From contig JADLGB010000031.1 in NCBI GenBank assembly GCA_020849535.1, forward strand, positions 1 through 64,000: DNA of 64,000 bases, given 5' to 3'. This stretch comes from Candidatus Hydrogenedentota bacterium. GTDB taxonomy: Bacteria > Hydrogenedentota > Hydrogenedentia > Hydrogenedentales > SLHB01. A program made the position numbers and the translations under genes. The notes under the pieces were generated by a model, which was not told the origin of the DNA, made no database searches, and worked only from the letters and a program-made list of their open reading frames with translations. This document shows, one piece after another, positions 1 through 64,000 of the stretch. The stretch's first letter is position 1, and the number at the start of each line of letters is the position of its first letter.

Positions 1-2
1 AA

Positions 3-185
3 ATGCTGGATTTGAGCCAGTCCACCGTGAGCCGGCACCTGTTCGGCACGGTCCGGAACGGCAAGAAAGTCGGCGGGGCGATCCCGAAGTTGCAGAAGGC
101 CATCGAGCGCAAGGACCATGCGCCGATCCATTCGGCCCTGGCAACCCTGAGGACGCGCTTCACCGAAGCTTCGTATGCGGCTTGA
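3..185 (+). CDS. C-terminal fragment of an unidentified protein with a helix-turn-helix-like segment
   Basis: The reading frame is open to the left edge of the window and ends in TGA at 183-185, so this is probably the tail of a longer gene. The first visible residues (LSQSTVSRHL) resemble the recognition-helix region of winged-helix regulators. The rest is helical and basic and matches no family I recognise. No function is assigned. The ATG at position 3 is only the first Met visible in the window, not a supported start. Confidence 0.4.
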   Translation: MLDLSQSTVSRHLFGTVRNGKKVGGAIPKLQKAIERKDHAPIHSALATLRTRFTEASYAA

Positions 186-199
186 CGCGGCGCGGAGCG

Positions 200-224
200 C
201 CCCGTGGGAGGTCCTTCCACGGGG
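200..224. terminator. GC-rich hairpin after the first gene
   Basis: A perfect 8-bp stem (CCCCGTGG / CCACGGGG) with a 9-nt loop lies 15 nt after the stop of the preceding gene. There is no U-tract, so intrinsic termination is uncertain; it may only stabilise the transcript end. Confidence 0.3.
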
Positions 225-406
225 CCGCGCCGTGCAGGCTCGCGCCGGAGATGGTATACTTCGGGGTGAGCACTTGTATGTGCGGGGAGTGTTTGTTACA
301 CTTGGCTGCAGAGAAAGCAGGAAAGCGTGCATTCTCGGGTCTGGGGTGCCAATCCCAGTGCAGGAAGCTCGGGGGTCACACTTTTCATGGGCAGCGCTGC
401 AATTAC

Positions 407-435
407 TTGACAGCGAATGCTCTTTGTGGTTAAAT
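407..435 (+). promoter_or_regulatory. Sigma-70-type promoter of the OmpA-family gene
   Basis: A consensus TTGACA (407-412) is followed after exactly 17 nt by TTAAAT (430-435). It lies about 47 nt upstream of the chosen start codon at 482. Transcription should begin near 442, giving a 40-nt leader that contains AAGGAG at 467-472. It is the best promoter match I found in the window. Confidence 0.7.
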
Positions 436-481
436 GTAACGTGCTAGGGATTTTAGTATGCGGAACAAGGAGATGACCACA

Positions 482-1156
482 ATGAAAAACCTACTGATTG
501 CGGTAGTGGCGGTCATGCTGGTTGCCGGAAGCGCAGCCGCTGCTACCTGCGGACCCAAGACCTGGGACGACATGTCCTGGTGGGGTAATGGCGCGACGCC
601 TGAGCCGTATCCGGATCAGGGTGCCGCGGGTTGCCCCGGCTCAGAGCCCCGGTCCTGCTATTGGTGGTGGCCGAGCGAGCCGGACACCAATGCGGACGAC
701 ACGGAGCTTTGGGGTAACCGAGGCGTGGTGTATCACTGCTGGGAGAAGCCAGTAGAACCGCCACCACCCCCGGAGCCCCCCAAGCCGGAGCCGCCGAAGC
801 CCGAGCGCACGAAGATCTTGCTCAACAACGTCCTGTTTGATTTCGACAAGGCCGTGTTGAGGCCGGAAGGTAAGGCGGAAGTCGACAAGCTGATCACGGA
901 AATGAAGGCTCATGCCGGCGACACCGTCGTGGTTGAAGGTCACACCTGCGACCTCGGCAGCGACGAGTACAATATGGGCCTTGGTCAGCGACGTGCCGAC
1001 GCTGTGAAGAACTACATGGTGGAGAGCGGAATTGCGGCCGAACGCGTCACCGCGACCAGCTTGGGTGAGACCACCCCGGCAGTCCCGAATGATGGCGAGC
1101 CGAACCGCAAGCTGAACCGCCGTGCGCAGTTCAACATCACGTTAGGCGCCGAATAA
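482..1156 (+). CDS. Secreted OmpA/Pal-family protein with a Trp/Cys-rich N-terminal region
   Basis: A 224-residue cell-envelope protein expected to bind peptidoglycan through its C-terminal OmpA domain. The ATG at 482 is chosen over an upstream in-frame ATG (458) because AAGGAG lies 9 nt before it and a clean signal peptide follows (residues 1-21, ending AAAA). Residues 22-89 hold eight Trp (including SWW and YWWW) and four Cys (23, 51, 59, 86), possibly two disulfides. A Pro/Glu/Lys-rich linker spans about 90-108. Residues about 112-222 form the OmpA domain with FDFDKAVLRPEG, EGHTCDLGSDEYN and NRKLNRRAQF. It is a single-gene unit with its own promoter and terminator. The OmpA call is firm; the N-terminal region matches nothing I know. 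Confidence 0.9.
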   Translation: MKNLLIAVVAVMLVAGSAAAATCGPKTWDDMSWWGNGATPEPYPDQGAAGCPGSEPRSCYWWWPSEPDTNADDTELWGNRGVVYHCWEKPVEPPPPPEPPKPEPPKPERTKILLNNVLFDFDKAVLRPEGKAEVDKLITEMKAHAGDTVVVEGHTCDLGSDEYNMGLGQRRADAVKNYMVESGIAAERVTATSLGETTPAVPNDGEPNRKLNRRAQFNITLGAE

Positions 1157-1183
1157 CCCCTGAGCTAAACTGAAATCCTGCAG

Positions 1184-1222
1184 CCGCCCCGGTGCGCAAC
1201 CCACCGGGGTGGTTTCTTTTTT
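1184..1222 (+). terminator. Rho-independent terminator of the OmpA-family gene
   Basis: An 11-bp stem (CCGCCCCGGTG / CACCGGGGTGG, one G-T pair) with a 7-nt loop is followed by TTTCTTTTTT. It begins 27 nt after the stop codon. Confidence 0.9.
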
Positions 1223-1240
1223 GGGGGGGACGGAGAGAAG

Positions 1241-1440
1241 GCACGGACGACCACGGACGACCACGGACGGACACGGACGACCACGGACGACCACGGACGG
1301 ACACGGACGACCACGGACGGACACGGACGACCACGGACGGACACGGAAGAGCACGGACGGACACGGACGAGCACGGACGGACACGGACGAGCACGGACGG
1401 ACACGGACAGACACGGACGAGACGGGCCAAGCACGGACAG
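1241..1440. repeat. Decamer tandem repeat (consensus NCACGGACGR)
   Basis: Eighteen contiguous 10-nt units fill 1241-1420; a degenerate unit and one more recognisable unit extend it to 1440. Each unit is CACGGA plus a variable flank, and two units deviate (AAGA at 1341, ACAG at 1401). Because 10 is not a multiple of 3, the array is open in several frames on both strands and gives long spurious frames rich in Val-Arg-Pro-Ser or Thr-Asp-Gly-His. It sits between convergent genes, after the OmpA terminator. Confidence 0.95.
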
Positions 1441-1500
1441 GGCGACCGGACTGGCGGGGGTGCTCAGGTGCTGCAAGGCAGGCAAACCCTGATGGGAGCA

Positions 1501-1747
1501 CAGCCGAGGGCGACTGTGCCACACGCGCTTGCCATGCCCAGAGTAGTCCTTCCTCTCTTCAGGCCTTTGGTTTGCAGAAAGGCTTCAAGAGCTCCAGACT
1601 AACTTCCGAATGGAGATAGGCAAAGACGCAGCCGAGGGCGGCTATGCCACACGCGCTTGCCATGCCCAGAGTAGTCCTTCCTCTCCTCAGGCCTTTGGTT
1701 TGCAGAAAGGCTTCAAGAGTTTCAGGCGGACGTTCGAATGGGGATAG
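1501..1747. repeat. Two direct copies of a 119-bp intergenic repeat
   Basis: Copy 1 is 1501-1619 and copy 2 is 1629-1747, offset 128 bp and differing by scattered substitutions. Both run from CAGCCGAGGG through GCCACACGCGCTTGCC to a final GATAG. No coding function is visible. The duplication lies between the decamer array and the 3' end of the kinase gene. Confidence 0.9.
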
Positions 1748-1755
1748 ACGTGTGG

Positions 1756-1775
1756 CACAGGCGCCCTCGCCTGTG
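1756..1775. terminator. Perfect 8-bp hairpin downstream of the kinase gene
   Basis: CACAGGCG, a CCCT loop, then CGCCTGTG. It lies 30 nt past the 3' end of the minus-strand kinase gene and could protect or terminate that transcript. There is no U-tract, and similar GCAGGCG palindromes occur elsewhere in the window, so it may simply be a dispersed palindrome. Confidence 0.35.
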
Positions 1776-1804
1776 TCCCATTGAGGATCGGTCCCTGCGC
1801 TCAG

Positions 1805-3487
1805 CTACCGCGGGACCGACTTGAACGGCAGCACGCAGCGGAACCCGACCGTGGGCTGGGCGGTCTCGGGGAAGAGGCCTTTGCGGGAAGAACACCGGAG
1901 TTCCTGGGGTGGCGAGTGCCAGGACCCACCGCGGACGGTGCGCCGGGGCGCTCCGGATTTGGCGGCCTCTACGCGCCGCGCGGCGTCATAGGGCAGAAAG
2001 AAATCGGACGTCCACTCGAAGACGTTGCCCGCGAGGTCGTAGACGTTTTCGGGAGTCTTGCCTTCTTCGTGCATGGAAACGATCGACGGCATGTTCAGGA
2101 AATCGCCGTAGTTGGCGCGGTGCGCGTCGGCATCCTGGTTGCCCCAAGGGTATTTGCGGTTTTCCTTTCCCCGTGCGGCGAAGTCCCATTGCGCTTCCGT
2201 GGGCAGTTCCTTTCCGGCCCAGGCGGCGTAGGCCGCGGCCTCATCCCACGTCACCCCGATGACCGGTTGATCGGCGCCACGATACTCCGTCTGCCCCCAG
2301 AATCTCGGTGCGGGGCGGCCGGTCTCCCTGAGGAATTCCGCGTATTGTCCGTTCGTGACCGGATAGATATCGATGTAGAACGGCTCCACCGTGAACTCGA
2401 ACTCGGGCGCCTCGTCGGGCACGGAGTTGTTCCCCATCACGAAGCTGCCTCCTTCGAGAAAGACCATACCTTCCGTGGATACTTCGCGGCCGGACGCGGC
2501 ATGGATCGAAGCTTGATGGATGGCCCGGTACGATTCATTGAACGCGGCGAGCAGGTGGGAGCGGAATTCCGAGGCGCTTTGCCAGCGATCCTCGCGCGGG
2601 AGCTGCACCGACTTCTGCAGGACGGAGAAGAGGGAAGGAGACACATCGTCACGCACGTCCTGAACTTCGACGAAATCGTCGAGAGGCGTCCGGAGCGTGA
2701 GCATCTCCCGGAAGATGAGCCCCACGGAATACAGGTCGGCGCGCGGATCCACTTCCTGGTGGCGTAGCTGCTCCGGCGACGCGTAGGCCTCCGTGCCGAC
2801 GACGCGAGAGGTCTTGCCGTCTTGCCCGGGTTCGGAGAACAGGCACTCCTCATCCACGACCTTGGCCAGGCCGAAATCCAGTACCTTCACCCGCTCGCCG
2901 GCCAGCAACATCACGTTTTCCGGTTTGATGTCGCGGTGAACGACGTTGCGATGGGCGTATTCGAGCGCAGCGAGGATCTGTGCGGCGAGAGCCACCGCGA
3001 GACGCACGTCCATCAGCTTGCGATGGGTCCGGTGATTGCGCAGATGCGCTCGCAACGAAAGGCCCTGGAGGAATTCCATCGAAATGTAGAGGATGCCTTC
3101 AGCGGACGCGCCGACGTCGTGCACGGCGACAACGTTTTCATGGCGCAGCCGGCGCGCGACCTGCGCCTCCTGAATGAACAGCCGCACGCCTTTTTGCGTA
3201 TGAACGATACGGGGGTCCAGGAATTTCAGTGCGACGCGTTCATTCATCAGGATGTCGTGCGCGCGGTAGACGACGCCCATCCCGCCTTTGCCGACGGAAG
3301 CTTCGATGACATAGCGGTCGGAAATCCGGTGGCCGGGTTCGAAATCGAGCGTAATTTCACTGGAATTCTGATCGGCGTGCGGAACCATGAGGCGTGCCCC
3401 GCACGCAAAGCAGATCCCCCACCGCCCCTGGACGGTGGGAGGAACCGAAATGCGGAGACCACATTGAGCGCACGTTACATGAATCAT
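1805..3487 (-). CDS. Zn-ribbon, Ser/Thr protein kinase and FGE/sulfatase-modifying-factor-like fusion protein
   Basis: A 560-residue soluble protein combining a eukaryotic-type kinase with an SUMF1/EgtB-like domain. Residues 6-29 carry two CxxC pairs of a zinc ribbon. The kinase domain (about 59-310) has the Gly loop GKGGMG (66-71), Lys88 in VALK, HRDIKPEN with Asp186 as catalytic base, and DFG at 204-206, so it should be active. Residues about 335-560 form the FGE-like fold (EGGSFVMGNN, PVTNGQYAEF, LPTEAQWDFAARG, NVFEWT, VRGGSWH, GFRC). No membrane segment separates the domains. True formylglycine activity is not claimed; in such fusions the module may sense or bind ligands. No clear ribosome-binding site precedes the ATG at 3487. 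It is not obviously in an operon. Confidence 0.92.
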   Translation of the reverse strand: MIHVTCAQCGLRISVPPTVQGRWGICFACGARLMVPHADQNSSEITLDFEPGHRISDRYVIEASVGKGGMGVVYRAHDILMNERVALKFLDPRIVHTQKGVRLFIQEAQVARRLRHENVVAVHDVGASAEGILYISMEFLQGLSLRAHLRNHRTHRKLMDVRLAVALAAQILAALEYAHRNVVHRDIKPENVMLLAGERVKVLDFGLAKVVDEECLFSEPGQDGKTSRVVGTEAYASPEQLRHQEVDPRADLYSVGLIFREMLTLRTPLDDFVEVQDVRDDVSPSLFSVLQKSVQLPREDRWQSASEFRSHLLAAFNESYRAIHQASIHAASGREVSTEGMVFLEGGSFVMGNNSVPDEAPEFEFTVEPFYIDIYPVTNGQYAEFLRETGRPAPRFWGQTEYRGADQPVIGVTWDEAAAYAAWAGKELPTEAQWDFAARGKENRKYPWGNQDADAHRANYGDFLNMPSIVSMHEEGKTPENVYDLAGNVFEWTSDFFLPYDAARRVEAAKSGAPRRTVRGGSWHSPPQELRCSSRKGLFPETAQPTVGFRCVLPFKSVPR

Positions 3488-3557
3488 GGTAAGGGAAGTA
3501 TGCTACCACGCCCACGCGGCCTCCGGCAATGGGACCGGGCGCTGTGAATGCGGCAGA

Positions 3558-5672
3558 CTACTCCGCGTCGAAGAGGAGCAACTCGGACAATGCGATGGCG
3601 TCGAGCCGCACGGGGATCCCCTGCATGAGGAGGTCCGCGCCGGACGCCTCCATTTCGCAGTCGAGACTGTCGATTCGCACCGTGTAGCGGCGCTTCAGGT
3701 CGAGGCCTCTCGGGCGAAAGACGTACGTGCCCGGGCCCGCTGAACCGGTGCGCACAATGGTGGCCCAGCCTTTCGTGCGGTCCGCGCCCGCGAATTCGAC
3801 CGCGAACCAGGAGCCGTCCTCCACACCACCCGTGTCCGATACGGGAGCGTGGTGATACATGCGGCAGATGGCCAGCAGCGGACGTATGAAATCCTTGTAG
3901 ATGGCCGCGTAGCGCAGGTAGCGGTCGCGCCTCACAGGCGTGAGGTCAACCAGGCTTGGGGCGACGACTCCGGAGAAGATCTGGGGCGTGCCGAGGGTAT
4001 AACTGGTGCGCAGGATGGTGTCGAAGTTTTCGGGATACCCGGGACTGATATGACCGGTGGCGCCGTGCAGCACGGTGAATTGCTCGGGAGGGAAGGCGAG
4101 TGTCTGCCCGGCGTAGCTCAGGTGTTCCTTGGGGATCGACAGGCCGTCGGTGAGGTAGTTCTCGTGAAAGTACCGCATCATGCCGAGGTCGTTGCGCGCG
4201 CCGCCGCCCGCGCACTGCTGCAACACGAGCTTGGGAAAGCGTTGCCGGATGCGCCCGTACATGGCGTAACACGCTTCGTAATAGCGCCAGTAGTTGTTCT
4301 CGGGCAGTCCCAGTTGCACGGAGGTCAGGCCGCCTCCGGTTTCTTCCGCGTTGTAGTCGACGCGAAAGAGGTCCAAATCGTATTGCTCGATGCACCGGAC
4401 GATCTCCGACTCGACCCAGGCGCGGGCTTCGGGGATGGCGAGGTTGATCGTGTCCTTAGGGGCGAGCCATTCGGGATGCTCCGCGGCGACGCGGCTTTCG
4501 CGGACGTTGCCGCGTCCGCCCTCCGGCTCCATGTAGAGGCCGAAGCGCATACCCTTGGAGCGCACGTATTCAATCAGCGGTTCGAGGCCGTTCGGAAAGC
4601 GGGTGGCGGATGGGTACCAATCGCAGGTGACGTCCCACCAGTAAGCGTCGAGGATGAACAACTCCGTTCCAATGGCCGCGGCAACTTCCACGCACTTGCG
4701 CGCGCTTGCCTCATCAAAGGGCGTATGGAAGCCCAAGTCCGCGGGCAGGACGTACTGGACGAGGCCGAATGTCTCCTTGGACCGGGGCGGCAGGACGGAA
4801 CGGCGGATGTGTTCGTGCATGCCCTGCACGGCCGTGTCCAGGTCCGCGCTGACATGGCCCAGATGGATTGCCGGTGACGTGATCGTTTCGCCGGGCGCGA
4901 TGATGCGGAGTGGCGCTTCAGCCAGAGGTCCGAACTGGAAGGTGACGATGCCCTTGAGGTCGCGCGAGAACTCCATCTTCCAGTTGGCGGTCCATTCCAG
5001 GTTGGCGATGAAGTGCTCGCCGGTCCCGTCGTTTCGCAGGAGGAAGAAGGGGGCGTCATGTCCTTGCCCTTTGAGGCTGGTGTATGTGGAGGTCCACATG
5101 GGCAACGGTTCCCACTTATACCAGCCCTCGAAGGAATGCCCGTCCTTGCTGAAGCGGCCCAGGCGGAAATCCGAGCCGCGCGAGAGCCGCCCGGCCCAGG
5201 GAGACACCCAGTTCAGCGCGCGGGGCTGCTGGCTCCGGTTCGTCACTTCCAGCCAGCGTGACATGACGGGTGTGCTGTCCAGGGCGGTGTGAACATTGAT
5301 ATCGATGCCCGCGGCTTCGTGTCTCAGCCGGACAAGCATGTGACGACCGCCGGGAGTTTCCGACTGTTCCGCGCCAGCCCAGGAGAGGCTTTCGTTGATC
5401 GGGGCTCCGTCGACTGTCAGGAGGAAGGCGGGGTCGCTCCACAGCTCATTGGGCATGGGAATACGCCCGTCGCCCGAGCGGAACTGCAGAATCCACTTGC
5501 CTTCCACGAGTGCCTCAAGACAAACGGTGTTTCCCGACGTGAGAGTTACCGAAGGCGCATTCCCCTCGTTGAGGATGGCTTCCGAGAACGGTTCGGAGAC
5601 GGCAGCGGCAGTTACGGACAGTACGGTAGCTAATACATACAGCGCGGCTCGAGGTGCAGGCGTCTCGATCAT
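3558..5672 (-). CDS. Secreted GH36-type alpha-galactosidase
   Basis: A 704-residue glycoside hydrolase predicted to release alpha-linked galactose (or a related sugar) from oligosaccharides outside the cytoplasm. Residues 1-26 form a signal peptide. An N-terminal beta-sandwich runs to about 320, followed by the TIM barrel with FILDAYWWDVTCDW, GMRFGLYMEPEGG and LFRVDYN, where Asp439 is the expected nucleophile. CAGGGARNDLGMM precedes LTDGLS, where Asp509 is the expected acid/base. A C-terminal beta domain closes the protein. GAGGG lies 5 nt before the start. The key residues are present; exact substrate specificity in GH36 is not readable from sequence. Confidence 0.85.
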   Translation of the reverse strand: MIETPAPRAALYVLATVLSVTAAAVSEPFSEAILNEGNAPSVTLTSGNTVCLEALVEGKWILQFRSGDGRIPMPNELWSDPAFLLTVDGAPINESLSWAGAEQSETPGGRHMLVRLRHEAAGIDINVHTALDSTPVMSRWLEVTNRSQQPRALNWVSPWAGRLSRGSDFRLGRFSKDGHSFEGWYKWEPLPMWTSTYTSLKGQGHDAPFFLLRNDGTGEHFIANLEWTANWKMEFSRDLKGIVTFQFGPLAEAPLRIIAPGETITSPAIHLGHVSADLDTAVQGMHEHIRRSVLPPRSKETFGLVQYVLPADLGFHTPFDEASARKCVEVAAAIGTELFILDAYWWDVTCDWYPSATRFPNGLEPLIEYVRSKGMRFGLYMEPEGGRGNVRESRVAAEHPEWLAPKDTINLAIPEARAWVESEIVRCIEQYDLDLFRVDYNAEETGGGLTSVQLGLPENNYWRYYEACYAMYGRIRQRFPKLVLQQCAGGGARNDLGMMRYFHENYLTDGLSIPKEHLSYAGQTLAFPPEQFTVLHGATGHISPGYPENFDTILRTSYTLGTPQIFSGVVAPSLVDLTPVRRDRYLRYAAIYKDFIRPLLAICRMYHHAPVSDTGGVEDGSWFAVEFAGADRTKGWATIVRTGSAGPGTYVFRPRGLDLKRRYTVRIDSLDCEMEASGADLLMQGIPVRLDAIALSELLLFDAE

Positions 5673-5772
5673 GAATCCCTCACAGTGCCGGTTTGGGCAG
5701 CACGATTCCCCCCCCCATGACGATGGCCATCACAGTAACACAAAGCGCGTTTCTCGCAGAAAGCTCCGGTCA

Positions 5773-6182
5773 TGAGAGTGCCGAGTTCTCGGATACGGAC
5801 AGGGTTCGGCGAAGAGTCCCGACAGGGACGATAGATAATAGCCCAGCGATTCATCGCTGGGTTTGCGGGACCCCCCACACTTCCCCAGCCCCGGCAGGGG
5901 CGAAAGACATCCTCCTTAGTCCCGTTCCACGTATGGGTCACGCCATGCTTCTCATTCAATACCTCCAGCCCTTCCTTGAACGCGGTCTTGCGAGGATACC
6001 CGTCTGCTCTTTCGTCCCTGACGGGACTCGTCTTGTGGGTGTCGTGTTACCCAGCGATAAATCGCTGGGCTATTATCTTCCGCCCTTACGGGCTGAAATC
6101 ACACAAGGTGGAGACGTGGGTGAAGACGCGCGCTATCCGGTTGCTTGGCGCGGTTATGAGGCCGGTGAATTCGGTACTCTCA
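5773..6182. repeat. REP/MITE-like fold-back element, copy A
   Basis: An intergenic element of about 410 bp. The ends are inverted repeats (TGAGAGTGCCGAGTTC at 5773 against the complement of 6167-6182, 14 of 16 matching). Inside are two inverted modules. Each joins a small hairpin (GTCCC-GACA-GGGAC at 5816-5829; GCCC-TTAC-GGGC at 6082-6093) by a GATAATAG-type linker to the 20-bp palindrome CCCAGCGATTNATCGCTGGG (5842-5861 and 6050-6069). Two extra hairpins (5888-5901, 6014-6027) lie between them. A second copy is at 18085-18425. Small frames through it are spurious. Confidence 0.85.
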
Positions 6183-6217
6183 AGCTCCAGTCTTCAGAGG
6201 CTCTGACTGAACCACTT

Positions 6218-6276
6218 GTAGCGCGGGCGTCTCGCCTGCAAACCCTTCTGAATTGCAGGCGAGTCGCCTGCGCTAC
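6218..6276. repeat. Long imperfect inverted repeat upstream of the sensor kinase
   Basis: Two 24-nt arms (6218-6241 and 6253-6276) match in 22 of 24 positions around an 11-nt loop. The core GCAGGCGAGTCGCCTGCGC is itself partly palindromic. A TTTTTT run follows at 6283-6288, so it could act as a plus-strand terminator insulating the sensor kinase gene; it may also be a dispersed intergenic palindrome. Confidence 0.75.
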
Positions 6277-6366
6277 ACACGGTTTTTTGAGAGGCTCCTA
6301 GGCAGATTTCCTGTACAATGGCGGGCGGGGAGCGGCGCTCCTTGGACTTGGAGGGTGAACGGACCC

Positions 6367-8364
6367 ATGGACATATTCCGCGAATTGGTGGACGGCCAAG
6401 GCGATCCGGTGGTATGCCTTCGCGACGATGGATGCGTGACATACATCAATGCGGCGGGCGTGGCCGTGGTGACCGCCGCGCCCTTGCAGACAGTCAAGCA
6501 GGATATCAAGATTCCTTCCGAGTTGCTGGCGGAAATCCGGAGGCTCCAGGCGGAGGATCATGAGGGCATGGCGGGATACGTCAGCCTGAGGACCCCCGCC
6601 GGTCTCAGGCATTTTGAAGTTCGCGTCAAGCGCTCGCCGGGACCAGATGGTGCGGAATGGCTGGTCCTTCTCCGGAATGTGACGGAACTCCGCATCGCCC
6701 AACGGGCCTCGCAGTACCGCAGCGCATTTGCGAAACTGGTTTCCGAAGTGGCTTCCCGCTTCGCCGGTGCGGGTCTGGACGAGTTCGACGACGCTATCGA
6801 GGAGTCCTTGGAGCGCATCGGCATCTTCGCGCAAGCGGACGCGTCCTATCTGTTTCAATTCTCGGAGCGCGGCGATCGCATGTCGGTGACCCACTCCTGG
6901 TCGTCGGGGCGCGTCGCTCCGTTGCCGGAGCAATTGCACGATATCGACGCGCAGACGATGACGTGGTGGATGTCCCGGCTGCACCGGGCGGAAGTGGTGG
7001 CGCTTTCCTCGTTAACGGAGCTTCCCGAGGAAGCCCAGGTGGAGCGCCGCATCCTGGCGGCCCAGGGAGTCGGCTCGCTCGTTGACGTGCCGCTCACCTA
7101 CAAGGGAGTCCCGATTGGATTCATGGGTCTGAGTTCCGCGGAGGAAGGACGTCACTGGAGCCAGGACGAGGTCCATCTGTTGAGCATCGTGGGGCAGGTG
7201 TTCACCAATGCGCTCCAGCATAAACGGGCCGAGGAGGCACTGGCGCAGGAGCGAAACCTGCTGCGGACTCTTATCGACAACCTGCCCGATTACATCTACG
7301 CAAAAGACGCGGAGAGCCGCTTCATCCTGAACAACAGCGCCCACCTGCGTCTGCTTCGCGCCAAGAGCCCCGAGGACGTGGCGGGAAAGAGCGACTACGA
7401 CATGTTTCCACGGGAATTGGCGAGCCAGTACTACGAGGATGAGCAAGAGATCATCCGATCGGGACATCCGCTTGTGAACCGGGAAGAGTCCGTCATCACG
7501 GAAGAAGGGGAACGGCGTTGGCTGCTCACGACGAAGGTTCCCTTGTGTGACGCGGATGGGGTTCCGGTAGGCCTCGTGGGCATGAGCCGCGACATCACGG
7601 GGCGCAAGCAGATGGCCGAAGCGCTGGAGACCCACGCGCGCCTGTTGGAGCAGGCCAACGCGGACTTGCGGATGCGCAACCAGGAGCTGGACGAGTTTAC
7701 CTACATCGCAAGCCACGACCTGCAGGAGCCGCTACGGAAGCTGGTGTCGTTCACGGACGCGCTGCAACACGACATGAAGGCAGGCGACGCAGCGGAAATC
7801 CGGAGGGACCTCGACATTATCGCATCGGCGGCCCAACGCATGCAGCGGCTGGTCCGGGACCTGTTGGCGTTGTCCCGGTCCGGGAGGCAGGCCATGGAAT
7901 GGGAACTGGTCGATCTCAACGAGTGTGTCGATCTGGCGCTGGATGCGCTCGAAATCCGGATGGGGGAGGAAAAGGCCGAGTTCGCTAAAGAGAAGCTGCC
8001 CACGGTTTTGGGAGACCGGACACTCTTGACACAGTTGTTCCAGAACCTGATTGGAAACGCATTGAAGTTCCATGGTCCGGACGCGCCGCAGGTCAGATTG
8101 ACCGCGGAGGAAGGAGACGACGGGTGGGTCCTGGGGGTCCAGGACAACGGGATCGGGATCAAGCAGGAATACTCGGAGCAGATATTCGCTCCGTTCAAGC
8201 GGCTCCATGGCAGGGGGTCGTATGAAGGGACTGGCATTGGACTGGCGATCTGCCGTAAGATAGTGGAGCGGCATGGGGGAGTGATCTGGGTAGAGTCTGA
8301 ACCCGGGAAAGGGGCGCATTTCAAATTCTCACTGCCTCAACGTGAAGCGGAGCAGTCTCCATGA
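6367..8364 (+). CDS. PAS-GAF-PAS sensor histidine kinase
   Basis: A 665-residue soluble sensor kinase. The ATG at 6367 has GGAGGG 11 nt upstream; the frame is open further left but runs into the inverted repeat, so the longer form is unlikely. An N-terminal PAS-like domain (about 1-110) is followed by a GAF domain (about 120-285), a second PAS domain (about 295-415, LIDNLPDYIYAKDAESRF), the dimerisation/phosphoacceptor domain (YIASHDLQEPLRK, His450) and the ATPase domain (LFQNLIGNALKFH, VQDNGIGI, YEGTGIGLAICRKIVE). There are no membrane segments, so the signal is cytoplasmic or diffusible. The SHDLQEP phosphoacceptor box is the phytochrome-like type that usually partners with Rcp1-like regulators, and such a regulator follows with a 4-nt overlap. 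Confidence 0.93.
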   Translation: MDIFRELVDGQGDPVVCLRDDGCVTYINAAGVAVVTAAPLQTVKQDIKIPSELLAEIRRLQAEDHEGMAGYVSLRTPAGLRHFEVRVKRSPGPDGAEWLVLLRNVTELRIAQRASQYRSAFAKLVSEVASRFAGAGLDEFDDAIEESLERIGIFAQADASYLFQFSERGDRMSVTHSWSSGRVAPLPEQLHDIDAQTMTWWMSRLHRAEVVALSSLTELPEEAQVERRILAAQGVGSLVDVPLTYKGVPIGFMGLSSAEEGRHWSQDEVHLLSIVGQVFTNALQHKRAEEALAQERNLLRTLIDNLPDYIYAKDAESRFILNNSAHLRLLRAKSPEDVAGKSDYDMFPRELASQYYEDEQEIIRSGHPLVNREESVITEEGERRWLLTTKVPLCDADGVPVGLVGMSRDITGRKQMAEALETHARLLEQANADLRMRNQELDEFTYIASHDLQEPLRKLVSFTDALQHDMKAGDAAEIRRDLDIIASAAQRMQRLVRDLLALSRSGRQAMEWELVDLNECVDLALDALEIRMGEEKAEFAKEKLPTVLGDRTLLTQLFQNLIGNALKFHGPDAPQVRLTAEEGDDGWVLGVQDNGIGIKQEYSEQIFAPFKRLHGRGSYEGTGIGLAICRKIVERHGGVIWVESEPGKGAHFKFSLPQREAEQSP

Positions 8365-8819
8365 ACGCCATTGCAGGAAAGAACTCCGTAATCCTTCTGG
8401 TCGAAGATGACCCGGACGACCAGGAATTGACGAAGCGCGCGTTTCGCGCGAGCCGGCTGCGCAACGAGCTGCGCATTGTGAACGACGGGGAAGAGGCGCT
8501 GGACTATTTGTACCGGCGCGGTCCGTTCGAGAGCCCGTCGTCGGCGCCGCGGCCTTCGCTGATCCTGCTTGACCTGAACATGCCCAAACTGGACGGGAGG
8601 GCAGTGCTCGAACGCATCAAGGAAGATCCCGCGCTGCGGCGGATTCCGGTCGTGATCCTCACGACTTCATCGCAAGAGGAAGATGTCATCCGCAGTTATG
8701 AACTGGGTGTGAATTCGTACATGGCGAAGCCGAACCGGATGGATGGGTTCGTGCAGGCGATTCGCGACCTGGAACACTACTGGTTCAATCTGGTCATTCT
8801 ACCGGGCCGCTTTTCCTGA
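8361..8819 (+). CDS. Rcp1-like single-domain response regulator
   Basis: A 152-residue stand-alone receiver. The acidic pair Asp16/Asp17 (LLVEDDPDDQE), phosphoacceptor Asp71 (LILLDLNMPKLDGR), Thr101/Thr102 and Lys123 (MAKP) are all present. The insertion between strands and the ending are typical of Rcp1-type regulators, which lack a DNA-binding output. The ATG overlaps the kinase stop by 4 nt, so the two are translationally coupled and almost certainly cognate. It would relay phosphate onward or act by protein contact. Its stop lies only 6 nt from the stop of a convergent gene. Confidence 0.93.
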   Translation: MNAIAGKNSVILLVEDDPDDQELTKRAFRASRLRNELRIVNDGEEALDYLYRRGPFESPSSAPRPSLILLDLNMPKLDGRAVLERIKEDPALRRIPVVILTTSSQEEDVIRSYELGVNSYMAKPNRMDGFVQAIRDLEHYWFNLVILPGRFS

Positions 8820-8825
8820 GGGCCA

Positions 8826-9971
8826 TTACTCCGCCGGCAGTGTGAAGGCAATTCGCGTGCCGCCTTCGTCCCCCGAGTCAATCCAGATACGCCCCGCATG
8901 GTATTCCACAATCTTGCGGCACAGGGCCAACCCGATGCCCACGCCGGGGATGTCCTGGGTCCTGCTTCCGCGCGCGAACATGAGGAAGACCTCGTCGGAA
9001 TCCTCCTCCGATACGCCGATCCCGTTGTCTTCGATGGTGAACACCCAGGTATCACCGCGGCGTGAAGCGGACACGCCGATCTCGATCGGGGCGTCAGAGT
9101 GGTACTTGAGCGAGTTGTCGATGAGATTCTCGAAGAGGCCGCGGAGCAAGCGGGCATCGCCGTTCACGGTGGGTAGCGCGCCTATTTCGAGGCGAGCGCC
9201 GGCCTTCATGAGTTGGCTGTCCAGGTCGTCCCGCACCTGCGCGACGACGCTTGCGGTATCGATGGCTTCGAATGGAGCGCGTTGGCCGCTGGTTCGCGAG
9301 TAGTCGAGCACGATGCGCACCAGAAGCTCCATGTTCCGGATGGCCAGGAAGACGGTCTCGAATGAGCTGGAAAGATTGAGCGCCGTATCGGGCGCGGGCT
9401 GTTGCGTGGCGCGTTTCTCGAAGGTGGCCATATAGCGCCCCAAGACGGCGAGGGGCTCTTGCAGGTCCCGCGCGACATTGGCGGCAAACTGTTCCAGTTC
9501 GACGTTGCTGCGGCGCAGCTCGGCGGTTCGCTCTTCCACGCGCCGCTCCAACTCTTCGTTGGATTCGCGCAAGGCCTCGCGCACGCGGAAATTCTCCATG
9601 GCGTAGCGGATGGAGCGTTCGAGAAGATTGGGGGTCAGCTCGGTCTTCTCGACGTAATCGAAAGCGCCCTGTTCCATGGCTTCGACGTCGATGGCCACAT
9701 TGCCGTGGCCGGTGAGCAGGATGACCGGGACGTTATGGCCGCGCTTGCGGATCTCCCGCAGGAGTTCGATGCCGGTGTGCGCGCCGAGTTGGTAATCCAG
9801 GAGGCAGACGTGAAAGCGCGCTTCTTCGAGAACTTCGAGGGCGCGATCGAATGAGTCCACCCACTTGACGGTGTATGCGTTTGTCGTGGCTCGCTTCAGG
9901 TACTTTTCGACGACGATGTACTCGTCTTCATCGTCGTCCACCATGAGCACATTGACAAGGTTTCGCGCCAT
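8826..9971 (-). CDS. Receiver-histidine-kinase-like protein lacking the phosphoacceptor His
   Basis: A 381-residue protein with an N-terminal receiver (phosphoacceptor Asp59 in CLLDYQLGAHTG, Lys109 in YVEKTEL) and a coiled-coil linker (about 125-155). A dimerisation domain follows in which the usual SHDLQEP box reads VARDLQEPL: the His position is Arg168 (codon CGG on the coding strand). The ATPase domain is intact (LFENLIDNSLKYH, IEDNGIGVSE, VGIGLALCRKIVEYH). It cannot autophosphorylate on that His in the normal way. It may be an ATP-binding scaffold or signal integrator whose receiver is phosphorylated by another kinase, perhaps the neighbouring one, whose box is SHDLQEPL. It is convergent with the regulator gene, 6 nt away. 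Confidence 0.88.
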   Translation of the reverse strand: MARNLVNVLMVDDDEDEYIVVEKYLKRATTNAYTVKWVDSFDRALEVLEEARFHVCLLDYQLGAHTGIELLREIRKRGHNVPVILLTGHGNVAIDVEAMEQGAFDYVEKTELTPNLLERSIRYAMENFRVREALRESNEELERRVEERTAELRRSNVELEQFAANVARDLQEPLAVLGRYMATFEKRATQQPAPDTALNLSSSFETVFLAIRNMELLVRIVLDYSRTSGQRAPFEAIDTASVVAQVRDDLDSQLMKAGARLEIGALPTVNGDARLLRGLFENLIDNSLKYHSDAPIEIGVSASRRGDTWVFTIEDNGIGVSEEDSDEVFLMFARGSRTQDIPGVGIGLALCRKIVEYHAGRIWIDSGDEGGTRIAFTLPAE

Positions 9972-10041
9972 GTTACGCTCCCCACTGCATTATGATAGCA
10001 GATTTACCTGATGATGCGCAGGGGTCCATTCGGCACACATT

Positions 10042-10773
10042 CTATTTTCCCCGCGAAAGGCGCATCGCGAGTGCGCGGGGCAAACCCGCTTCGATGGCCT
10101 TGCGCGCAGCGGTTTCAATGTCGTATTCGACGCGGCAGAATTCGAAGACCCGCTTTTCCGATTCGTACAAGCCGAACGCCGCCCGCGGGTCATGATCGCG
10201 CGGCTGTCCGACACTTCCGGGATTGATGAAATAGCGATTGTCCTGGGCCAGCGTGTAACAATTGGGTTGGACGGTCTGGGGCCCCGTCCCGCGTTCGGAA
10301 AAGAGCGAGACGCGGTGGCTGTGGCCGAAGAAACACACATGCGCGTTGGCCCGGATCAGGCTCTCCACGTGGCGCATGGCGTCGAGCCAGTCGAGAATGT
10401 AGTCGTCGCGATTCCCGGGCGCGCCATGCACCGCGATGGTGTCATTGTCGATGCGGATTTCGGTGGGGGCGGTGGACAGCCAGGCCCGGTGTTCCTCGTA
10501 GAGCGTGTCGGATTGCCAGCGGACAGCGGCTTGCGCGGCCTCATTGAAGAACCAAGGTTCTTCGAGCCCGCACACGGAGGCGTCGTGATTGCCCATGACG
10601 GTAGGGATGCCGCGCTCGCGAACCATGGCCACCACCTCGTTCGGGTTGGCGTAGTAGCCGGTGATGTCGCCCAGGCAGACCACGCGTTCCGGCCGGATGC
10701 GGTCGATTTCCCGCAGAACCGCCTGCGTCGCCTCCAAGTTGGCGTGCAGGTCCGCGATGATGCCAACGAGCAT
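10042..10773 (-). CDS. Calcineurin-like metallophosphoesterase
   Basis: A 243-residue cytoplasmic metallophosphoesterase of the YfcE/MJ0936-like group, which hydrolyses phosphodiesters or phosphomonoesters with two metal ions. The metal ligands are visible in order: DLHAN near the N-terminus, GDITGYYANP, GNHDASV, VHGAPG and FGHSHR, with NPGSVGQPRD near the end. It is monocistronic as far as can be seen. The natural substrate cannot be told from sequence; members are often annotated as phosphodiesterases or diadenosine tetraphosphatases. Confidence 0.88.
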   Translation of the reverse strand: MLVGIIADLHANLEATQAVLREIDRIRPERVVCLGDITGYYANPNEVVAMVRERGIPTVMGNHDASVCGLEEPWFFNEAAQAAVRWQSDTLYEEHRAWLSTAPTEIRIDNDTIAVHGAPGNRDDYILDWLDAMRHVESLIRANAHVCFFGHSHRVSLFSERGTGPQTVQPNCYTLAQDNRYFINPGSVGQPRDHDPRAAFGLYESEKRVFEFCRVEYDIETAARKAIEAGLPRALAMRLSRGK

Positions 10774-10801
10774 ACGGCGCCCTCATGGGTTGAATGGCCA
10801 A

Positions 10802-10889
10802 GCGCCGTCGGCCAGACGGCGCAAACGTTTCGCGAGTCCAGAGTGTCCCTATGACGCCGTTCTCCCCGTTCAACGGCTCTCGGGGAGAA
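10802..10889. terminator. Two hairpins between the phosphoesterase and the DUF4838 gene
   Basis: GCGCCGTC/GACGGCGC (10802-10822) and TTCTCCCCG/CGGGGAGAA (10860-10889) are perfect 8- and 9-bp stems. They lie 3' of the minus-strand DUF4838 operon and 5' of the phosphoesterase gene. Neither has a U-tract, so termination is possible but unproven. Confidence 0.4.
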
Positions 10890-10966
10890 GTCTCACTAAC
10901 GAGGCGGCGTCTTATCGGCCAAGGCTATTGTACTCCATTTTGGGCTTGAGGTTCACGCGTCTGAGA

Positions 10967-13267
10967 TTACCGCGGCGATGTGGGTGGCGTCCGCTCCACA
11001 CGGAGTCTCTCCGGCACGCTTTCGGAATTCGGTTCCGTGATGCGGAAGAAGAAACCCCATCCCGCACGGGTTTGACCGATCTTGAGCAGGATGCAGGACG
11101 TACCCGCCGGGAGGGAGACGGGAATCAGGTCGTCGTCCACCCCGGCAACGCGGCTGGCCTTGTTGTTCCACACCTCGCTGCCATTGAGAAACACCTTGAC
11201 GGAGTCGTTGCTGCCCACGCGGAGCACGACATCTTTGGGGCCGTTATCCAAGGTGACCCAGCAGGCCGCGTAGGCGCAGACCCACTCGGTCGAGTCGTAT
11301 TCCTCCAGGAGGTCCACGTAACCGCGCCACTCGGGGGAGTGGCTGGGACGCCACGCGGCGGTCCGGTCATCCTTGCCTGTATAGGTGGCAGCGAGATCGA
11401 CTGCCGCTTCCGGTGGGTATGTGCGGTCGTGCCCGTCGGTTCCCGCATTGTCAAAAGGGCCGCACAATTGCCACTGCGTGATGAATCCCTGCTCCTTGGC
11501 GAAGCGTTCGCTTAGCCCCGCGCCGGTCTTCTCTTTTGCAATGTTGGTCAGAAGATAGTCTTCGTTGATGGCAGCCATGCGATCAATGGAGCCCATCAGC
11601 CGGGCAACATTAGACTGATACGACTCGTAGGTAACGGAGTCGTCCGCGCGGCGCAAGGCGAGATAGGCATCCATCTGCTCGAAGGACAGACGCACCATTT
11701 CCAGACGCTGCTTGACGACCGGAGTAGTGGCGCGTTCTTCCGCGCGCACCAGGGCGGCCCGGCACGATTCCACCAAGTCCGCCGGAAAGTACTTGGGATA
11801 CGCCGTGAGACCCCATTCGACCTTGCCCGTTACATCGTGGAAAGCGGAGGCCAGAACCGTATAGAAGCCGGTCATATCGGGCGCCGCTTCCTTGAAGAAG
11901 CATTGCATGAGATCGTTGAACAAGGCCTCGCCGTCCTGCGACGTATCCCACATGAACTGGGCGGCGATGTAGTAGTTGGGAAAGTACGCGGCCCAGGAGT
12001 CTTGGCCCTCGAAGGATACGCCCTTCACGCCAATGTCCTTGTAGACCTTCATTTCGCGGGCGTGCGACTCCCACATTGGCCAGGGCAGACCGCCGCTATA
12101 CGGCACGGGGTCGTATTCGTAAATGAATACGTGGGGCGTCAGGGCGGTCCACGAGGCCAACAGTTTCTTGAAGGCCTGCCGCGAGGCGCAGGATTCGTCG
12201 CCGATGCCGTGTGCCGAGCAGTACACGCTCGACGTGGCGAAGATGCAGGTGTTGGGGTTTACAGGCGTCTTGATCGGGGGATCGGTGTGATTGTCGTGGT
12301 ACGAATACGTCGTCAGGAGGACGTTCGGGTGCGTGGCCTTGAGTCCTTCGGCGACTTGATTCAAGAAGACCTGATAGCGATCGGCGATGCTCGGGAGCCC
12401 GCCACTATCCATGTGACCCGAGTCCAGCGCCGTGCACGCGTCGCACTCGCAGAAGGAGGTGTTGTCGTCAGGGCATAGTGAATAGGCCTGCATTTGGGGA
12501 TTCTGGTCCAGGTATTGGGCGATGGCTTTTGTTACGAGGGCGACGGTTTCGGGATTGGCGGTACAGATCTGCTCCTTCTGGCGTTTGCCCTCGACCAGGG
12601 AATACAGTTCGGGTCTTTCCTCAAACGGGGCGAGCACTTCAAGTGTGTTCGTGAGATTGTGGCCGTGCATGATCGGAGGGCGGTACATGCGGTTTCTGCG
12701 CAGCCATTCCGCGTGACGGCGTCCGGCTTCGGGCGAACAGCCGTAGGCGTACCAGATGTCGCGGTAGCGGAAGTCAGGTTTTTCGATCCGATCCTGCACA
12801 GGGAGCACAAGAGTGGAAGCCTGCGGCAGACACGCGCCGATTTCGCCGGGCATCACCCAGCGGCAGCCGAGGTCGCGTAGTACCGTGTACACGGCGTGCT
12901 GGGTGCCCAGCGAGGAACCACCCAGAAGATAGATGGCCCCGGGCGTGACATTGATGTGGAACTCTTCCTCGGCCATGGCGGGCCCCTCGTGGGCCAGGGT
13001 GTCGAACTCGCCAGCCTCTCCCACGTAAAGGGGGAGCAATCCATCTGATGGTTCCGACGGAATGACGGCCCCAGAGATCTTCTCCAGGATGTTCACCAAA
13101 TCTTGCGTGCACTCGCGATTGCGCGCGTCGGGAGCCTTGTCGAGGTGAAGATAGACGGTGGGTTTCCCGTCGCGCACGAGCGGGACGAATGAATCCTGCG
13201 CCTTTGCGCTCTGAACAAAGAGCATCGACAACAACGCGGTGATTCCTGCTGCAACTCGGCACCCCAT
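10967..13267 (-). CDS. Secreted DUF4838-domain, alpha-glucuronidase-like protein (shorter paralogue)
   Basis: A 766-residue exported protein. Residues 1-23 are a signal peptide (ending AKA). The region of about 30-170 resembles the N-terminal domain of GH67/GH20-type enzymes (YLLGGSSLGTQHAVYTVLRD, LGCRWVMPGEIG). The DUF4838 domain follows, with the signature SLCPDDNTSFCECDACTA carrying a CxCxxC motif. About 620-760 form a carbohydrate-binding-like beta domain (VVLRVGSNDSVKVFLNGSE). AAGGAGAGGAG precedes the start. It is the third gene of a minus-strand operon after a larger DUF4838 protein and a GH2 enzyme, 41 nt behind the latter. A role in cutting uronic-acid or similar glycans is inferred from family and neighbours, not from a known catalytic motif. 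Confidence 0.8.
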   Translation of the reverse strand: MGCRVAAGITALLSMLFVQSAKAQDSFVPLVRDGKPTVYLHLDKAPDARNRECTQDLVNILEKISGAVIPSEPSDGLLPLYVGEAGEFDTLAHEGPAMAEEEFHINVTPGAIYLLGGSSLGTQHAVYTVLRDLGCRWVMPGEIGACLPQASTLVLPVQDRIEKPDFRYRDIWYAYGCSPEAGRRHAEWLRRNRMYRPPIMHGHNLTNTLEVLAPFEERPELYSLVEGKRQKEQICTANPETVALVTKAIAQYLDQNPQMQAYSLCPDDNTSFCECDACTALDSGHMDSGGLPSIADRYQVFLNQVAEGLKATHPNVLLTTYSYHDNHTDPPIKTPVNPNTCIFATSSVYCSAHGIGDESCASRQAFKKLLASWTALTPHVFIYEYDPVPYSGGLPWPMWESHAREMKVYKDIGVKGVSFEGQDSWAAYFPNYYIAAQFMWDTSQDGEALFNDLMQCFFKEAAPDMTGFYTVLASAFHDVTGKVEWGLTAYPKYFPADLVESCRAALVRAEERATTPVVKQRLEMVRLSFEQMDAYLALRRADDSVTYESYQSNVARLMGSIDRMAAINEDYLLTNIAKEKTGAGLSERFAKEQGFITQWQLCGPFDNAGTDGHDRTYPPEAAVDLAATYTGKDDRTAAWRPSHSPEWRGYVDLLEEYDSTEWVCAYAACWVTLDNGPKDVVLRVGSNDSVKVFLNGSEVWNNKASRVAGVDDDLIPVSLPAGTSCILLKIGQTRAGWGFFFRITEPNSESVPERLRVERTPPTSPR

Positions 13268-13308
13268 GCGCGACTCCTCTCCTTAGTGATATCCGGTTCT
13301 GAATGCCC

Positions 13309-15192
13309 TCAGGGAGCGGCGTCATCAGGCGACCACATCGTCGTCACAGTCTGTACGCTCGCCTTGGGCCGGCGGTGTAGATCGAAGAGGCCGTAGGCGC
13401 AGCGCATTTCGTAGATGCTCGTATACTTGCGGTGCACGTCAGAGTCGGCGAAGCACCAGATGAACCCGCCCGCGAAGTCCGGCTCCTTCACGAAGGTCTC
13501 CCACTCCGCCTTGAGCAGTGCCGCCTGATAGGGCTCGCCCGGGTAGTAGGAGGTCATGAGGCCGCGCAAGGCCCAGGACCCGAACTCGGTGACGAGTATC
13601 GGCTTACCGGGGTGGGCTGCGCGCAGTTCTCCCAAACGCGACTGAATCTCCTCGGGTGCGGCGGCGAGCCCACGGATTTCGGGGGGATTCACGCCGAAGT
13701 ACACGTTCACGGAGTTCACGTGGGTCGTGTCCAGCACCCGATCCTTTGGCCATTCGTTGCTAGGCTCGATGACGAGGCGCGTAGGGTCCAGGCCGCGCGC
13801 GCGTTCCACGAGTTCGACGTTGCCTTGCGCGACCATCTCCGAGATGCGCGCGTATTCCTCGCCCTTCTCACGCGGCTGGATGCGGTTCTCATTGCTAACG
13901 CTCCAGAACACGATGCTGGGGTGGTTGCCGAGCGTGCGGATCATCTCTTCGAGTTGGGCGCGTGCGGCCGCGAGGTTCTTCTCGGAGTGGCCCAGCCGGC
14001 CCCACTGATACAAGGGCACCTCGCACACGGCGAGAAATCCCCAGCGGTCCAGCGCGGCGTAGGTGTCTTGTGAATAGGGATAGTGACAACGGAGCGCGTT
14101 GGCGCCCAGGCCCTTGATCAGCGTCAGGTCGCGCTCCAGGCCCGCGCCCACGGTGGTCATTCCGGAATCAGGATAGTTCTCGTAGCGGTTGACACCTTTG
14201 ACGAGGATTGGTTTTCCGTTGAGCAGGATTTGCGTGGGGCTTACCGAGATTGTGCGGATGCCTACCGGCGCGTGCCATGTGTCGCGGCAGCGTCCTCCCG
14301 CCGCTTCTTTCAACTCGAGTGTCAGACTGTAGAGGTAGGGATGGTCCGGCGACCACAGGTTGGCGTTCAGGACCGGCAACGCGATGTCCGCCACCGGTGA
14401 CTGCCCTGGCAAGTCGGCTCGCATGGAGACGATCTCGCTGTGACCCGCATCCGTCAAGCGCGCGACTACATACAGTGCATTCGCGGTCTGGGAGAATTGG
14501 GCGGTCTCGACGCGGACCTTTACTACCGCGGGTTCGATCAGGGCGTCCGTCGTGACAGCCACCTTCTTTATGTGCGTGCGGTCCTTCACATGCAATTGCA
14601 CAGGGCGATACAAGCCGCCATGGTGCCACCAATCGTGGCGTTCCATGGGAACGCGTTCGAGCAGGGACTTGTTGTCCACGGAAACGGCGATCGTGTTCTC
14701 CTGGCCGAAGCGAAGTAGATCGTGGATGGGGAAGCTGAACTGCGTGTAGCCGCCTTCGTGCATGCCGGCTTTCGTGCCGTTCACATAGAGCACGGTCCTG
14801 TAGTTGGCGCCATCCGAGACGAACTCGATGTGCCGGTCCGCCCATTCCTGCGGGATGAAAACTTGACGGCGGTACCAGCCCTGACCTTCGTAGCTCCACA
14901 GATCCTCGAACTGCGTGTTCCAACTGCCGGGGACTTCGATGTTCCACCACAGCGAATCGTCAAAGCCAGGAAGAGTCCAGCCGTAGTGCTTCTCATCGTT
15001 TAGTCCCTGCGACGAGGGCGTGCCGAGGCCTTCCCCAAGGAATTCGTGGTTCCCTTCGATCTCTTCGAACGCGGGGAAGAAGCGCCAGACTCCATTGAGG
15101 CCAAAGGAGATAGGGGAAGCAGGAACAGGCTCTCCCGCGGCGGTAGTCATCACGCCCAAGCATACGGCGAACCACGGCAGCACACGCGACAT
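13309..15192 (-). CDS. Secreted GH2 beta-galactosidase/beta-glucuronidase-type glycosidase
   Basis: A 627-residue retaining exo-glycosidase. The start is taken at ATG 15192, since GGAGGG lies 7 nt upstream; the GTG at 15207 would overlap that site. A signal peptide (about 1-20) leads into the sugar-binding domain (LNGVWRF), an immunoglobulin-like domain and the TIM barrel (GVNRYENYPDSG, ANALRCHYPYS). The acid/base Glu435 is in WSVSNENR and the nucleophile Glu536 in LVTEFGSW, both intact. The NEN and TEFG contexts fit beta-glucuronidase or beta-galactosidase; specificity is not decided. It lies between two DUF4838 genes with 41- and 46-nt gaps, so the three are probably one operon acting on one polysaccharide. 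Confidence 0.9.
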   Translation of the reverse strand: MSRVLPWFAVCLGVMTTAAGEPVPASPISFGLNGVWRFFPAFEEIEGNHEFLGEGLGTPSSQGLNDEKHYGWTLPGFDDSLWWNIEVPGSWNTQFEDLWSYEGQGWYRRQVFIPQEWADRHIEFVSDGANYRTVLYVNGTKAGMHEGGYTQFSFPIHDLLRFGQENTIAVSVDNKSLLERVPMERHDWWHHGGLYRPVQLHVKDRTHIKKVAVTTDALIEPAVVKVRVETAQFSQTANALYVVARLTDAGHSEIVSMRADLPGQSPVADIALPVLNANLWSPDHPYLYSLTLELKEAAGGRCRDTWHAPVGIRTISVSPTQILLNGKPILVKGVNRYENYPDSGMTTVGAGLERDLTLIKGLGANALRCHYPYSQDTYAALDRWGFLAVCEVPLYQWGRLGHSEKNLAAARAQLEEMIRTLGNHPSIVFWSVSNENRIQPREKGEEYARISEMVAQGNVELVERARGLDPTRLVIEPSNEWPKDRVLDTTHVNSVNVYFGVNPPEIRGLAAAPEEIQSRLGELRAAHPGKPILVTEFGSWALRGLMTSYYPGEPYQAALLKAEWETFVKEPDFAGGFIWCFADSDVHRKYTSIYEMRCAYGLFDLHRRPKASVQTVTTMWSPDDAAP

Positions 15193-15238
15193 AACCGTAC
15201 CCTCCACCGCGAATTGGGCGATCCGCTCTGCGAAACGC

Positions 15239-17851
15239 CTACGGTTTCTTCATGAGCCACGCTTCCGACACGAGTGTGCCCCAACCGCCCGAGTTGCGCC
15301 ACTGCTCGACCGCGACGCGGTCGCCGGTTGCGACATCCGCGGCTTTTTCGAAGCGAACGATTAACTCGCCGTCGGCGGTCGTTTCCTCAGGGACGTCGTA
15401 CACGAAGAAGTCGCTCATGGTTTTGGGCAGCACGATATCGTGAACCAGCACGGCATCATCGGCGTAGATGGTCTCGGATTTCTGGTTCATGCGGAAAGCG
15501 TAGCGGTCCTGGAACCAGGGACGCACCAGAGTGAACCGTATGCGGTACGACGCGTTCGGATCGAGACCCCGGTAGTGGAAGGTAACGCCTTGCGCCTCAT
15601 TCTGCGTGAAATGCATCGAGCGCTGGCTTGGGCGATTACCTTCCGACAACATGCCCTGGACGTAAGGCTGGCCGTGATCGTAAGGATATCCGGCCACGAC
15701 GTTCGGCGCCGGGTTAAAGGTGCCGCAGTTGTCGTAGAAGCCGCCTTCGCCCGGGTCTTCGTAAGCGACAATCATGCGCAGCAGTTCGCGCTTCTCGTCC
15801 GGTTGGGCGGCGAGGGCGCGCTCAAGCTGACGCTTCAGCCATCCCAGACCGATGTAGTCGTGCTCGAGGTTGTAGTAGCCTTCGCTGCGGACGCCATACA
15901 GATCGTTGCTTTCCTCACCGAGCCGGCCGGCTTCCTCGCGCAAGGCAGTCATTTCGGGGGTCTCATTCAGCGCATCGAACCACGGTAGGATGGCGGCAAT
16001 CGCCTTGTCGGGGTTGTCGCGCTCGAGGATACGGGCCACACGCTTTTCCACACGCGCATGCAGCTCAGTTTGTTGGATCACGTTTAGCTTGACGTAGCGG
16101 TCGATGGCGCCCTTCTGCATGTACTCGCGCCACAGCCAGTTGCCGTCCATGTAGGTTGCCGGCATGAGCTCGCCCGCGCGCTTTACGCATTCGTAGTACT
16201 CGTCGATGCTCGCCTTCTGTGTGATGGGCGTTTCCGGATCTTCCTCCAGGTACTCTTCCATGATGAAGATGGCCTTGGCCATATCGGGCGCAGCTTCGGG
16301 GCCGAACCACGTGCGGCAGTATTCATCCACCACATCTTCCACGCTCATTTGGGGCTTCCAGAGCAGACGCTGCCACATCCACTGATTGAAATGGTCATGC
16401 GTTCCGCTGGAGTGGGTGATATCGCCGTCGCCATAGCGGTTTACCTCGCCAAAGAGCCAGTGATAGAAGCGGGGCCACGCGTAGAAGGTGAGGCGATCGT
16501 AGACCATCGTCAGGGCCTGATCCGGGCGGCGTTCATAGATGAAGTGATTCCAAGGGGGCGGCTGGTCTCCATTTCGGTCGGCGCGCGGGTACATTTGGAC
16601 GTAAGCATGCTGCGCGTAACGCCAATGGGTAATCTCATTGTAATGAATGAGCGTTTGCTGTGGAGGCAGTTGGTGAATAATCTCCTGGTTGTAGCGGTCG
16701 AAAGGACCATACCCCGGATGGAGAAAGAGGTCCATCCGGTGCGTTTGGCGATGTCCTGGCTGCCAGCTCATGGCGTCGGAACCCGGGCCATAGTTCCACG
16801 CCCACAGCCATTCGCGGGGCTTCTCCTGCAAGTATTTGAAGATGGCCTGGTCATCTTCGTCGTCGAACTTCTGATTGGTGAAGGAAATGCGCGTCGTGGG
16901 ATGGTACTTGTGAACGATATTGGCCATCTGCTCGACGACCTTGATGAAGGTCAGTCCGTAGGGGTTGCAGCGGTCACACTCGCAGCCGCCGCCGTCGCCG
17001 CCGAAGAATTTCACCAGGTCGAAGGTAGGCGCCTTCTTCCAATACGCATCGCAGAGATCCAATTGCGCCTGGACCGCTTCCGGCACCGACAGGCAGATGT
17101 ACCCTTCACGGCCGATGGATTCCTTGGCTTCCCACTCGGGAGGGCCGTCGCCCGTGTTGGCGCCGTAGCCGTCTTCCGTCATGAGCCCGTAGGACTTTAT
17201 GAAATCGAACATGGGACCCGGCTCCGTGGACAGGACGTTCGCTCCCGCCAGCGCGGAGTCCAGGATGTCGCGCTGCGTTTCCTCGTCGGTCCAGTCACGG
17301 GCTCTTCCCTTTTCCTTGATGATGCCGCTCTGGCCGTACTGCGTCCCGCGGATCTCGAAGGCGGGGGCCGTGCGGATGTCAAGACGCGGCGGAAGAAGGA
17401 CGCTGTGCTCGGCCAGGACGAGTTGGCGCAGGATTTCCCCGACGGCATACAGCGTGCTACGCTCTTCGATGCCGGCAGCGACCATCAAGGATGGATTTGC
17501 GCCCGCATCGAAGTGGAGCAAGAACCCTTCGAGGCCGGGATCCAATTGCGTGAGTGGTTTAACGCGCCCCGCGACGAACCAATCTGCTATCGCCTTGTGA
17601 TGCTCGGGCATTCCGAGAAGCACGGTCAGTTCTGATGCATTCTCGCCGGCTTGAGGTGGGCCGGATTCGATTCGGATGGACACGCCACTCTGCTCCAGAA
17701 TCCGCGTGCGGAGCAGTTCAGCTACCTTGGTTTCAACAGGGGTGGCGGTTTCCCCTGTGCGGATGACCATGCGGTCAAACTCCACAGGAGCCTGTGCGTA
17801 TGCGAAGAATGTAGACGCGAGGACAAATGCAAGACACGCAGGAAAACGCAT
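15239..17851 (-). CDS. Secreted DUF4838-domain, alpha-glucuronidase-like protein (longer paralogue)
   Basis: An 870-residue exported protein and first gene of the three-gene operon. The ATG at 17851 is preferred because GGGGGAG lies about 9 nt upstream and a signal peptide follows (MRFPACLAFVLASTFFAYAQ). An N-terminal GH67-like region (about 20-170) precedes the DUF4838 region with KFFGGDGGGCECDRCNP, the same CxCxxC signature as its paralogue. The middle is Trp/Tyr-rich and helical; the last 140 residues form a beta domain (YRIRFTLVRPWF). It is distantly related to the third gene rather than a recent copy. A large repeat-rich intergenic region lies upstream, so its promoter must be there. Confidence 0.8.
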   Translation of the reverse strand: MRFPACLAFVLASTFFAYAQAPVEFDRMVIRTGETATPVETKVAELLRTRILEQSGVSIRIESGPPQAGENASELTVLLGMPEHHKAIADWFVAGRVKPLTQLDPGLEGFLLHFDAGANPSLMVAAGIEERSTLYAVGEILRQLVLAEHSVLLPPRLDIRTAPAFEIRGTQYGQSGIIKEKGRARDWTDEETQRDILDSALAGANVLSTEPGPMFDFIKSYGLMTEDGYGANTGDGPPEWEAKESIGREGYICLSVPEAVQAQLDLCDAYWKKAPTFDLVKFFGGDGGGCECDRCNPYGLTFIKVVEQMANIVHKYHPTTRISFTNQKFDDEDDQAIFKYLQEKPREWLWAWNYGPGSDAMSWQPGHRQTHRMDLFLHPGYGPFDRYNQEIIHQLPPQQTLIHYNEITHWRYAQHAYVQMYPRADRNGDQPPPWNHFIYERRPDQALTMVYDRLTFYAWPRFYHWLFGEVNRYGDGDITHSSGTHDHFNQWMWQRLLWKPQMSVEDVVDEYCRTWFGPEAAPDMAKAIFIMEEYLEEDPETPITQKASIDEYYECVKRAGELMPATYMDGNWLWREYMQKGAIDRYVKLNVIQQTELHARVEKRVARILERDNPDKAIAAILPWFDALNETPEMTALREEAGRLGEESNDLYGVRSEGYYNLEHDYIGLGWLKRQLERALAAQPDEKRELLRMIVAYEDPGEGGFYDNCGTFNPAPNVVAGYPYDHGQPYVQGMLSEGNRPSQRSMHFTQNEAQGVTFHYRGLDPNASYRIRFTLVRPWFQDRYAFRMNQKSETIYADDAVLVHDIVLPKTMSDFFVYDVPEETTADGELIVRFEKAADVATGDRVAVEQWRNSGGWGTLVSEAWLMKKP

Positions 17852-18084
17852 GCGTAAACACTCCCCCCTGCCGCCGCGGGGACGGACGGGCACCATGAAT
17901 TCGTTCGCTTCACCGCCATATTAGACGGACGGGAGAGGCGCGTTAAAGCCTGGAGTCCAGGTACGGCCCGTTCCGATCTGACCACGGGGGCACAGGGAAC
18001 ACGGGGGAAGGAGATGCAGAAGAAGGAATTCCTCTCGCCACGACGCGGAGGCGCAAAGGAACACAGGGTACTGGAGAATGAAAC

Positions 18085-18425
18085 TTGAGAGTAGCGAGTT
18101 CTTGGTTACGGTCTGGGCCCGGTGAAGAGTCCCGATAGGGACGACAGACTGTAGCCCAGCGATTTATCGCTGGGTCTGCGGGAACCCACACATCACCAGC
18201 CCCGGCGAAAGAGATCCGGTTACACCGTATTGCGAGGATGCTCGCCTGCTCTGTCGTCCCTGACGGGACTCGTCTTCTGATTGTCCGCACTACCCAGCGA
18301 TAAATCGCTGGGCTATTATCTTTCGCCCTTGCGGGCTGAAATCGCCCAAGGCGGAGAAGTGGGTGAAGACGCGCGACTTTAGATCACTTGGCGCGGTTGA
18401 GCGGCCGGCGAGTCGGGTGCTCTCA
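18085..18425. repeat. REP/MITE-like fold-back element, copy B
   Basis: Homologous along its length to the element at 5773-6182 but about 70 bp shorter, with the missing stretch in the centre. It keeps both 20-bp palindromes (18155-18174 and 18293-18312), the small hairpin GTCCC-GATA-GGGAC (18129-18142) and the inverted module at the right. Its ends share TGAGAG but are less well matched than in copy A. The flanks (17852-18084) contain only low-complexity DNA rich in CACGGGG and GACGCGGAGGCG motifs. Confidence 0.85.
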
Positions 18426-18602
18426 AGAATGAAAGTGGATGTATTCAGATTCTGCTCCCTATCTTCTCTGCGCCTTGGCGGCTTTGCGAGAGGTGTGCTT
18501 CCAGTGAGAGAGTGGAATGCTGGATGACGCCCGCCTACCAGAAGGCCGGGACCAGACTCCGTGCCAATTGAGACTTCACGCTAGACGCGGCGTGCAACCG
18601 CG

Positions 18603-18632
18603 TTGACCCCTGGAGAAGTCTTTCGCCATAAT
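18603..18632 (+). promoter_or_regulatory. Candidate promoter of the DUF1080 gene
   Basis: TTGACC (18603-18608), an 18-nt spacer and CATAAT (18627-18632), one mismatch from consensus in each box. It would give a leader of about 87 nt before the gene starting at 18726. Between the repeat element and this site (18426-18602) nothing else is recognisable. Confidence 0.5.
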
Positions 18633-18725
18633 TCATGACTGTGACGCTCGTGCTGCGGTATCGGGCGGCGCTCTGGATACGAGATAACAATCCCGGTCAG
18701 GCCGGGAAGTAAGGAGAAGACCACG

Positions 18726-19484
18726 ATGAGAAGCGCATTTGGAAAACGTTTTGTTTTTGGCCTGGGGGCACTCCTCGTGCTAGCGGGTGCTGCCACGGCC
18801 GCCGCCCCTCAGGGTGAGGGTTGGGTTTCCTTGTTCAACGGGAAAGACTTGGCGGGGTGGAAGGTACCCTCCGGCAACGAGGGACTTTGGAGCGTTGTGG
18901 ATGGTGTCATCGACTGCGTCCCTAAAGCCAAGCTCGATGGCGACAACAGTCTGTGGCACGAGAAGGAATTTGGCGACATCCAGCTCTATGTGGAGTGGCG
19001 CATCAAGGAAACGAAGGGCGAGTACCCGATGCCGATCGTCTTGCCGGACGGGTCGGACAAGCTAGGACCCGACGGAAAGGCCATCACCGAGAACCGGCCC
19101 AATGCGGATTCCGGCATTTACTTGCGCGGCACGCCCAAGGCCCAGGTGAACATCTGGTGCTGGCCAATCGGTTCGGGCGAGGTGTACGGCTATCGCACGG
19201 ATGATAAGCAGCCGGCCGCGGTGCGCGCCGGTGTGACGCCCAAGAAGAATGCGGACAAGCCGGTTGGTGAGTGGAACGCGTTTCTCATTACGATGAAGGG
19301 CGACCGTCTCACCGTCGAACTGAACGGCGAGAAGGTCATCGACAACGCCCAGTTGCCGGACGTCCCGGCGAAGGGTCCCATCGCATTGCAGCTCCACGGC
19401 GGCTACAATGCCGAAACGGACACCTGGGACAGCGCGTCGAGCCTTGTCCAGTTTCGCGATGTATATGTGAAAGAGTTGAAGTAG
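18726..19484 (+). CDS. Secreted DUF1080 (3-keto-disaccharide hydrolase-type) protein
   Basis: A 252-residue exported beta-sandwich protein. TAAGGAG precedes the ATG at a good distance; residues 1-26 form a signal peptide (ending TAAA). The DUF1080 fold starts with GWVSLFNGKDLAGWK and continues through GLWSVVDGVIDC, NADSGIYLRGTPKAQV and PIALQLHGGY to the closing strand VQFRDVYVKEL. Members of this family hydrolyse 3-keto-disaccharides or bind and cleave glycans. The family is greatly expanded in planctomycete-like genomes. It is monocistronic, with a strong terminator right after it. Confidence 0.88.
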   Translation: MRSAFGKRFVFGLGALLVLAGAATAAAPQGEGWVSLFNGKDLAGWKVPSGNEGLWSVVDGVIDCVPKAKLDGDNSLWHEKEFGDIQLYVEWRIKETKGEYPMPIVLPDGSDKLGPDGKAITENRPNADSGIYLRGTPKAQVNIWCWPIGSGEVYGYRTDDKQPAAVRAGVTPKKNADKPVGEWNAFLITMKGDRLTVELNGEKVIDNAQLPDVPAKGPIALQLHGGYNAETDTWDSASSLVQFRDVYVKELK

Positions 19485-19499
19485 TCAGTGAAGCATTGA

Positions 19500-19546
19500 G
19501 GCTGGGGGCATCGCATAGCATGGGATGCCCCCAGCCTTTGATTCTT
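19500..19546 (+). terminator. Rho-independent terminator of the DUF1080 gene
   Basis: A perfect 13-bp stem (GGCTGGGGGCATC / GATGCCCCCAGCC) with an 11-nt loop is followed by TTTGATTCTT. It starts 15 nt after the stop codon. Confidence 0.9.
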
Positions 19547-19550
19547 ACGA

Positions 19551-19587
19551 ACGCAGAGACGCAGAGAGCGCGGAGAAACGCAGAGAA
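19551..19587. repeat. Short degenerate CGCAGAGA-type repeat
   Basis: Four imperfect copies of ACGCAGAG(A) follow the terminator. The remaining stretch to 19836 holds short complementary words (CTCGCTGAGCG) but no gene, terminator or promoter that I can support. Confidence 0.6.
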
Positions 19588-19836
19588 CTCATTCTGGTAC
19601 TGCCTCGCTCGCTGAGCGTGGCAGCCCAGCGCTTCGTTCAAGAGATGGACTTTGACGGCCGCACATAGTCCGCTGTGTTCCCCTGCCGGGGCTACAGCAC
19701 CGTTTTTCTCTTGCTCGGCGTCACTGCGTCTTGGCGAGAGAAATGCTCTGAAGTCTCCTGTGAAGATGCCAAGCCCACCTTGGCGTAGCCTTCGGCGGAG
19801 CTAGGTGTGAGAGGCGGCTCTGCCGCGGCACTAACC

Positions 19837-21309
19837 TCACCCGCCTTGCGCGGTTTGATTGGCGACCTTGTCGAACAATCGCAAGACCGTCTCCGCAATC
19901 ATTCGGTCCGCCTCCACTTCGAGGTAGCTCGAACGGGCTCGCCACGTCTCGTAGCCGCCCAGGGCGTGCTGCTCCGTTGTCGGGAGGTATCCGTTATAGC
20001 CGTTGGCGAGTTCGATCGTGAACGCGGGCTTGATCGGCGACTTCTCCTTCAGCAGCAAGCCGATTTCGACAAAGACCTCGCACGGGATGGCTGCGATGCC
20101 GACATCGCCCACGCGAACGGTCTGCACGATCAGGGGTACCGTGTCCGGATACTCGGCGATGAGTACGCTCTCCCGCGCATAGATCTCGGGCATGCTCTTC
20201 ATCTCGGGGCCTTCGGCTTTCGCAATGATGTCTTTGGCCCGCACCAGCTCCGCTTCGTCAGGTTTCCGGACGCCGAGCACGATTTCCTCCTGCGCGGCCG
20301 CCAGAGAAACCCAGTCCTGGAAGCGCACGTCCTGATAGGCGCGGAAGACTTCGCCCGCGACCTTGTTCGCGACACGGCGCATCTGTTCGTACGGTTCGCG
20401 GGGATCTCCCTCGACGCGGAAATTGATGTTGTTGATGTTGCCGCTGGTCCCGTTTGACATGATGCCCACGAAGGGCGGGGCCTGCTGCCCGGCGCCGAGC
20501 AGTTCCTGGATGCGCTCCGCGAATACTCCAAAGTAGTCCGCGGATGCGTGGCCCGCTTCTTCGCCGCCAATGTAGTGGAGCGAGTAGTTGGCCAGGAGGG
20601 CCAGCGGCTCGCCCGCTTTCGTCTCCACGGCGAGGAAGGAAACCTGGGGGTCGGTTGGGCCGGCGGGTTCGATCAGATCCGCGCTGGCGCGCGGGGGATT
20701 CATCTTCACCAGTTCGTCGTCGTTCCCGAAGGGGTCCGGGCCGATCGTGCCGGGCTTCATCTTCCAGCGGCGGTTGAAAACCTCATCCGGGACTTGTCCA
20801 GATCCCCAGCCAATCCGCGCGGGCACCAGGTTGTTGACGGCGCGTTGCACGGCGTCGGCGATGCGCACCGTCAGGAAGCGCTGATAATCGGGGTTGGGGT
20901 CGGTTTGAAACACGGGAGTCGAGCAGGGTCCCTCGTGGGTGTGCGTCGCGGCCATGAGCATGTGCGCGGCCGGAATCCCTGTCGCCTCTTCGGCCATCCT
21001 CTTGGCGGCGTCGAATATCTCGCGCGGGACCATGCAACTGTCCACGAGCACGAATGCGAGCCGGGTCTGGCCATCATCCAGGACGAGGCAGCGCGCGTGC
21101 AGCTCGTCGTGCACGTGCCGGACGACCCGGTCGTTCATGTGTCCCGCGATGGAAAGCCCCATCCACGGGGAGATATTGCTTGTCGCGGCGCCAGCTTTGA
21201 ATTCCACTGCCACTTCCTCCGCCGCGCGTGCCATGGGTCCGCACAGGACCGTCAGGCCGCACGCTACTGCCAAAATCAACCACAGCCTACGCGAAATGCG
21301 CGTCGTCAT
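19837..21309 (-). CDS. Secreted neutral/alkaline ceramidase-like protein (downstream paralogue)
   Basis: A 490-residue exported protein of the neutral ceramidase (PF04734-type) superfamily. A signal peptide covers about 1-29 (ending ARA). The family start (FKAGAATSNISPWMGLSIAG) and the metal-binding box AATHTHEGP are present, as is MSNGTSGNINNINF in the middle. GGGAG lies 7 nt before the ATG. It follows a paralogue by 27 nt, so the two are co-transcribed. Bacteria with such genes rarely make sphingolipids, and here the neighbours are glycan-degrading, so the real substrate may be another amide. That last point is inference. Confidence 0.82.
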   Translation of the reverse strand: MTTRISRRLWLILAVACGLTVLCGPMARAAEEVAVEFKAGAATSNISPWMGLSIAGHMNDRVVRHVHDELHARCLVLDDGQTRLAFVLVDSCMVPREIFDAAKRMAEEATGIPAAHMLMAATHTHEGPCSTPVFQTDPNPDYQRFLTVRIADAVQRAVNNLVPARIGWGSGQVPDEVFNRRWKMKPGTIGPDPFGNDDELVKMNPPRASADLIEPAGPTDPQVSFLAVETKAGEPLALLANYSLHYIGGEEAGHASADYFGVFAERIQELLGAGQQAPPFVGIMSNGTSGNINNINFRVEGDPREPYEQMRRVANKVAGEVFRAYQDVRFQDWVSLAAAQEEIVLGVRKPDEAELVRAKDIIAKAEGPEMKSMPEIYARESVLIAEYPDTVPLIVQTVRVGDVGIAAIPCEVFVEIGLLLKEKSPIKPAFTIELANGYNGYLPTTEQHALGGYETWRARSSYLEVEADRMIAETVLRLFDKVANQTAQGG

Positions 21310-21336
21310 ATCGTTACTCCCGGTCTTGCGGCCGCA

Positions 21337-22707
21337 TTACTTTGCGGACGCGACCTCCCGGCCCTTACTCAATTCATGAACCGCCGCCACGATATCCTCT
21401 TCCACCGAGGGCGCCCAGGGTCCGTAGAATCCGTAATAGACCATGGAGGATTCACCCTCATACCCTCCTTCGCGCAATACCCGGAGCGAGGGAATATACG
21501 CGCATACGTCGTTAGCATACGCGATAACAAACTGGCGGTCGCGTCCCAGCTCGTATTTCAGTCGCAGCGAGTAGTCCACGGTGGCCTCGCCCCCGAGAAC
21601 GGTCATCTGAAGGGAGTCCGCGAACTGCCACACCTGGACTGGATATGGGTAGGTGGTGTCCAGCGCACCTTTCTCATCCAGGGTTGCCAGCAGGCGCTTT
21701 GCACGACGCTGAACATACACGTCCTGGCTCTGCAGTTGCTGCTCGAGTTGTTCACGCGTAGGCGGCGCGCTTAGCGCAAGCGGAATCTCCTTGTACGCGG
21801 CGCGCAGCGGACCGCGCACCTCGCTGACCGTGGCATTCAAGACCTTCTCGACCGCCGTGGCGAGTTCATCGCCATATTGTTGGGCCAGTTCGATGGTCCG
21901 CCGCGGCAGCGGATTCTGGTCCCCGCCGCACCCTTCCACGTACAGCGCGGTCGTGCCGGGCAAGCGCTCTTCGAGCTTTGCCTGCGCGAAGCCGGCGTAG
22001 TCACCGCAGAATTGCTGGAGGCTCAGGGTCGTGTTGTGGCAGGCGTACCCGAACAGTACGGCCTTCAGCGAACCATCCTCGCGGCGCGCAGCGAGGACGG
22101 GCACATCATGGTCTACCGGTCCGATCGGGTTCATGTCATTGATCACACCGTCCACGGTGTACTTGCGGCGATTCTTGGCGAAGCCTGCCTCGCCGATACC
22201 CCACTGCAAAATGCACGGCTCAAGGCTGTTCAGCGCTTGTTCCACGGCGGCCACCATCAGGCCCGGTAACGCGAGGGTGTATGCTTCGATCAACTTCACC
22301 TGGTCCTCGCTGAGGCCGTACATATCGAAGAGGTTGTCGCGAACGACGGGTCCGCTGTGTGTATGTGAGGACGTGAGCATGAGCCGCTCACGCGGGATCC
22401 CGAAACGCTGGTTGACCAGGGCGGCCACCTCCTTCGAGATATTCGCAGGCAGACCGATCAGGTCCGTCGTCACAATGATGGACTTGTCGCCGTGCTCGTC
22501 TTCAATGGCCAGGGCCTTCGCAAAGAGATCATGCAACTTGCCCTGGGATGGTTCCGTACGGCTCGCGTAGCCCGCCATCCACATATCCTGCGCCGGGGTG
22601 ATGACGGAACGCGCCACGCCCACCTTGAACCCTTCCGCACGCGCCGGAACGGCGGCCAGCATACCTGCGAGCAAGAGCCCTCCCACAGCCCGAGATGAGA
22701 ATGTCAT
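21337..22707 (-). CDS. Secreted neutral/alkaline ceramidase-like protein (upstream paralogue)
   Basis: A 456-residue exported paralogue of the next gene. The ATG at 22707 is taken because GGAGCG lies 10 nt upstream, whereas the ATG at 22725 has no ribosome-binding site. The signal peptide ends at VPARA (about 25). The fold start FKVGVARSVITPAQDMW and the metal box SSHTHSGPVVRDN are present, with Ser in place of the Glu that follows HTH in the paralogue. VEGCGGDQNPLPRR occupies the position of the other protein's NGTSGNIN. It is first of a two-gene operon. The two proteins are too different to be a recent duplication. Confidence 0.82.
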   Translation of the reverse strand: MTFSSRAVGGLLLAGMLAAVPARAEGFKVGVARSVITPAQDMWMAGYASRTEPSQGKLHDLFAKALAIEDEHGDKSIIVTTDLIGLPANISKEVAALVNQRFGIPRERLMLTSSHTHSGPVVRDNLFDMYGLSEDQVKLIEAYTLALPGLMVAAVEQALNSLEPCILQWGIGEAGFAKNRRKYTVDGVINDMNPIGPVDHDVPVLAARREDGSLKAVLFGYACHNTTLSLQQFCGDYAGFAQAKLEERLPGTTALYVEGCGGDQNPLPRRTIELAQQYGDELATAVEKVLNATVSEVRGPLRAAYKEIPLALSAPPTREQLEQQLQSQDVYVQRRAKRLLATLDEKGALDTTYPYPVQVWQFADSLQMTVLGGEATVDYSLRLKYELGRDRQFVIAYANDVCAYIPSLRVLREGGYEGESSMVYYGFYGPWAPSVEEDIVAAVHELSKGREVASAK

Positions 22708-22896
22708 ATCACTGAATCGCTCCATTAGATTGAGTTTTACGAGGTGCGGGCACGCTGCCCGGGGAACCTCCGCGAATAGTCCAGACAGCTATAACGGTAA
22801 CCGACTCGCTTCCGTTGGTCAAACCACGCTTCCCCGGCGCTCTATTCCTTGGGTATGCTGATGTTCCGCGGGGTTCAACGAGGGGAGTCGGAAGTC

Positions 22897-24894
22897 ATGA
22901 ACAAACAAGTCTGGTGCATGTTCCTGGCGGCAAGCTGTCTTGTGTGTTCGGCGCACGGTCAAGCGCCACGGGAAATCCCAAAACCGCTGCCGGATCATCC
23001 CGGAAACGTCTATGTCGAGGGTGAGTCCGTGCGCGTGCAGGTCCCGCCGGAAGTTGCGCCTTCCGCCGTGCGGTGGGCGGCGTTGGATGACCGGAGCACG
23101 AGGGTGGTAGAGGGTTCCATGGCCGTGACCGCAGGGGGCGGATTCTCGCCGGTGGAACTGGGAAACTTGGGCGTGGGGTGGTATGAGGTGGAGTTCCTGG
23201 ACGCGGAATCGCGCCGCGTCGGGTGGACCACCGCCGCAGTTCTGGCATCGCTTGCGGCGCCTATTCCCGGCGATTCACCGATGAGTCTCGATGCGGCAAT
23301 CTCGTGGTTTGCCCAGAACGACCCCACGACTCAGGATCGCTTTGCATCCCTGGCGGCCCTTGCCGGTGCGAACTGGATACGGGACCGTCTCCGCTGGCGG
23401 GAGCTGGAACCGGAGCGCGGTAGTCTGCCGCCGCCCACGCAGTACGATGAGGCGGCGCGCATACAGGCTCGGCACGGCTTGAATGTCTTGCAGGTGTGGC
23501 ACGACACGCCTCAATGGGCCGAAGGCCCGGCGGGCAAGCGCAACGGTCCGCCCGCGGACCTGCGCGACGTTTACGCGTTCTGCAAGGCCATGGCCGGGCG
23601 TTTCCAAGGAACCGTGGCGGCCTGGGAACCCTGGAACGAGGCCAATTCACCCAACTTCGGGGGGTGGACCATAGACGAATTGTGCAGCTACCAGAAGGCC
23701 GCCTACTTGGGTTTCAAAGCGGGCGACCCCTCGATCACGGTTGGCTGGCAGCCCATCGCCGGGGCCAACAGTCCGGGGCAAGCCGAAGGCATCATCGCCA
23801 ACGAAACGTGGCCCTATTACGACACCTACAGTATTCATTCCTACGACTGGCCCGATGCGTACGAACGCCTCTGGGAACCGGCGCGTCAGGCGGCCTGCGG
23901 GCGGCCCATTTGGGTGACCGAGTGCGATCGCGGCATGCACGTGGAAGAAGGCTCAACCACCGGCGACTACACGCCAGCGCACGCGCTGCGAAAGGCGGAG
24001 TTCATCGCGCAGTCCTACGCGACGAGCCTCTTCTGCGGGGCGAGCCGCCATTTCCATTTCATTCTCGGGCACTACCTCGAACAAAACGGGAAAGTTCAGT
24101 TCGGCTTACTGCGCAAGGACTTAACACCGCGCCCGAGCTACGTTGCGTTGGCGGCGGTGGGGCGTTTCCTGGCCGGGGCGCGCTGTCTCGGGCGATTGCA
24201 GGTCGAAGCGCAGCCGGATGCGCATGTGTATGCCTTTCGTGCCAAGCCCGGCGGGGCAGAGCGCGACGTGCTGGTGGTGTGGTACCAGCCGCCGGGTGAC
24301 TGGGATCAACGCGGCACTGCGCGGCTCGCATGGCCGCTGCCGGATTCCCTGGATGTCGAAAGCGTATTCGACTACCTGGGCCGCAGGTTGGACGTGATCC
24401 ACCCGCAGGAGCTGGCCTCGGCGCCGATCTTCGTGGTGATGCCGGCCGGCGCCTGCGACACGCTCACCCTCGATCCGCCACGGCGCAGCGAGGCGCGCCA
24501 AGGCGATGCGTCGCCGGTCGTCCTTCAGTTGGAGATGGCGAACAGAGAGGTCGTGGACAAGACCGAAGGCTGGACGCCGCAGTTGGAGCGGGCGGCCAAG
24601 CCGGGAGCAGCAATTGAATTGCGCATCGTCGCAACCAATTTTGGTGAGCGCGCGCTACGTGGAACGGTCGCTTTTGAAGAACTCCCCGCCGGCTGGGAGG
24701 CGGCAGACGTCACGTGGGACGTGCGGGTGGAACCCATGGGCAGGGAAGTGCTGGTGGCGTCGATGGTGCTCCCGGATGACGCTACGAACGCTGAGGCGCC
24801 CTGGATTCGCGTGAAGGGACGTTTCGCGGGGTCGCCAGATGCAACGCTGGCATTTCGTGTCTATCGGGAGGATACCAAGGCCAGTGCGCCATAG
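22897..24894 (+). CDS. Secreted GH39/GH5-like clan A glycoside hydrolase
   Basis: A 665-residue exported protein. The ATG at 22897 has GGGGAGTCGGAAG upstream and begins a signal peptide (about 1-22), so an upstream ATG at 22849 is rejected. A beta-sandwich (about 25-125) precedes a TIM barrel with NWIRDRLRWRELEPERG, WEPWNEANSP (acid/base Glu248) and PIWVTECDRG (nucleophile Glu342), in the spacing of clan A retaining enzymes. The last 110 residues are an NEW3-like immunoglobulin-fold domain (GTVAFEELPAGWEA). Substrate is unknown; xylosidase or related activity is typical of GH39-like proteins. It is divergent from the ceramidase-like operon. Confidence 0.8.
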   Translation: MNKQVWCMFLAASCLVCSAHGQAPREIPKPLPDHPGNVYVEGESVRVQVPPEVAPSAVRWAALDDRSTRVVEGSMAVTAGGGFSPVELGNLGVGWYEVEFLDAESRRVGWTTAAVLASLAAPIPGDSPMSLDAAISWFAQNDPTTQDRFASLAALAGANWIRDRLRWRELEPERGSLPPPTQYDEAARIQARHGLNVLQVWHDTPQWAEGPAGKRNGPPADLRDVYAFCKAMAGRFQGTVAAWEPWNEANSPNFGGWTIDELCSYQKAAYLGFKAGDPSITVGWQPIAGANSPGQAEGIIANETWPYYDTYSIHSYDWPDAYERLWEPARQAACGRPIWVTECDRGMHVEEGSTTGDYTPAHALRKAEFIAQSYATSLFCGASRHFHFILGHYLEQNGKVQFGLLRKDLTPRPSYVALAAVGRFLAGARCLGRLQVEAQPDAHVYAFRAKPGGAERDVLVVWYQPPGDWDQRGTARLAWPLPDSLDVESVFDYLGRRLDVIHPQELASAPIFVVMPAGACDTLTLDPPRRSEARQGDASPVVLQLEMANREVVDKTEGWTPQLERAAKPGAAIELRIVATNFGERALRGTVAFEELPAGWEAADVTWDVRVEPMGREVLVASMVLPDDATNAEAPWIRVKGRFAGSPDATLAFRVYREDTKASAP

Positions 24895-24922
24895 GCGGCA
24901 CCCCTGGCACCCGGGGGAGAAT

Positions 24923-24956
24923 ATGGGAAGCATGGGAGTCATGGGGCCTATGGGAC
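24923..24956. repeat. Degenerate ATGGGA-type short tandem repeat
   Basis: Four spaced ATGGG words (ATGGGAAGC, ATGGGAGTC, ATGGGGCCT, ATGGGACGG) at 9-nt period lie after the GH39-like gene. Such simple repeats are not coding here. Confidence 0.6.
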
Positions 24957-25057
24957 GGAGGCCACCCCCGGGGAACCTCCCAGATGGCCTCGACTTTCCC
25001 AATCAGCAGAGAGGGACTCCGGGCTCTCTGGGCGGCGTGCCACAGCGCGCGTATCCC

Positions 25058-25088
25058 TTGACCTTGCGGCGCGTCTTCGGTCTATACT
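25058..25088 (+). promoter_or_regulatory. Candidate promoter placing the transcription start at the PspC gene's ATG
   Basis: TTGACC (25058-25063), a 19-nt spacer and TATACT (25083-25088). The expected start point, about 7 nt beyond the -10 box, coincides with the ATG at 25095, and no Shine-Dalgarno sequence lies between, so the mRNA may be leaderless. Confidence 0.5.
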
Positions 25089-25094
25089 TCGTGC

Positions 25095-25952
25095 ATGCTT
25101 AAGCTTACGGAGAATCAGGAGCGTCGAATCACGCGTTACCTCCGCGACGTGGGGGAAAGGTTAGGCACCGTGCCTCAGGCGGAGCGCGAGGCGGTGCTGA
25201 CTCGCCTGAATGCGCGCATCGACCGTGAACTGTCCCGTTACACCGGGACGATGGAAGATGCGGAAGTCGAACGCGTCCTCACCCATTTTGGCGACCCCGC
25301 TCAGACTGCGACCCAGAGCGCCATCTCAACACAACCCAGCCTGACCACGTTCGTTTCGTGGCCGGACCGGGTCTGGTTGGGGGTGTGCGCGGGATTGGCC
25401 AGGAAACTCGATATCGACGCGAGCATCGTTCGGGTCATTGCGGTGCTCATGGGGTTGGTCCTTCCGCTTCTTCCGCTGCTGTTGATCGCCTATTTGGCGA
25501 CGTACTTCTGGGACTACTACACAGAAGGCAGACGCGTGCTCGAGCCGGTCGATCTCTCCCGAGTCGCCAAGGCGGTCGCGGCAACAGTGGGCGTGACCCT
25601 GGCACTGCATTTCGGCGCATGGTTCCTCATCGTGTTCATTCCGCACGCCTACCAAGCCATTGCGGCGCAACCGTTATTGCTTGACCGCAATTGGAATTGG
25701 CTCACCTACGACGCTGGCTCGTGGCTGTTTTGGGTATTGGCCATTGGCCTGCCGTTGACGGTCATGTCGGCTCTGCCTGTCCCCAAGGCATGGTCAGGGA
25801 CGCTCCGCAAGGTTGTGCAGGCTGGGCTGGCTCTGTACGCGGTCTTGTTGTGCTTTGGGGTGGCCTGCATTCTCGTGGGCGTGATCCTGCGCGGGGTGGA
25901 GGAGTTTTCCGGCACGGCGGGCACGGACGCAGTCTTCTCACTGATCAAGTAG
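25095..25952 (+). CDS. PspC-domain integral membrane protein
   Basis: A 285-residue inner-membrane protein. The first 80 residues are charged and helical (NQERRITRYLRDVGERLG) and resemble the cytoplasmic helical N-domain of DUF1700/HAAS-type proteins. Residues about 92-145 form a PspC domain (RVWLGVCAGLARKLDID, then a hydrophobic helix). Three further membrane helices follow at about 157-180, 210-232 and 238-262. PspC proteins act in membrane-stress signalling; which partner this one has is unknown, as no pspA or pspB is nearby. It is monocistronic and convergent with glgX. Confidence 0.85.
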   Translation: MLKLTENQERRITRYLRDVGERLGTVPQAEREAVLTRLNARIDRELSRYTGTMEDAEVERVLTHFGDPAQTATQSAISTQPSLTTFVSWPDRVWLGVCAGLARKLDIDASIVRVIAVLMGLVLPLLPLLLIAYLATYFWDYYTEGRRVLEPVDLSRVAKAVAATVGVTLALHFGAWFLIVFIPHAYQAIAAQPLLLDRNWNWLTYDAGSWLFWVLAIGLPLTVMSALPVPKAWSGTLRKVVQAGLALYAVLLCFGVACILVGVILRGVEEFSGTAGTDAVFSLIK

Positions 25953-26015
25953 AGCGGCCCAGATGCTGGCTTTGCTGCCACAAGACCTTCGCGAAAGATG
26001 GTGTCAGTCCCGGTT

Positions 26016-28061
<2,046 letters not shown>

Positions 28062-28131
28062 ACACGCACTCGCTCTGCGCTGGCACTGTCAAACGGCAAC
28101 TGCATCGGCACCTCTTCGTACATCCTCGGCA

Positions 28132-29127
28132 TCACTGGGCCGGCGTTCCCCCTGCCGACTCCAAGATGTGCAGCATTATATCCATGTTGGCCAGCGTATT
28201 CTGCTTGGTGGCCGGGGGCCGGCCTCGCAGGAAGTCGCCTATCGCCTGATGCATCATGTCGGGGCACCGGACACTACCGTCCCGCGTGCGGATATCCGCA
28301 CAGTATTGGCCCTGTTCGTTTGTTGCGCCTTCGACGTCAAAGGCATACCCGTTCAAGATGCAGCGCCGCACGTTCCGCGGCGGCTGAAGGGTGTTGCGCG
28401 CGATCAAGGTGCACTGTACCGCCGCTCCCGCCTGAGTCAGTGCCGTGAGGTCCGCACGGGCCTCGTAGCCGTCGAAGCGAATCCGCAGCGTGTCCCACTG
28501 AATTGCCGCCCCGGGGATCACTTCTAGCAGCATGGAGATCGCGTGCGGGGAGAGGTCCGCCCAGATGCGCCGGGGGTCCGGATCGTGGCCGCGTGCGGGA
28601 GACTCGAGGTGCCCGGTGAATTTGTGAAGAGTCCCTTGCGGGTGACGCTTGGTCCACAAATCCAGGAACCGGCGTGCGCCCGTCGAATACTGGGTGCAGA
28701 CGCCGAACAAGAGGCCGCGTTCCTCTGCGAGACGATAGAGTTCGTGCGCCTGGTCCATGAGCGCGGCGCCACCCAGCGAGGCATCATGGACGAGCGGCTT
28801 TTCGCAGAGGACGTGGCAACCCGCTTTCAGGGACATGCTGCAGTGTTCGAAATGGAGACTGGGGGGAGTGCACACGTCTACAATGCCGGGGCGTTCGCGT
28901 TCCAGGAGGGCTTCGACACTACCATAGCCCCTTCCCGAAAAGCCGAAGAGTTCCTGCAAGCCGGCGGCGGTCTTGCACACGGAAGCTTCGGATGTTCCGG
29001 CAATCGCGCAGACGTCAGCGCCTTCGAGGGCCCACCACTTGGCGTGGTGCTTGCCGATGCCCGACGCACCCAGCACCGCGACCCGCTTGTCCGTTTTTGC
29101 AGGACTCAATTCCGCTCGTCCTCCCAC
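28132..29127 (-). CDS. Gfo/Idh/MocA-family NAD(P)-dependent oxidoreductase
   Basis: A 331-residue cytoplasmic dehydrogenase, probably of a sugar, inositol or biliverdin-like substrate. The Rossmann start VAVLGASGIGKHHAKWW, the substrate loop VDVCTPPSLHFEHC and the family signature CEKPLVHDA are clear. GAGGAG lies just before a GTG at 29127, giving a 22-nt overlap with the preceding gene. A TTG at 29109 overlapping that gene's stop as TTGA is an alternative. The link to the repair genes upstream is only positional; a role in sugar oxidation alongside glgX and the glycosidases is as likely. Confidence 0.85.
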   Translation of the reverse strand: MGGRAELSPAKTDKRVAVLGASGIGKHHAKWWALEGADVCAIAGTSEASVCKTAAGLQELFGFSGRGYGSVEALLERERPGIVDVCTPPSLHFEHCSMSLKAGCHVLCEKPLVHDASLGGAALMDQAHELYRLAEERGLLFGVCTQYSTGARRFLDLWTKRHPQGTLHKFTGHLESPARGHDPDPRRIWADLSPHAISMLLEVIPGAAIQWDTLRIRFDGYEARADLTALTQAGAAVQCTLIARNTLQPPRNVRRCILNGYAFDVEGATNEQGQYCADIRTRDGSVRCPDMMHQAIGDFLRGRPPATKQNTLANMDIMLHILESAGGTPAQ

Positions 29128-30086
29128 GTCTCCTCGTCTTCGTCAGGATCGTTCCATGGCAAGGGGTCCGAAACCTCCTCGTCATCGGTGGTGGCCTGCT
29201 CTTCCTCTTCCCATGCCCGCACGGTGGCGAGGCCCCTGCGGCGCTTGCGAAAGTACGCGATGACCGTGAGGATCGCCATGAGTTGGAATATGGAGAATCC
29301 TGACACAAGCGAAAAGATAAGGGCAACCGTCCACAGTGAGGCGGTCCAATCTTCGTAGAAGTCCATGGGCGAGATGCCGGCTTCCGCGCGCAGCGCGTCG
29401 CCGAAAGTCTTGGAGTCCAGCGCGAGGACAACGCGCCAGAAGCCCTCCTCTCCAAGCTGGTCCATCAAGTAGCGCGTCATGGAGAGGGCCTGGGCATAGG
29501 CGTCACCGAACTCCATTTCTTTGCCCGGTTCGAGAAAGACGAACAGCAGATCCCGGTAGGGAATCAGGCGCCCCTGCCAGTACATTTGCGCGACACGGGC
29601 GCGGCTCTCCCAACGGTACTCGCCGGACATCACCATGGCGATACCTTCATTGAGCCATCGCGGGAGATTGTCCGGGCTGGTATGGCGAGCCAGCAACACG
29701 TGTATCAGCTCGTGACGCAGCGTGCCGCGGTAGTCGGCCCCGCCCATCGTCAGATTCGGGGCTTTGACCGCGATCAAGCCCTCGTCGGGTTTGGCGATAC
29801 CGACTACGTTAGATTGCGCGAGGGAACCGGCGTGCCGGGCGAATTCGGGAAGCGTCGAGCAGATGACCACCTCTATGGCCTGGTCTCCGGGCGGGAGTCT
29901 GTCGCCAAACTCATCCAATCCGCGCGCGAGGATATCGTGGGACTCGCGAGCGAGGGCTTGTTGATCGGGCGCATAGGTAATGCGGAGCGGGGGATCGTCG
30001 ATCACTTCCGTGGACGCCGCGGACACGAAGCAAATGATCGCCGCAATCAGGGCGAACGTGTAGCTCTGCGTGAGTGCGTCTATCAC
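29106..30086 (-). CDS. Secreted or membrane-anchored MA-family metalloprotease-like protein
   Basis: A 326-residue gluzincin-type protein. The N-terminus is a hydrophobic signal or anchor (about 8-25). The zinc site RHELIHVLLARH (His125, Glu126, His129) is followed by LPRWLNEGIA with Glu147 as the third ligand, the typical MA-clan arrangement. A membrane helix (about 262-288) leads into a very acidic cytoplasmic tail. The catalytic domain should face the periplasm. The GTG start overlaps the addA stop as GTGA, so translation is coupled to addA. Its substrate is unknown; coupling to a DNA-repair nuclease is unexpected. Confidence 0.75.
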   Translation of the reverse strand: MIDALTQSYTFALIAAIICFVSAASTEVIDDPPLRITYAPDQQALARESHDILARGLDEFGDRLPPGDQAIEVVICSTLPEFARHAGSLAQSNVVGIAKPDEGLIAVKAPNLTMGGADYRGTLRHELIHVLLARHTSPDNLPRWLNEGIAMVMSGEYRWESRARVAQMYWQGRLIPYRDLLFVFLEPGKEMEFGDAYAQALSMTRYLMDQLGEEGFWRVVLALDSKTFGDALRAEAGISPMDFYEDWTASLWTVALIFSLVSGFSIFQLMAILTVIAYFRKRRRGLATVRAWEEEEQATTDDEEVSDPLPWNDPDEDEETWEDERN

Positions 30087-33000
30087 GATGGCCGGCCTGT
30101 AGCGGCTTCCGCGAGAATCCGCAGCGCGTTTAGCACTTCCGCGCGCGTGCGCTCGACGGCGCGCGCGGAAACATCGACCGCGTCCACCTCCAAGCCATGG
30201 TCTCCGTCAAGATAGAGCAGGTACCCCGCTGGGGGCAGCGCGCCGGTAAGGCTGTGGATAGCGGATGCGTAGAGTTGGATCTGGCGTCTGTACACCTCGT
30301 CCTTTTCCTGCGAGCGTTTTCCGGTTTTGTAATCGACGATAGAGCCGTCTTCAAGAAGGGCGTCGATCGTTCCGCGGACGAGCGTGCCGTCCAAACGGAG
30401 AAGGAAGGGGACCTCTTTTCGCAGGCCCGCCGCGGCGGCCAGCCGGCCCCCCCACTCGTGAGATGCCAGGACGGACGCCACTCTCTGGAGGCTGGCAGCG
30501 AATGGCGGACGGTCTTCCCTCAGCGGGCATTCAGCCAATACCAGGTCTTCGATGAGCTGTTTCGGATCCGCAGTGAAATCCCAAAGCTCCAGAAACCGAT
30601 GGACGAGGGTACCACGCCGCAACGCCGCTCCCCGGTCGCGTGTGGTTTCTTCATCTCGATCGGGTTCCTCCTGCGCGGAGCCCTTCTTGAACGCCTCCAG
30701 AACGCGCGTGATGGCGAATACATCCGGCGTCCACGTTTCCGGAGGCACGGGACCGATCCGGGATGTCAACACGTCCATTGTTGGAAGCGGCTCGTCGGGA
30801 GTCGCGGCCGCGCGTTTCGGCACGGCCTGCACCGAACGCCGCACCTGTGCGCTCCAGCCATCGCCTGTGAAGGTGTCTCCGTCCGCGCGGCTCACAATGC
30901 CAAAGGCGGCATGCATGGCCGCGAACCAAGAGTTGCCTTTATCGGCGTCCGGAGGGCCGCTGAGGATGAGATAATCGCGGGCGCGGGTCATGGCGACGTA
31001 CAGGATGCGGGCCTGCTCTGCAAGTTCTTCGTGCGTTCGCCGTGCGTTGATAGCATTCAAACATCCCGGGGAAGCCAAGTCGCCCGAATCGCCGGTCACC
31101 TTGACCGCGAGGCCGAGGCGGCGATGGTAAGCCATGGGCATACGCGACTGCTGTTGAACGGCCCTTCCCATGTCCGCGACGGCAACGATGGGAAACTCGA
31201 GACCCTTGGATTTGTGCACCGACATGATCGTGACAGCGTGGCGGCCTTCAGTCTCGACCGCGGCTTCGCCTTCGCGAATGGCTGAGGCGTTCGCTTCGCT
31301 GAGATAGCGGACAAACGCGCCCAGCCGCGGCGAAGCGCCGGGGCCAAACGTCTCGGCCAGTTCGGCAAGCTTCCGAATGTTGCTGGCCCGTTGCACCCCG
31401 AGGAACTGCCCAAGCAGGATGGCTTCATAACGCGTTTGGTCGATGACGTAGTGGATGAACTCAGCCAGTGGCATTTCGGTCTGGGCGCGCAGTCCGGCGA
31501 ACAAGGTTCGCGCGGCGCGCAGTCGGCTGTCCTGCTCCGGATCGCCACAGGCGCCTTCACCGTGGAACTGGGCGGCCAACCCAAAGGGCCTTTCCACGCC
31601 GCCGCACAGGCGCACGAGGGCCGGATCGCTGAGACCCACGATAGGGCTGCGCAGCCAGCCGAGCAGGGCCAACTCATTCCAGGGATCGACGAGGACCGTC
31701 AGGAGATTGAGCAGATCCACGATCTCCTGGCGCTCGTAGAAGCCGACACCCGCGACCACGGTAAAAGGCACCGAGGCCTCACGCAAAGCCCTTTCGTAGC
31801 GATGGACGTCGCTGAAGGCGCGCAGGAGTATGGCCACATCGCCGAATTGCGCGCGCCGGAAGGTTTGCACCTTGGGGTCATACACGGTTGCGGGTGCATC
31901 CGCGCCGCAGAGTGCCGCGATGCGCCGCGCAAGAAGATCCGCTTCCGCATCGCGATAGTCGGCCTTGCTGCTCTTGTCCACCAACGGGGGGATCAGGAAC
32001 TCGATTCTCGAATTGCACGCGGGATCGCGGTGCACCTTCATGGGCACGTACGTGGATTCGACCTCGTGAAGCAGATTCGAGCGAAGAAAGAATGCATTGA
32101 CAAAATGAAGCACATCGGGCAAGGTGCGGAAGTTTTGGTCCATCCGCACCACTTCTTCGGCCCTTTCGCGGGCCATGCGAAACACCTCGACTTCAGCGCC
32201 GCGGAAATAGTAGATGGATTGCTTCGCATCGCCGACGATGAAGAGCTTGGGTCCCTCGTCGTTGTCCGTCAACAGGCGTGCAATCTCCAGTTGGAGCGAA
32301 TCGGTGTCCTGAAACTCGTCGATCAGGAGGTGTTTGATTGAGCGCGCCACGCGCGCACGCACGGAATCCTGACCGCGCTCCTCACTGCGCAGCACTTGCG
32401 CGGTTTGGACAATCAGGTCCTCGAAATCGCAGGCGTTACGCGAATCCTTCGCGCGGTCCAGTGCCTCACGGACGTGCGAATACACGTGCATCAGGTCGCA
32501 GGTTCGTTCCGCGGCCTTACGCTCCACCCCTTCGGGAGGGCGGTCCAAAAGGACGTCTTCGATCGCGTCCTTCAACTCCTTGAAGATCTCGGCGACTCTG
32601 GCGTACGCCTCCTCGGAGGCCCATCTTGCTTTGCTGCCGCCGCGGGCGTTCAGTTGTCCGACGGCGCGGAGCGCGCCTTCTCGAACGGCGGGATTCTCTG
32701 TGCCGAGGGCACGAGACATCTCCTCCAGGAGGTTGACGCGGAGCATTTCCCGCCTGTCGTCTACGTCCGCACAGGCGCCGGTGAGGTCCGTGAGTTGCTG
32801 ATATGCGGTCTGGAACGCGGGCCCTTCGACGAGGGCGCGAAGCGCGCGATCCTGCTCGCGGGTGTACACCAAATCCCAGTCGGCGAAGAGCGCCTGCGGA
32901 TCCGAGAATGCGTGCTCATCGGGGATTCGTTCGATGACACTCCGGTCGCCGAGAAGCGCGCGAAGCATGGATGCGAGATCAGAAAAGCGATACTCGGCCG

Positions 33001-33469
33001 CAAGGCGGAAGGCGGCCTCGTCGCCCTTTTCGACCCATGCGTGCAAGGTCTCCTCGATGACTTCTTCCCGAAGCAGGTGGGAATCGGGCTCGCTGAGAAT
33101 GCGGAAGTCCGGGTCTTTGCCGAGACTGAGTGCATACTCCTTGAGCAAGGCCATGCAGAACGCGTGAATCGTCGATATACGCGCGGAATCCACCCGCCGC
33201 TCGATGGCGCGCCAGAAGGCCTGCTGTCCGGGATCATCTTCGGGGGCTCTTGCGCGGCAGGCGGCGCGCAGACGCTCCTTCATTTCCGCGGCCGCTTTCT
33301 CAGTGAAGGTGATGGCGACTATCTCGCTCAGGTCGGCGTCGCGCCTCTCGAGAATATGCAGAATATGGTCAACGAGGACGCTCGTTTTCCCGGAACCAGC
33401 GCCAGCATCGACGCAGAGATTCCGGTCATGCGTGGTGATAGCCCGCACCTGCTCATCCGTGCGTTTCAC
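30083..33469 (-). CDS. addA: ATP-dependent helicase/nuclease subunit AddA-like
   Basis: A 1128-residue UvrD-type helicase with a C-terminal nuclease, the large subunit of an AddAB/RexAB double-strand-break end-processing enzyme. The GTG at 33469 overlaps the addB stop as GTGA; an ATG at 33544 would overlap addB by 79 nt and add a non-homologous Arg-rich stretch. Motifs in order: Q-motif RTDEQVRAI, Walker A GAGSGKTS (Lys28), AITFTEKAAAEMK, LLIDEFQDTDSLQ, VGDAKQSIYYFRGAE, MSVHKSKGLEFP and YVAMTRARDYL. The PD-(D/E)XK nuclease site near the end is GTIDALLEDGSIVDYKTGK. Both activities should be present. Confidence 0.92.
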   Translation of the reverse strand: MKRTDEQVRAITTHDRNLCVDAGAGSGKTSVLVDHILHILERRDADLSEIVAITFTEKAAAEMKERLRAACRARAPEDDPGQQAFWRAIERRVDSARISTIHAFCMALLKEYALSLGKDPDFRILSEPDSHLLREEVIEETLHAWVEKGDEAAFRLAAEYRFSDLASMLRALLGDRSVIERIPDEHAFSDPQALFADWDLVYTREQDRALRALVEGPAFQTAYQQLTDLTGACADVDDRREMLRVNLLEEMSRALGTENPAVREGALRAVGQLNARGGSKARWASEEAYARVAEIFKELKDAIEDVLLDRPPEGVERKAAERTCDLMHVYSHVREALDRAKDSRNACDFEDLIVQTAQVLRSEERGQDSVRARVARSIKHLLIDEFQDTDSLQLEIARLLTDNDEGPKLFIVGDAKQSIYYFRGAEVEVFRMARERAEEVVRMDQNFRTLPDVLHFVNAFFLRSNLLHEVESTYVPMKVHRDPACNSRIEFLIPPLVDKSSKADYRDAEADLLARRIAALCGADAPATVYDPKVQTFRRAQFGDVAILLRAFSDVHRYERALREASVPFTVVAGVGFYERQEIVDLLNLLTVLVDPWNELALLGWLRSPIVGLSDPALVRLCGGVERPFGLAAQFHGEGACGDPEQDSRLRAARTLFAGLRAQTEMPLAEFIHYVIDQTRYEAILLGQFLGVQRASNIRKLAELAETFGPGASPRLGAFVRYLSEANASAIREGEAAVETEGRHAVTIMSVHKSKGLEFPIVAVADMGRAVQQQSRMPMAYHRRLGLAVKVTGDSGDLASPGCLNAINARRTHEELAEQARILYVAMTRARDYLILSGPPDADKGNSWFAAMHAAFGIVSRADGDTFTGDGWSAQVRRSVQAVPKRAAATPDEPLPTMDVLTSRIGPVPPETWTPDVFAITRVLEAFKKGSAQEEPDRDEETTRDRGAALRRGTLVHRFLELWDFTADPKQLIEDLVLAECPLREDRPPFAASLQRVASVLASHEWGGRLAAAAGLRKEVPFLLRLDGTLVRGTIDALLEDGSIVDYKTGKRSQEKDEVYRRQIQLYASAIHSLTGALPPAGYLLYLDGDHGLEVDAVDVSARAVERTRAEVLNALRILAEAATGRPS

Positions 33470-36400
33470 GCTTCGGCGCTCCGTTTGCGTTCCACGCGCC
33501 CTGAATCGAAACGGCAGGGCCGGTGCGTCGCGCAATCTCTGCATTGTTCCTTGTATGGAACCGGGGGGAACGCACCCGAGCGGATTCCCTTAACATAGGC
33601 GGCGATCTTCTCGCGGACGAGCGCGGCTCGCTCCTCGAACGTCATGTCGCGCGTCTTTAAGCCTTCGAGGGATTTCTTCGAGCCCACTTCGACCAGACGT
33701 GCCTCAGCGCACCGCGTGCCCGGCATGAGATGCTCCTGGAAGGCCATCGCGTATAAGGGCATTTGCAGCGATACGCCCGCTTTCAGATCCGCCTGCTGGA
33801 CTGATAGCGTTGATTTGTAGTCGATGATGCGCGCCTCTGCGCTGTCATCGCGATCGATGCGGTCAATGCGGCCTGAAAACAGGATCGGCCCCGCCGGCGT
33901 ATCGAGCACATAGGGTTCGGAGCGGCTCGGCATCTCGCTAGACGCTTTCCCCGCGCGACCGAACGACACTTCAAAGTATTGGGGACGCCACATGTTATCG
34001 GTGGCCTCCCGATCGATGCGAAGGTAGCGGTTCAGCCGTTCCGCCAGGCGCGTCTTCTCGACGTCGAGCATCGCGCGCGGCGTGTTCATGCTCCAGCGTG
34101 CACGATCCTTGAATACATCTTCCAGATGGCGGCTCATGACCGATTCGGCCTCGGCGAGAGGAATATCACACGGAGTCTTGCCGCGAAACGACGTGTGGAA
34201 GCGCTGGAGAACCTCGTGCAGGATGATCCCACGGATTCGCGGATCGAACTCGGTTCCGGGATCTTCCTCGGCCGTTATGCCCAGGATGCGCTCCATGAAG
34301 AACCGGAACGGACACTCAGCGTAGGTTTCGAGCTGGTTGACACTGTATTCATGGTCCACCCCGTAGAGGTGCTGCAATGCGGCTTGGATTGCGTCATCCG
34401 CCAGAATCCCATCGTACACACCAAATCGCGAGGCATCCTGACGGGCCGCCTCGATACGCTGCGCCACGAGTACGGGCGCGCACTCGGTTGGGAACAGCTT
34501 CCGGAGTCCGGGACTGCGTGCGAACGCCGCATTGCGAAGGTCGCGCACCGACGCGACATCATCGGGGCGAGGAGCGAAGGCCGGCGCGTCACAGGTTAAA
34601 GGGTCGATCCCGCAATCCGATAGGAGTTCGAGGGTGTCAATCAAGAAAGGACTCCGGCTGGCAGGGCGCCCTTCAGGCGAACGCTCGTGCCAGGTCACGA
34701 ACAACGCCTGTTTAGCCGAGGCAACGACGTGCCGGAAGAGCAGCATCTCCTGGCTCGCGTAGTAAGCACAGTCCTGGAAGCGGACCTTCAAAGATTTGAA
34801 GTCCTGCACGTCGGCTTCCGTGTAAATCGCCCCGAACGCGGGTGGACGCGGAAATGCGCCTTCGTTCATGCCGCCGAGGAACACATAGTCCACGTCGCGG
34901 TGCCGCAGCGCTTCTGGAGAGAGAAAGTGCACTGCGGGTGGAGGCACATCGGGCGGCCGCGCTGCATCCGAGAGGGCGGTCCGAAACAGGCGCAGAAAGT
35001 CGTCGCGTTGGTACTCAGGTACGTTGCGGCCGCGCCCATACCAGGCTTCCAGCCTACCGAGTGCCTCGCGTATGGCCTCGATCTCCGCCAAGCGTGAAGA
35101 GAGCGAGTCCTTGGCGATGTCCGGGGCCGCGATGGCCGATTGCTTCACCTGATCCAGGATCGATTCCATCGCGGATATGAACGCGCCCGGCACCCCTGAT
35201 TCTGGGATTTGCTCCAGCAATGCGGCGAGCGATTGCACCGCGCGCAGGAGAGATCTTGCCGCATCGGGCGCGCATGGAGCCTGGTTCTTCAGGGCGGCGA
35301 TATCCTCGCCGGTATTCTGGTCGAGCCGAGCCTGCAACCACTCGACGCGCGTCCTCCATTCCTCACGGCCTTCGATGACTCCGGCGCGGCGCGCGAGCAG
35401 TCGAAACGAATCCCGGTGCAATGATGCTTCGGGCGAGGAGGTTGCATGCGGGAATGCAGGTGAGATCAGGACATCGAGAACGACGTCCCGCGCCCACCCG
35501 TCCGCAACGTCGAACAGGCCCAGCAGAAAGGCGGCGGGTGAAGACTCGATGATGGGCGCTGGCGCCGGCAAGTGAACCGGGATCTGGAATTCACGAAAGA
35601 CACTTTGCACGGTGGCGGCGACGTCGGCCGGCGTGCGGAACACGACGGCAATTCGCTCCGCGGACACCTTGCGATCGAGCAGGAGGGATTTCACGCGCCG
35701 CCCGATGACTTCGACTTCCTGCCGCAGATCGGGACATGCGACCAGCTCAACATTACGTTGCAGGTCCGGCCCTGGCCGGGGCCGGTCTCTCCAGAAGATC
35801 TCCGTGGCCACATACTCGGCGCAGGTTTGTGGCGGCTGTTCGGCGAATTCCCGGTGCTCCACGACACGGAAGGCTCGCTGGATCCGGTCCGCGGTCTCAT
35901 GGGGAATGCTATATACATCCCGCTGGCTGCCGGCGCTGCGATTGAAGGGCAGCCCGAGGCCGACGGCATCCACATGGGCCGCGAGCGCCTGAATCAGCCG
36001 GAACTCCGACGCCGTGAAGTCGTCGAACTCGTCGAACAACAGAGTCCGCAAGCCTTCCAGGGCCTTCGGCCGGCCTTCACGGACCGCGACCTCGGTCCGC
36101 CAGTACACACCCACACGATCGTAGCAGCCAGTCTCAAGCAGCGTGGCCTGGTATCCTTCGTACACGAGGGCCACGATTTCGTCCAACCAGGACGCGTGCT
36201 TCCGCCCCGAAAGAAGGGCCCTGAAACTTGCCGGATCGATGGCCGCTTGTTTGAGTTGGGTGATAACGTGCAGGACGTGCTTCACGAAGCCTGGAGACGC
36301 GGCGGCATTTCCCAGCACGTCCAACCGGCGTTCGGAAGAGAGCTCGCGCACGACGCCATCTACCAGGAGCCGCCGCTCCAGCTCCTGAATCGCGAAGACG

Positions 36401-36633
36401 GCGTGGCCTTCCGAGCGCAGGATGAGAGTAGCGAAATCCTCGAAGGCCAGCACCGTGCGCCCCCATGCCGCATCTCTGTCGCTCTCACGGAGGATTCGTT
36501 CAAGGCGGCGGTTCGCGGCGAAGCGCGTGGGCAGAATTAACGTGCATTCGCCCCATTGCGAGCGAAGGAGCGTGTCGAGATGCGACGCCCTTCCGGAACG
36601 TGCCGTTCCGGTGTATAGCCGAATCTCCGCCAT
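33466..36633 (-). CDS. addB: AddB-like helicase/nuclease subunit with Fe-S nuclease domain
   Basis: A 1055-residue partner of AddA and first gene of the operon (AAGGAG 5 nt before the ATG). The C-terminal nuclease region has VNQLETYAECPFRFFMERIL, GRIDRIDRDD and ARIIDYKSTLS, and ends in QCRDCATHRPCRF. The Cys of AECPF with the three late Cys make up the four ligands of the AddB-type 4Fe-4S cluster. The N-terminal P-loop position reads YTGTARSGRASH, with Arg15 where the Walker A Lys belongs, so it probably does not hydrolyse ATP. AddB would then contribute DNA binding and one nuclease site, AddA the motor. Confidence 0.88.
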   Translation of the reverse strand: MAEIRLYTGTARSGRASHLDTLLRSQWGECTLILPTRFAANRRLERILRESDRDAAWGRTVLAFEDFATLILRSEGHAVFAIQELERRLLVDGVVRELSSERRLDVLGNAAASPGFVKHVLHVITQLKQAAIDPASFRALLSGRKHASWLDEIVALVYEGYQATLLETGCYDRVGVYWRTEVAVREGRPKALEGLRTLLFDEFDDFTASEFRLIQALAAHVDAVGLGLPFNRSAGSQRDVYSIPHETADRIQRAFRVVEHREFAEQPPQTCAEYVATEIFWRDRPRPGPDLQRNVELVACPDLRQEVEVIGRRVKSLLLDRKVSAERIAVVFRTPADVAATVQSVFREFQIPVHLPAPAPIIESSPAAFLLGLFDVADGWARDVVLDVLISPAFPHATSSPEASLHRDSFRLLARRAGVIEGREEWRTRVEWLQARLDQNTGEDIAALKNQAPCAPDAARSLLRAVQSLAALLEQIPESGVPGAFISAMESILDQVKQSAIAAPDIAKDSLSSRLAEIEAIREALGRLEAWYGRGRNVPEYQRDDFLRLFRTALSDAARPPDVPPPAVHFLSPEALRHRDVDYVFLGGMNEGAFPRPPAFGAIYTEADVQDFKSLKVRFQDCAYYASQEMLLFRHVVASAKQALFVTWHERSPEGRPASRSPFLIDTLELLSDCGIDPLTCDAPAFAPRPDDVASVRDLRNAAFARSPGLRKLFPTECAPVLVAQRIEAARQDASRFGVYDGILADDAIQAALQHLYGVDHEYSVNQLETYAECPFRFFMERILGITAEEDPGTEFDPRIRGIILHEVLQRFHTSFRGKTPCDIPLAEAESVMSRHLEDVFKDRARWSMNTPRAMLDVEKTRLAERLNRYLRIDREATDNMWRPQYFEVSFGRAGKASSEMPSRSEPYVLDTPAGPILFSGRIDRIDRDDSAEARIIDYKSTLSVQQADLKAGVSLQMPLYAMAFQEHLMPGTRCAEARLVEVGSKKSLEGLKTRDMTFEERAALVREKIAAYVKGIRSGAFPPVPYKEQCRDCATHRPCRFDSGRVERKRSAEA

Positions 36634-36716
36634 AGCTCTCCTTACGAACTGCCGCCGCTCGTGCGACGCGGGCCGCGGCGGCGGGTGCCGCGAGGATTAC
36701 GTCCCCGGAAGGGGAC

Positions 36717-38414
36717 TCAGACCGGCACCGCGGTCTCCAACTCGTCGGCATTGCGAATTTCGTAGCGGTATCCCTGCTCCGTCAGGAAGAGCTGGCGCTT
36801 CACGCTGTAGTCCTGATCGCACGTATCGCGTGAGACGAGCGAGTAGAACCGGGCAATGGTCCCCGCGCTTTTGGGGCGCAAGATCCGGCCGAGGCGTTGC
36901 GCTTCTTCCTGGCGTGAACCGAAGGTCCCTGAGACCTGGATGGCCACATTGGCATCGGGCAGGTCGATGGCAAAATTGGCCACCTTGGACACGATGAGGA
37001 GTTTGCAGTCGCCGCAGCGAAACGCCGCGAAGAGTTCCTCGCGTTTCTTGTTGGGGGTTTGGCCCGTGATGATGGGGGCCTTGAAGTGTTTGGCGAGGAC
37101 TTTCAACTGGTCGAGGTATTGACCGATAATGAGCACGTTGTCATCCTTGTGCTGCTGGACCAAGGTCTCGCAGACCGACGTCTTCACGGGGTTCGTCGAG
37201 GCGATCTTGAACTTGCCGCGCTTATCGGCGATGGCATAGCGGTAGCGTTCATCGTGAGGGAGCGGCACACGCACCTCCGAACACAGCGCCTGGGCAATCC
37301 AGCCCTGTTTCTCCAGCACTTTCCAGGGCATATCGTATTTCTTCGGTCCGATCAGACTGAACACGTCATCTTCGCGAGCGTCTTCGCGGACGAGCGTCGC
37401 GGTCAGCCCCAGCCTGCGGCGCGCCTGCAACGCGGCTGTCGCGCGAAATACCGGCGCGGGCAGCAGGTGCACTTCATCGTAGAGAATGAGACCCCAGTTG
37501 CCTTCGTCGAACAGACTGAAGTGGACGAAGGGGCTGTCTTTGGTTTTGCGGTACGTCAGCACTTGGTAGGTAGCGAAGGTGACCGGCCTGATTTCCTTGG
37601 AGTCACCACTATATTCGCCACACTGGTCTTCGCTGAGGGTCGTCTTGTCGAGCAACTCGTTGCGCCACTGGCGCAAGGCGACGGTGTTGGTCGTCAGCAC
37701 GAGTGTCTGGGTTTGCAGCCGCTCGATCGCGGCAATGCCGACAACCGTCTTTCCCGCGCCGCAAGGCAACACAACCACGCCGCTGCCGCCGTGGTTGGAC
37801 CCGTTCATGTAGAAGGCCTCGACCGCCTCGATCTGGTATTTGCGTAAACCGAAGGGAGCGCCGGTCAACGCGGTGTCGCGTAGGGCCAGCTTCAGTGGGG
37901 CGCCCTCGACATAACCGGCCAGGTCTTCTACAGGAAAGCCGAGCTTGATGAGGGCGCTTTTGACGTTTCCGCGGTCGGCGGGCCGGACAAAGATATGATG
38001 CCCGTCGGGTGATCCTGAAACGTATGGCTGCATCGACTTCTGACCGAGCAACTGGGTGATCAAAAGGCTGTCTTCGGAAAACAGGACGAGGTCACCTCCG
38101 TCTTCCTTTTTGAAGAGTTTCAGTCTCCCGTAGCGGGCCACGTTGTCGCGGATATCGACCATGACGTTTTCGGGAACTTCGTACCGGCTGAAGGCGCGGA
38201 GATGGCCAATGATCTCGTCCGCCTTCATGCCCGCGGCGGCGGCGTTCCAAAGGGATAGCGGCGTAATGCGGTACGTGTGGATATGTTCGGGCGATTTCAC
38301 CAACTCGGCGAAAGCCGCGATGCTGTCCCGGGCATCCTCGAAACGGGGGCCATCCGTCTCAAGGAGGATGGATCGGTCGGACTGAACGATGAGAGGCTTG
38401 TCGTCGTGGTTCAT
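36717..38414 (-). CDS. XPB/Rad25-like superfamily 2 DNA helicase
   Basis: A 565-residue DNA helicase. The ATG at 38414 is chosen because homology-like sequence begins there; the frame is open to 38510 but that part is low complexity. Residues about 1-175 form the XPB/Ssl2-type N-terminal domain (TYRITPLSLWNAAAAG). The helicase core carries GLRKYQIEAVEAFY, VLPCGAGKTVVG (Lys222), ILYDEVHLLP (Asp313), RLGLTATLVRED, then VSGTFGSRQEEAQRLGRILRP. Bacterial XPB homologues unwind 3'-5' and are thought to act in repair. It lies 83 nt upstream of addB on the same strand and may be part of a repair unit. Confidence 0.9.
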   Translation of the reverse strand: MNHDDKPLIVQSDRSILLETDGPRFEDARDSIAAFAELVKSPEHIHTYRITPLSLWNAAAAGMKADEIIGHLRAFSRYEVPENVMVDIRDNVARYGRLKLFKKEDGGDLVLFSEDSLLITQLLGQKSMQPYVSGSPDGHHIFVRPADRGNVKSALIKLGFPVEDLAGYVEGAPLKLALRDTALTGAPFGLRKYQIEAVEAFYMNGSNHGGSGVVVLPCGAGKTVVGIAAIERLQTQTLVLTTNTVALRQWRNELLDKTTLSEDQCGEYSGDSKEIRPVTFATYQVLTYRKTKDSPFVHFSLFDEGNWGLILYDEVHLLPAPVFRATAALQARRRLGLTATLVREDAREDDVFSLIGPKKYDMPWKVLEKQGWIAQALCSEVRVPLPHDERYRYAIADKRGKFKIASTNPVKTSVCETLVQQHKDDNVLIIGQYLDQLKVLAKHFKAPIITGQTPNKKREELFAAFRCGDCKLLIVSKVANFAIDLPDANVAIQVSGTFGSRQEEAQRLGRILRPKSAGTIARFYSLVSRDTCDQDYSVKRQLFLTEQGYRYEIRNADELETAVPV

Positions 38415-38526
38415 AACGCTCAAGTGTATCATCAGCCGAAGGGGTGCTTCTAGTCCAAATGGCAAGGCGAATCGAGAGCCTTGAATGCGCGAGACTGCTG
38501 CGCGGCCCATTCCCCGGCAGTTGCCG

Positions 38527-39234
38527 TTATCGGCGCCTTCTGCCGGGTATGTTCGCGCGTTGAGTTCTGAATTGGGTCGTCTGCTGCCATTGAGTCTGCT
38601 GTTCGTCGCTCAGCAAGGTGGCCAGAGAGAGGTCAAGACCCACCTTGAGCTGCTCCAGTTCGTCGATCCGGTGCTCGGTATCGTCATCTGCCGGGGTTGC
38701 TTCGCGCATTTGCGTCCAGTCGGCGATGTATGCGGCGATCATGAGTCGACCCTGCTTGCTCTTCTCCGGATCGAGACCGATGGCCCTCCACGCGAACAGA
38801 AGCCGGTCCCATTGACGGCTGAATGAGCCCAGGCTGACTGCAACAGCCTCCACCTGCTTAGCGTCCAAGATGTCCGAGAGTGCCGCCCTGAACCTGCCGC
38901 GCTCGGTTTCCACCAGTCTCCGGTATTCACCGTAGACGTCTTTTACGTTCTGGCTATTGGAGTCGAGAGCATCCAACTGCTCTTGAAGAATCTTGCGTCT
39001 GGCGAGATAAAGGGCCGATAGTTTGCTCTTGTCATCTCCGGTGATTTCGAGGTTGTCTGTCGCATCTTCCGCTTGCTGCTTCCAAATGGCTTCACGATCG
39101 GCCGCGGTCCACCCGAAGGTTTGGCTGGGATCCTGCGCGGCGAGTCTTGGAGCCGGCAAGTGGACCAGTACCGCAACGGCGAGCATCGCGAGTGCGGGCC
39201 CGTTGTGGCCCGGAACAAGGTGCGGCAATCTCAT
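38527..39234 (-). CDS. Exported helical protein of unknown function
   Basis: A 235-residue protein not assigned to a family. The ATG at 39234 has GGGAG 7 nt upstream; residues 1-32 are a long signal peptide ending RLAAQ. The mature part is nearly all charged helix (SKLSALYLARRKILQEQLDA, VETERGRFRAALSDILDAKQ) with repeated LL/LS-D/E-Q-Q words (TLLSDEQQTQWQQ) like those in Spy/CpxP-type periplasmic chaperones and LTxxQ proteins. An Arg-rich tail ends it. A periplasmic chaperone or metal-sensor role is only a suggestion. Confidence 0.65.
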   Translation of the reverse strand: MRLPHLVPGHNGPALAMLAVAVLVHLPAPRLAAQDPSQTFGWTAADREAIWKQQAEDATDNLEITGDDKSKLSALYLARRKILQEQLDALDSNSQNVKDVYGEYRRLVETERGRFRAALSDILDAKQVEAVAVSLGSFSRQWDRLLFAWRAIGLDPEKSKQGRLMIAAYIADWTQMREATPADDDTEHRIDELEQLKVGLDLSLATLLSDEQQTQWQQTTQFRTQRANIPGRRRR

Positions 39235-39301
39235 TGAAAGCACTCCCACGTATGGCGCGCACGCGGCACGCGCAACCTACGATTGCTGGCGGTGCGCCTC
39301 G

Positions 39302-39982
39302 CTATGAGCGAACCACTGGCTCGCGTCCGAGAACGATGTCAAAGCGCGCCGTCAATTCCCCAGCCGCTGATGCCGGATCCGGAACAAAGTCCACGAGCAC
39401 AGCGTCCCGTGCTTGTATATTCGTAATCGCCCGCAAGACGCTGTCACGCGCGTTCAAGGGATGGCCCCGGACGTAGCATTGGGTGGTGAAAGGCCCCTGT
39501 CCCTTCGCGTGAACGGCGAAGTGAATGTGCGGGGTTCGCTGAAACGCGCCTTGCGCGTAGGGCACGGGTTTGATGGTCCGAAACCGGTAGGCACCCGTCG
39601 AGTCCGTCTCGAACCGCCCATAGCCTTGGAAATGCCTGTCGCGCCGTTCTCCCCCGGGACTCGCCGTATGCAGGTAGACCCCGTTATTGTCTGCTTGCCA
39701 TATCTCCACCAGGGCGTTTCGGATCGGCTCACCGGTAACGCTGAGCACGCGCCCGCTCACGTGCGTGACTTGGCCAACAGCGGGCGTGGTCGAGTCACGA
39801 ATAATGAGCAAATCGTTGTCGGTATCAAGCGGCAGCCGGTCGGGGTAGAATGGACCGGCCGTTTGGCGGGGCGTGGGGGTGAGCATTTCCGCGAAAGCCC
39901 CGGGCACCATCCATGCGGCCGCGCCCAGGCCTACTGTTTTCAGGAAGGCACGGCGCGGCATGGTATGAGTCCACGTATTCAT
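39302..39982 (-). CDS. Exported intradiol ring-cleavage dioxygenase-like protein
   Basis: A 226-residue non-haem Fe(III) dioxygenase-like protein. The ATG at 39982 is chosen as GAGG lies just upstream; the frame is open to 40066. The N-terminus holds a twin-arginine-type signal (MPRRAFLKTVGLGAAAW), so it is likely exported folded with its iron. Family motifs follow: TAGPFYPDRLP, NALVEIWQADNNGVYLH, FQGYGRFETDSTGAYRFRTI and TPHIHFAVH. Tyr103, Tyr142, His152 and His154 are the expected iron ligands. Relatives cleave catechols or hydroxyquinol. No aromatic pathway genes are near, so it may act on extracellular phenolics; that is inference. Confidence 0.85.
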   Translation of the reverse strand: MNTWTHTMPRRAFLKTVGLGAAAWMVPGAFAEMLTPTPRQTAGPFYPDRLPLDTDNDLLIIRDSTTPAVGQVTHVSGRVLSVTGEPIRNALVEIWQADNNGVYLHTASPGGERRDRHFQGYGRFETDSTGAYRFRTIKPVPYAQGAFQRTPHIHFAVHAKGQGPFTTQCYVRGHPLNARDSVLRAITNIQARDAVLVDFVPDPASAAGELTARFDIVLGREPVVRS

Positions 39983-40133
39983 AGAGACCTCGCAGCGTTC
40001 ATCAGACCTGACCTGGATAGAGTCTAGCACGGATCGGCCTGATTTCGCCGCAATTCGTCCCCGCATTCAGGGTAATCGCACTTGACACGCATTGGGCTTC
40101 AGCAAGAACGACCGAACAAGGCAGAGTGCATTG

Positions 40134-40307
40134 AGTAGGGCGGGATTCGTTCCCGCCCTCTTGACGAGGCCAGGATTGCGGCCGGGTCGTTCAAGAGCCG
40201 GCAAGGTTGCCGGCTTTCCTGGTGGGCAGTACGCGTACGTCTGTGGTTGGACTCCATCCAAATAGCGAGTGGAATGGTAAGAGGGCGGGAACAAATCCCG
40301 CCCTACT
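40134..40307. repeat. 174-bp inverted-repeat element made of hairpins
   Basis: The two 29-nt arms (40134-40162 and 40279-40307) are inverted copies with one mismatch. Each arm is itself a hairpin (AGGGCGGGA / TCCCGCCCT), and a central perfect stem (AGCCGGCAA / TTGCCGGCT, about 40196-40215) lies between. It is built like the other fold-back element in the window, with hairpin modules in inverted order, but of unrelated sequence. The rest of 39983-40491 shows no gene. Confidence 0.85.
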
Positions 40308-40491
40308 AGAGCCGTCCATTCTCCAATCCGTGGGCCGCCGGGCGATTGAGGGAGGGCCGCGGCGAAGACGCGCGCGACCGTTGAACCGGACTTGGTGCGA
40401 TTGACCTGCCAGGCTCAGGCACCTGCATTGCCGATGGGACAGCACTTTGATACAGTGAACCAAATCCGTCAGCACGGACAGGGGTACTCTC

Positions 40492-43400
40492 ATGACAACT
40501 GCCGCACTGCTTTTCCTGTTTATGAACGCATCACTGGAATCCCAAGCGTGGGCCGACGCAAGCACGGAAGGCCGATTCGGGCGGGCGTTCAACGCCGCGG
40601 CTTCCGGCGGAGTCACGGCGGAGGCGCCGGGAATTGCGGCGTACGAAGGGCCTCCGTTGACCGTGGAGCTGTGGGCGAGGGTCAACAGCGGCAGCCAGTT
40701 CAATATCCTGGCTTCGTACGCATCGAAGGAAGACCCAGCCCATTGGGAGGTCTACACGTACAGCGGCCAGGGCGATTTCAGCGTCTACATGCCGGGCGCG
40801 TCGCCCGCGGAGATCCGATCGGGTGTGCCGATAACCGATAGCCAATGGCACTACTTGGCGTTCACCTTGCAGAACGATCGCGTGCGGCTGTATGTCGATG
40901 GAAAGCTTGTCAAGGAGCAGGAAGTGTCTCTGGCGAACAGGCCCGCGAGCGCGCGGCCCGCGCCTCTCCTGATTGGGCGCCTGGTTGGTGGGACCCATCC
41001 ACCCTTGGGTTGCGACGGGGTTGTGGATGAGGTGCGCATCTCGAACGCCGCGCGCGAGGTGTCCGGTCTTCCTGATGGTCCTTTCACGGCGGATGCGCAG
41101 ACGGTGGGCTTGTGGCATTTCGACGTGACTGCGGGAGCCGACACGGTAGCGGACGAGTCTGCGTCCAACAACGCAGTCCTGATGACGCGCGTGCCGCTCC
41201 GCTCGCTGGACGAGATCGATCTGCTCTCGTACTCGCCCGGTCCATCGCCTGTGGAGGGTCCCTTCACGCCTGTCAAGTTGAAGAAGGGGACGCCCGAAGT
41301 CCAAACCGGTCCGAACGTTCTCGATCTCTCCGGCGCATGGGAGATGGCAGAAGAGGGGGCCGACGCGGATCGGCTCGGCAAGGCATGGCCTGACGCCATT
41401 CCCGCGGAGGTGCCGGGCAGCGTGCACACCGCGTTGTTGAACGCGGGCAAGATTCCGGACCCGCGCGTTGGTCTGAATGATGCCATGGCGCGCGAGAAGA
41501 GTTTCAAGACGTGGTGGTTCCGCAAGACGTTCGCACGGCCTGAGGGTATCGGCATTGCCCGGCTTGTGTTTGATGGCGTGGCGATCAAGGCGCAAGTCTG
41601 GCTTAATGGCAGACTGCTCGGAAGCCACAATGGAATGTTTGGAGGCCCTGTCTACGACGTGACGGGTCTGCTGCGCGCACATAATACGCTGGAAGTGAAG
41701 ATCGACCCCGCACCGCACACGGAGACCGGCATTCACGGGAACAATCAGGCGTGGCGCACGACGGTGGTGTTCAACAACTGCTGGGGCTGGCACTACTCCA
41801 ACATTCCGCAGCTCGGTATCTGGCGGCCTGTGCGGCTGGAACGTGTCCCGAGTGTTGAAGTACGCGATCCGTTTGTGGCGGCTCGCGACGCGCACGCAGG
41901 ACTGATGGATTTGCACGTCACGTTGCAGGGTCCGCAAGGCGGTTGGGCAGGGAAGCTCCTGTGCTCGATAGCGGGCGACACCTTTGACGGGGAAGCGTAC
42001 CATTTCGAGAACGAGGTAAAATCCGGCTCCGCGGTGCAGCGCGCGCTCTACCGTTTTACCATTCCCGAATCGCGCGTCTGGTGGCCGAACGGCATGGGCG
42101 AGCATCCGCTGTACCGGCTGAAGGTGGCTTTTCTCAATTCGGATGGCGCTGTGCTCGATAGTGCCTCCACGACCTTCGGCATCCGCACGGTCCGCATGGC
42201 GCCGCTGCCTGGCGGCCCGACGCCTGACAGATACAATTGGACCTTTGTGATTAATGGAAAGCCGGCCTTCATCAAAGGCAACGGCTGGTGCACCATGGAC
42301 CCGCTGATGGACTTCTCGAGCGACCACTACGCGCGCTTTGTCGAGCTGGCCGAAAGCCAGCACATTCAGATGTTTCGTGCGTGGGGCAGTGGCATGCCCG
42401 AGACGGACGCGTTCTTCGATCTCTGCGATCGACACGGCATCATGGTGCTTCAGGAGTGGCCCACCGCGTGGAACAGCCACCTGGAGCAGCCGTTTGACGT
42501 GATGGAAGAAACGGTGCGGCTCAACACGATCCGCCTGCGGAACCACCCGTCGCTCGCCATGTACGGCGCAGGTAATGAATCCAGCAATCCATTCGGCGCG
42601 GCGATCGACATGATGGGGCGCCTCAGCGTGGAACTCGATGGCACGCGGCCGTTCCACCGTGGGGAACCCTGGGGCGGCAGCATTCACAACTACGATTGCT
42701 ACTGGGGCCGCGCTCCGCTGGACCGCAATCTGAGTCTTACAGCGAGTTTCATCGGCGAGTTCGGGCTTGCGTGCATGCCATCGTTGGAGAGCGTGTTGCG
42801 ATACGTGCCCGAGGCGGAGCAATCCATATGGCCGCCTGCGCCGGATGGGGCGATCGCGCACCACACGCCGATCTTCAACACCGCGCAGGATATGGAGCGC
42901 CTGACACAATACTCGGCGTACTTCGCGCCTCAAGACAATCTCGAACACTTCATCCAGGGTTCGCAATTGGCTACCGCGACGGGCGTGAGGCATGCGCTCG
43001 AACTGAATCGGACGCGTTGGCCGGACTGCACGGGGGTTCTGTACTACAAGATGAACGACAACTACCCCGCGGCATCCTGGTCGTGCGCGGACTGGTACGG
43101 CGTTCCCAAGATCGGCCACTACGTATTTCAGGATAGCTTCAATCCGCTGCTGGCCTGCGTGCTCTTCCAGCGGCTGAACGCTGTGGGTGAGGCCGTGACC
43201 TTACCCGTGTATTTGCTGGATGACACGGACGCACTCAAAGGCAAGACCTGGCGTGTCATCGTGCGCGTATTCAACGGTCAGCTCCAGGAGATCAAACGGC
43301 AGGAGTTTGACGGGAAGGACGATGGTGCGCCCGTGCGTAAGCTCGGAGAAATGGCACTGTCTGCCGAAGAGAACCGTTCCACTCCTCTTCTCGTGGTTGC

Positions 43401-43713
43401 GGAAATCCGAGTGGATGACACCGTGGCGCACCGCACGTTCTATTGGACCAACTACGAAGCGGCGCCGGGCTGCTTGTTCTCGATGCCGCAGACCTCGTTG
43501 AGCGCGCGCGCGGAGGGTGAGACGCTGGTTGTCCGGAACGGTGGCATACTCCCCGCAGTGGGTGTTCATTTCGTTTGTCCTGAGATCTCGGATCGTTTTC
43601 TGGCGGATGATGGATACTTCTGGCTGGATCCCGGAGAGGAGCATACCGTTCGCGTCAATGCGACGGATGGCGTGCGCGTCGCCGCATGGAATGCGCCCGA
43701 AGCTGGTCACTGA
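40492..43713 (+). CDS. LamG-domain/GH2 beta-mannosidase-like glycosidase
   Basis: A 1073-residue, probably exported enzyme. A short hydrophobic N-terminus (to about 21, QAWA) may be a signal peptide. Residues about 25-190 form a LamG/concanavalin-like domain (PLTVELWARVN, WHYLAFTLQNDRVRLYVDG, GVVDEVRISNAARE). A beta-mannosidase-type GH2 enzyme follows: sugar-binding domain (VPGSVHTALLNAGKI, TWWFRKTF), then the barrel with KGNGWCTMDPLM, MFRAWGSGMPE, MYGAGNESSNPFG (acid/base Glu696) and SFIGEFGLACMPS (nucleophile Glu756). AGGGG lies upstream of the ATG. It is single, between the repeat element and the exopolysaccharide cluster. Mannosidase specificity is likely but unproven. Confidence 0.87.
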   Translation: MTTAALLFLFMNASLESQAWADASTEGRFGRAFNAAASGGVTAEAPGIAAYEGPPLTVELWARVNSGSQFNILASYASKEDPAHWEVYTYSGQGDFSVYMPGASPAEIRSGVPITDSQWHYLAFTLQNDRVRLYVDGKLVKEQEVSLANRPASARPAPLLIGRLVGGTHPPLGCDGVVDEVRISNAAREVSGLPDGPFTADAQTVGLWHFDVTAGADTVADESASNNAVLMTRVPLRSLDEIDLLSYSPGPSPVEGPFTPVKLKKGTPEVQTGPNVLDLSGAWEMAEEGADADRLGKAWPDAIPAEVPGSVHTALLNAGKIPDPRVGLNDAMAREKSFKTWWFRKTFARPEGIGIARLVFDGVAIKAQVWLNGRLLGSHNGMFGGPVYDVTGLLRAHNTLEVKIDPAPHTETGIHGNNQAWRTTVVFNNCWGWHYSNIPQLGIWRPVRLERVPSVEVRDPFVAARDAHAGLMDLHVTLQGPQGGWAGKLLCSIAGDTFDGEAYHFENEVKSGSAVQRALYRFTIPESRVWWPNGMGEHPLYRLKVAFLNSDGAVLDSASTTFGIRTVRMAPLPGGPTPDRYNWTFVINGKPAFIKGNGWCTMDPLMDFSSDHYARFVELAESQHIQMFRAWGSGMPETDAFFDLCDRHGIMVLQEWPTAWNSHLEQPFDVMEETVRLNTIRLRNHPSLAMYGAGNESSNPFGAAIDMMGRLSVELDGTRPFHRGEPWGGSIHNYDCYWGRAPLDRNLSLTASFIGEFGLACMPSLESVLRYVPEAEQSIWPPAPDGAIAHHTPIFNTAQDMERLTQYSAYFAPQDNLEHFIQGSQLATATGVRHALELNRTRWPDCTGVLYYKMNDNYPAASWSCADWYGVPKIGHYVFQDSFNPLLACVLFQRLNAVGEAVTLPVYLLDDTDALKGKTWRVIVRVFNGQLQEIKRQEFDGKDDGAPVRKLGEMALSAEENRSTPLLVVAEIRVDDTVAHRTFYWTNYEAAPGCLFSMPQTSLSARAEGETLVVRNGGILPAVGVHFVCPEISDRFLADDGYFWLDPGEEHTVRVNATDGVRVAAWNAPEAGH

Positions 43714-43858
43714 TCGCCGACGTATCGCGCGGAGCCTGGCACGCTGGGATTGACAGTCTTGTTGTTCGACCGTAAGATACGCGCCCAAACCGTGCGGGCC
43801 GCGCGTGTAGGTGCGGCGTCCCGCCGCCATACATCTCAAACGCAGTGAGGGAACACCC

Positions 43859-44803
43859 ATGGCAATCGTCAATCTGGTGACAGGCGGGGCCGGCTTCATC
43901 GGTTCGCATTTGTGTGAGCGTCTGCTCGAGCGGGGCGAACAGGTCCTCTGTCTGGACAATTTCTTCACAGGCCGCAAGGCGAACATCGAGCACCTGCTGC
44001 CCAATCCGCATTTCGAGCTGATCCGGCACGATGTGATCGAGCCGATTCTGCTCGAGGTGGACCGTATCTTCAATCTGGCCTGCCCGGCGTCTCCGGTCCA
44101 CTACCAGTACAATCCCGTGAAAACGGTGAAAACCAATGTCATGGGCGCTTTGAACATGCTTGGACTGGCGAAGCGTGTACGTGCGCGCATCCTGCAGGCG
44201 TCAACATCGGAAATCTACGGCGATCCCAAGATTCATCCGCAGCCCGAATCCTATTGGGGTAACGTGAACACGATCGGCATTCGTAGTTGCTATGACGAAG
44301 GCAAGCGCGTAACGGAAACACTCTTCTTCGACTACCATCGTCAAAACAATGTCGATATCCGCGTTGTCCGCATCTTCAACACCTACGGCCCGAAGATGCT
44401 TGTCAATGACGGCCGGGTCGTGAGCAATTTCATCGTTCAGGCGTTGCGTGGCGAACCGATCACGATCTATGGCGACGGCAGCCAGACGCGGTCGTTCTGT
44501 TATGTGAGCGATCTGGTTGAAGGCATCATCCGGATGATGGACACGGACGGCTTCACCGGGCCTGTGAATCTGGGGAATCCCGGCGAGTTCACGATCCGCG
44601 AACTGGCCGACGAAGTACTTGCGCTCACGGGGAGTAAATCTGAAATCGATTTCCGCCCGTTGCCGTCCGACGATCCCACGCGCCGTCAACCGGATATCCG
44701 GCTTGCACGAGAACGCCTGGACTGGGAACCCAAGATTCCTCTGCGCGAAGGACTGCCGCGCACGATCGAATACTTCGCAAAACTCGTGAAGGAGGAAGGC
44801 TGA
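43859..44803 (+). CDS. UDP-glucuronate decarboxylase (UDP-xylose synthase type)
   Basis: A 314-residue short-chain dehydrogenase that converts UDP-glucuronate to UDP-xylose. The ATG at 43859 has GAGGG 8 nt upstream; the frame is open 48 nt further left. NAD site [16 protein letters not shown], decarboxylase-type [28 protein letters not shown], catalytic pair in [11 protein letters not shown], and [13 protein letters not shown] are all as expected for the family. UDP-glucose dehydrogenase at 58427 supplies its substrate. It sits 550 nt before the exopolysaccharide operon and serves it as a sugar donor pathway. Confidence 0.93.
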
Positions 44804-45353
44804 GCATTCGGAGGGCGGGAAGCGTGGCCGCCGCCCCGGTCTGCGACGCGATCGCCACCGTTGCAGTATTCGCCACTTCTTCGCCTCTCGCAACTCTTGC
44901 AGATTTATAGCTTAACCGAGGCAGGTATATAGGTGTCATTGCGCACATCTAATCCTACATCTTGGTATCTTTTTTGACGAAAAACTGCCGATCTGTAAGC
45001 TTATTCGTCAGCCTGTCAGAGACGCTGATTACGGGAGCATTAAGTGCTTCATCATCCCTCGTTGATTTCTAGTGCGACCTGAACGCGCTTCAAACCCTCG
45101 GATTACATAATCAAGGCGCTTGTTTGGAGCGAAGTATCATCGGCTTGGAAACTGGTGCCGCCAATGGAGCGCGTCGATCTGGCCCGCTTCTTGCTCTCCC
45201 TCAAGCGGTGACGATTCCCGTGCGTGTGCCTCAAACAGGGTGAGGTACCGAGAAGCGGGAAGCAAACATTGACCCCTAATGGGCGCCCGTCAAAGCGGTA
45301 GAGCGCGGCGCACGAAAAGTATCTCGTGCGGAACGAGAAAGGTGCATCGGACA
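44804..45353 (+). other. AT-richer intergenic region upstream of the exopolysaccharide operon
   Basis: This 550-nt stretch has no supported gene. The part 44890-45130 is clearly less GC-rich than its neighbours and contains TTGCAG, TATATA, TTTTTTGACG and TTATTC words that could be promoter parts, but no -35/-10 pair has a good spacer. The operon's promoter should be here. A long 5' leader is possible, as the first gene starts at 45354. I see no riboswitch that I can name. Confidence 0.4.
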
Positions 45354-46181
45354 ATGACTCGGTATGCGGCAAGGGCCGGGCATGCATCACTGCAAGCTCT
45401 GACGATACTGTCCGTGGTTTTTGTATTCGTGTTTTGCGCAGGATGCGCAACCACGCCCGAGCCCGCGGAATCCTTCCCCATTGCACAAGAACCCCGGGTT
45501 GTGTTGAAGCCGGGCGATGTGCTGCAAGTGAAATTCCTGTACTGGCCCGAGCTGAATGAGGAATATCAATCGATTCGGCCCGATGGGAAGATTTCGCTGC
45601 AACTGGTCGGCGAGGTGCATGCGGAAGGATTGGAGCCCGCCCAACTTCGCCAGGAACTGTTGACGCTCTACCAGGACAAGCTGATCGATCCCGAGATCTC
45701 CGTCGTCGTCCGCTCGCTGGACAGTCATCGGGTCTACGTGGGGGGCGAGGTCCTCTCGCCGGGTCTTGTCCCCATTCAGGGTCAGCTCACCGCACTGGAA
45801 GCGATCATGCAGGCCGGTGGGCCGCGTAAGCAGAGTGCGAAGATGAACAGTGTGGTCATCGTGCGGCAGCAGGACGACCGTCAATACGCCACGACCATCG
45901 ACTTGCGCGAGTCCCTTGAGTCGCCCGAGTCGATCGCCTTCGAGTTGGCGCCGCGCGACATCATCTACGTGCCGCGAACGGCTATCGACCGGGTTGACCA
46001 GTGGGTGGACCAATACATCAACCAGGTGATCCCGCGTTCGGTTCACACCAACTTCACACTCACGAAAGAACTGGATTCAGACAATGGAGACAGCAATGGG
46101 GCGCGGGCGGCGGAGCTGCTCACGAACCTGAATAGCGCGGCCGCGACGTCGCTGGGAGAGGCACCATCAGTCACGCCATAG
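45354..46181 (+). CDS. Outer-membrane polysaccharide export lipoprotein (Wza-like)
   Basis: A 275-residue export protein and first gene of the operon. The ATG at 45354 has GAGAAAGGTG about 11 nt upstream. A hydrophobic signal ends in FCAGC with Cys31 as the likely lipidated residue. The Poly_export domain (VLKPGDVLQVKFLYWPEL, IRPDGKISLQLVGEV) is followed by an SLBB-type domain (RVYVGGEVLSPGLVPIQG, TALEAIMQAGG). The short C-terminal part lacks the long helical barrel of E. coli Wza, as in many XrtA-type systems. It would form the outer-membrane exit for the polymer. Confidence 0.9.
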   Translation: MTRYAARAGHASLQALTILSVVFVFVFCAGCATTPEPAESFPIAQEPRVVLKPGDVLQVKFLYWPELNEEYQSIRPDGKISLQLVGEVHAEGLEPAQLRQELLTLYQDKLIDPEISVVVRSLDSHRVYVGGEVLSPGLVPIQGQLTALEAIMQAGGPRKQSAKMNSVVIVRQQDDRQYATTIDLRESLESPESIAFELAPRDIIYVPRTAIDRVDQWVDQYINQVIPRSVHTNFTLTKELDSDNGDSNGARAAELLTNLNSAAATSLGEAPSVTP

Positions 46182-46204
46182 TTCGCAATTCGCTGCGCGA
46201 CGTC

Positions 46205-47752
46205 TTGTACGTCGCGTTTCGTCACAAGATAAAACTCGTGGCGGTGTTCCTGGCTGTATTGAGCGCAGTCACGCTCTATACATTTCTGAGCCAGGAGATA
46301 TACCGTTCCGAGGCGAAGGTGCTTATCCGGCTTGGCCGCGAGAACCTGTCGGTGGATCCCTCCGTGTCGGGTCCCACATTATACCCGTCGCGCAATCGGG
46401 AGAACGAAGTGAATTCGGAGCTGGCCATTCTGGGAAGCCGGGCCATCGCGGAAGAAGTTGTGGATGCGTTGGGTGTGGAGGCCTTCCTGGAGAAGCCCGA
46501 TGAAGCCGTGGAGGTCAATCCGCCCGTAGCCGCGATGAAGGATGCGCAGCAGGAATTGCGTGCGATACGCCGGGAAGTGCGTGACACGCAAGAGTCGGGT
46601 GCGGGCCTCTTGGTGGCCCTTGATATCTCCACGCCGCTGAGCCCGCGCGAGAAGGCGATCAAGACGGTCATGGAGAATACCTCCGTGAGCGTTGAGGCGA
46701 AGACCGACATCATCGCGGTGCACTATGATGCCCCCAGCCGCTCGCTGGCCCAGCGGACTCTTGCATCGCTGTTGGACCGCTACCTGGAGCACCACATCCG
46801 CGTGCACGCGACCCAGGCGCCGCCCGGCTTCTTCGAGGAGCAGACGGAGCGTTATCGCACCCACCTTGAAGCAAGCGAAGCCAAGCTGGCCGCCTTCCGC
46901 AAGGAAAACGGCATTTCGAGCATGGAGCAACAGAAGGCGGTTCTGCTGGACCAGATCAGCTCCCTCGAAATTCAGTTCACCGATACGAAGGCCCAGGTGA
47001 CTGCCGCGAAAGAACGCGTTGCGAGCATGAGCAAGGCGTTAGAGGGGCGCTCGCCCACGATGGAACTGAGCCGGACGACCGGCCGCACTAACTACGCCGC
47101 GGACGCGATGAAGGAGCGCGTGGTGGAATTGCGGCTCAAGGAGACGGACCTCGCGGCGCGTTATCCCGCGGCGCACCGGCCCCTCGTGGAGATTCGTCAG
47201 CAGCTTGCGGAAGCCGAAGCGGCCCTCGCCAAAGAAGAAGAAACCCACACCGAGATCACGACCGGAGTGGATTCGAGCTACCAGGAGTTGCAGCTTGCGC
47301 TCGAGAACGAACAGGCCCACGCGGCCGCGCTGGAAGCGCGGTTGCACGTGCAGGAAGCAGACATGAACGAACAGAAGACAGCGCTCACCACGCTGGCGGG
47401 ATTGGAGCACGATCTGGGCGAACTCGAGCGCGAGGCGGAACTGGCCGCGCGTGACTATGAAGAATACCGCGGGAGTCTTCAGCGTGCGAGGATCAGCAAC
47501 GCGATGGACATCGACAAGGTGTCCAACGTCAGTCTCGTACAGCCCGCGACCATGCCGATGGGGCCGGTCAAGCCAAACAAGCTGATGAACCTGGCGCTTG
47601 GCGGGTTCCTGGCGTTGTTTACGGCGATATCGTTCGCCTTCACGGTGGAGTACTTCGATGATTCGGTGAATGCGCCCGAGCACATCGAGAAGTGGGTGGG
47701 CGTGCCTGTCCTCGTGACGGTTTCGGACAAGGAGTACAAGGCATGTATCTAA
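46205..47752 (+). CDS. Polysaccharide chain-length determinant (Wzz/GumC-type)
   Basis: An inner-membrane protein of at least 515 residues that controls chain length and bridges to the exporter. It has an N-terminal membrane helix (KLVAVFLAVLSAVTLYTFL) and a Wzz-type start (YRSEAKVLIRLGRENLSVDP). A long periplasmic coiled coil follows (about 210-430), then a second helix near the C-terminus (LMNLALGGFLALFTAISFAF) and VGVPVLVTVS. The TTG at 46205 is only the first standard start: coding-like sequence (RNSLRDV) begins further left. GGGAGAGG at 46154-46161 would fit a start near 46166 (ATC) or at the ATA overlapping the previous stop (ATAG, 46178-46181). It lacks a cytoplasmic kinase domain. Confidence 0.88.
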   Translation: MYVAFRHKIKLVAVFLAVLSAVTLYTFLSQEIYRSEAKVLIRLGRENLSVDPSVSGPTLYPSRNRENEVNSELAILGSRAIAEEVVDALGVEAFLEKPDEAVEVNPPVAAMKDAQQELRAIRREVRDTQESGAGLLVALDISTPLSPREKAIKTVMENTSVSVEAKTDIIAVHYDAPSRSLAQRTLASLLDRYLEHHIRVHATQAPPGFFEEQTERYRTHLEASEAKLAAFRKENGISSMEQQKAVLLDQISSLEIQFTDTKAQVTAAKERVASMSKALEGRSPTMELSRTTGRTNYAADAMKERVVELRLKETDLAARYPAAHRPLVEIRQQLAEAEAALAKEEETHTEITTGVDSSYQELQLALENEQAHAAALEARLHVQEADMNEQKTALTTLAGLEHDLGELEREAELAARDYEEYRGSLQRARISNAMDIDKVSNVSLVQPATMPMGPVKPNKLMNLALGGFLALFTAISFAFTVEYFDDSVNAPEHIEKWVGVPVLVTVSDKEYKACI

Positions 47753-48780
47753 ATCACTATGCCCTTGCGCGCGAGCCTTTCCATATTGCGACTACGCCGG
47801 GGCTCTTCTTCATGGGCAAGAACCACCGGGAAGCCCTGGCGATGATGATGTATGGCGTGCAGAAGCGCCTCGGGTTCATCGTCCTCACGGGAGAAGTGGG
47901 GACGGGCAAGACAACCATATTACGCGCGTATCTCGATCATGTGCAGCGCACGAACGTCCGCTCGATCCTGCTGTTCAACCCGGAACTCGATTTCCGCGAG
48001 CTGCTCGTGCACATACTTCAGACGCTTGGCGTCGATGGCCGCGGCAAAGACGAGCGCTGGCTGCTTCACCATGTCGCCAACGCGCTGATTGCCGAACGAA
48101 AGGCCGGGCGCTTGGTCGTCCTTATTGTTGACGAGGCGCACCATCTCCCGGTGGAAACGCTTCGCAGAATGCATCTCTTGTCCAACATGGAGTCGCGGGA
48201 AGGAAAACTGCTGCAAGTCATATTTGTCGGGCAGCCTGAATTCGACGCACTACTGCACGATGATCGGTTGCGCCAGATCCGCCAGCGCACCGCGGTCCGG
48301 TTCCACCTGAAGCCGCTGACCCCGCGCGAAAGCATCGAGTACATCCGGTTCCGGCTGGAATGGGCCGGAGGAAAGCCCGAGACGTGTTTCACACGGGGAG
48401 CGATCCGCACCATCGTCAAAGAGGCGGGCGGTTTCCCGCGCATGCTCAATGTGCTGTGCGACAACGCGCTCGTCACGGGGATGGGGCACGGTATGAAACC
48501 GGTTCCGCGGCGCGTGGCGCGCGAGGTGCTTCGCGATTTTCGCACCCCGCGGCGGCGCAGCTTCCGGTGGTGGACCTGGAGCCGCGCGGCGGCCGTTGCG
48601 TGCGCCGTGGCGGGGGCGGCCTATCTCAGCCTGCTTCATCCACACGCGCCGCAGACCGATCGCACGGCGCAGTCTTCCGTTTTGCAGACCAGTCCGGGTG
48701 TGCCCCTGGACGCTCAACAGCTTTCCGAGGATCGCGCCGCGATGGCGACGATCCAAGATTGGCGGGAGCTTGTTCGATGA
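47743..48780 (+). CDS. ExeA/XrtA-type AAA ATPase of the exopolysaccharide system
   Basis: A 345-residue ATPase of the general-secretion ExeA-like family that accompanies XrtA/PEP-CTERM-type exopolysaccharide loci. AAGGAG lies 9 nt before the ATG, which overlaps the previous gene by 10 nt. It begins YLNHYALAREPFHIATTP, then Walker A TGEVGTGKTTILR, Walker B VVLIVDEAHHLP and FVGQPEFDALL. A single membrane helix (AAAVACAVAGAAYLSLL) near residue 280 anchors it, with a short tail outside. Its energy role in export or assembly is not understood. No exosortase gene is in this window. Confidence 0.88.
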   Translation: MYLNHYALAREPFHIATTPGLFFMGKNHREALAMMMYGVQKRLGFIVLTGEVGTGKTTILRAYLDHVQRTNVRSILLFNPELDFRELLVHILQTLGVDGRGKDERWLLHHVANALIAERKAGRLVVLIVDEAHHLPVETLRRMHLLSNMESREGKLLQVIFVGQPEFDALLHDDRLRQIRQRTAVRFHLKPLTPRESIEYIRFRLEWAGGKPETCFTRGAIRTIVKEAGGFPRMLNVLCDNALVTGMGHGMKPVPRRVAREVLRDFRTPRRRSFRWWTWSRAAAVACAVAGAAYLSLLHPHAPQTDRTAQSSVLQTSPGVPLDAQQLSEDRAAMATIQDWRELVR

Positions 48781-49502
48781 GCAAGATCTACGAAGCGCTA
48801 CAACTGAATGAAGTGGAGTTTCCGGAAAGTAGCGGTGCGGCCGTCATCGCGGGTGTCCCCATGGGGACTCCCTCTCGATCGTTCGAAGAGAAGCTGCTGG
48901 CCCTGTACCGGCGTATCGAAGGCTCACTGAATGTGGAAGGCGCCAAGGTTGTCTCCATCGTGGGCATGCAGTCCATGAAGCAAGGCTTCACCTACACCTA
49001 TGGGCTGGCGAGACTGGCGTCGGTCCACCTCAAACAGCGGGTCCTGGTGTTGTGCACGTGCCAGTCGGGTACCAGCCAGCACCTCCTTCGGCAGCCGACG
49101 CCATCGGCCGGCTGGGAGAAGGCGGTGTTTGACGACAAGCCGCTGTCCGAGGCGATCCTTCAAGTGTCGAAGCCTCCCATTTCGGTAAGCCAGTTGAATG
49201 CGGCGCCGGACTCGCTGGCGGGGCTGATGGCGTCCCCACGGACGCTGGATCATCTCCGGCGCCTGCGCAAGCGATACGACCTGATCCTGATCGATTCCCG
49301 GCCTCTACCGGACGGATTGGACGCCGCGCTGATCGCGCCGCTGGCCGACGGCACGGTGCTCATTGTGGATGCGGGGGTCGCGCGATGGCAGGTCGTGCGC
49401 AACGCGGTGGAGCAGATTGTGTCGCAACAGGGTACCTTCCTGGGCGTGGTTCTGAACAAGCGTCGTCATTACATTCCGAGCTTTATTTACCAGAGATTGT
49501 AA
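48777..49502 (+). CDS. CpsD/BY-kinase-like protein with degenerate nucleotide-binding motifs
   Basis: A 241-residue protein placed and built like the tyrosine-kinase domain that partners a chain-length protein. It starts MSKIYEAL, as such kinases do, and contains a P-loop-fold core. The Walker A position reads VGMQSMKQGFTYT with no GK(S/T). The Walker A' position, normally LLIDADLR, reads VLCTCQSGT. Only the Walker B strand YDLILIDSRPLPDG is close to normal. A Tyr-cluster tail is reduced to YIPSFIYQRL. It should not be an active kinase and may be a structural regulator of Wzz. The ATG overlaps the previous stop (ATGA). Confidence 0.8.
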   Translation: MSKIYEALQLNEVEFPESSGAAVIAGVPMGTPSRSFEEKLLALYRRIEGSLNVEGAKVVSIVGMQSMKQGFTYTYGLARLASVHLKQRVLVLCTCQSGTSQHLLRQPTPSAGWEKAVFDDKPLSEAILQVSKPPISVSQLNAAPDSLAGLMASPRTLDHLRRLRKRYDLILIDSRPLPDGLDAALIAPLADGTVLIVDAGVARWQVVRNAVEQIVSQQGTFLGVVLNKRRHYIPSFIYQRL

Positions 49503-49562
49503 CAGCACCGGCGTGGTGCACGCGGCGCCAGCACCTTGACGCAAGGCCCAAGAGGTATCAGC

Positions 49563-50087
49563 ATGAGCAGTCAAATGCAGAAGCGAAACCGGACCGCGCT
49601 GTTGCGGTTGTTTTCCCGCAGCCGCGACGCTTGGACCGGTTCGACCCATGCGGCACTTCTGTCGCGCGAAGAGTTTGAAGAGCAGTTGGCCATCGAGCGC
49701 GCGCGAGTCGAGCGCTCCGGTTACGCGTTTTCGGTGATTGTGTTCACGATCCACGGAAGCGGCGGCAGCGAAGAGGCCGCGCGCGCCGAGCGGGCGCTCA
49801 TGGCGGCCCTGGTGGAGCGGACGCGTCTGTGTGACTCGAAAGGCTGGCATGGGAAGCACCCGGCCGTGATCCTGCCGTACACATCGAAAGCGGACGCGGC
49901 GAATCTAATCAACCCCATCGATATGCTGTTTCGCAAGCATTATGTTGAAGAAGGACATCCCGTTGTGCCGGGGCCGCGCTTGTCGTTTGTGCTCTATGGG
50001 TATCCAGACGAACGCGGCACCGCCGGCACCAGTGGAGGATCCGCCGGCCCAGACAGCAGCCCAGCCGGCGGCCAAACGACGAGGTAA
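49563..50087 (+). CDS. Degenerate GGDEF-like domain protein
   Basis: A 174-residue soluble protein. The ATG at 49563 has AAGAGG upstream. The central part follows the pattern of a diguanylate cyclase domain: LLSREEFEEQLAIERARVER, a hydrophobic strand (FSVIVFTI), a helix, then WHGKHPAVILPYTSKADA where an active enzyme has RxGGDEFxxxLP. The catalytic GG(D/E)EF is lost, so c-di-GMP synthesis is very unlikely. It may bind a nucleotide or the adjacent sugar transferase, whose gene starts 6 nt after its stop. The C-terminal tail is Gly/Ser/Pro-rich. The assignment rests on pattern and position, not on a database match. Confidence 0.6.
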   Translation: MSSQMQKRNRTALLRLFSRSRDAWTGSTHAALLSREEFEEQLAIERARVERSGYAFSVIVFTIHGSGGSEEAARAERALMAALVERTRLCDSKGWHGKHPAVILPYTSKADAANLINPIDMLFRKHYVEEGHPVVPGPRLSFVLYGYPDERGTAGTSGGSAGPDSSPAGGQTTR

Positions 50088-50093
50088 CGTAGC

Positions 50094-50810
50094 ATGTCAC
50101 TTGCCCAGAACCGCACCGATTTCGCACGCAGCCTGTTGGCCCTGCCCAGAAAGGCGCCGGCCAGCGCGCCCCTGGTGAAGGAGGGCCCCGGTCTTTCCTT
50201 ATTCGAAGCGCCGTTTCCTTGGTGGAAGCGAGCCATGGACCTTGCGGGGGCGCTTGCGGCGCTGGCCGTCTTCGCGCCCGCGATGATCGCAATCGCGATT
50301 GCAATCAAGTTGACATCGAGCGGCCCCGTCTTCTTCACGCAAGTTCGTGGCGGTCGCGGCGGAAGGCCATTCAAACTCTACAAATTCCGCAGTATGGCCG
50401 TTGATGCGGAGGCACGGAAGGCCGACCTGATGCGTTTCAACGAGCGCAGCGGCGTGGCCTTCAAGATGACCGGCGATCCGCGTGTGACGCGCATCGGAAG
50501 AATCATCCGCAAGACCAGTCTGGACGAACTCCCGCAGCTCTTCAACGTGCTCGTGGGTGACATGAGCCTTGTTGGACCGAGACCTCTGCCGGTCTCCGAA
50601 GAAAAGGACTATAATTCATGGCATTGGAGGCGCCTGGACGTGAAGCCAGGCCTCACATGCATCTGGCAGGTGACGAGCCGGCACGATCACGACTTCGACC
50701 GGTGGGTCCGCCTCGATCTTGAGTACATCCGCAAGCGTTCGTTCTGGCTGGACCTGGTATTGCTGTTCAAGACAGTTCCCGCGGTTCTCATGCAGCGCGG
50801 CGCCTGCTAG
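50094..50810 (+). CDS. Initiating undecaprenyl-phosphate sugar-1-phosphate transferase (WcaJ/PssA type)
   Basis: A 238-residue monotopic phosphoglycosyl transferase that loads the first sugar phosphate on the lipid carrier at the inner membrane. GAGG lies just before the ATG. A single re-entrant hydrophobic segment (about 45-68: [16 protein letters not shown]) precedes [22 protein letters not shown], the conserved [20 protein letters not shown] and the end-block [13 protein letters not shown]. It lacks the extra N-terminal membrane helices of WcaJ, so it is the short form. Donor sugar is not readable. Confidence 0.94.
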
Positions 50811-50849
50811 GGGAATTCTGGTGCGAGTACCGCAGCCAAGAGAGTGCGA

Positions 50850-52184
50850 ATGAGCAGTGTGGGCCAACGTGCGTACCGGATGTTTGCGTTCGGGCCGCAG
50901 CGGCGTGCCGTGGAGGGCACGTCTCTGCCCATGTTTTGGCGTGGAGGTCTGACGATTGCCGACCAGGCTGTAGCCAGTGCGACGACGTTCCTGACCGGTG
51001 TGCTGATGGGCCGTGTATGCTCCAAGGAGCAGTTCGGCTTTTACATGCTCGGCTTCAGCCTCTTGACGTTTCTCATGACGCTGCAAAGCGCGCTCGTCTC
51101 CACGCCGTACACGATCTACCTGCCGCGCGTGGCCGCCGAAGGAAGGCCGCGGTTTACCGGAAGCGCCCTCGTGCACCAGTTGGCCTTGGGGGCTGCCGTG
51201 GCCGTGGCCGTTTTAGCCGGGGGCGTTTGCGTTGGGTTGTCAGCAAGCGGGCCGGAGATGGCGGCGATGCTCTATGGCTTGGGCGCTGCCATTTCGTTTT
51301 TGTTGCTGCGCGACTTCATCCGACAGGTCTGTTTTGCGCAATTGGCCGTCTCACGCGCCCTTGCGTTCGACGCGGCGGTCGCGGTGGGACAGTTGGCCGC
51401 GCTATCGACATTGGCGCTGACAGGCACGCTCACCGCGGCGTCTGCGTTTCTTGGGCTTGCGGCGGCCTGTGCATTGAGCGCGTTGGGATGGTACTGGTTC
51501 AACCGCAACGCCATTGACGTCGATCCGCGCCAGGCCCGCGCGGACTTCGGCCGCAACTGGGAATCCGGAAAATGGCTGTTTGCGAGCGGCCTGGTGTGGA
51601 GCGTCAGCATGAACCTGTATGCATGGTTCATCGCGGCATTCCACGGTGCTGCATCCGCCGGAACCTATGCGGCGGCGCTTGGCGTTGTCACGTTGATTAA
51701 CCCCCTGATGCTCGGCATTCAGAATTTCGCTGGCCCGCACATCATGCACGCTTTCGCCGAAGGCGGCGCACACCGCCTTTCACGGGCGGTGCGTGGCACC
51801 GCACTGCTTTATGGAGGCGTGCTTGTGCTGTTCAGTGCGGCCATGCTCCTCTTTGGAGACTGGCTCATTGCTATGGTGTATGGCGCGAAGTACGGCGGTA
51901 ACGGACTTGTGGTGGCCTTGCTGTCGCTCAACCTCGCCTTCAACGCACTCGGGTTCTCCTTCTCACGAGGCCTATTTGCTTTGGATGGCGCGTCCATGGA
52001 TTTCAAGGTGAATTTCGTGGCCCTGGCTTTGATGGTGCTTTGCGGCGTGTGGCTGGCGCGCTCCTACGGACCTGCGGGCGCCGCTCTGGGCCAGGCCCTC
52101 GCGAACTTCGCCGCGTCCATCGTCCGCTGGATGGCATTTCGCACAGCGGTCCGGCGCGCCACGCCGTCAGGTGTGGCGTCATGA
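50850..52184 (+). CDS. Polysaccharide flippase (Wzx/MATE-like)
   Basis: A 444-residue inner-membrane protein with about 12 hydrophobic helices, expected to flip lipid-linked repeat units to the periplasm. The ATG at 50850 follows AGAGAG; a GTG two codons earlier is possible. Family-like features are the first amphipathic region (LTIADQAVASATTFLTGVLM), FGFYMLGFSLLTFL, and the late helices with VYGAKYGGNGLVVALL typical of Wzx proteins. It sits between the initiating transferase and the polymerase, which supports the role. Confidence 0.82.
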   Translation: MSSVGQRAYRMFAFGPQRRAVEGTSLPMFWRGGLTIADQAVASATTFLTGVLMGRVCSKEQFGFYMLGFSLLTFLMTLQSALVSTPYTIYLPRVAAEGRPRFTGSALVHQLALGAAVAVAVLAGGVCVGLSASGPEMAAMLYGLGAAISFLLLRDFIRQVCFAQLAVSRALAFDAAVAVGQLAALSTLALTGTLTAASAFLGLAAACALSALGWYWFNRNAIDVDPRQARADFGRNWESGKWLFASGLVWSVSMNLYAWFIAAFHGAASAGTYAAALGVVTLINPLMLGIQNFAGPHIMHAFAEGGAHRLSRAVRGTALLYGGVLVLFSAAMLLFGDWLIAMVYGAKYGGNGLVVALLSLNLAFNALGFSFSRGLFALDGASMDFKVNFVALALMVLCGVWLARSYGPAGAALGQALANFAASIVRWMAFRTAVRRATPSGVAS

Positions 52185-53578
52185 CGCCTGTTGTTTCATT
52201 TCCCGGTGACCCTCCCGCGGAGCGGCGCTTGCCTTGGCTCGTGTTCTTGCTGCTCACGGTCGCGTTCTTCATCGCGCTCCACGATCCGATGCGCTCATAT
52301 AGCATTCAGGACGACTATCTTCCCTCCGAGGATACGCTGGAAAAGCACGCGTCGGAGGGCAACGCCAAACGGCAAGTGGGTTTCCTGATGGTCGGCGGGA
52401 TCGGTGCGCTGATCTTTCTGGGGTCAAACCGGCGTCCCTTGGAGATGCACGGCTTTCTATCTTTCCTGATAGTCTTCTTCATGGCGTGGATCACGCTGAG
52501 CATCACATGGGCCGATCAGCCCGCACTGACTGGACGGCGCCTTATTGTGATTGCCACGCTGGCGACGGGTGCTCTGGCCGTGGTGACACGGATGTCCCTG
52601 CGTGAACTGGTCCTCTTCGTATTCTTCAGTTCGCTCGCGTATCTCCTCGCAGGCATCGCGGCGGAGATCGCGCTGGGGACCTTCCGGCCCACACTCGAGC
52701 GCTACCGCTTTGCCGGAACCATCCACCCGAATAATCAGGGCGTGAATTGCTCCCTGATTCTGCTTTCCGGCGTTACCGCGTTACTGACCGAAAAGCGCTG
52801 GCGATCACTTTACGGGTCCGTGTCACTCCTCGCCCTGGTGTTCCTCATACTGACGAAGTCGCGCACGTCGTTGCTTAGCTTTGTTGTGGCGTTTGGGATA
52901 TTCGCCATTATCGTGTTCGGTAACTCGCGCCATTTTACATACGCGTGCTGCCTGGGGATCACGGCAATGCTGACGGTCCTCCTGCTGGCCAGCGACGCTT
53001 TGTCCAAGCTTGTCGCCGGCACGATTCTTCTGGGCAGGACGGACCAGGACATCTCCGGCGCCATGACGCTGACGGGACGGCTTCCGCTTTGGCAGAACCT
53101 GTTGGAGTATGCCGCCCGGCGGCCCATCCAAGGGTATGGTTACGGAAGCTTCTTCACAGTCGAACACATTCAGGAGATCTCGGCGCGCCAGGGCTGGCCA
53201 ATAGCTGAGTGCCATTCCGTGTTTTTGGAGGTGCTTCTCGGGCTTGGAATCGTGGGCGTGTCGGCCTATGCGCTGATTCAATTCCTCGGGCTTGCCCGAA
53301 CGGTTTCGTACTACCGGGTGACGCGCGACCCGCGGTACGCCTTTCTGGGGGGACTGCTGTTACTTGGCATTGTCGGCGGTCTGGCCGAGTCGACGCTACT
53401 CGTGCCCACAATGCAGACCTTTGTTCAGTTTGTGACGCTGGCACAGCTTGCGTTCCAGGCCCCGGCGGAAGCGATCCAGCGGCATCTCGATAGCGCGGAT
53501 CGCAGGAAGTTCAGCGCGCCCGCAGTTCATCGACTGCATTTGCTTCCAAAGCCCGCTTCGCCCGGGGAACCCTCATGA
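52181..53578 (+). CDS. O-antigen ligase/polymerase-type membrane protein (Wzy-like)
   Basis: A 465-residue inner-membrane protein with about 10-12 helices. The ATG overlaps the flippase stop (ATGA). The Wzy_C/WaaL region is marked by GTIHPNNQGVN, LTKSRTSLLSF, LTGRLPLWQNLLEYAARRP, IQGYGYGSFF and AECHSVFLEVLLGLGIVGV, including the periplasmic loop with its conserved Arg and His. It most likely polymerises the repeat units flipped by the preceding gene product. A ligase role is less likely, as no lipopolysaccharide genes are near. Confidence 0.85.
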   Translation: MTPVVSFPGDPPAERRLPWLVFLLLTVAFFIALHDPMRSYSIQDDYLPSEDTLEKHASEGNAKRQVGFLMVGGIGALIFLGSNRRPLEMHGFLSFLIVFFMAWITLSITWADQPALTGRRLIVIATLATGALAVVTRMSLRELVLFVFFSSLAYLLAGIAAEIALGTFRPTLERYRFAGTIHPNNQGVNCSLILLSGVTALLTEKRWRSLYGSVSLLALVFLILTKSRTSLLSFVVAFGIFAIIVFGNSRHFTYACCLGITAMLTVLLLASDALSKLVAGTILLGRTDQDISGAMTLTGRLPLWQNLLEYAARRPIQGYGYGSFFTVEHIQEISARQGWPIAECHSVFLEVLLGLGIVGVSAYALIQFLGLARTVSYYRVTRDPRYAFLGGLLLLGIVGGLAESTLLVPTMQTFVQFVTLAQLAFQAPAEAIQRHLDSADRRKFSAPAVHRLHLLPKPASPGEPS

Positions 53579-54810
53579 ACGCCATGCTCGATACCAAAAC
53601 CGGCGCGGAAATCGCGCACGAACTCGAGCGCGATACGCTGCCCCGCATTATTCTCGCCAGCGGCTTTCAACCCGACTATGTGCGCGAAGTCGCGAACGCT
53701 TACGCGCGCACCGGGAAACGGATTCAGGTGGTTGGCGGCGACATGCACGCTGCGTTGGCGTTTGAAGACGGCGTAGAGTTTCTGAATCTTCGAGGAAAAG
53801 ACAAACGCGAGAAGAAGGCGGTTCGCGAATTGTCCAAGTTGGCCGCGTACTATGGACGCTTGCTACGGTTCGTGTCAGGATCGCCGTGCCCGGTTGTGTA
53901 CGATGTGAGCATCGGCCGGCCTCTTCTGCGTTGCCTGCTGATGTACTCCATGTTTCGATTGCTGGGAAAGCGGATTGTCTACACCGCGCACAACGTACTC
54001 CCGCACGATGGAGCGACGCTCCTGAATCGGTGCATCTACCGTACGATCTACCGCGCACTGACGGACGCCATCATCGTTCACGGGCAGTCCCTGAAAAACC
54101 GCCTTGTCGAAGAGTTTCGGGTTGCGCCGGACAAGGTACATGTTATCTCGCACGGAACCTACCATCCACCCGATGACGGTAGTCTGACAAAAGAGACAGC
54201 GCGCGATAGACTTGGATTGCCACGCGATGCCCGTGTCGCGCTGTTCTTCGGACTGCAACGCCCATACAAGGGAACGGAGTTCGCGCTACAGGCCCTGTGC
54301 GAATCGCCTATCCCGGGATTGGTCATGCTGATCCGTGGCGACGCGGGAGACCCTGAGTACCGCGAACGATTGCTCGAGCGAATCCGGGAGGTATCATCCC
54401 GCGTCCAGGTCGATGCCAAGTTGGAGACGGTGCCCGAGTCTGAGATGGAGTTACTGTTCAAGGCCACGGACGTGGTTGTCCTGCCGTATCTTGAGGGCAG
54501 CCAGAGCGGCATCAAGTACATGGCCTATGCGTATGGACGGCCCGTACTGGCGAGCGCAATAGGAAGTCTGGGCGAGTTCATTGTGCCGGGTCTGACGGGG
54601 GAGACCTTTCCTCCAGGGAACGCCTCCGCCTTTGTGTCCGCTATGCGCGCGATGACAGAACAAATCGAGAAGTACGACGAGCAGCGCATCAAGGCTGTAG
54701 CATACACCGACTACTCCTTTGAGAACGCGGCGCGCCGTGTCGACGCTATCTTCGAGCAATTGCGCCGCCCCGCGGGGCTCGCCGCGTTTCTCGGAGGTCC
54801 AATACCGTGA
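53575..54810 (+). CDS. GT-B fold glycosyltransferase (GT4-like)
   Basis: A 411-residue cytoplasmic glycosyltransferase; the ATG overlaps the polymerase stop by 4 nt. The N-terminal half carries VYTAHNVLPHDG and RALTDAIIVHGQSLK. The C-terminal Rossmann domain has ALFFGLQRPYKGTEFALQAL and the donor-site helix ATDVVVLPYLEGSQSGIKYMA. A Glu-x7-Glu-type motif is replaced by EGSQSGIKYMAYAYGRPV, seen in some GT4 subgroups. Linkage and sugars are unknown. Confidence 0.85.
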   Translation: MNAMLDTKTGAEIAHELERDTLPRIILASGFQPDYVREVANAYARTGKRIQVVGGDMHAALAFEDGVEFLNLRGKDKREKKAVRELSKLAAYYGRLLRFVSGSPCPVVYDVSIGRPLLRCLLMYSMFRLLGKRIVYTAHNVLPHDGATLLNRCIYRTIYRALTDAIIVHGQSLKNRLVEEFRVAPDKVHVISHGTYHPPDDGSLTKETARDRLGLPRDARVALFFGLQRPYKGTEFALQALCESPIPGLVMLIRGDAGDPEYRERLLERIREVSSRVQVDAKLETVPESEMELLFKATDVVVLPYLEGSQSGIKYMAYAYGRPVLASAIGSLGEFIVPGLTGETFPPGNASAFVSAMRAMTEQIEKYDEQRIKAVAYTDYSFENAARRVDAIFEQLRRPAGLAAFLGGPIP

Positions 54811-56000
54811 AAGCGTTGCAGATTCACAACTACTACCGATTCCGGGGCGGCGAAGACGCGATGTTCGAGAATATCTGCGGGATGCTGCGCGAAAACGGAC
54901 ATGACGTCATTACATATGAAATGCGTAGTGAGTCTATCGCAGGGCTGTTCGGTAAACTGTCGGCCACCGTGAATGGGATCTACTCGCGAGAGGCAAAGGC
55001 CGATGTGGACGCCCTGATCGCCCGGGAGCGGCCCGATCTTGCGCACGTGCACAATCTGTACCCGCTCATTTCGCCATCGGTGCTATCGGCGTGCGCGGCC
55101 CATGAGGTGCCGGTCGTGATGCGGTGTCCCAACTACCGGCTTGTTTGTCCGACCGCCGTACACTTGCGCAAGGGCAAGCCTTGCGAGCTGTGCCGGGGCG
55201 GCAGAGAATACTGGTGCGCGCTGACGAACTGCCGCGGAAACCTCATGGAGAGCACAGTGATGGCCGCGCGGAGCTATGTGGTCCGGAGTCTTGGACTCAT
55301 CGCGGACACGGTGAGCATGTTCGTACCGCCGAGTGAGTGCGTGCGGCAACGGCTCATGGAGGCGGGTATACCGCCGGCTCGAATCCGCGTGGTTCCGAAC
55401 ACCGTTGCCATTCCGGAAGCGGCGTGCGACGCCGCGTCAGGGTCGTACGTGGCCTTCGCCGGGCGGCTCAGCGAGGAGAAAGGCGTGGGCACGCTCGTGG
55501 AAGCCGCGCGCAAACTGCCCGCCATCTCTTTTCGCATCGCGGGAGACGGCCCGCTCCTGGCCTCGCTCAAGGCATCCGCGCCAGGAAACGTCGAGTTCAT
55601 CGGCCATCTGGGACGCGAGGCCCTCGGCGCATTCTACGCCGGGGCGCGAATTGGAGTTGTCCCCAGCATCTGGCTTGAAGCTTTCGGCCTGGTCGCGGGC
55701 GAAGCCATGGCCCATGCCTTGCCCGTTGTGGCCAGCCGGATTGGCGCCCTGCCCGAGATCGTAGATGAGGGCGTGACGGGGCAGTTGTTTGCCGTGGGAG
55801 ACGCCGAAGATCTCGCAACGAAACTCGAAGCGATGTGGGGCGACCCCCTGCGATGCAGAGCCATGGGGCTCGCGGGCCGCGAGAAGGTGAAGCGTGAGTA
55901 CGCGCGGAGCGTCTATTTCGGGCGGCTCATGCGCGTATATGAGGAAGTACTTGGGGTAGAAGCCGCTATTCCGATGGTTGAGGCGGCCCGCAGTGCGTGA
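54807..56000 (+). CDS. GT4-family glycosyltransferase with a six-Cys insert (first copy)
   Basis: A 397-residue glycosyltransferase. The GTG start overlaps the previous stop as GTGA. Acceptor-side motifs: LQIHNYYRFRGGEDAMFEN and HVHNLYPLISPSVL. Between about 106 and 142 lies a Cys-rich insert with spacing C-x6-C-x11-C-x2-C-x7-C-x4-C (CPNYRLVCP, CELC, YWCALTNCR), possibly metal-binding. The donor domain has AFAGRLSEEKGVGTLVEAA, RIAGDGPLL and the GT4 EX7E block EAFGLVAGEAMAHALPVV. It is paralogous to the gene at 60846, with identical Cys spacing. Confidence 0.92.
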   Translation: MKALQIHNYYRFRGGEDAMFENICGMLRENGHDVITYEMRSESIAGLFGKLSATVNGIYSREAKADVDALIARERPDLAHVHNLYPLISPSVLSACAAHEVPVVMRCPNYRLVCPTAVHLRKGKPCELCRGGREYWCALTNCRGNLMESTVMAARSYVVRSLGLIADTVSMFVPPSECVRQRLMEAGIPPARIRVVPNTVAIPEAACDAASGSYVAFAGRLSEEKGVGTLVEAARKLPAISFRIAGDGPLLASLKASAPGNVEFIGHLGREALGAFYAGARIGVVPSIWLEAFGLVAGEAMAHALPVVASRIGALPEIVDEGVTGQLFAVGDAEDLATKLEAMWGDPLRCRAMGLAGREKVKREYARSVYFGRLMRVYEEVLGVEAAIPMVEAARSA

Positions 56001-56051
56001 CAGACTTACCGCCGCCTGTCAAGACCGGCTTCGCGTAAGAGGAGGTACAGC

Positions 56052-57125
56052 ATGGACGTAGCAGTGATCAGCGGATCGGGTGGACTGATCGGCGCGGAAG
56101 CGGCACGCTTCTTCAGCCGACAGGGTTTCCACATCGTCGGAATCGACAACAATATGCGGCAGGAGTTTTTCGGCGAGGAGGCCTCGACCGCTTGGGCAGT
56201 GGAACGCCTCAGCGAGCAGTTGAACCTGTACTCGCATTATCCCTCCGACATTCGCGACTACCCAAGCATGGACTCCATCTTCCGTGACTACGGAAGCGAC
56301 ATCAAGCTGGTCATCCATACCGCGGCGCAGCCTTCGCACGACTGGGCGGCGCGGGCGCCCCTTGTCGATTTCGGCGTAAACGCCTGCGGAACCATCAACC
56401 TGCTGGAGTGCACGCGTCAACACTGCCCGGACGCCGCATTCATTTTCACCTCGACCAACAAGGTCTATGGCGACACCCCCAACTCGCTTCCCCTGCGCGA
56501 ACTGGAAACGCGTTTCGAGATTGCCGAAGGACATGAATACGTGCAGGGAATCACCGAAACGATGTCCATTGACCAGTGCACGCACTCGGTCTTCGGCGCA
56601 TCCAAGGTGGCCGCGGACGTGATGGTCCAGGAGTATGGGCGCTACTTTGGCATGAAGACAGCGTGTTTCCGTGGCGGCTGCCTCACTGGTCCGGGACACT
56701 CCGGAGCGGAACTTCACGGCTTCCTCGCCTATCTCATGAAATGCTGCGTGCTGGGCAGGACGTACCGCATCTTCGGATACAAGGGGAAGCAGGTCCGGGA
56801 CAACATCCATAGCTACGATCTGATTCAAGCCTTCCATGCGTTCTACCGGCAACCACGCGTCGCCGAGGTCTACAACATCGGCGGCGGGGTGTACAGCAAC
56901 TGCTCGATGCAAGAGGCGATCGCACTGTGCGAATCAATCTCTGACAAGCGCATGGACACCGTGTATGTGAACGAGAACCGTGTCGGCGATCACATCTGGT
57001 GGGTCTCCGGCCTGGCGAAGTTCGAGTCGCATTACCCCGAATGGAAGATAACCTACGACGTGCCCGCCATCCTGCGGGAGGTGTATGAGGCGAATTTGCA
57101 GCGCAGCGAGGCCGCGCCCGCATGA
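56052..57125 (+). CDS. NAD-dependent nucleotide-sugar epimerase (CDP-paratose 2-epimerase-like)
   Basis: A 357-residue short-chain dehydrogenase/epimerase. GAGGAGG lies upstream of the ATG. NAD site [32 protein letters not shown] (as in CDP-tyvelose/paratose epimerases), [10 protein letters not shown], and [19 protein letters not shown]. The usual catalytic Tyr of YxxxK is Phe here while the Lys is kept. [20 protein letters not shown] and [16 protein letters not shown] follow. It would modify a sugar donor for the polymer, but the missing Tyr implies a changed mechanism. It overlaps the next gene by 4 nt. Confidence 0.82.
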
Positions 57126-58411
57126 CGAGCGACTCTCCACGGACTCCATTGCGCATCCTGCTGGTGTCCAACCACAGGCGCTTTAAGATCAATTTTCGCG
57201 CCCATCCGTGGGCGCGCGAATTGGCGGCGCGCGGTCACGAAGTCGATGTGATGTGCCACGCCAACACGGAGCGGTGGCGGACGCGGATCGAGCACACGGA
57301 CGGCTTCCGTATCATCGAGAATCCGGACCTGATGGTGGGGACGTTGCGGCAGGGTTGGGACCCCGTGTGCGCCTTGCGGCGCTGGATGTTCCTGAGGCGC
57401 GAGAATCGCCAATACGACATCATCCATTGCCTCGACACCCGGCTGGCCGTCGTTTGGCCCGCGCTCGCGTATGCGCGGCGAAGTGGCATCCCCATTGTGA
57501 GCGATTGGATCGATTGGTGGGGACGCGGAGGCCTCATTCAAGAGCGGCGGCCCTGGTGGTACCGGCGGCTTTTCGCCTGGATTGAAGTGTTCTTTGAAGA
57601 AGCGTATCGCAACAAACTCGACGGACTGACTGCGATCAGCCACGCGCTGGTGGATCGCGCGGTCGATCTGGGCGTGCCGCGCGAGCGGTGTCTGCACATC
57701 CCTGGTGGGGCGAATCTCGGCGCCTTCGCGGATGTTCCCGGCAAAAGAGAATGCCGCGCCGAACTTGGGATTCCCGTCGATGCGCCCGTGGTATGTTTTT
57801 CGGGGTTGGATGTGCTCATCGATTTGGAACTGGCGATTCGCGCATTTGAGATCCTGATGCAACGTGACCCGCGCACGGTGCTGCTTCTCGTGGGCCCCAC
57901 GGAACGCGATGCGCGCGAACGCGTGTCGGACGCTCGGGTCCTCGGCAAGATCAGGGCTTTGGGTCCGATTCCCTATGGACTGCTATCGCGCCGCCTGGCC
58001 GCGGCCGACGTATTTCTCATGCCCTATACAAACAAGGTCAGCAACGTGGGCCGCTGGCCGAACAAAGTCGGCGACTACATGTGCGTGGGGCGTCCGACGG
58101 TGTCGAATCCCATCGGAGAGGTGAAGCGCCTCTTCGAGCAGTATGACATCGGCGCGCTTTGCGATGAGACGCCGGAAGGCATGGCCGAGGGTGCATGGGC
58201 GTATCTTCAGAATCCGGCGCGATCCGCGGAAGTGGGCGAGCGCGCGCGAGCCGTCGCGAAAGACGTATTCGCCTGGGAGAAACTCATCGAGCCCCTGGAG
58301 TCGTTCTATTACGACCTGGTTGAAGGCCGCCTGGGCGCCCTGAACACCGCACGCGATTCCAATCGCGTGTTGATGGATGGGCGCGTCACGAGTGCCGGCG
58401 CGCCCCGGTAA
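57122..58411 (+). CDS. GT-B fold glycosyltransferase (GT4-like)
   Basis: A 429-residue cytoplasmic glycosyltransferase coupled to the epimerase by ATGA. The N-terminal domain has [19 protein letters not shown] and [21 protein letters not shown] Trp-rich patch ([11 protein letters not shown]) follows, then the inter-domain [17 protein letters not shown]. The donor domain carries [23 protein letters not shown] and [20 protein letters not shown]. The EX7E acidic residues are not obvious. Specificity is unknown; pairing with the epimerase suggests it may use that enzyme's product. Confidence 0.83.
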
Positions 58412-58426
58412 GAAGGAGAAGAGACG

Positions 58427-59806
58427 ATGCGAATCGCCGTTATTGGGACCGGATATGTGGGCCTCGTGACCGGCACGTGCTTCAGCGAGGTGGGTCACGA
58501 AGTGACCTGCGTGGACATCAACGAGGAGAAGATTGCAGCGCTGGTCGCGGGAGAGATTCCCATCTACGAGCCGGGTCTGGATGAGATGGTCCGGCTGAAT
58601 GTGGAGCAGGGAAGGCTGACGTTCACCACGGACCTGAAAAAGGCGGTCGAACGGGCACTCTTCATCTTCATTGCGGTCGGCACGCCGCCGCTGGAGGACG
58701 GTACAGCCGACCTGAAATACGTGTTAGCGGCCGCGCGTTCGGTCGGAGAATACCTCAACGGCTACAAGATCGTCGTGAACAAGTCCACCGTGCCCGTGGG
58801 CCCGGCCGGAAAAGTCTACAAGACTGTCGAGGATGCGCTGCGGGTGCGCAAAGTCACGCACTCGTTCGACGTGGTATCGAATCCGGAGTTTCTTCGCGAG
58901 GGCTGTGCCATCGACGACTTCATGAATCCGGATCGTATCGTCATCGGCTGTTCCGATTGCAGAACCGAGGTTCTAATGAAGGAACTCTATGCGAGCTTTA
59001 TACGGGACGGACACCCGGTGCTTTCGATGGACACGACTTCGGCGGAGATGACGAAGTACGCGGCCAATGCCATGCTGGCGATGAAGATCTCCTTCATCAA
59101 CGAAGTGGCTACGATTTGCGAGCGTGTGGGTGCGGACGTGGAACAGGTGCGGAACGGGATTGGAGCAGACCACCGGATCGGATACCAGTTCATCTTTCCC
59201 GGTATCGGGTATGGGGGGTCGTGTTTTCCGAAGGACGTTCAGGCGTTGGTCAGCACCGCCCGCGGAGCGGGGTGCGAACCCCGCATTCTCACCGCAGTAG
59301 AGGCCGTCAACCAGGATCAGAAACAGTCGTTGCTGGAGAAGATCTACGCCTATTACGGGAAGAACGTCGAGGGTTTGACCTTCGCGATGTGGGGTCTCTC
59401 CTTTAAGCCCGAGACGGACGACGTGCGCGAAGCGCCTTCGCTGGTGCTTATCGAGGCACTGCTGGAGGCGGGGGCGCGGGTCCATGTCTATGACCCCAAG
59501 GCGGCACGCGAGGCCGACCGCTACCTGGGGCCGCGAGGGCCGCATCTGGTGTACGCCGAGGATAGTTACTCTGCGCTGAAAGGCTGCGATGCGCTGCTGC
59601 TCGTCACGGAGTGGTCTCTATTCAAGAATCCAGATTTCGACCGCATGAAGTCGGTGATGAAGTGCCCGGTGGTCTTCGATGGCCGCAACGTATTCTCGAC
59701 AGACCTGATGCGGATGCTCGGGTTCGACTATCACTCGGTCGGTCGTGCAGCGGTTCTGGCCTATTCTCAGGAGCAGTCGCAACGCCTGGAGGCCGCTGCA
59801 GGATGA
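58427..59806 (+). CDS. ugd: UDP-glucose 6-dehydrogenase
   Basis: A 459-residue NAD-dependent enzyme that oxidises UDP-glucose to UDP-glucuronate. AAGGAG precedes the ATG. NAD-binding IAVIGTGYVGLVTGTCFSE, KSTVPVGPAGKV, NPEFLREGCAIDDFMNPDR, the catalytic Cys266 in GIGYGGSCFPKDVQAL and the C-terminal GLSFKPETDDVREAPSL are all intact. With the decarboxylase at 43859 it gives UDP-GlcA and UDP-xylose for this cluster. Confidence 0.96.
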   Translation: MRIAVIGTGYVGLVTGTCFSEVGHEVTCVDINEEKIAALVAGEIPIYEPGLDEMVRLNVEQGRLTFTTDLKKAVERALFIFIAVGTPPLEDGTADLKYVLAAARSVGEYLNGYKIVVNKSTVPVGPAGKVYKTVEDALRVRKVTHSFDVVSNPEFLREGCAIDDFMNPDRIVIGCSDCRTEVLMKELYASFIRDGHPVLSMDTTSAEMTKYAANAMLAMKISFINEVATICERVGADVEQVRNGIGADHRIGYQFIFPGIGYGGSCFPKDVQALVSTARGAGCEPRILTAVEAVNQDQKQSLLEKIYAYYGKNVEGLTFAMWGLSFKPETDDVREAPSLVLIEALLEAGARVHVYDPKAAREADRYLGPRGPHLVYAEDSYSALKGCDALLLVTEWSLFKNPDFDRMKSVMKCPVVFDGRNVFSTDLMRMLGFDYHSVGRAAVLAYSQEQSQRLEAAAG

Positions 59807-59836
59807 TCCGCGATCAAATCCACTGCCTGGTTTGCT

Positions 59837-60829
59837 ATGTGTGCCTCCATTGACATCAGCGTCGTTGTTTGCACGTACAACCGCGCGGACATGCTCCGCG
59901 TGGCGTTGGATTCACTGTGCCGGCTGGAAACTGAAGGTCTCTTCAGCTACGAGATCATCGTGGTGGATGACGCGTCAACGGACGACACTGGATCCGTGCT
60001 CGAGGCGCATGCCGCCAGCGCACCTGTCTCCATCCGCTCCATTCGTGGAAGTGGAAAGGGTGTCGCCGCGGCCCGGAATACGGGCATCCACGAAGCGCGT
60101 GGCGCATACATCGCATTCTTTGATGACGATCAGATCGCGGAACCTTCTTGGCTGATCGAACTGTGGCAGACGTTGCAGGATAGCGGTGCGGCCTGTGTGG
60201 GCGGCGCGCGGACCCTTGATCTTCCTACAGACCAATTGGCGTCGCTGCCGCGCATCATTCGGCTGTACCTGGGCGAGATACCGGTGGAGACCGAGGTCCG
60301 GCCATGTGGTCGCGCGGATCTCCTTTGCACGGGGACCGTGTTGATGGAACGGCGCGTGTTCCAGGCCGCGGGGCGTTTTGATGCTTCGCTGACCCAGGGC
60401 GGCGAAGACACGGAATTCTTCGCGCGGGTCCGGCGCGCAGGTCTGCCGTGCTGGTATACGCCGAGATCGATCGTGCGGCACATGGTGCCCGAGTACCGGC
60501 TCCAGGAATCGTACCTGATGTGGGCGGCCATTCGCGGAGGCGAGTGTTTCGCGCACCGCGACGCGCTCGAGTGGGGTGCTTCAAGACGGCTCGCGGCGGC
60601 GTGCGCGCGCGTGGCCCACGCGGTACTCGTGCACGGCGCCATGATCGCTGTCGCATCACTGAGCGGTGCGCGGCAGGAGGCCCTTGCACGGAAGTGTCAG
60701 ATATACCGGGCCTGTGCCTATGCGCGCGTGACAGGACGTTTGGCAGTGCGCGGGAGCGCCCACGCGGTGTGCGGGTCCGCGATCGAGTTTCGTAGTGAGC
60801 GCAACCTCTTCTCGAAATCCGGGCAGTGA
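59837..60829 (+). CDS. GT2-family glycosyltransferase
   Basis: A 330-residue GT-A enzyme. The start at 59837 has no clear Shine-Dalgarno sequence, so it may depend on read-through from the dehydrogenase 30 nt upstream. VVVCTYNRADMLRVALDSL, EIIVVDDASTDDTG, VAAARNTGIHEA and AFFDDDQIAEPSW (the metal-binding DxD region) are typical, with TQGGEDTEFFARVRRAG as the ED motif. The C-terminal 90 residues are hydrophobic/basic helices that may touch the membrane. Confidence 0.92.
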   Translation: MCASIDISVVVCTYNRADMLRVALDSLCRLETEGLFSYEIIVVDDASTDDTGSVLEAHAASAPVSIRSIRGSGKGVAAARNTGIHEARGAYIAFFDDDQIAEPSWLIELWQTLQDSGAACVGGARTLDLPTDQLASLPRIIRLYLGEIPVETEVRPCGRADLLCTGTVLMERRVFQAAGRFDASLTQGGEDTEFFARVRRAGLPCWYTPRSIVRHMVPEYRLQESYLMWAAIRGGECFAHRDALEWGASRRLAAACARVAHAVLVHGAMIAVASLSGARQEALARKCQIYRACAYARVTGRLAVRGSAHAVCGSAIEFRSERNLFSKSGQ

Positions 60830-60845
60830 GGCATAGGCGCGAAGT

Positions 60846-62045
60846 ATGCGCATCATTCAAGTAACGAATTGGCATCGATTTGGCGGCGGGTCAGATTTCA
60901 TGGCACAGGTGACGACGGACCTTCTGAGGAAGGAAGGCCATGACGTGCTGTTGCTCGCGCACGATAGCCGGACCCTTGAGAGTAGTCTGAAGGGCAGGGT
61001 CAGCGCGTTTTGCAGGGGCATGACGTCTCCGAAGGCGCGCATCGAAATGCGCGACGCGCTGCGGGCGTTCCGTCCAGACCTCGTGCACGTTCATGAAGTC
61101 TATCCGTATCATTCGCCGTGGATACTTGGCGACTGCAGGCGGGCGGGCGTACCCGTCGTGATGACGTGCCACGATTTCCGCCTCACGTGCCCGGTGGCCA
61201 CGCATTTGAGCCACGGGCGCATTTGCATGCGCTGCGCACAAGGCAGCACGTACTGGTGCGCCCTGAAGAACTGCCGGAGCAATTTCGCGGAGAGTGTGGC
61301 CTTCGCGGCCCGCGGCGCGGTCGCGCATCACTTTCGCCTCTTCCGGGACAACGTGTCGCTATTCGTGACACCGAGCCAATTCCTGCGCGATAGACTTGTC
61401 GCGTCGGGCTATCCGCCGGAACGCTTCGTGGTGGTTCCCAACATGGTCGAGCCCGTTGGGAAAGCGGTGCTCACCCCGGGAAACGGCGCGTACATGGCCT
61501 ATGCGGGTCGTATGGCGCCGGAAAAAGGAATCGATACGCTATTGGAGGCGGCCGCACAGTGCGGGCTTCCGCTGCGGATCGCGGGTGGCAGCGCCTCGCC
61601 GCCGGGAATGCCATCAGTGCCCAATTCGGTCACGTTCACGGGTTTCTTGGAAAAACAAGCCCTGGCCGCGTTCTATCGTGAAGCGCGGTTTGTGGTTGTG
61701 CCCAGCCGGTGGTGCGAAGTGTTTGGGCTGGTGGCGGCGGAGGCCATGATGCATGGCCTGCCGGTGCTGGCGGCGCGCAGCGGCGCCCTGCCGGAACTTG
61801 TCGAGGATGGCGAGACGGGGCTCTTGTTTGAGCCAGGAAACGCGCGCGATCTGTCAGACAAAATGACGGCCCTCTGGAATGACGCAAGTTTTTGTCTGGC
61901 ACTGGGCAGACGAGGCCGCGAGAAAGCATTGGTGCAGTATTCATCGGACGCGTATCTGACACGGCTCGTGTCCGCCTACCGCGCGGCCATCGCCGGCGAT
62001 CGCGTTGAGACGGCGCGAGAACAACCAGAAGTAGGAGTATCATGA
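60846..62045 (+). CDS. GT4-family glycosyltransferase with a six-Cys insert (second copy)
   Basis: A 399-residue paralogue of the enzyme at 54807. RIIQVTNWHRFGGGSDFMAQ and LVHVHEVYPYHSPW match the acceptor side. The insert (CHDFRLTCP, CMRC, YWCALKNCR) keeps exactly C-x6-C-x11-C-x2-C-x7-C-x4-C. The donor side has AYAGRMAPEKGIDTLLEAA and EVFGLVAAEAMMHGLPVL. The two proteins share layout but differ at many positions, so they probably add different residues of the repeat unit. The gene overlaps the next by 4 nt. Confidence 0.92.
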   Translation: MRIIQVTNWHRFGGGSDFMAQVTTDLLRKEGHDVLLLAHDSRTLESSLKGRVSAFCRGMTSPKARIEMRDALRAFRPDLVHVHEVYPYHSPWILGDCRRAGVPVVMTCHDFRLTCPVATHLSHGRICMRCAQGSTYWCALKNCRSNFAESVAFAARGAVAHHFRLFRDNVSLFVTPSQFLRDRLVASGYPPERFVVVPNMVEPVGKAVLTPGNGAYMAYAGRMAPEKGIDTLLEAAAQCGLPLRIAGGSASPPGMPSVPNSVTFTGFLEKQALAAFYREARFVVVPSRWCEVFGLVAAEAMMHGLPVLAARSGALPELVEDGETGLLFEPGNARDLSDKMTALWNDASFCLALGRRGREKALVQYSSDAYLTRLVSAYRAAIAGDRVETAREQPEVGVS

Positions 62046-62857
62046 TGCGGCTGCCGTTTACACAGCGCACGGCGCCCCCACCGGGACATTTCGACATGGG
62101 CGGGGTCAAATGCTCGACGCACACCATCCAACAGGTGGTGGACGAGGTGCGGTACCTCATGTCCAATCCGGCGGCAAGGCCACGCACCCTGTTGTGTGTG
62201 AACGCGCACATCTACAATCTCGCTCACGAGGACGCGGGTCTTCGCGAGACACTGAATGGTGCACGCATCGTGACAGCGGACGGCATGTCGATAGTCTGGC
62301 TGTCGCGTCTGTGGCGGACTCGCGTTCCTGAACGCTGCAACATGACCGAGGCCTTTCGCGCGTTCTTCACCGACCCGTCGATCCGCCCAAACACAGGGGT
62401 TCTCATCGGTGTGACCAAGCCCGAAGCGGAGATTGCGGCGCGTGCCATAGAGGCGTTCTCGAAGCACTCCCGCATCCATCGTGTGTACTCGGGGTACCTT
62501 CACGAAGAGGAGTACGACGAGATCTTCCGCTCGCTGGGACCCGTCGACTTCATCTTCGTCGGCATGGGCACCCCGAGGACAGAGCGCATCTGCGAGATCG
62601 CCCGGGCTCGCTGTCCGCAGGCCATCGTGTGGGGCATCGGAGCGGGCACGATTCGCATCCTCGCAGGCGCGATGAAGGAGGCGCCTCCCATCCTCAGGCG
62701 GGCCGGCCTGCAATGGCTGTATCGCATGTGGTGCGAGCCACGCCGGCTTTGGCGCCGCTACGTCGTCGGTAACCCAGTGTTTCTCTACCGGATACTCAAG
62801 TCCGGATGCGCGGCGCGACGCGCCGTCACGCAGCAGAGCACGGTGCCGCCCGGGTAA
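62042..62857 (+). CDS. WecG/TagA/CpsF-family glycosyltransferase
   Basis: A 271-residue peripheral membrane enzyme of the GT26 family, which transfers ManNAc, ManNAcA or similar sugars to lipid-linked acceptors. VNAHIYNLAHEDAGLRE, IVTADGMSIVWLSR, IFVGMGTPRTERI and VWGIGAGTIRILAG are followed by the C-terminal block APPILRRAGLQWLYRMWCEP and RRY typical of the family. The ATG overlaps the preceding GT4 stop. It is the last gene of the cluster in this window and is convergent with the next gene. Confidence 0.93.
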   Translation: MMRLPFTQRTAPPPGHFDMGGVKCSTHTIQQVVDEVRYLMSNPAARPRTLLCVNAHIYNLAHEDAGLRETLNGARIVTADGMSIVWLSRLWRTRVPERCNMTEAFRAFFTDPSIRPNTGVLIGVTKPEAEIAARAIEAFSKHSRIHRVYSGYLHEEEYDEIFRSLGPVDFIFVGMGTPRTERICEIARARCPQAIVWGIGAGTIRILAGAMKEAPPILRRAGLQWLYRMWCEPRRLWRRYVVGNPVFLYRILKSGCAARRAVTQQSTVPPG

Positions 62858-62891
62858 TGTCCGCACGGCACGCCGTGCTGCCGGATCGGGC

Positions 62892-64000
62892 TTACTCTTC
62901 TGTCAGCAGATGAACCGGCCCCAGAAGCCCAGACGGGAGCAAGGGGTCATCCTTGGTCCAGTGCTGCCACGTGGCGAAGGTGTGGCGGCCGGCCGGGCTG
63001 GGTTTATTCTCAAGCATCCACTGCGGCCACTGCTTCAAGGTGCCGTTGGTATTGCGTTCACTGTCTTGCGGTAGATGCTCGTCGCCGATCATCCGATTGG
63101 GCCAGAGATTCACGACGCGCACTTCGAGGTCATTGGAGCCCGGCCTCGCGGCATCTCCGATCGCGATACGGAATGGACGTTTCCACACAATGCCCAGATC
63201 CTTGCCGTTCAAGCGGATGGACGCCGCGACTTCGACGCGCCCGAGGTCCAGGTACAGGGGACGGCCCTGATTCAAAATCTCCGCCGGAATCTCGATAGCC
63301 GTTGAATAGTCCGCTGGTCCGGAGTAGTAGCGAATCGAGTCCTCGGGATGCTGCGACCAATCCGTGAGTTCGTCAAAGGTCGCGGTGCCATCGGGTCCCC
63401 CGTACCGCGGGTCAAACGAGACGTGCCAGGGACCGGACACCTCCATCACAGGCTTGAGCGCGGGGAAGTCCACGCTTTCCGTGTGCTTCGGGCTATTGGA
63501 ATCAACTGGGCTGAAAACCACGAAGTAACTTTCCGCAGGATCGAATCGCAGTTGCAGCACTGTGCGCCCATCTGGACTGCTGGAAACGTGGGTAAGGGTG
63601 CGCTTGCGCCCCGTTTCCGGATGCCACAGCTCGGCCTTCTTGTCCGAGACGCGGAACGTGCATGCCGTCTCGATCGAGTCTTGGCTTCCGTTGCTCACGA
63701 AGTACACGTCCGAGGTTCCGACCTGCCGGTGGATATAGGCCAGATCCGCGTCCGCGACGAAATCGGGAAGGACGCCCATGTCTGCGAGCAATCGCTCGAT
63801 TCCGCTGGAGTCAGGATAGGGATCTATCCGGATTGCCTTTTTGCCGACATCTTCCCACGGCGCCACTCCGAATAGGCCGAGGTCGTGCGCGGCCGCCCAA
63901 GTGCCGGGAGCCGCCGCGCGTGTCCAGGATTCGCCCACGTCTATTGAGGTAAGCCACCCGGCGTCCGTGACCACAGCGATCTCCTCGCTATCGTCGAACT
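62892..64000 (-). CDS. C-terminal part of a GH106-like alpha-L-rhamnosidase or related glycosidase (runs off the window)
   Basis: At least 369 residues are visible and the frame stays open to the right edge, so the N-terminal part, with the catalytic domain, lies outside. ADLAYIHRQVGTSDVYFVSN is a GH106-type segment. The C-terminal beta domain has RYYSGPADYSTAIEIP, LDLGRVEVAASIRLNGKDLG and LEVRVVNLWPNRMIGDEHLP, shared by GH106 and GH2-like sugar-binding domains. The protein ends 35 nt from the WecG-type gene. Family choice between GH106 and a GH2 relative needs the missing half. It fits the glycan-degrading theme of the left half of the window. Confidence 0.65.
   Translation of the reverse strand, partial: FDDSEEIAVVTDAGWLTSIDVGESWTRAAAPGTWAAAHDLGLFGVAPWEDVGKKAIRIDPYPDSSGIERLLADMGVLPDFVADADLAYIHRQVGTSDVYFVSNGSQDSIETACTFRVSDKKAELWHPETGRKRTLTHVSSSPDGRTVLQLRFDPAESYFVVFSPVDSNSPKHTESVDFPALKPVMEVSGPWHVSFDPRYGGPDGTATFDELTDWSQHPEDSIRYYSGPADYSTAIEIPAEILNQGRPLYLDLGRVEVAASIRLNGKDLGIVWKRPFRIAIGDAARPGSNDLEVRVVNLWPNRMIGDEHLPQDSERNTNGTLKQWPQWMLENKPSPAGRHTFATWQHWTKDDPLLPSGLLGPVHLLTEE

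Follow-up and report, generated by a model that had tools for sequence, protein, structure and literature searches.

Degenerate GGDEF proteins that regulate polysaccharide synthesis are represented by PelD, PssE, YdaK and BcsE (PMC7112168, PMC4125290, PMC7064775). PelD is needed for polymer synthesis and carries the helix arginine R402/R395 (PMC7112168). c-di-GMP binding has been measured for PssE (PMC4125290), and YdaK engages in an I-site-dependent interaction (PMC7064775). Control of initiating phosphoglycosyl transferases (PGTs) has been described in other forms. In Myxococcus xanthus, the single receiver domain EpsW activates the PGT EpsZ; direct contact is backed by proximity labelling, and dimer stabilisation has been proposed from models (PMC12802240). 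WbaP dimerises through its DUF, to which uridine nucleotides are reported to bind, and the full-length enzyme is inhibited by UMP (PMC10942596). In general, how Wzx/Wzy pathways are controlled after translation is described as incompletely understood; for synthase-dependent pathways, c-di-GMP is a well-known regulator (PMC12802240). Regulators of polysaccharide synthesis with a dead GGDEF are already established, and the tie to an initiating PGT described here is apparently new, although a search is no proof of absence: in the literature searched, which lay mostly outside the subscription journals, we found no description of a degenerate GGDEF dedicated to such an enzyme.

Genomic context of the 174-aa protein

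The window analysed here is a stretch of 64,000 nt from a Candidatus Hydrogenedentota bacterium (contig JADLGB010000031.1). Between 45279 and 50810, a single strand encodes, in this order, a polysaccharide export protein, a chain-length determinant, an XrtA-associated ATPase homologue, a BY-kinase homologue, a protein of 174 aa and a PGT. These gene identities are backed by family scans, except for that of the 174-aa protein. Downstream of the PGT, the genes appear to encode flippase-like and Wzy/ligase-like proteins, glycosyltransferases and UDP-sugar enzymes, and the surroundings look like a Wzx/Wzy-type exopolysaccharide locus. The open reading frame of the 174-aa protein begins with ATG and ends with a stop codon 6 nt ahead of the PGT start, and both its coordinates and this gap agree with an earlier note on the same DNA. 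The domain core spans approximately residues 33-150, flanked by disordered and variable N- and C-termini. The principal features are listed in Table 1.

Table 1. Coordinates of the 174-aa protein, its motifs and its neighbouring genes in the window.
Feature	Position	Strand	Basis
BY-kinase homologue upstream (putative pseudokinase)	48777..49502	+	family scans, synteny, alignment
Apparently dead GGDEF-domain protein, 174 aa	49563..50087	+	ORF, dN/dS, profile to PDB, AlphaFold and Foldseek
ERARVERS segment, residues 45-52	49695..49718	+	R46 and R51 family-invariant (alignments)
RLCD, residues 88-91, candidate I-site motif RxxD	49824..49835	+	alignments with true GGDEFs
WHGKHP, residues 95-100, in place of RYGG[DE]EF	49845..49862	+	alignments
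YGYP, residues 145-148; Y147 and P148 invariant	49995..50006	+	alignments
Partner short PGT, 238 aa	50094..50810	+	PF02397 E=6.7e-68, N-terminus, tree

The BY-kinase homologue of the window and its orthologues (L002-L013, L016 and L079) show no recognisable Walker A or A' residues in any of the 10 aligned loci. Without these residues we read it as a pseudokinase, and its sequence suggests a BY pseudokinase similar to EcpK.

Constraint and distribution

A scan of genome contigs with the single protein returned one match only, a same-genus orthologue of 84% identity on JADLCA010000007.1 (Ca. Hydrogenedentota isolate SJ204). Against this orthologue, dN/dS is 0.12 for the whole 174-aa gene, 0.066 for its domain core and 0.046 for the adjacent PGT; the C-terminal tail is almost free of constraint (0.64 in the same pair). 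On account of these low values the open reading frame counts as a real gene, and it is under purifying selection.

The GGDEF-like family comprises 15 members in 13 genomes, distributed over several families of the order. With the family profile, members score at least 128 bits and all other sequences at most 52, a gap that is partly an artefact, as the profile was built from the members themselves, 14 of which had already been found with the single query. Eleven columns are invariant across members that, apart from the same-genus copy, share 25-50% identity with the query. No match occurred among the plasmids or viral contigs scanned, and the tree of GGDEF-like domains was poorly resolved.

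GGDEF homology and predicted fold

In Pfam and NCBIfam scans the single 174-aa sequence matched no family, and given this blank Pfam result routine annotation would miss it as a GGDEF protein; PF00990 is matched weakly by five of the 15 family members. The profile of all 15 matches true GGDEF domains of the phylum. Compared with the PDB, its significant matches are diguanylate cyclases only, led by 3ign (E=2.9e-9) and followed by 5euh (8e-8) and WspR entries (~1e-4). The AlphaFold model has a high-confidence core (pLDDT above 90), with ten-residue means of 85-97 across residues 31-130, and a Foldseek search of the PDB with this model returned GGDEF proteins in all of the top 50 places (best E=7.4e-7). 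The GGDEF matches reach a TM of ~0.5-0.6 over the query and include the c-di-GMP-bound GcbC domain. Profile matches and predicted fold together indicate that the protein belongs to the GGDEF superfamily by descent. The diguanylate cyclase pattern that the earlier note had recognised is thereby borne out, and the profile and structure comparison it had proposed gave a predicted GGDEF structure, not an unrelated one.

We also observed a second, distinct family of degenerate GGDEF-like proteins, which are very short (~135 aa) and match PF00990 weakly, at L094:811-1215, at L097 ~7600-8030 and in L113-L126. About half of the genomes of the phylum carry this family; its neighbour is often a sigma-54 activator, and in L117 and L123 a PGT gene lies within ~100 nt of it.

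Loss of the catalytic site

We aligned the 15 family members with 22 GGDEF domains from within the phylum. In all 15 members the guanine-binding N and D, present in all 22 true GGDEFs, are deleted, and the equally universal lysine (22/22) is lost; with these residues the classical GTP pocket is gone. The first-strand metal Asp, likewise found in 22 of 22 true GGDEFs, is kept in five members. No member retains the GG[DE]EF signature, RYGG[DE]EF being mostly changed to [WY]xG-x-[RH], and in 12 of the 15, the query included, the signature loop has one residue fewer than that of true GGDEFs. The string WHGKHPAVILP, which the earlier note had placed at the signature, indeed occupies residues 95-105, and the alignments with true GGDEFs confirm the replacement. 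In turn, R46, G94 and P148 are invariant in this family but not in true GGDEFs; F56 and L79 are fixed too, and W95 is mostly conserved. With the residues of catalysis gone in every member, the 174-aa protein should not make c-di-GMP.

As an observation on gene order, two putatively dead enzymes, the BY pseudokinase and the GGDEF-like protein, stand side by side ahead of the PGT.

A partly retained I-site

R48 is kept in 14 of 15 members and aligns with R313 of PleD, in the secondary I-site. The third I-site arginine position, presumably the helix arginine R402/R395 of PelD judging from the alignment, is a proline in the query and an arginine in two of 15 members, compared with 18 of 22 true GGDEFs. 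R88 and D91 (RxxD) are invariant in 15/15, five residues ahead of the lost signature, an arrangement also described for the c-di-GMP receptor PssE (PMC4125290). Their equivalents are invariant in true GGDEFs too, so the retention of RxxD may be structural. With the RxxD half kept and the third arginine mostly lost, the I-site is half convincing at the level of sequence. A c-di-GMP signal is plausible in this bacterium, since its own genome carries true GGDEF domains (nine matches over the domain and one partial); as the ligand of the 174-aa protein, c-di-GMP is a tentative candidate, at somewhat less than even chances.

Genetic linkage with the initiating PGT

In 13 of the 15 loci the PGT directly follows as the next downstream gene, and a BY-kinase homologue lies upstream in 12. 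In the fourteenth (L012) the GGDEF-like domain and the PGT catalytic domain share one frame (PF02397 at residues 171-358), in the same order in which DUF and catalytic domain follow each other in large PGTs; an AlphaFold model of this fusion (pTM 0.44) did not place the domains relative to each other. Conservation beside the transferase, on which the earlier note had let its proposal depend, is thus found across most of the family. The L094 copy has no PGT in the 2.1 kb that remain of its short contig, where the next gene is a 645-aa open frame with Ig-like repeats, as read from its sequence.

In this one genome, very large proteins with many Ig-like repeats (L094:1963-3899 and L097:9427-14391) follow the GGDEF-like gene or the PGT paired with it; they are possibly surface proteins.

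The partner PGTs measure ~238-290 aa in the cases with a clear start. These short forms are devoid of the N-terminal part of large PGTs, which consists of a TM bundle and the PF13727 DUF. Full-length PGT matches were counted by hand as short (frames of at most 300 aa) or large (at least 440 aa), with one contig-edge frame left out. Among the matches listed, a GGDEF-like neighbour accompanies 12 of 15 short and none of 102 large PGTs (Fisher p=6e-14, or p=4e-12 when four low-scoring short PGTs are added), p-values that overstate the independent evidence because the loci are related by descent. In the PGT tree, the partners form two clades, each within a 100/99 branch, that are not sisters, so the association spans two PGT lineages. 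One short PGT of the main clade, in the otherwise syntenic locus L079, has no GGDEF-like neighbour; the ~425 nt between pseudokinase and PGT (L079:3288-3713), the site of the GGDEF-like gene in relatives, contain no clear gene and no recognisable GGDEF-like remnant.

Two further PGT arrangements were seen. L092:1527-4349 (also L093) is a 940-aa open frame with two Bac_transf and two CoA_binding_3 stretches, apparently a tandemly duplicated large PGT. In L081:1664-3811, L082:2637-5153 and L083:958-3209, the gene right after a short PGT is a frame of 461-498 aa in which a second PGT domain is represented by its C-terminal part only.

Proposed role and alternatives

Because its catalytic site is lost and it is fused to the transferase in one relative, the 174-aa protein is probably a regulator of the first polymer step. 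We postulate, as a reading that is somewhat favoured, that the stand-alone dead GGDEF serves the adjacent short initiating PGT as an accessory subunit with a regulatory function and replaces the missing DUF. This agrees with the earlier note, which had suggested an accessory or nucleotide-responsive regulator of polymer initiation, a suggestion that the predicted structure and the gene order support. In large PGTs an N-terminal DUF handles regulation and dimerisation; the dead GGDEF protein would stand in for it and would bind the PGT on its cytosolic side, and the ligand or dimer state of the GGDEF protein would then set the rate of sugar-1-phosphate transfer to undecaprenyl phosphate. As its input, c-di-GMP at the retained RxxD site would be the most likely. 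It would thus represent an exchanged regulatory module, covalent in L012 and separate elsewhere. GGDEF domains of known cyclases act as dimers, a habit that suits the role of a DUF replacement. Within this proposal, physical binding to the PGT is likely, and an effect on PGT activity or assembly is reasonably probable. The wider proposition, that the phylum has swapped the built-in regulatory domain of its PGTs for a detachable dead cyclase, with c-di-GMP gating the first committed Wzx/Wzy step, is speculative and on present evidence less likely than not.

Several other readings were weighed. An active diguanylate cyclase with an unusual signature would agree with the predicted GGDEF fold, and enzymes with altered signatures can work, an active AGDEF enzyme being one example (PMC3974145); yet the family has lost metal, lysine and guanine-binding positions that all 22 true GGDEFs share, most of them in every one of its 15 members, and on these losses we rejected this reading as having practically no probability. 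A decaying or neutral gene that merely sits in the operon might likewise be catalytically dead and missing from the syntenic L079 locus, but would hardly keep a core dN/dS of 0.066, 11 invariant columns at 25-50% identity to the query, a presence in several families of the order and one fusion to the PGT; this reading is very improbable and was rejected on dN/dS.

The main competitor is a ligand-free scaffold, in which the GGDEF fold serves only to dimerise or stabilise the truncated PGT, or to link it with the BY pseudokinase and the chain-length complex. Loss of the active site and, mostly, of the third I-site arginine would fit such a role, as would the new invariant residues R46, G94 and P148, absent from true GGDEFs, and the neighbouring dead enzyme, of a kind for which scaffold functions have been proposed (PMC12004946). 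RxxD in 15/15 and R48 in 14/15 are more than a pure scaffold needs, however, and we consider it rather unlikely. That the remodelled active-site cleft senses another nucleotide (GTP, ppGpp, UMP or a UDP-sugar) is less probable still: the functionally analogous WbaP DUF responds to UMP/UDP/UTP (PMC10942596), and the remodelled signature loop has an invariant G94 and a mostly conserved W95, but no member has kept the lysine or the guanine-binding N and D.

Significance

If the proposed regulatory subunit is real, a degenerate GGDEF at the initiating PGT would bring c-di-GMP logic to the step at which undecaprenyl phosphate, a scarce carrier, is committed. Since the DUF of large PGTs appears to be exchanged here for another module, these loci would also offer a natural experiment on the purpose of that DUF, and the fused and split forms are ready-made constructs for testing.

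Comparison with known systems

The 174-aa protein resembles PelD of P. aeruginosa and B. cereus in being an apparently dead GGDEF with RxxD encoded within a polysaccharide operon; PelD differs by its TM helices and GAF domain, serves a synthase-type Pel system and keeps the third arginine (R402/R395) that is mostly lost in the GGDEF-like family (PMC7112168). PssE of Listeria (PMC4125290) and YdaK of B. subtilis (PMC7064775) are also degenerate GGDEFs with RxxD in EPS operons. There, c-di-GMP binding is measured (PssE) or an interaction depends on the I-site (YdaK), whereas the 174-aa protein is known from sequence and predicted fold; YdaK, unlike the present protein, has four TM helices, and neither is described, in the text consulted, as the partner of an initiating PGT. 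EpsW of M. xanthus (PMC12802240), a small single-domain signalling protein encoded in the eps locus, acts on the initiating PGT, as is proposed here for the 174-aa protein. It differs in being a phosphorylated receiver domain, and its target EpsZ is a large PGT that has a DUF of its own, in place of the dead GGDEF and short PGT seen here. The PF13727 DUF of large PGTs such as WbaP belongs to a different family and is a covalent part of the enzyme, preceded by four TM helices; it is nevertheless, as is the GGDEF-like domain in L012, a non-catalytic domain N-terminal to the catalytic domain (PMC10942596).
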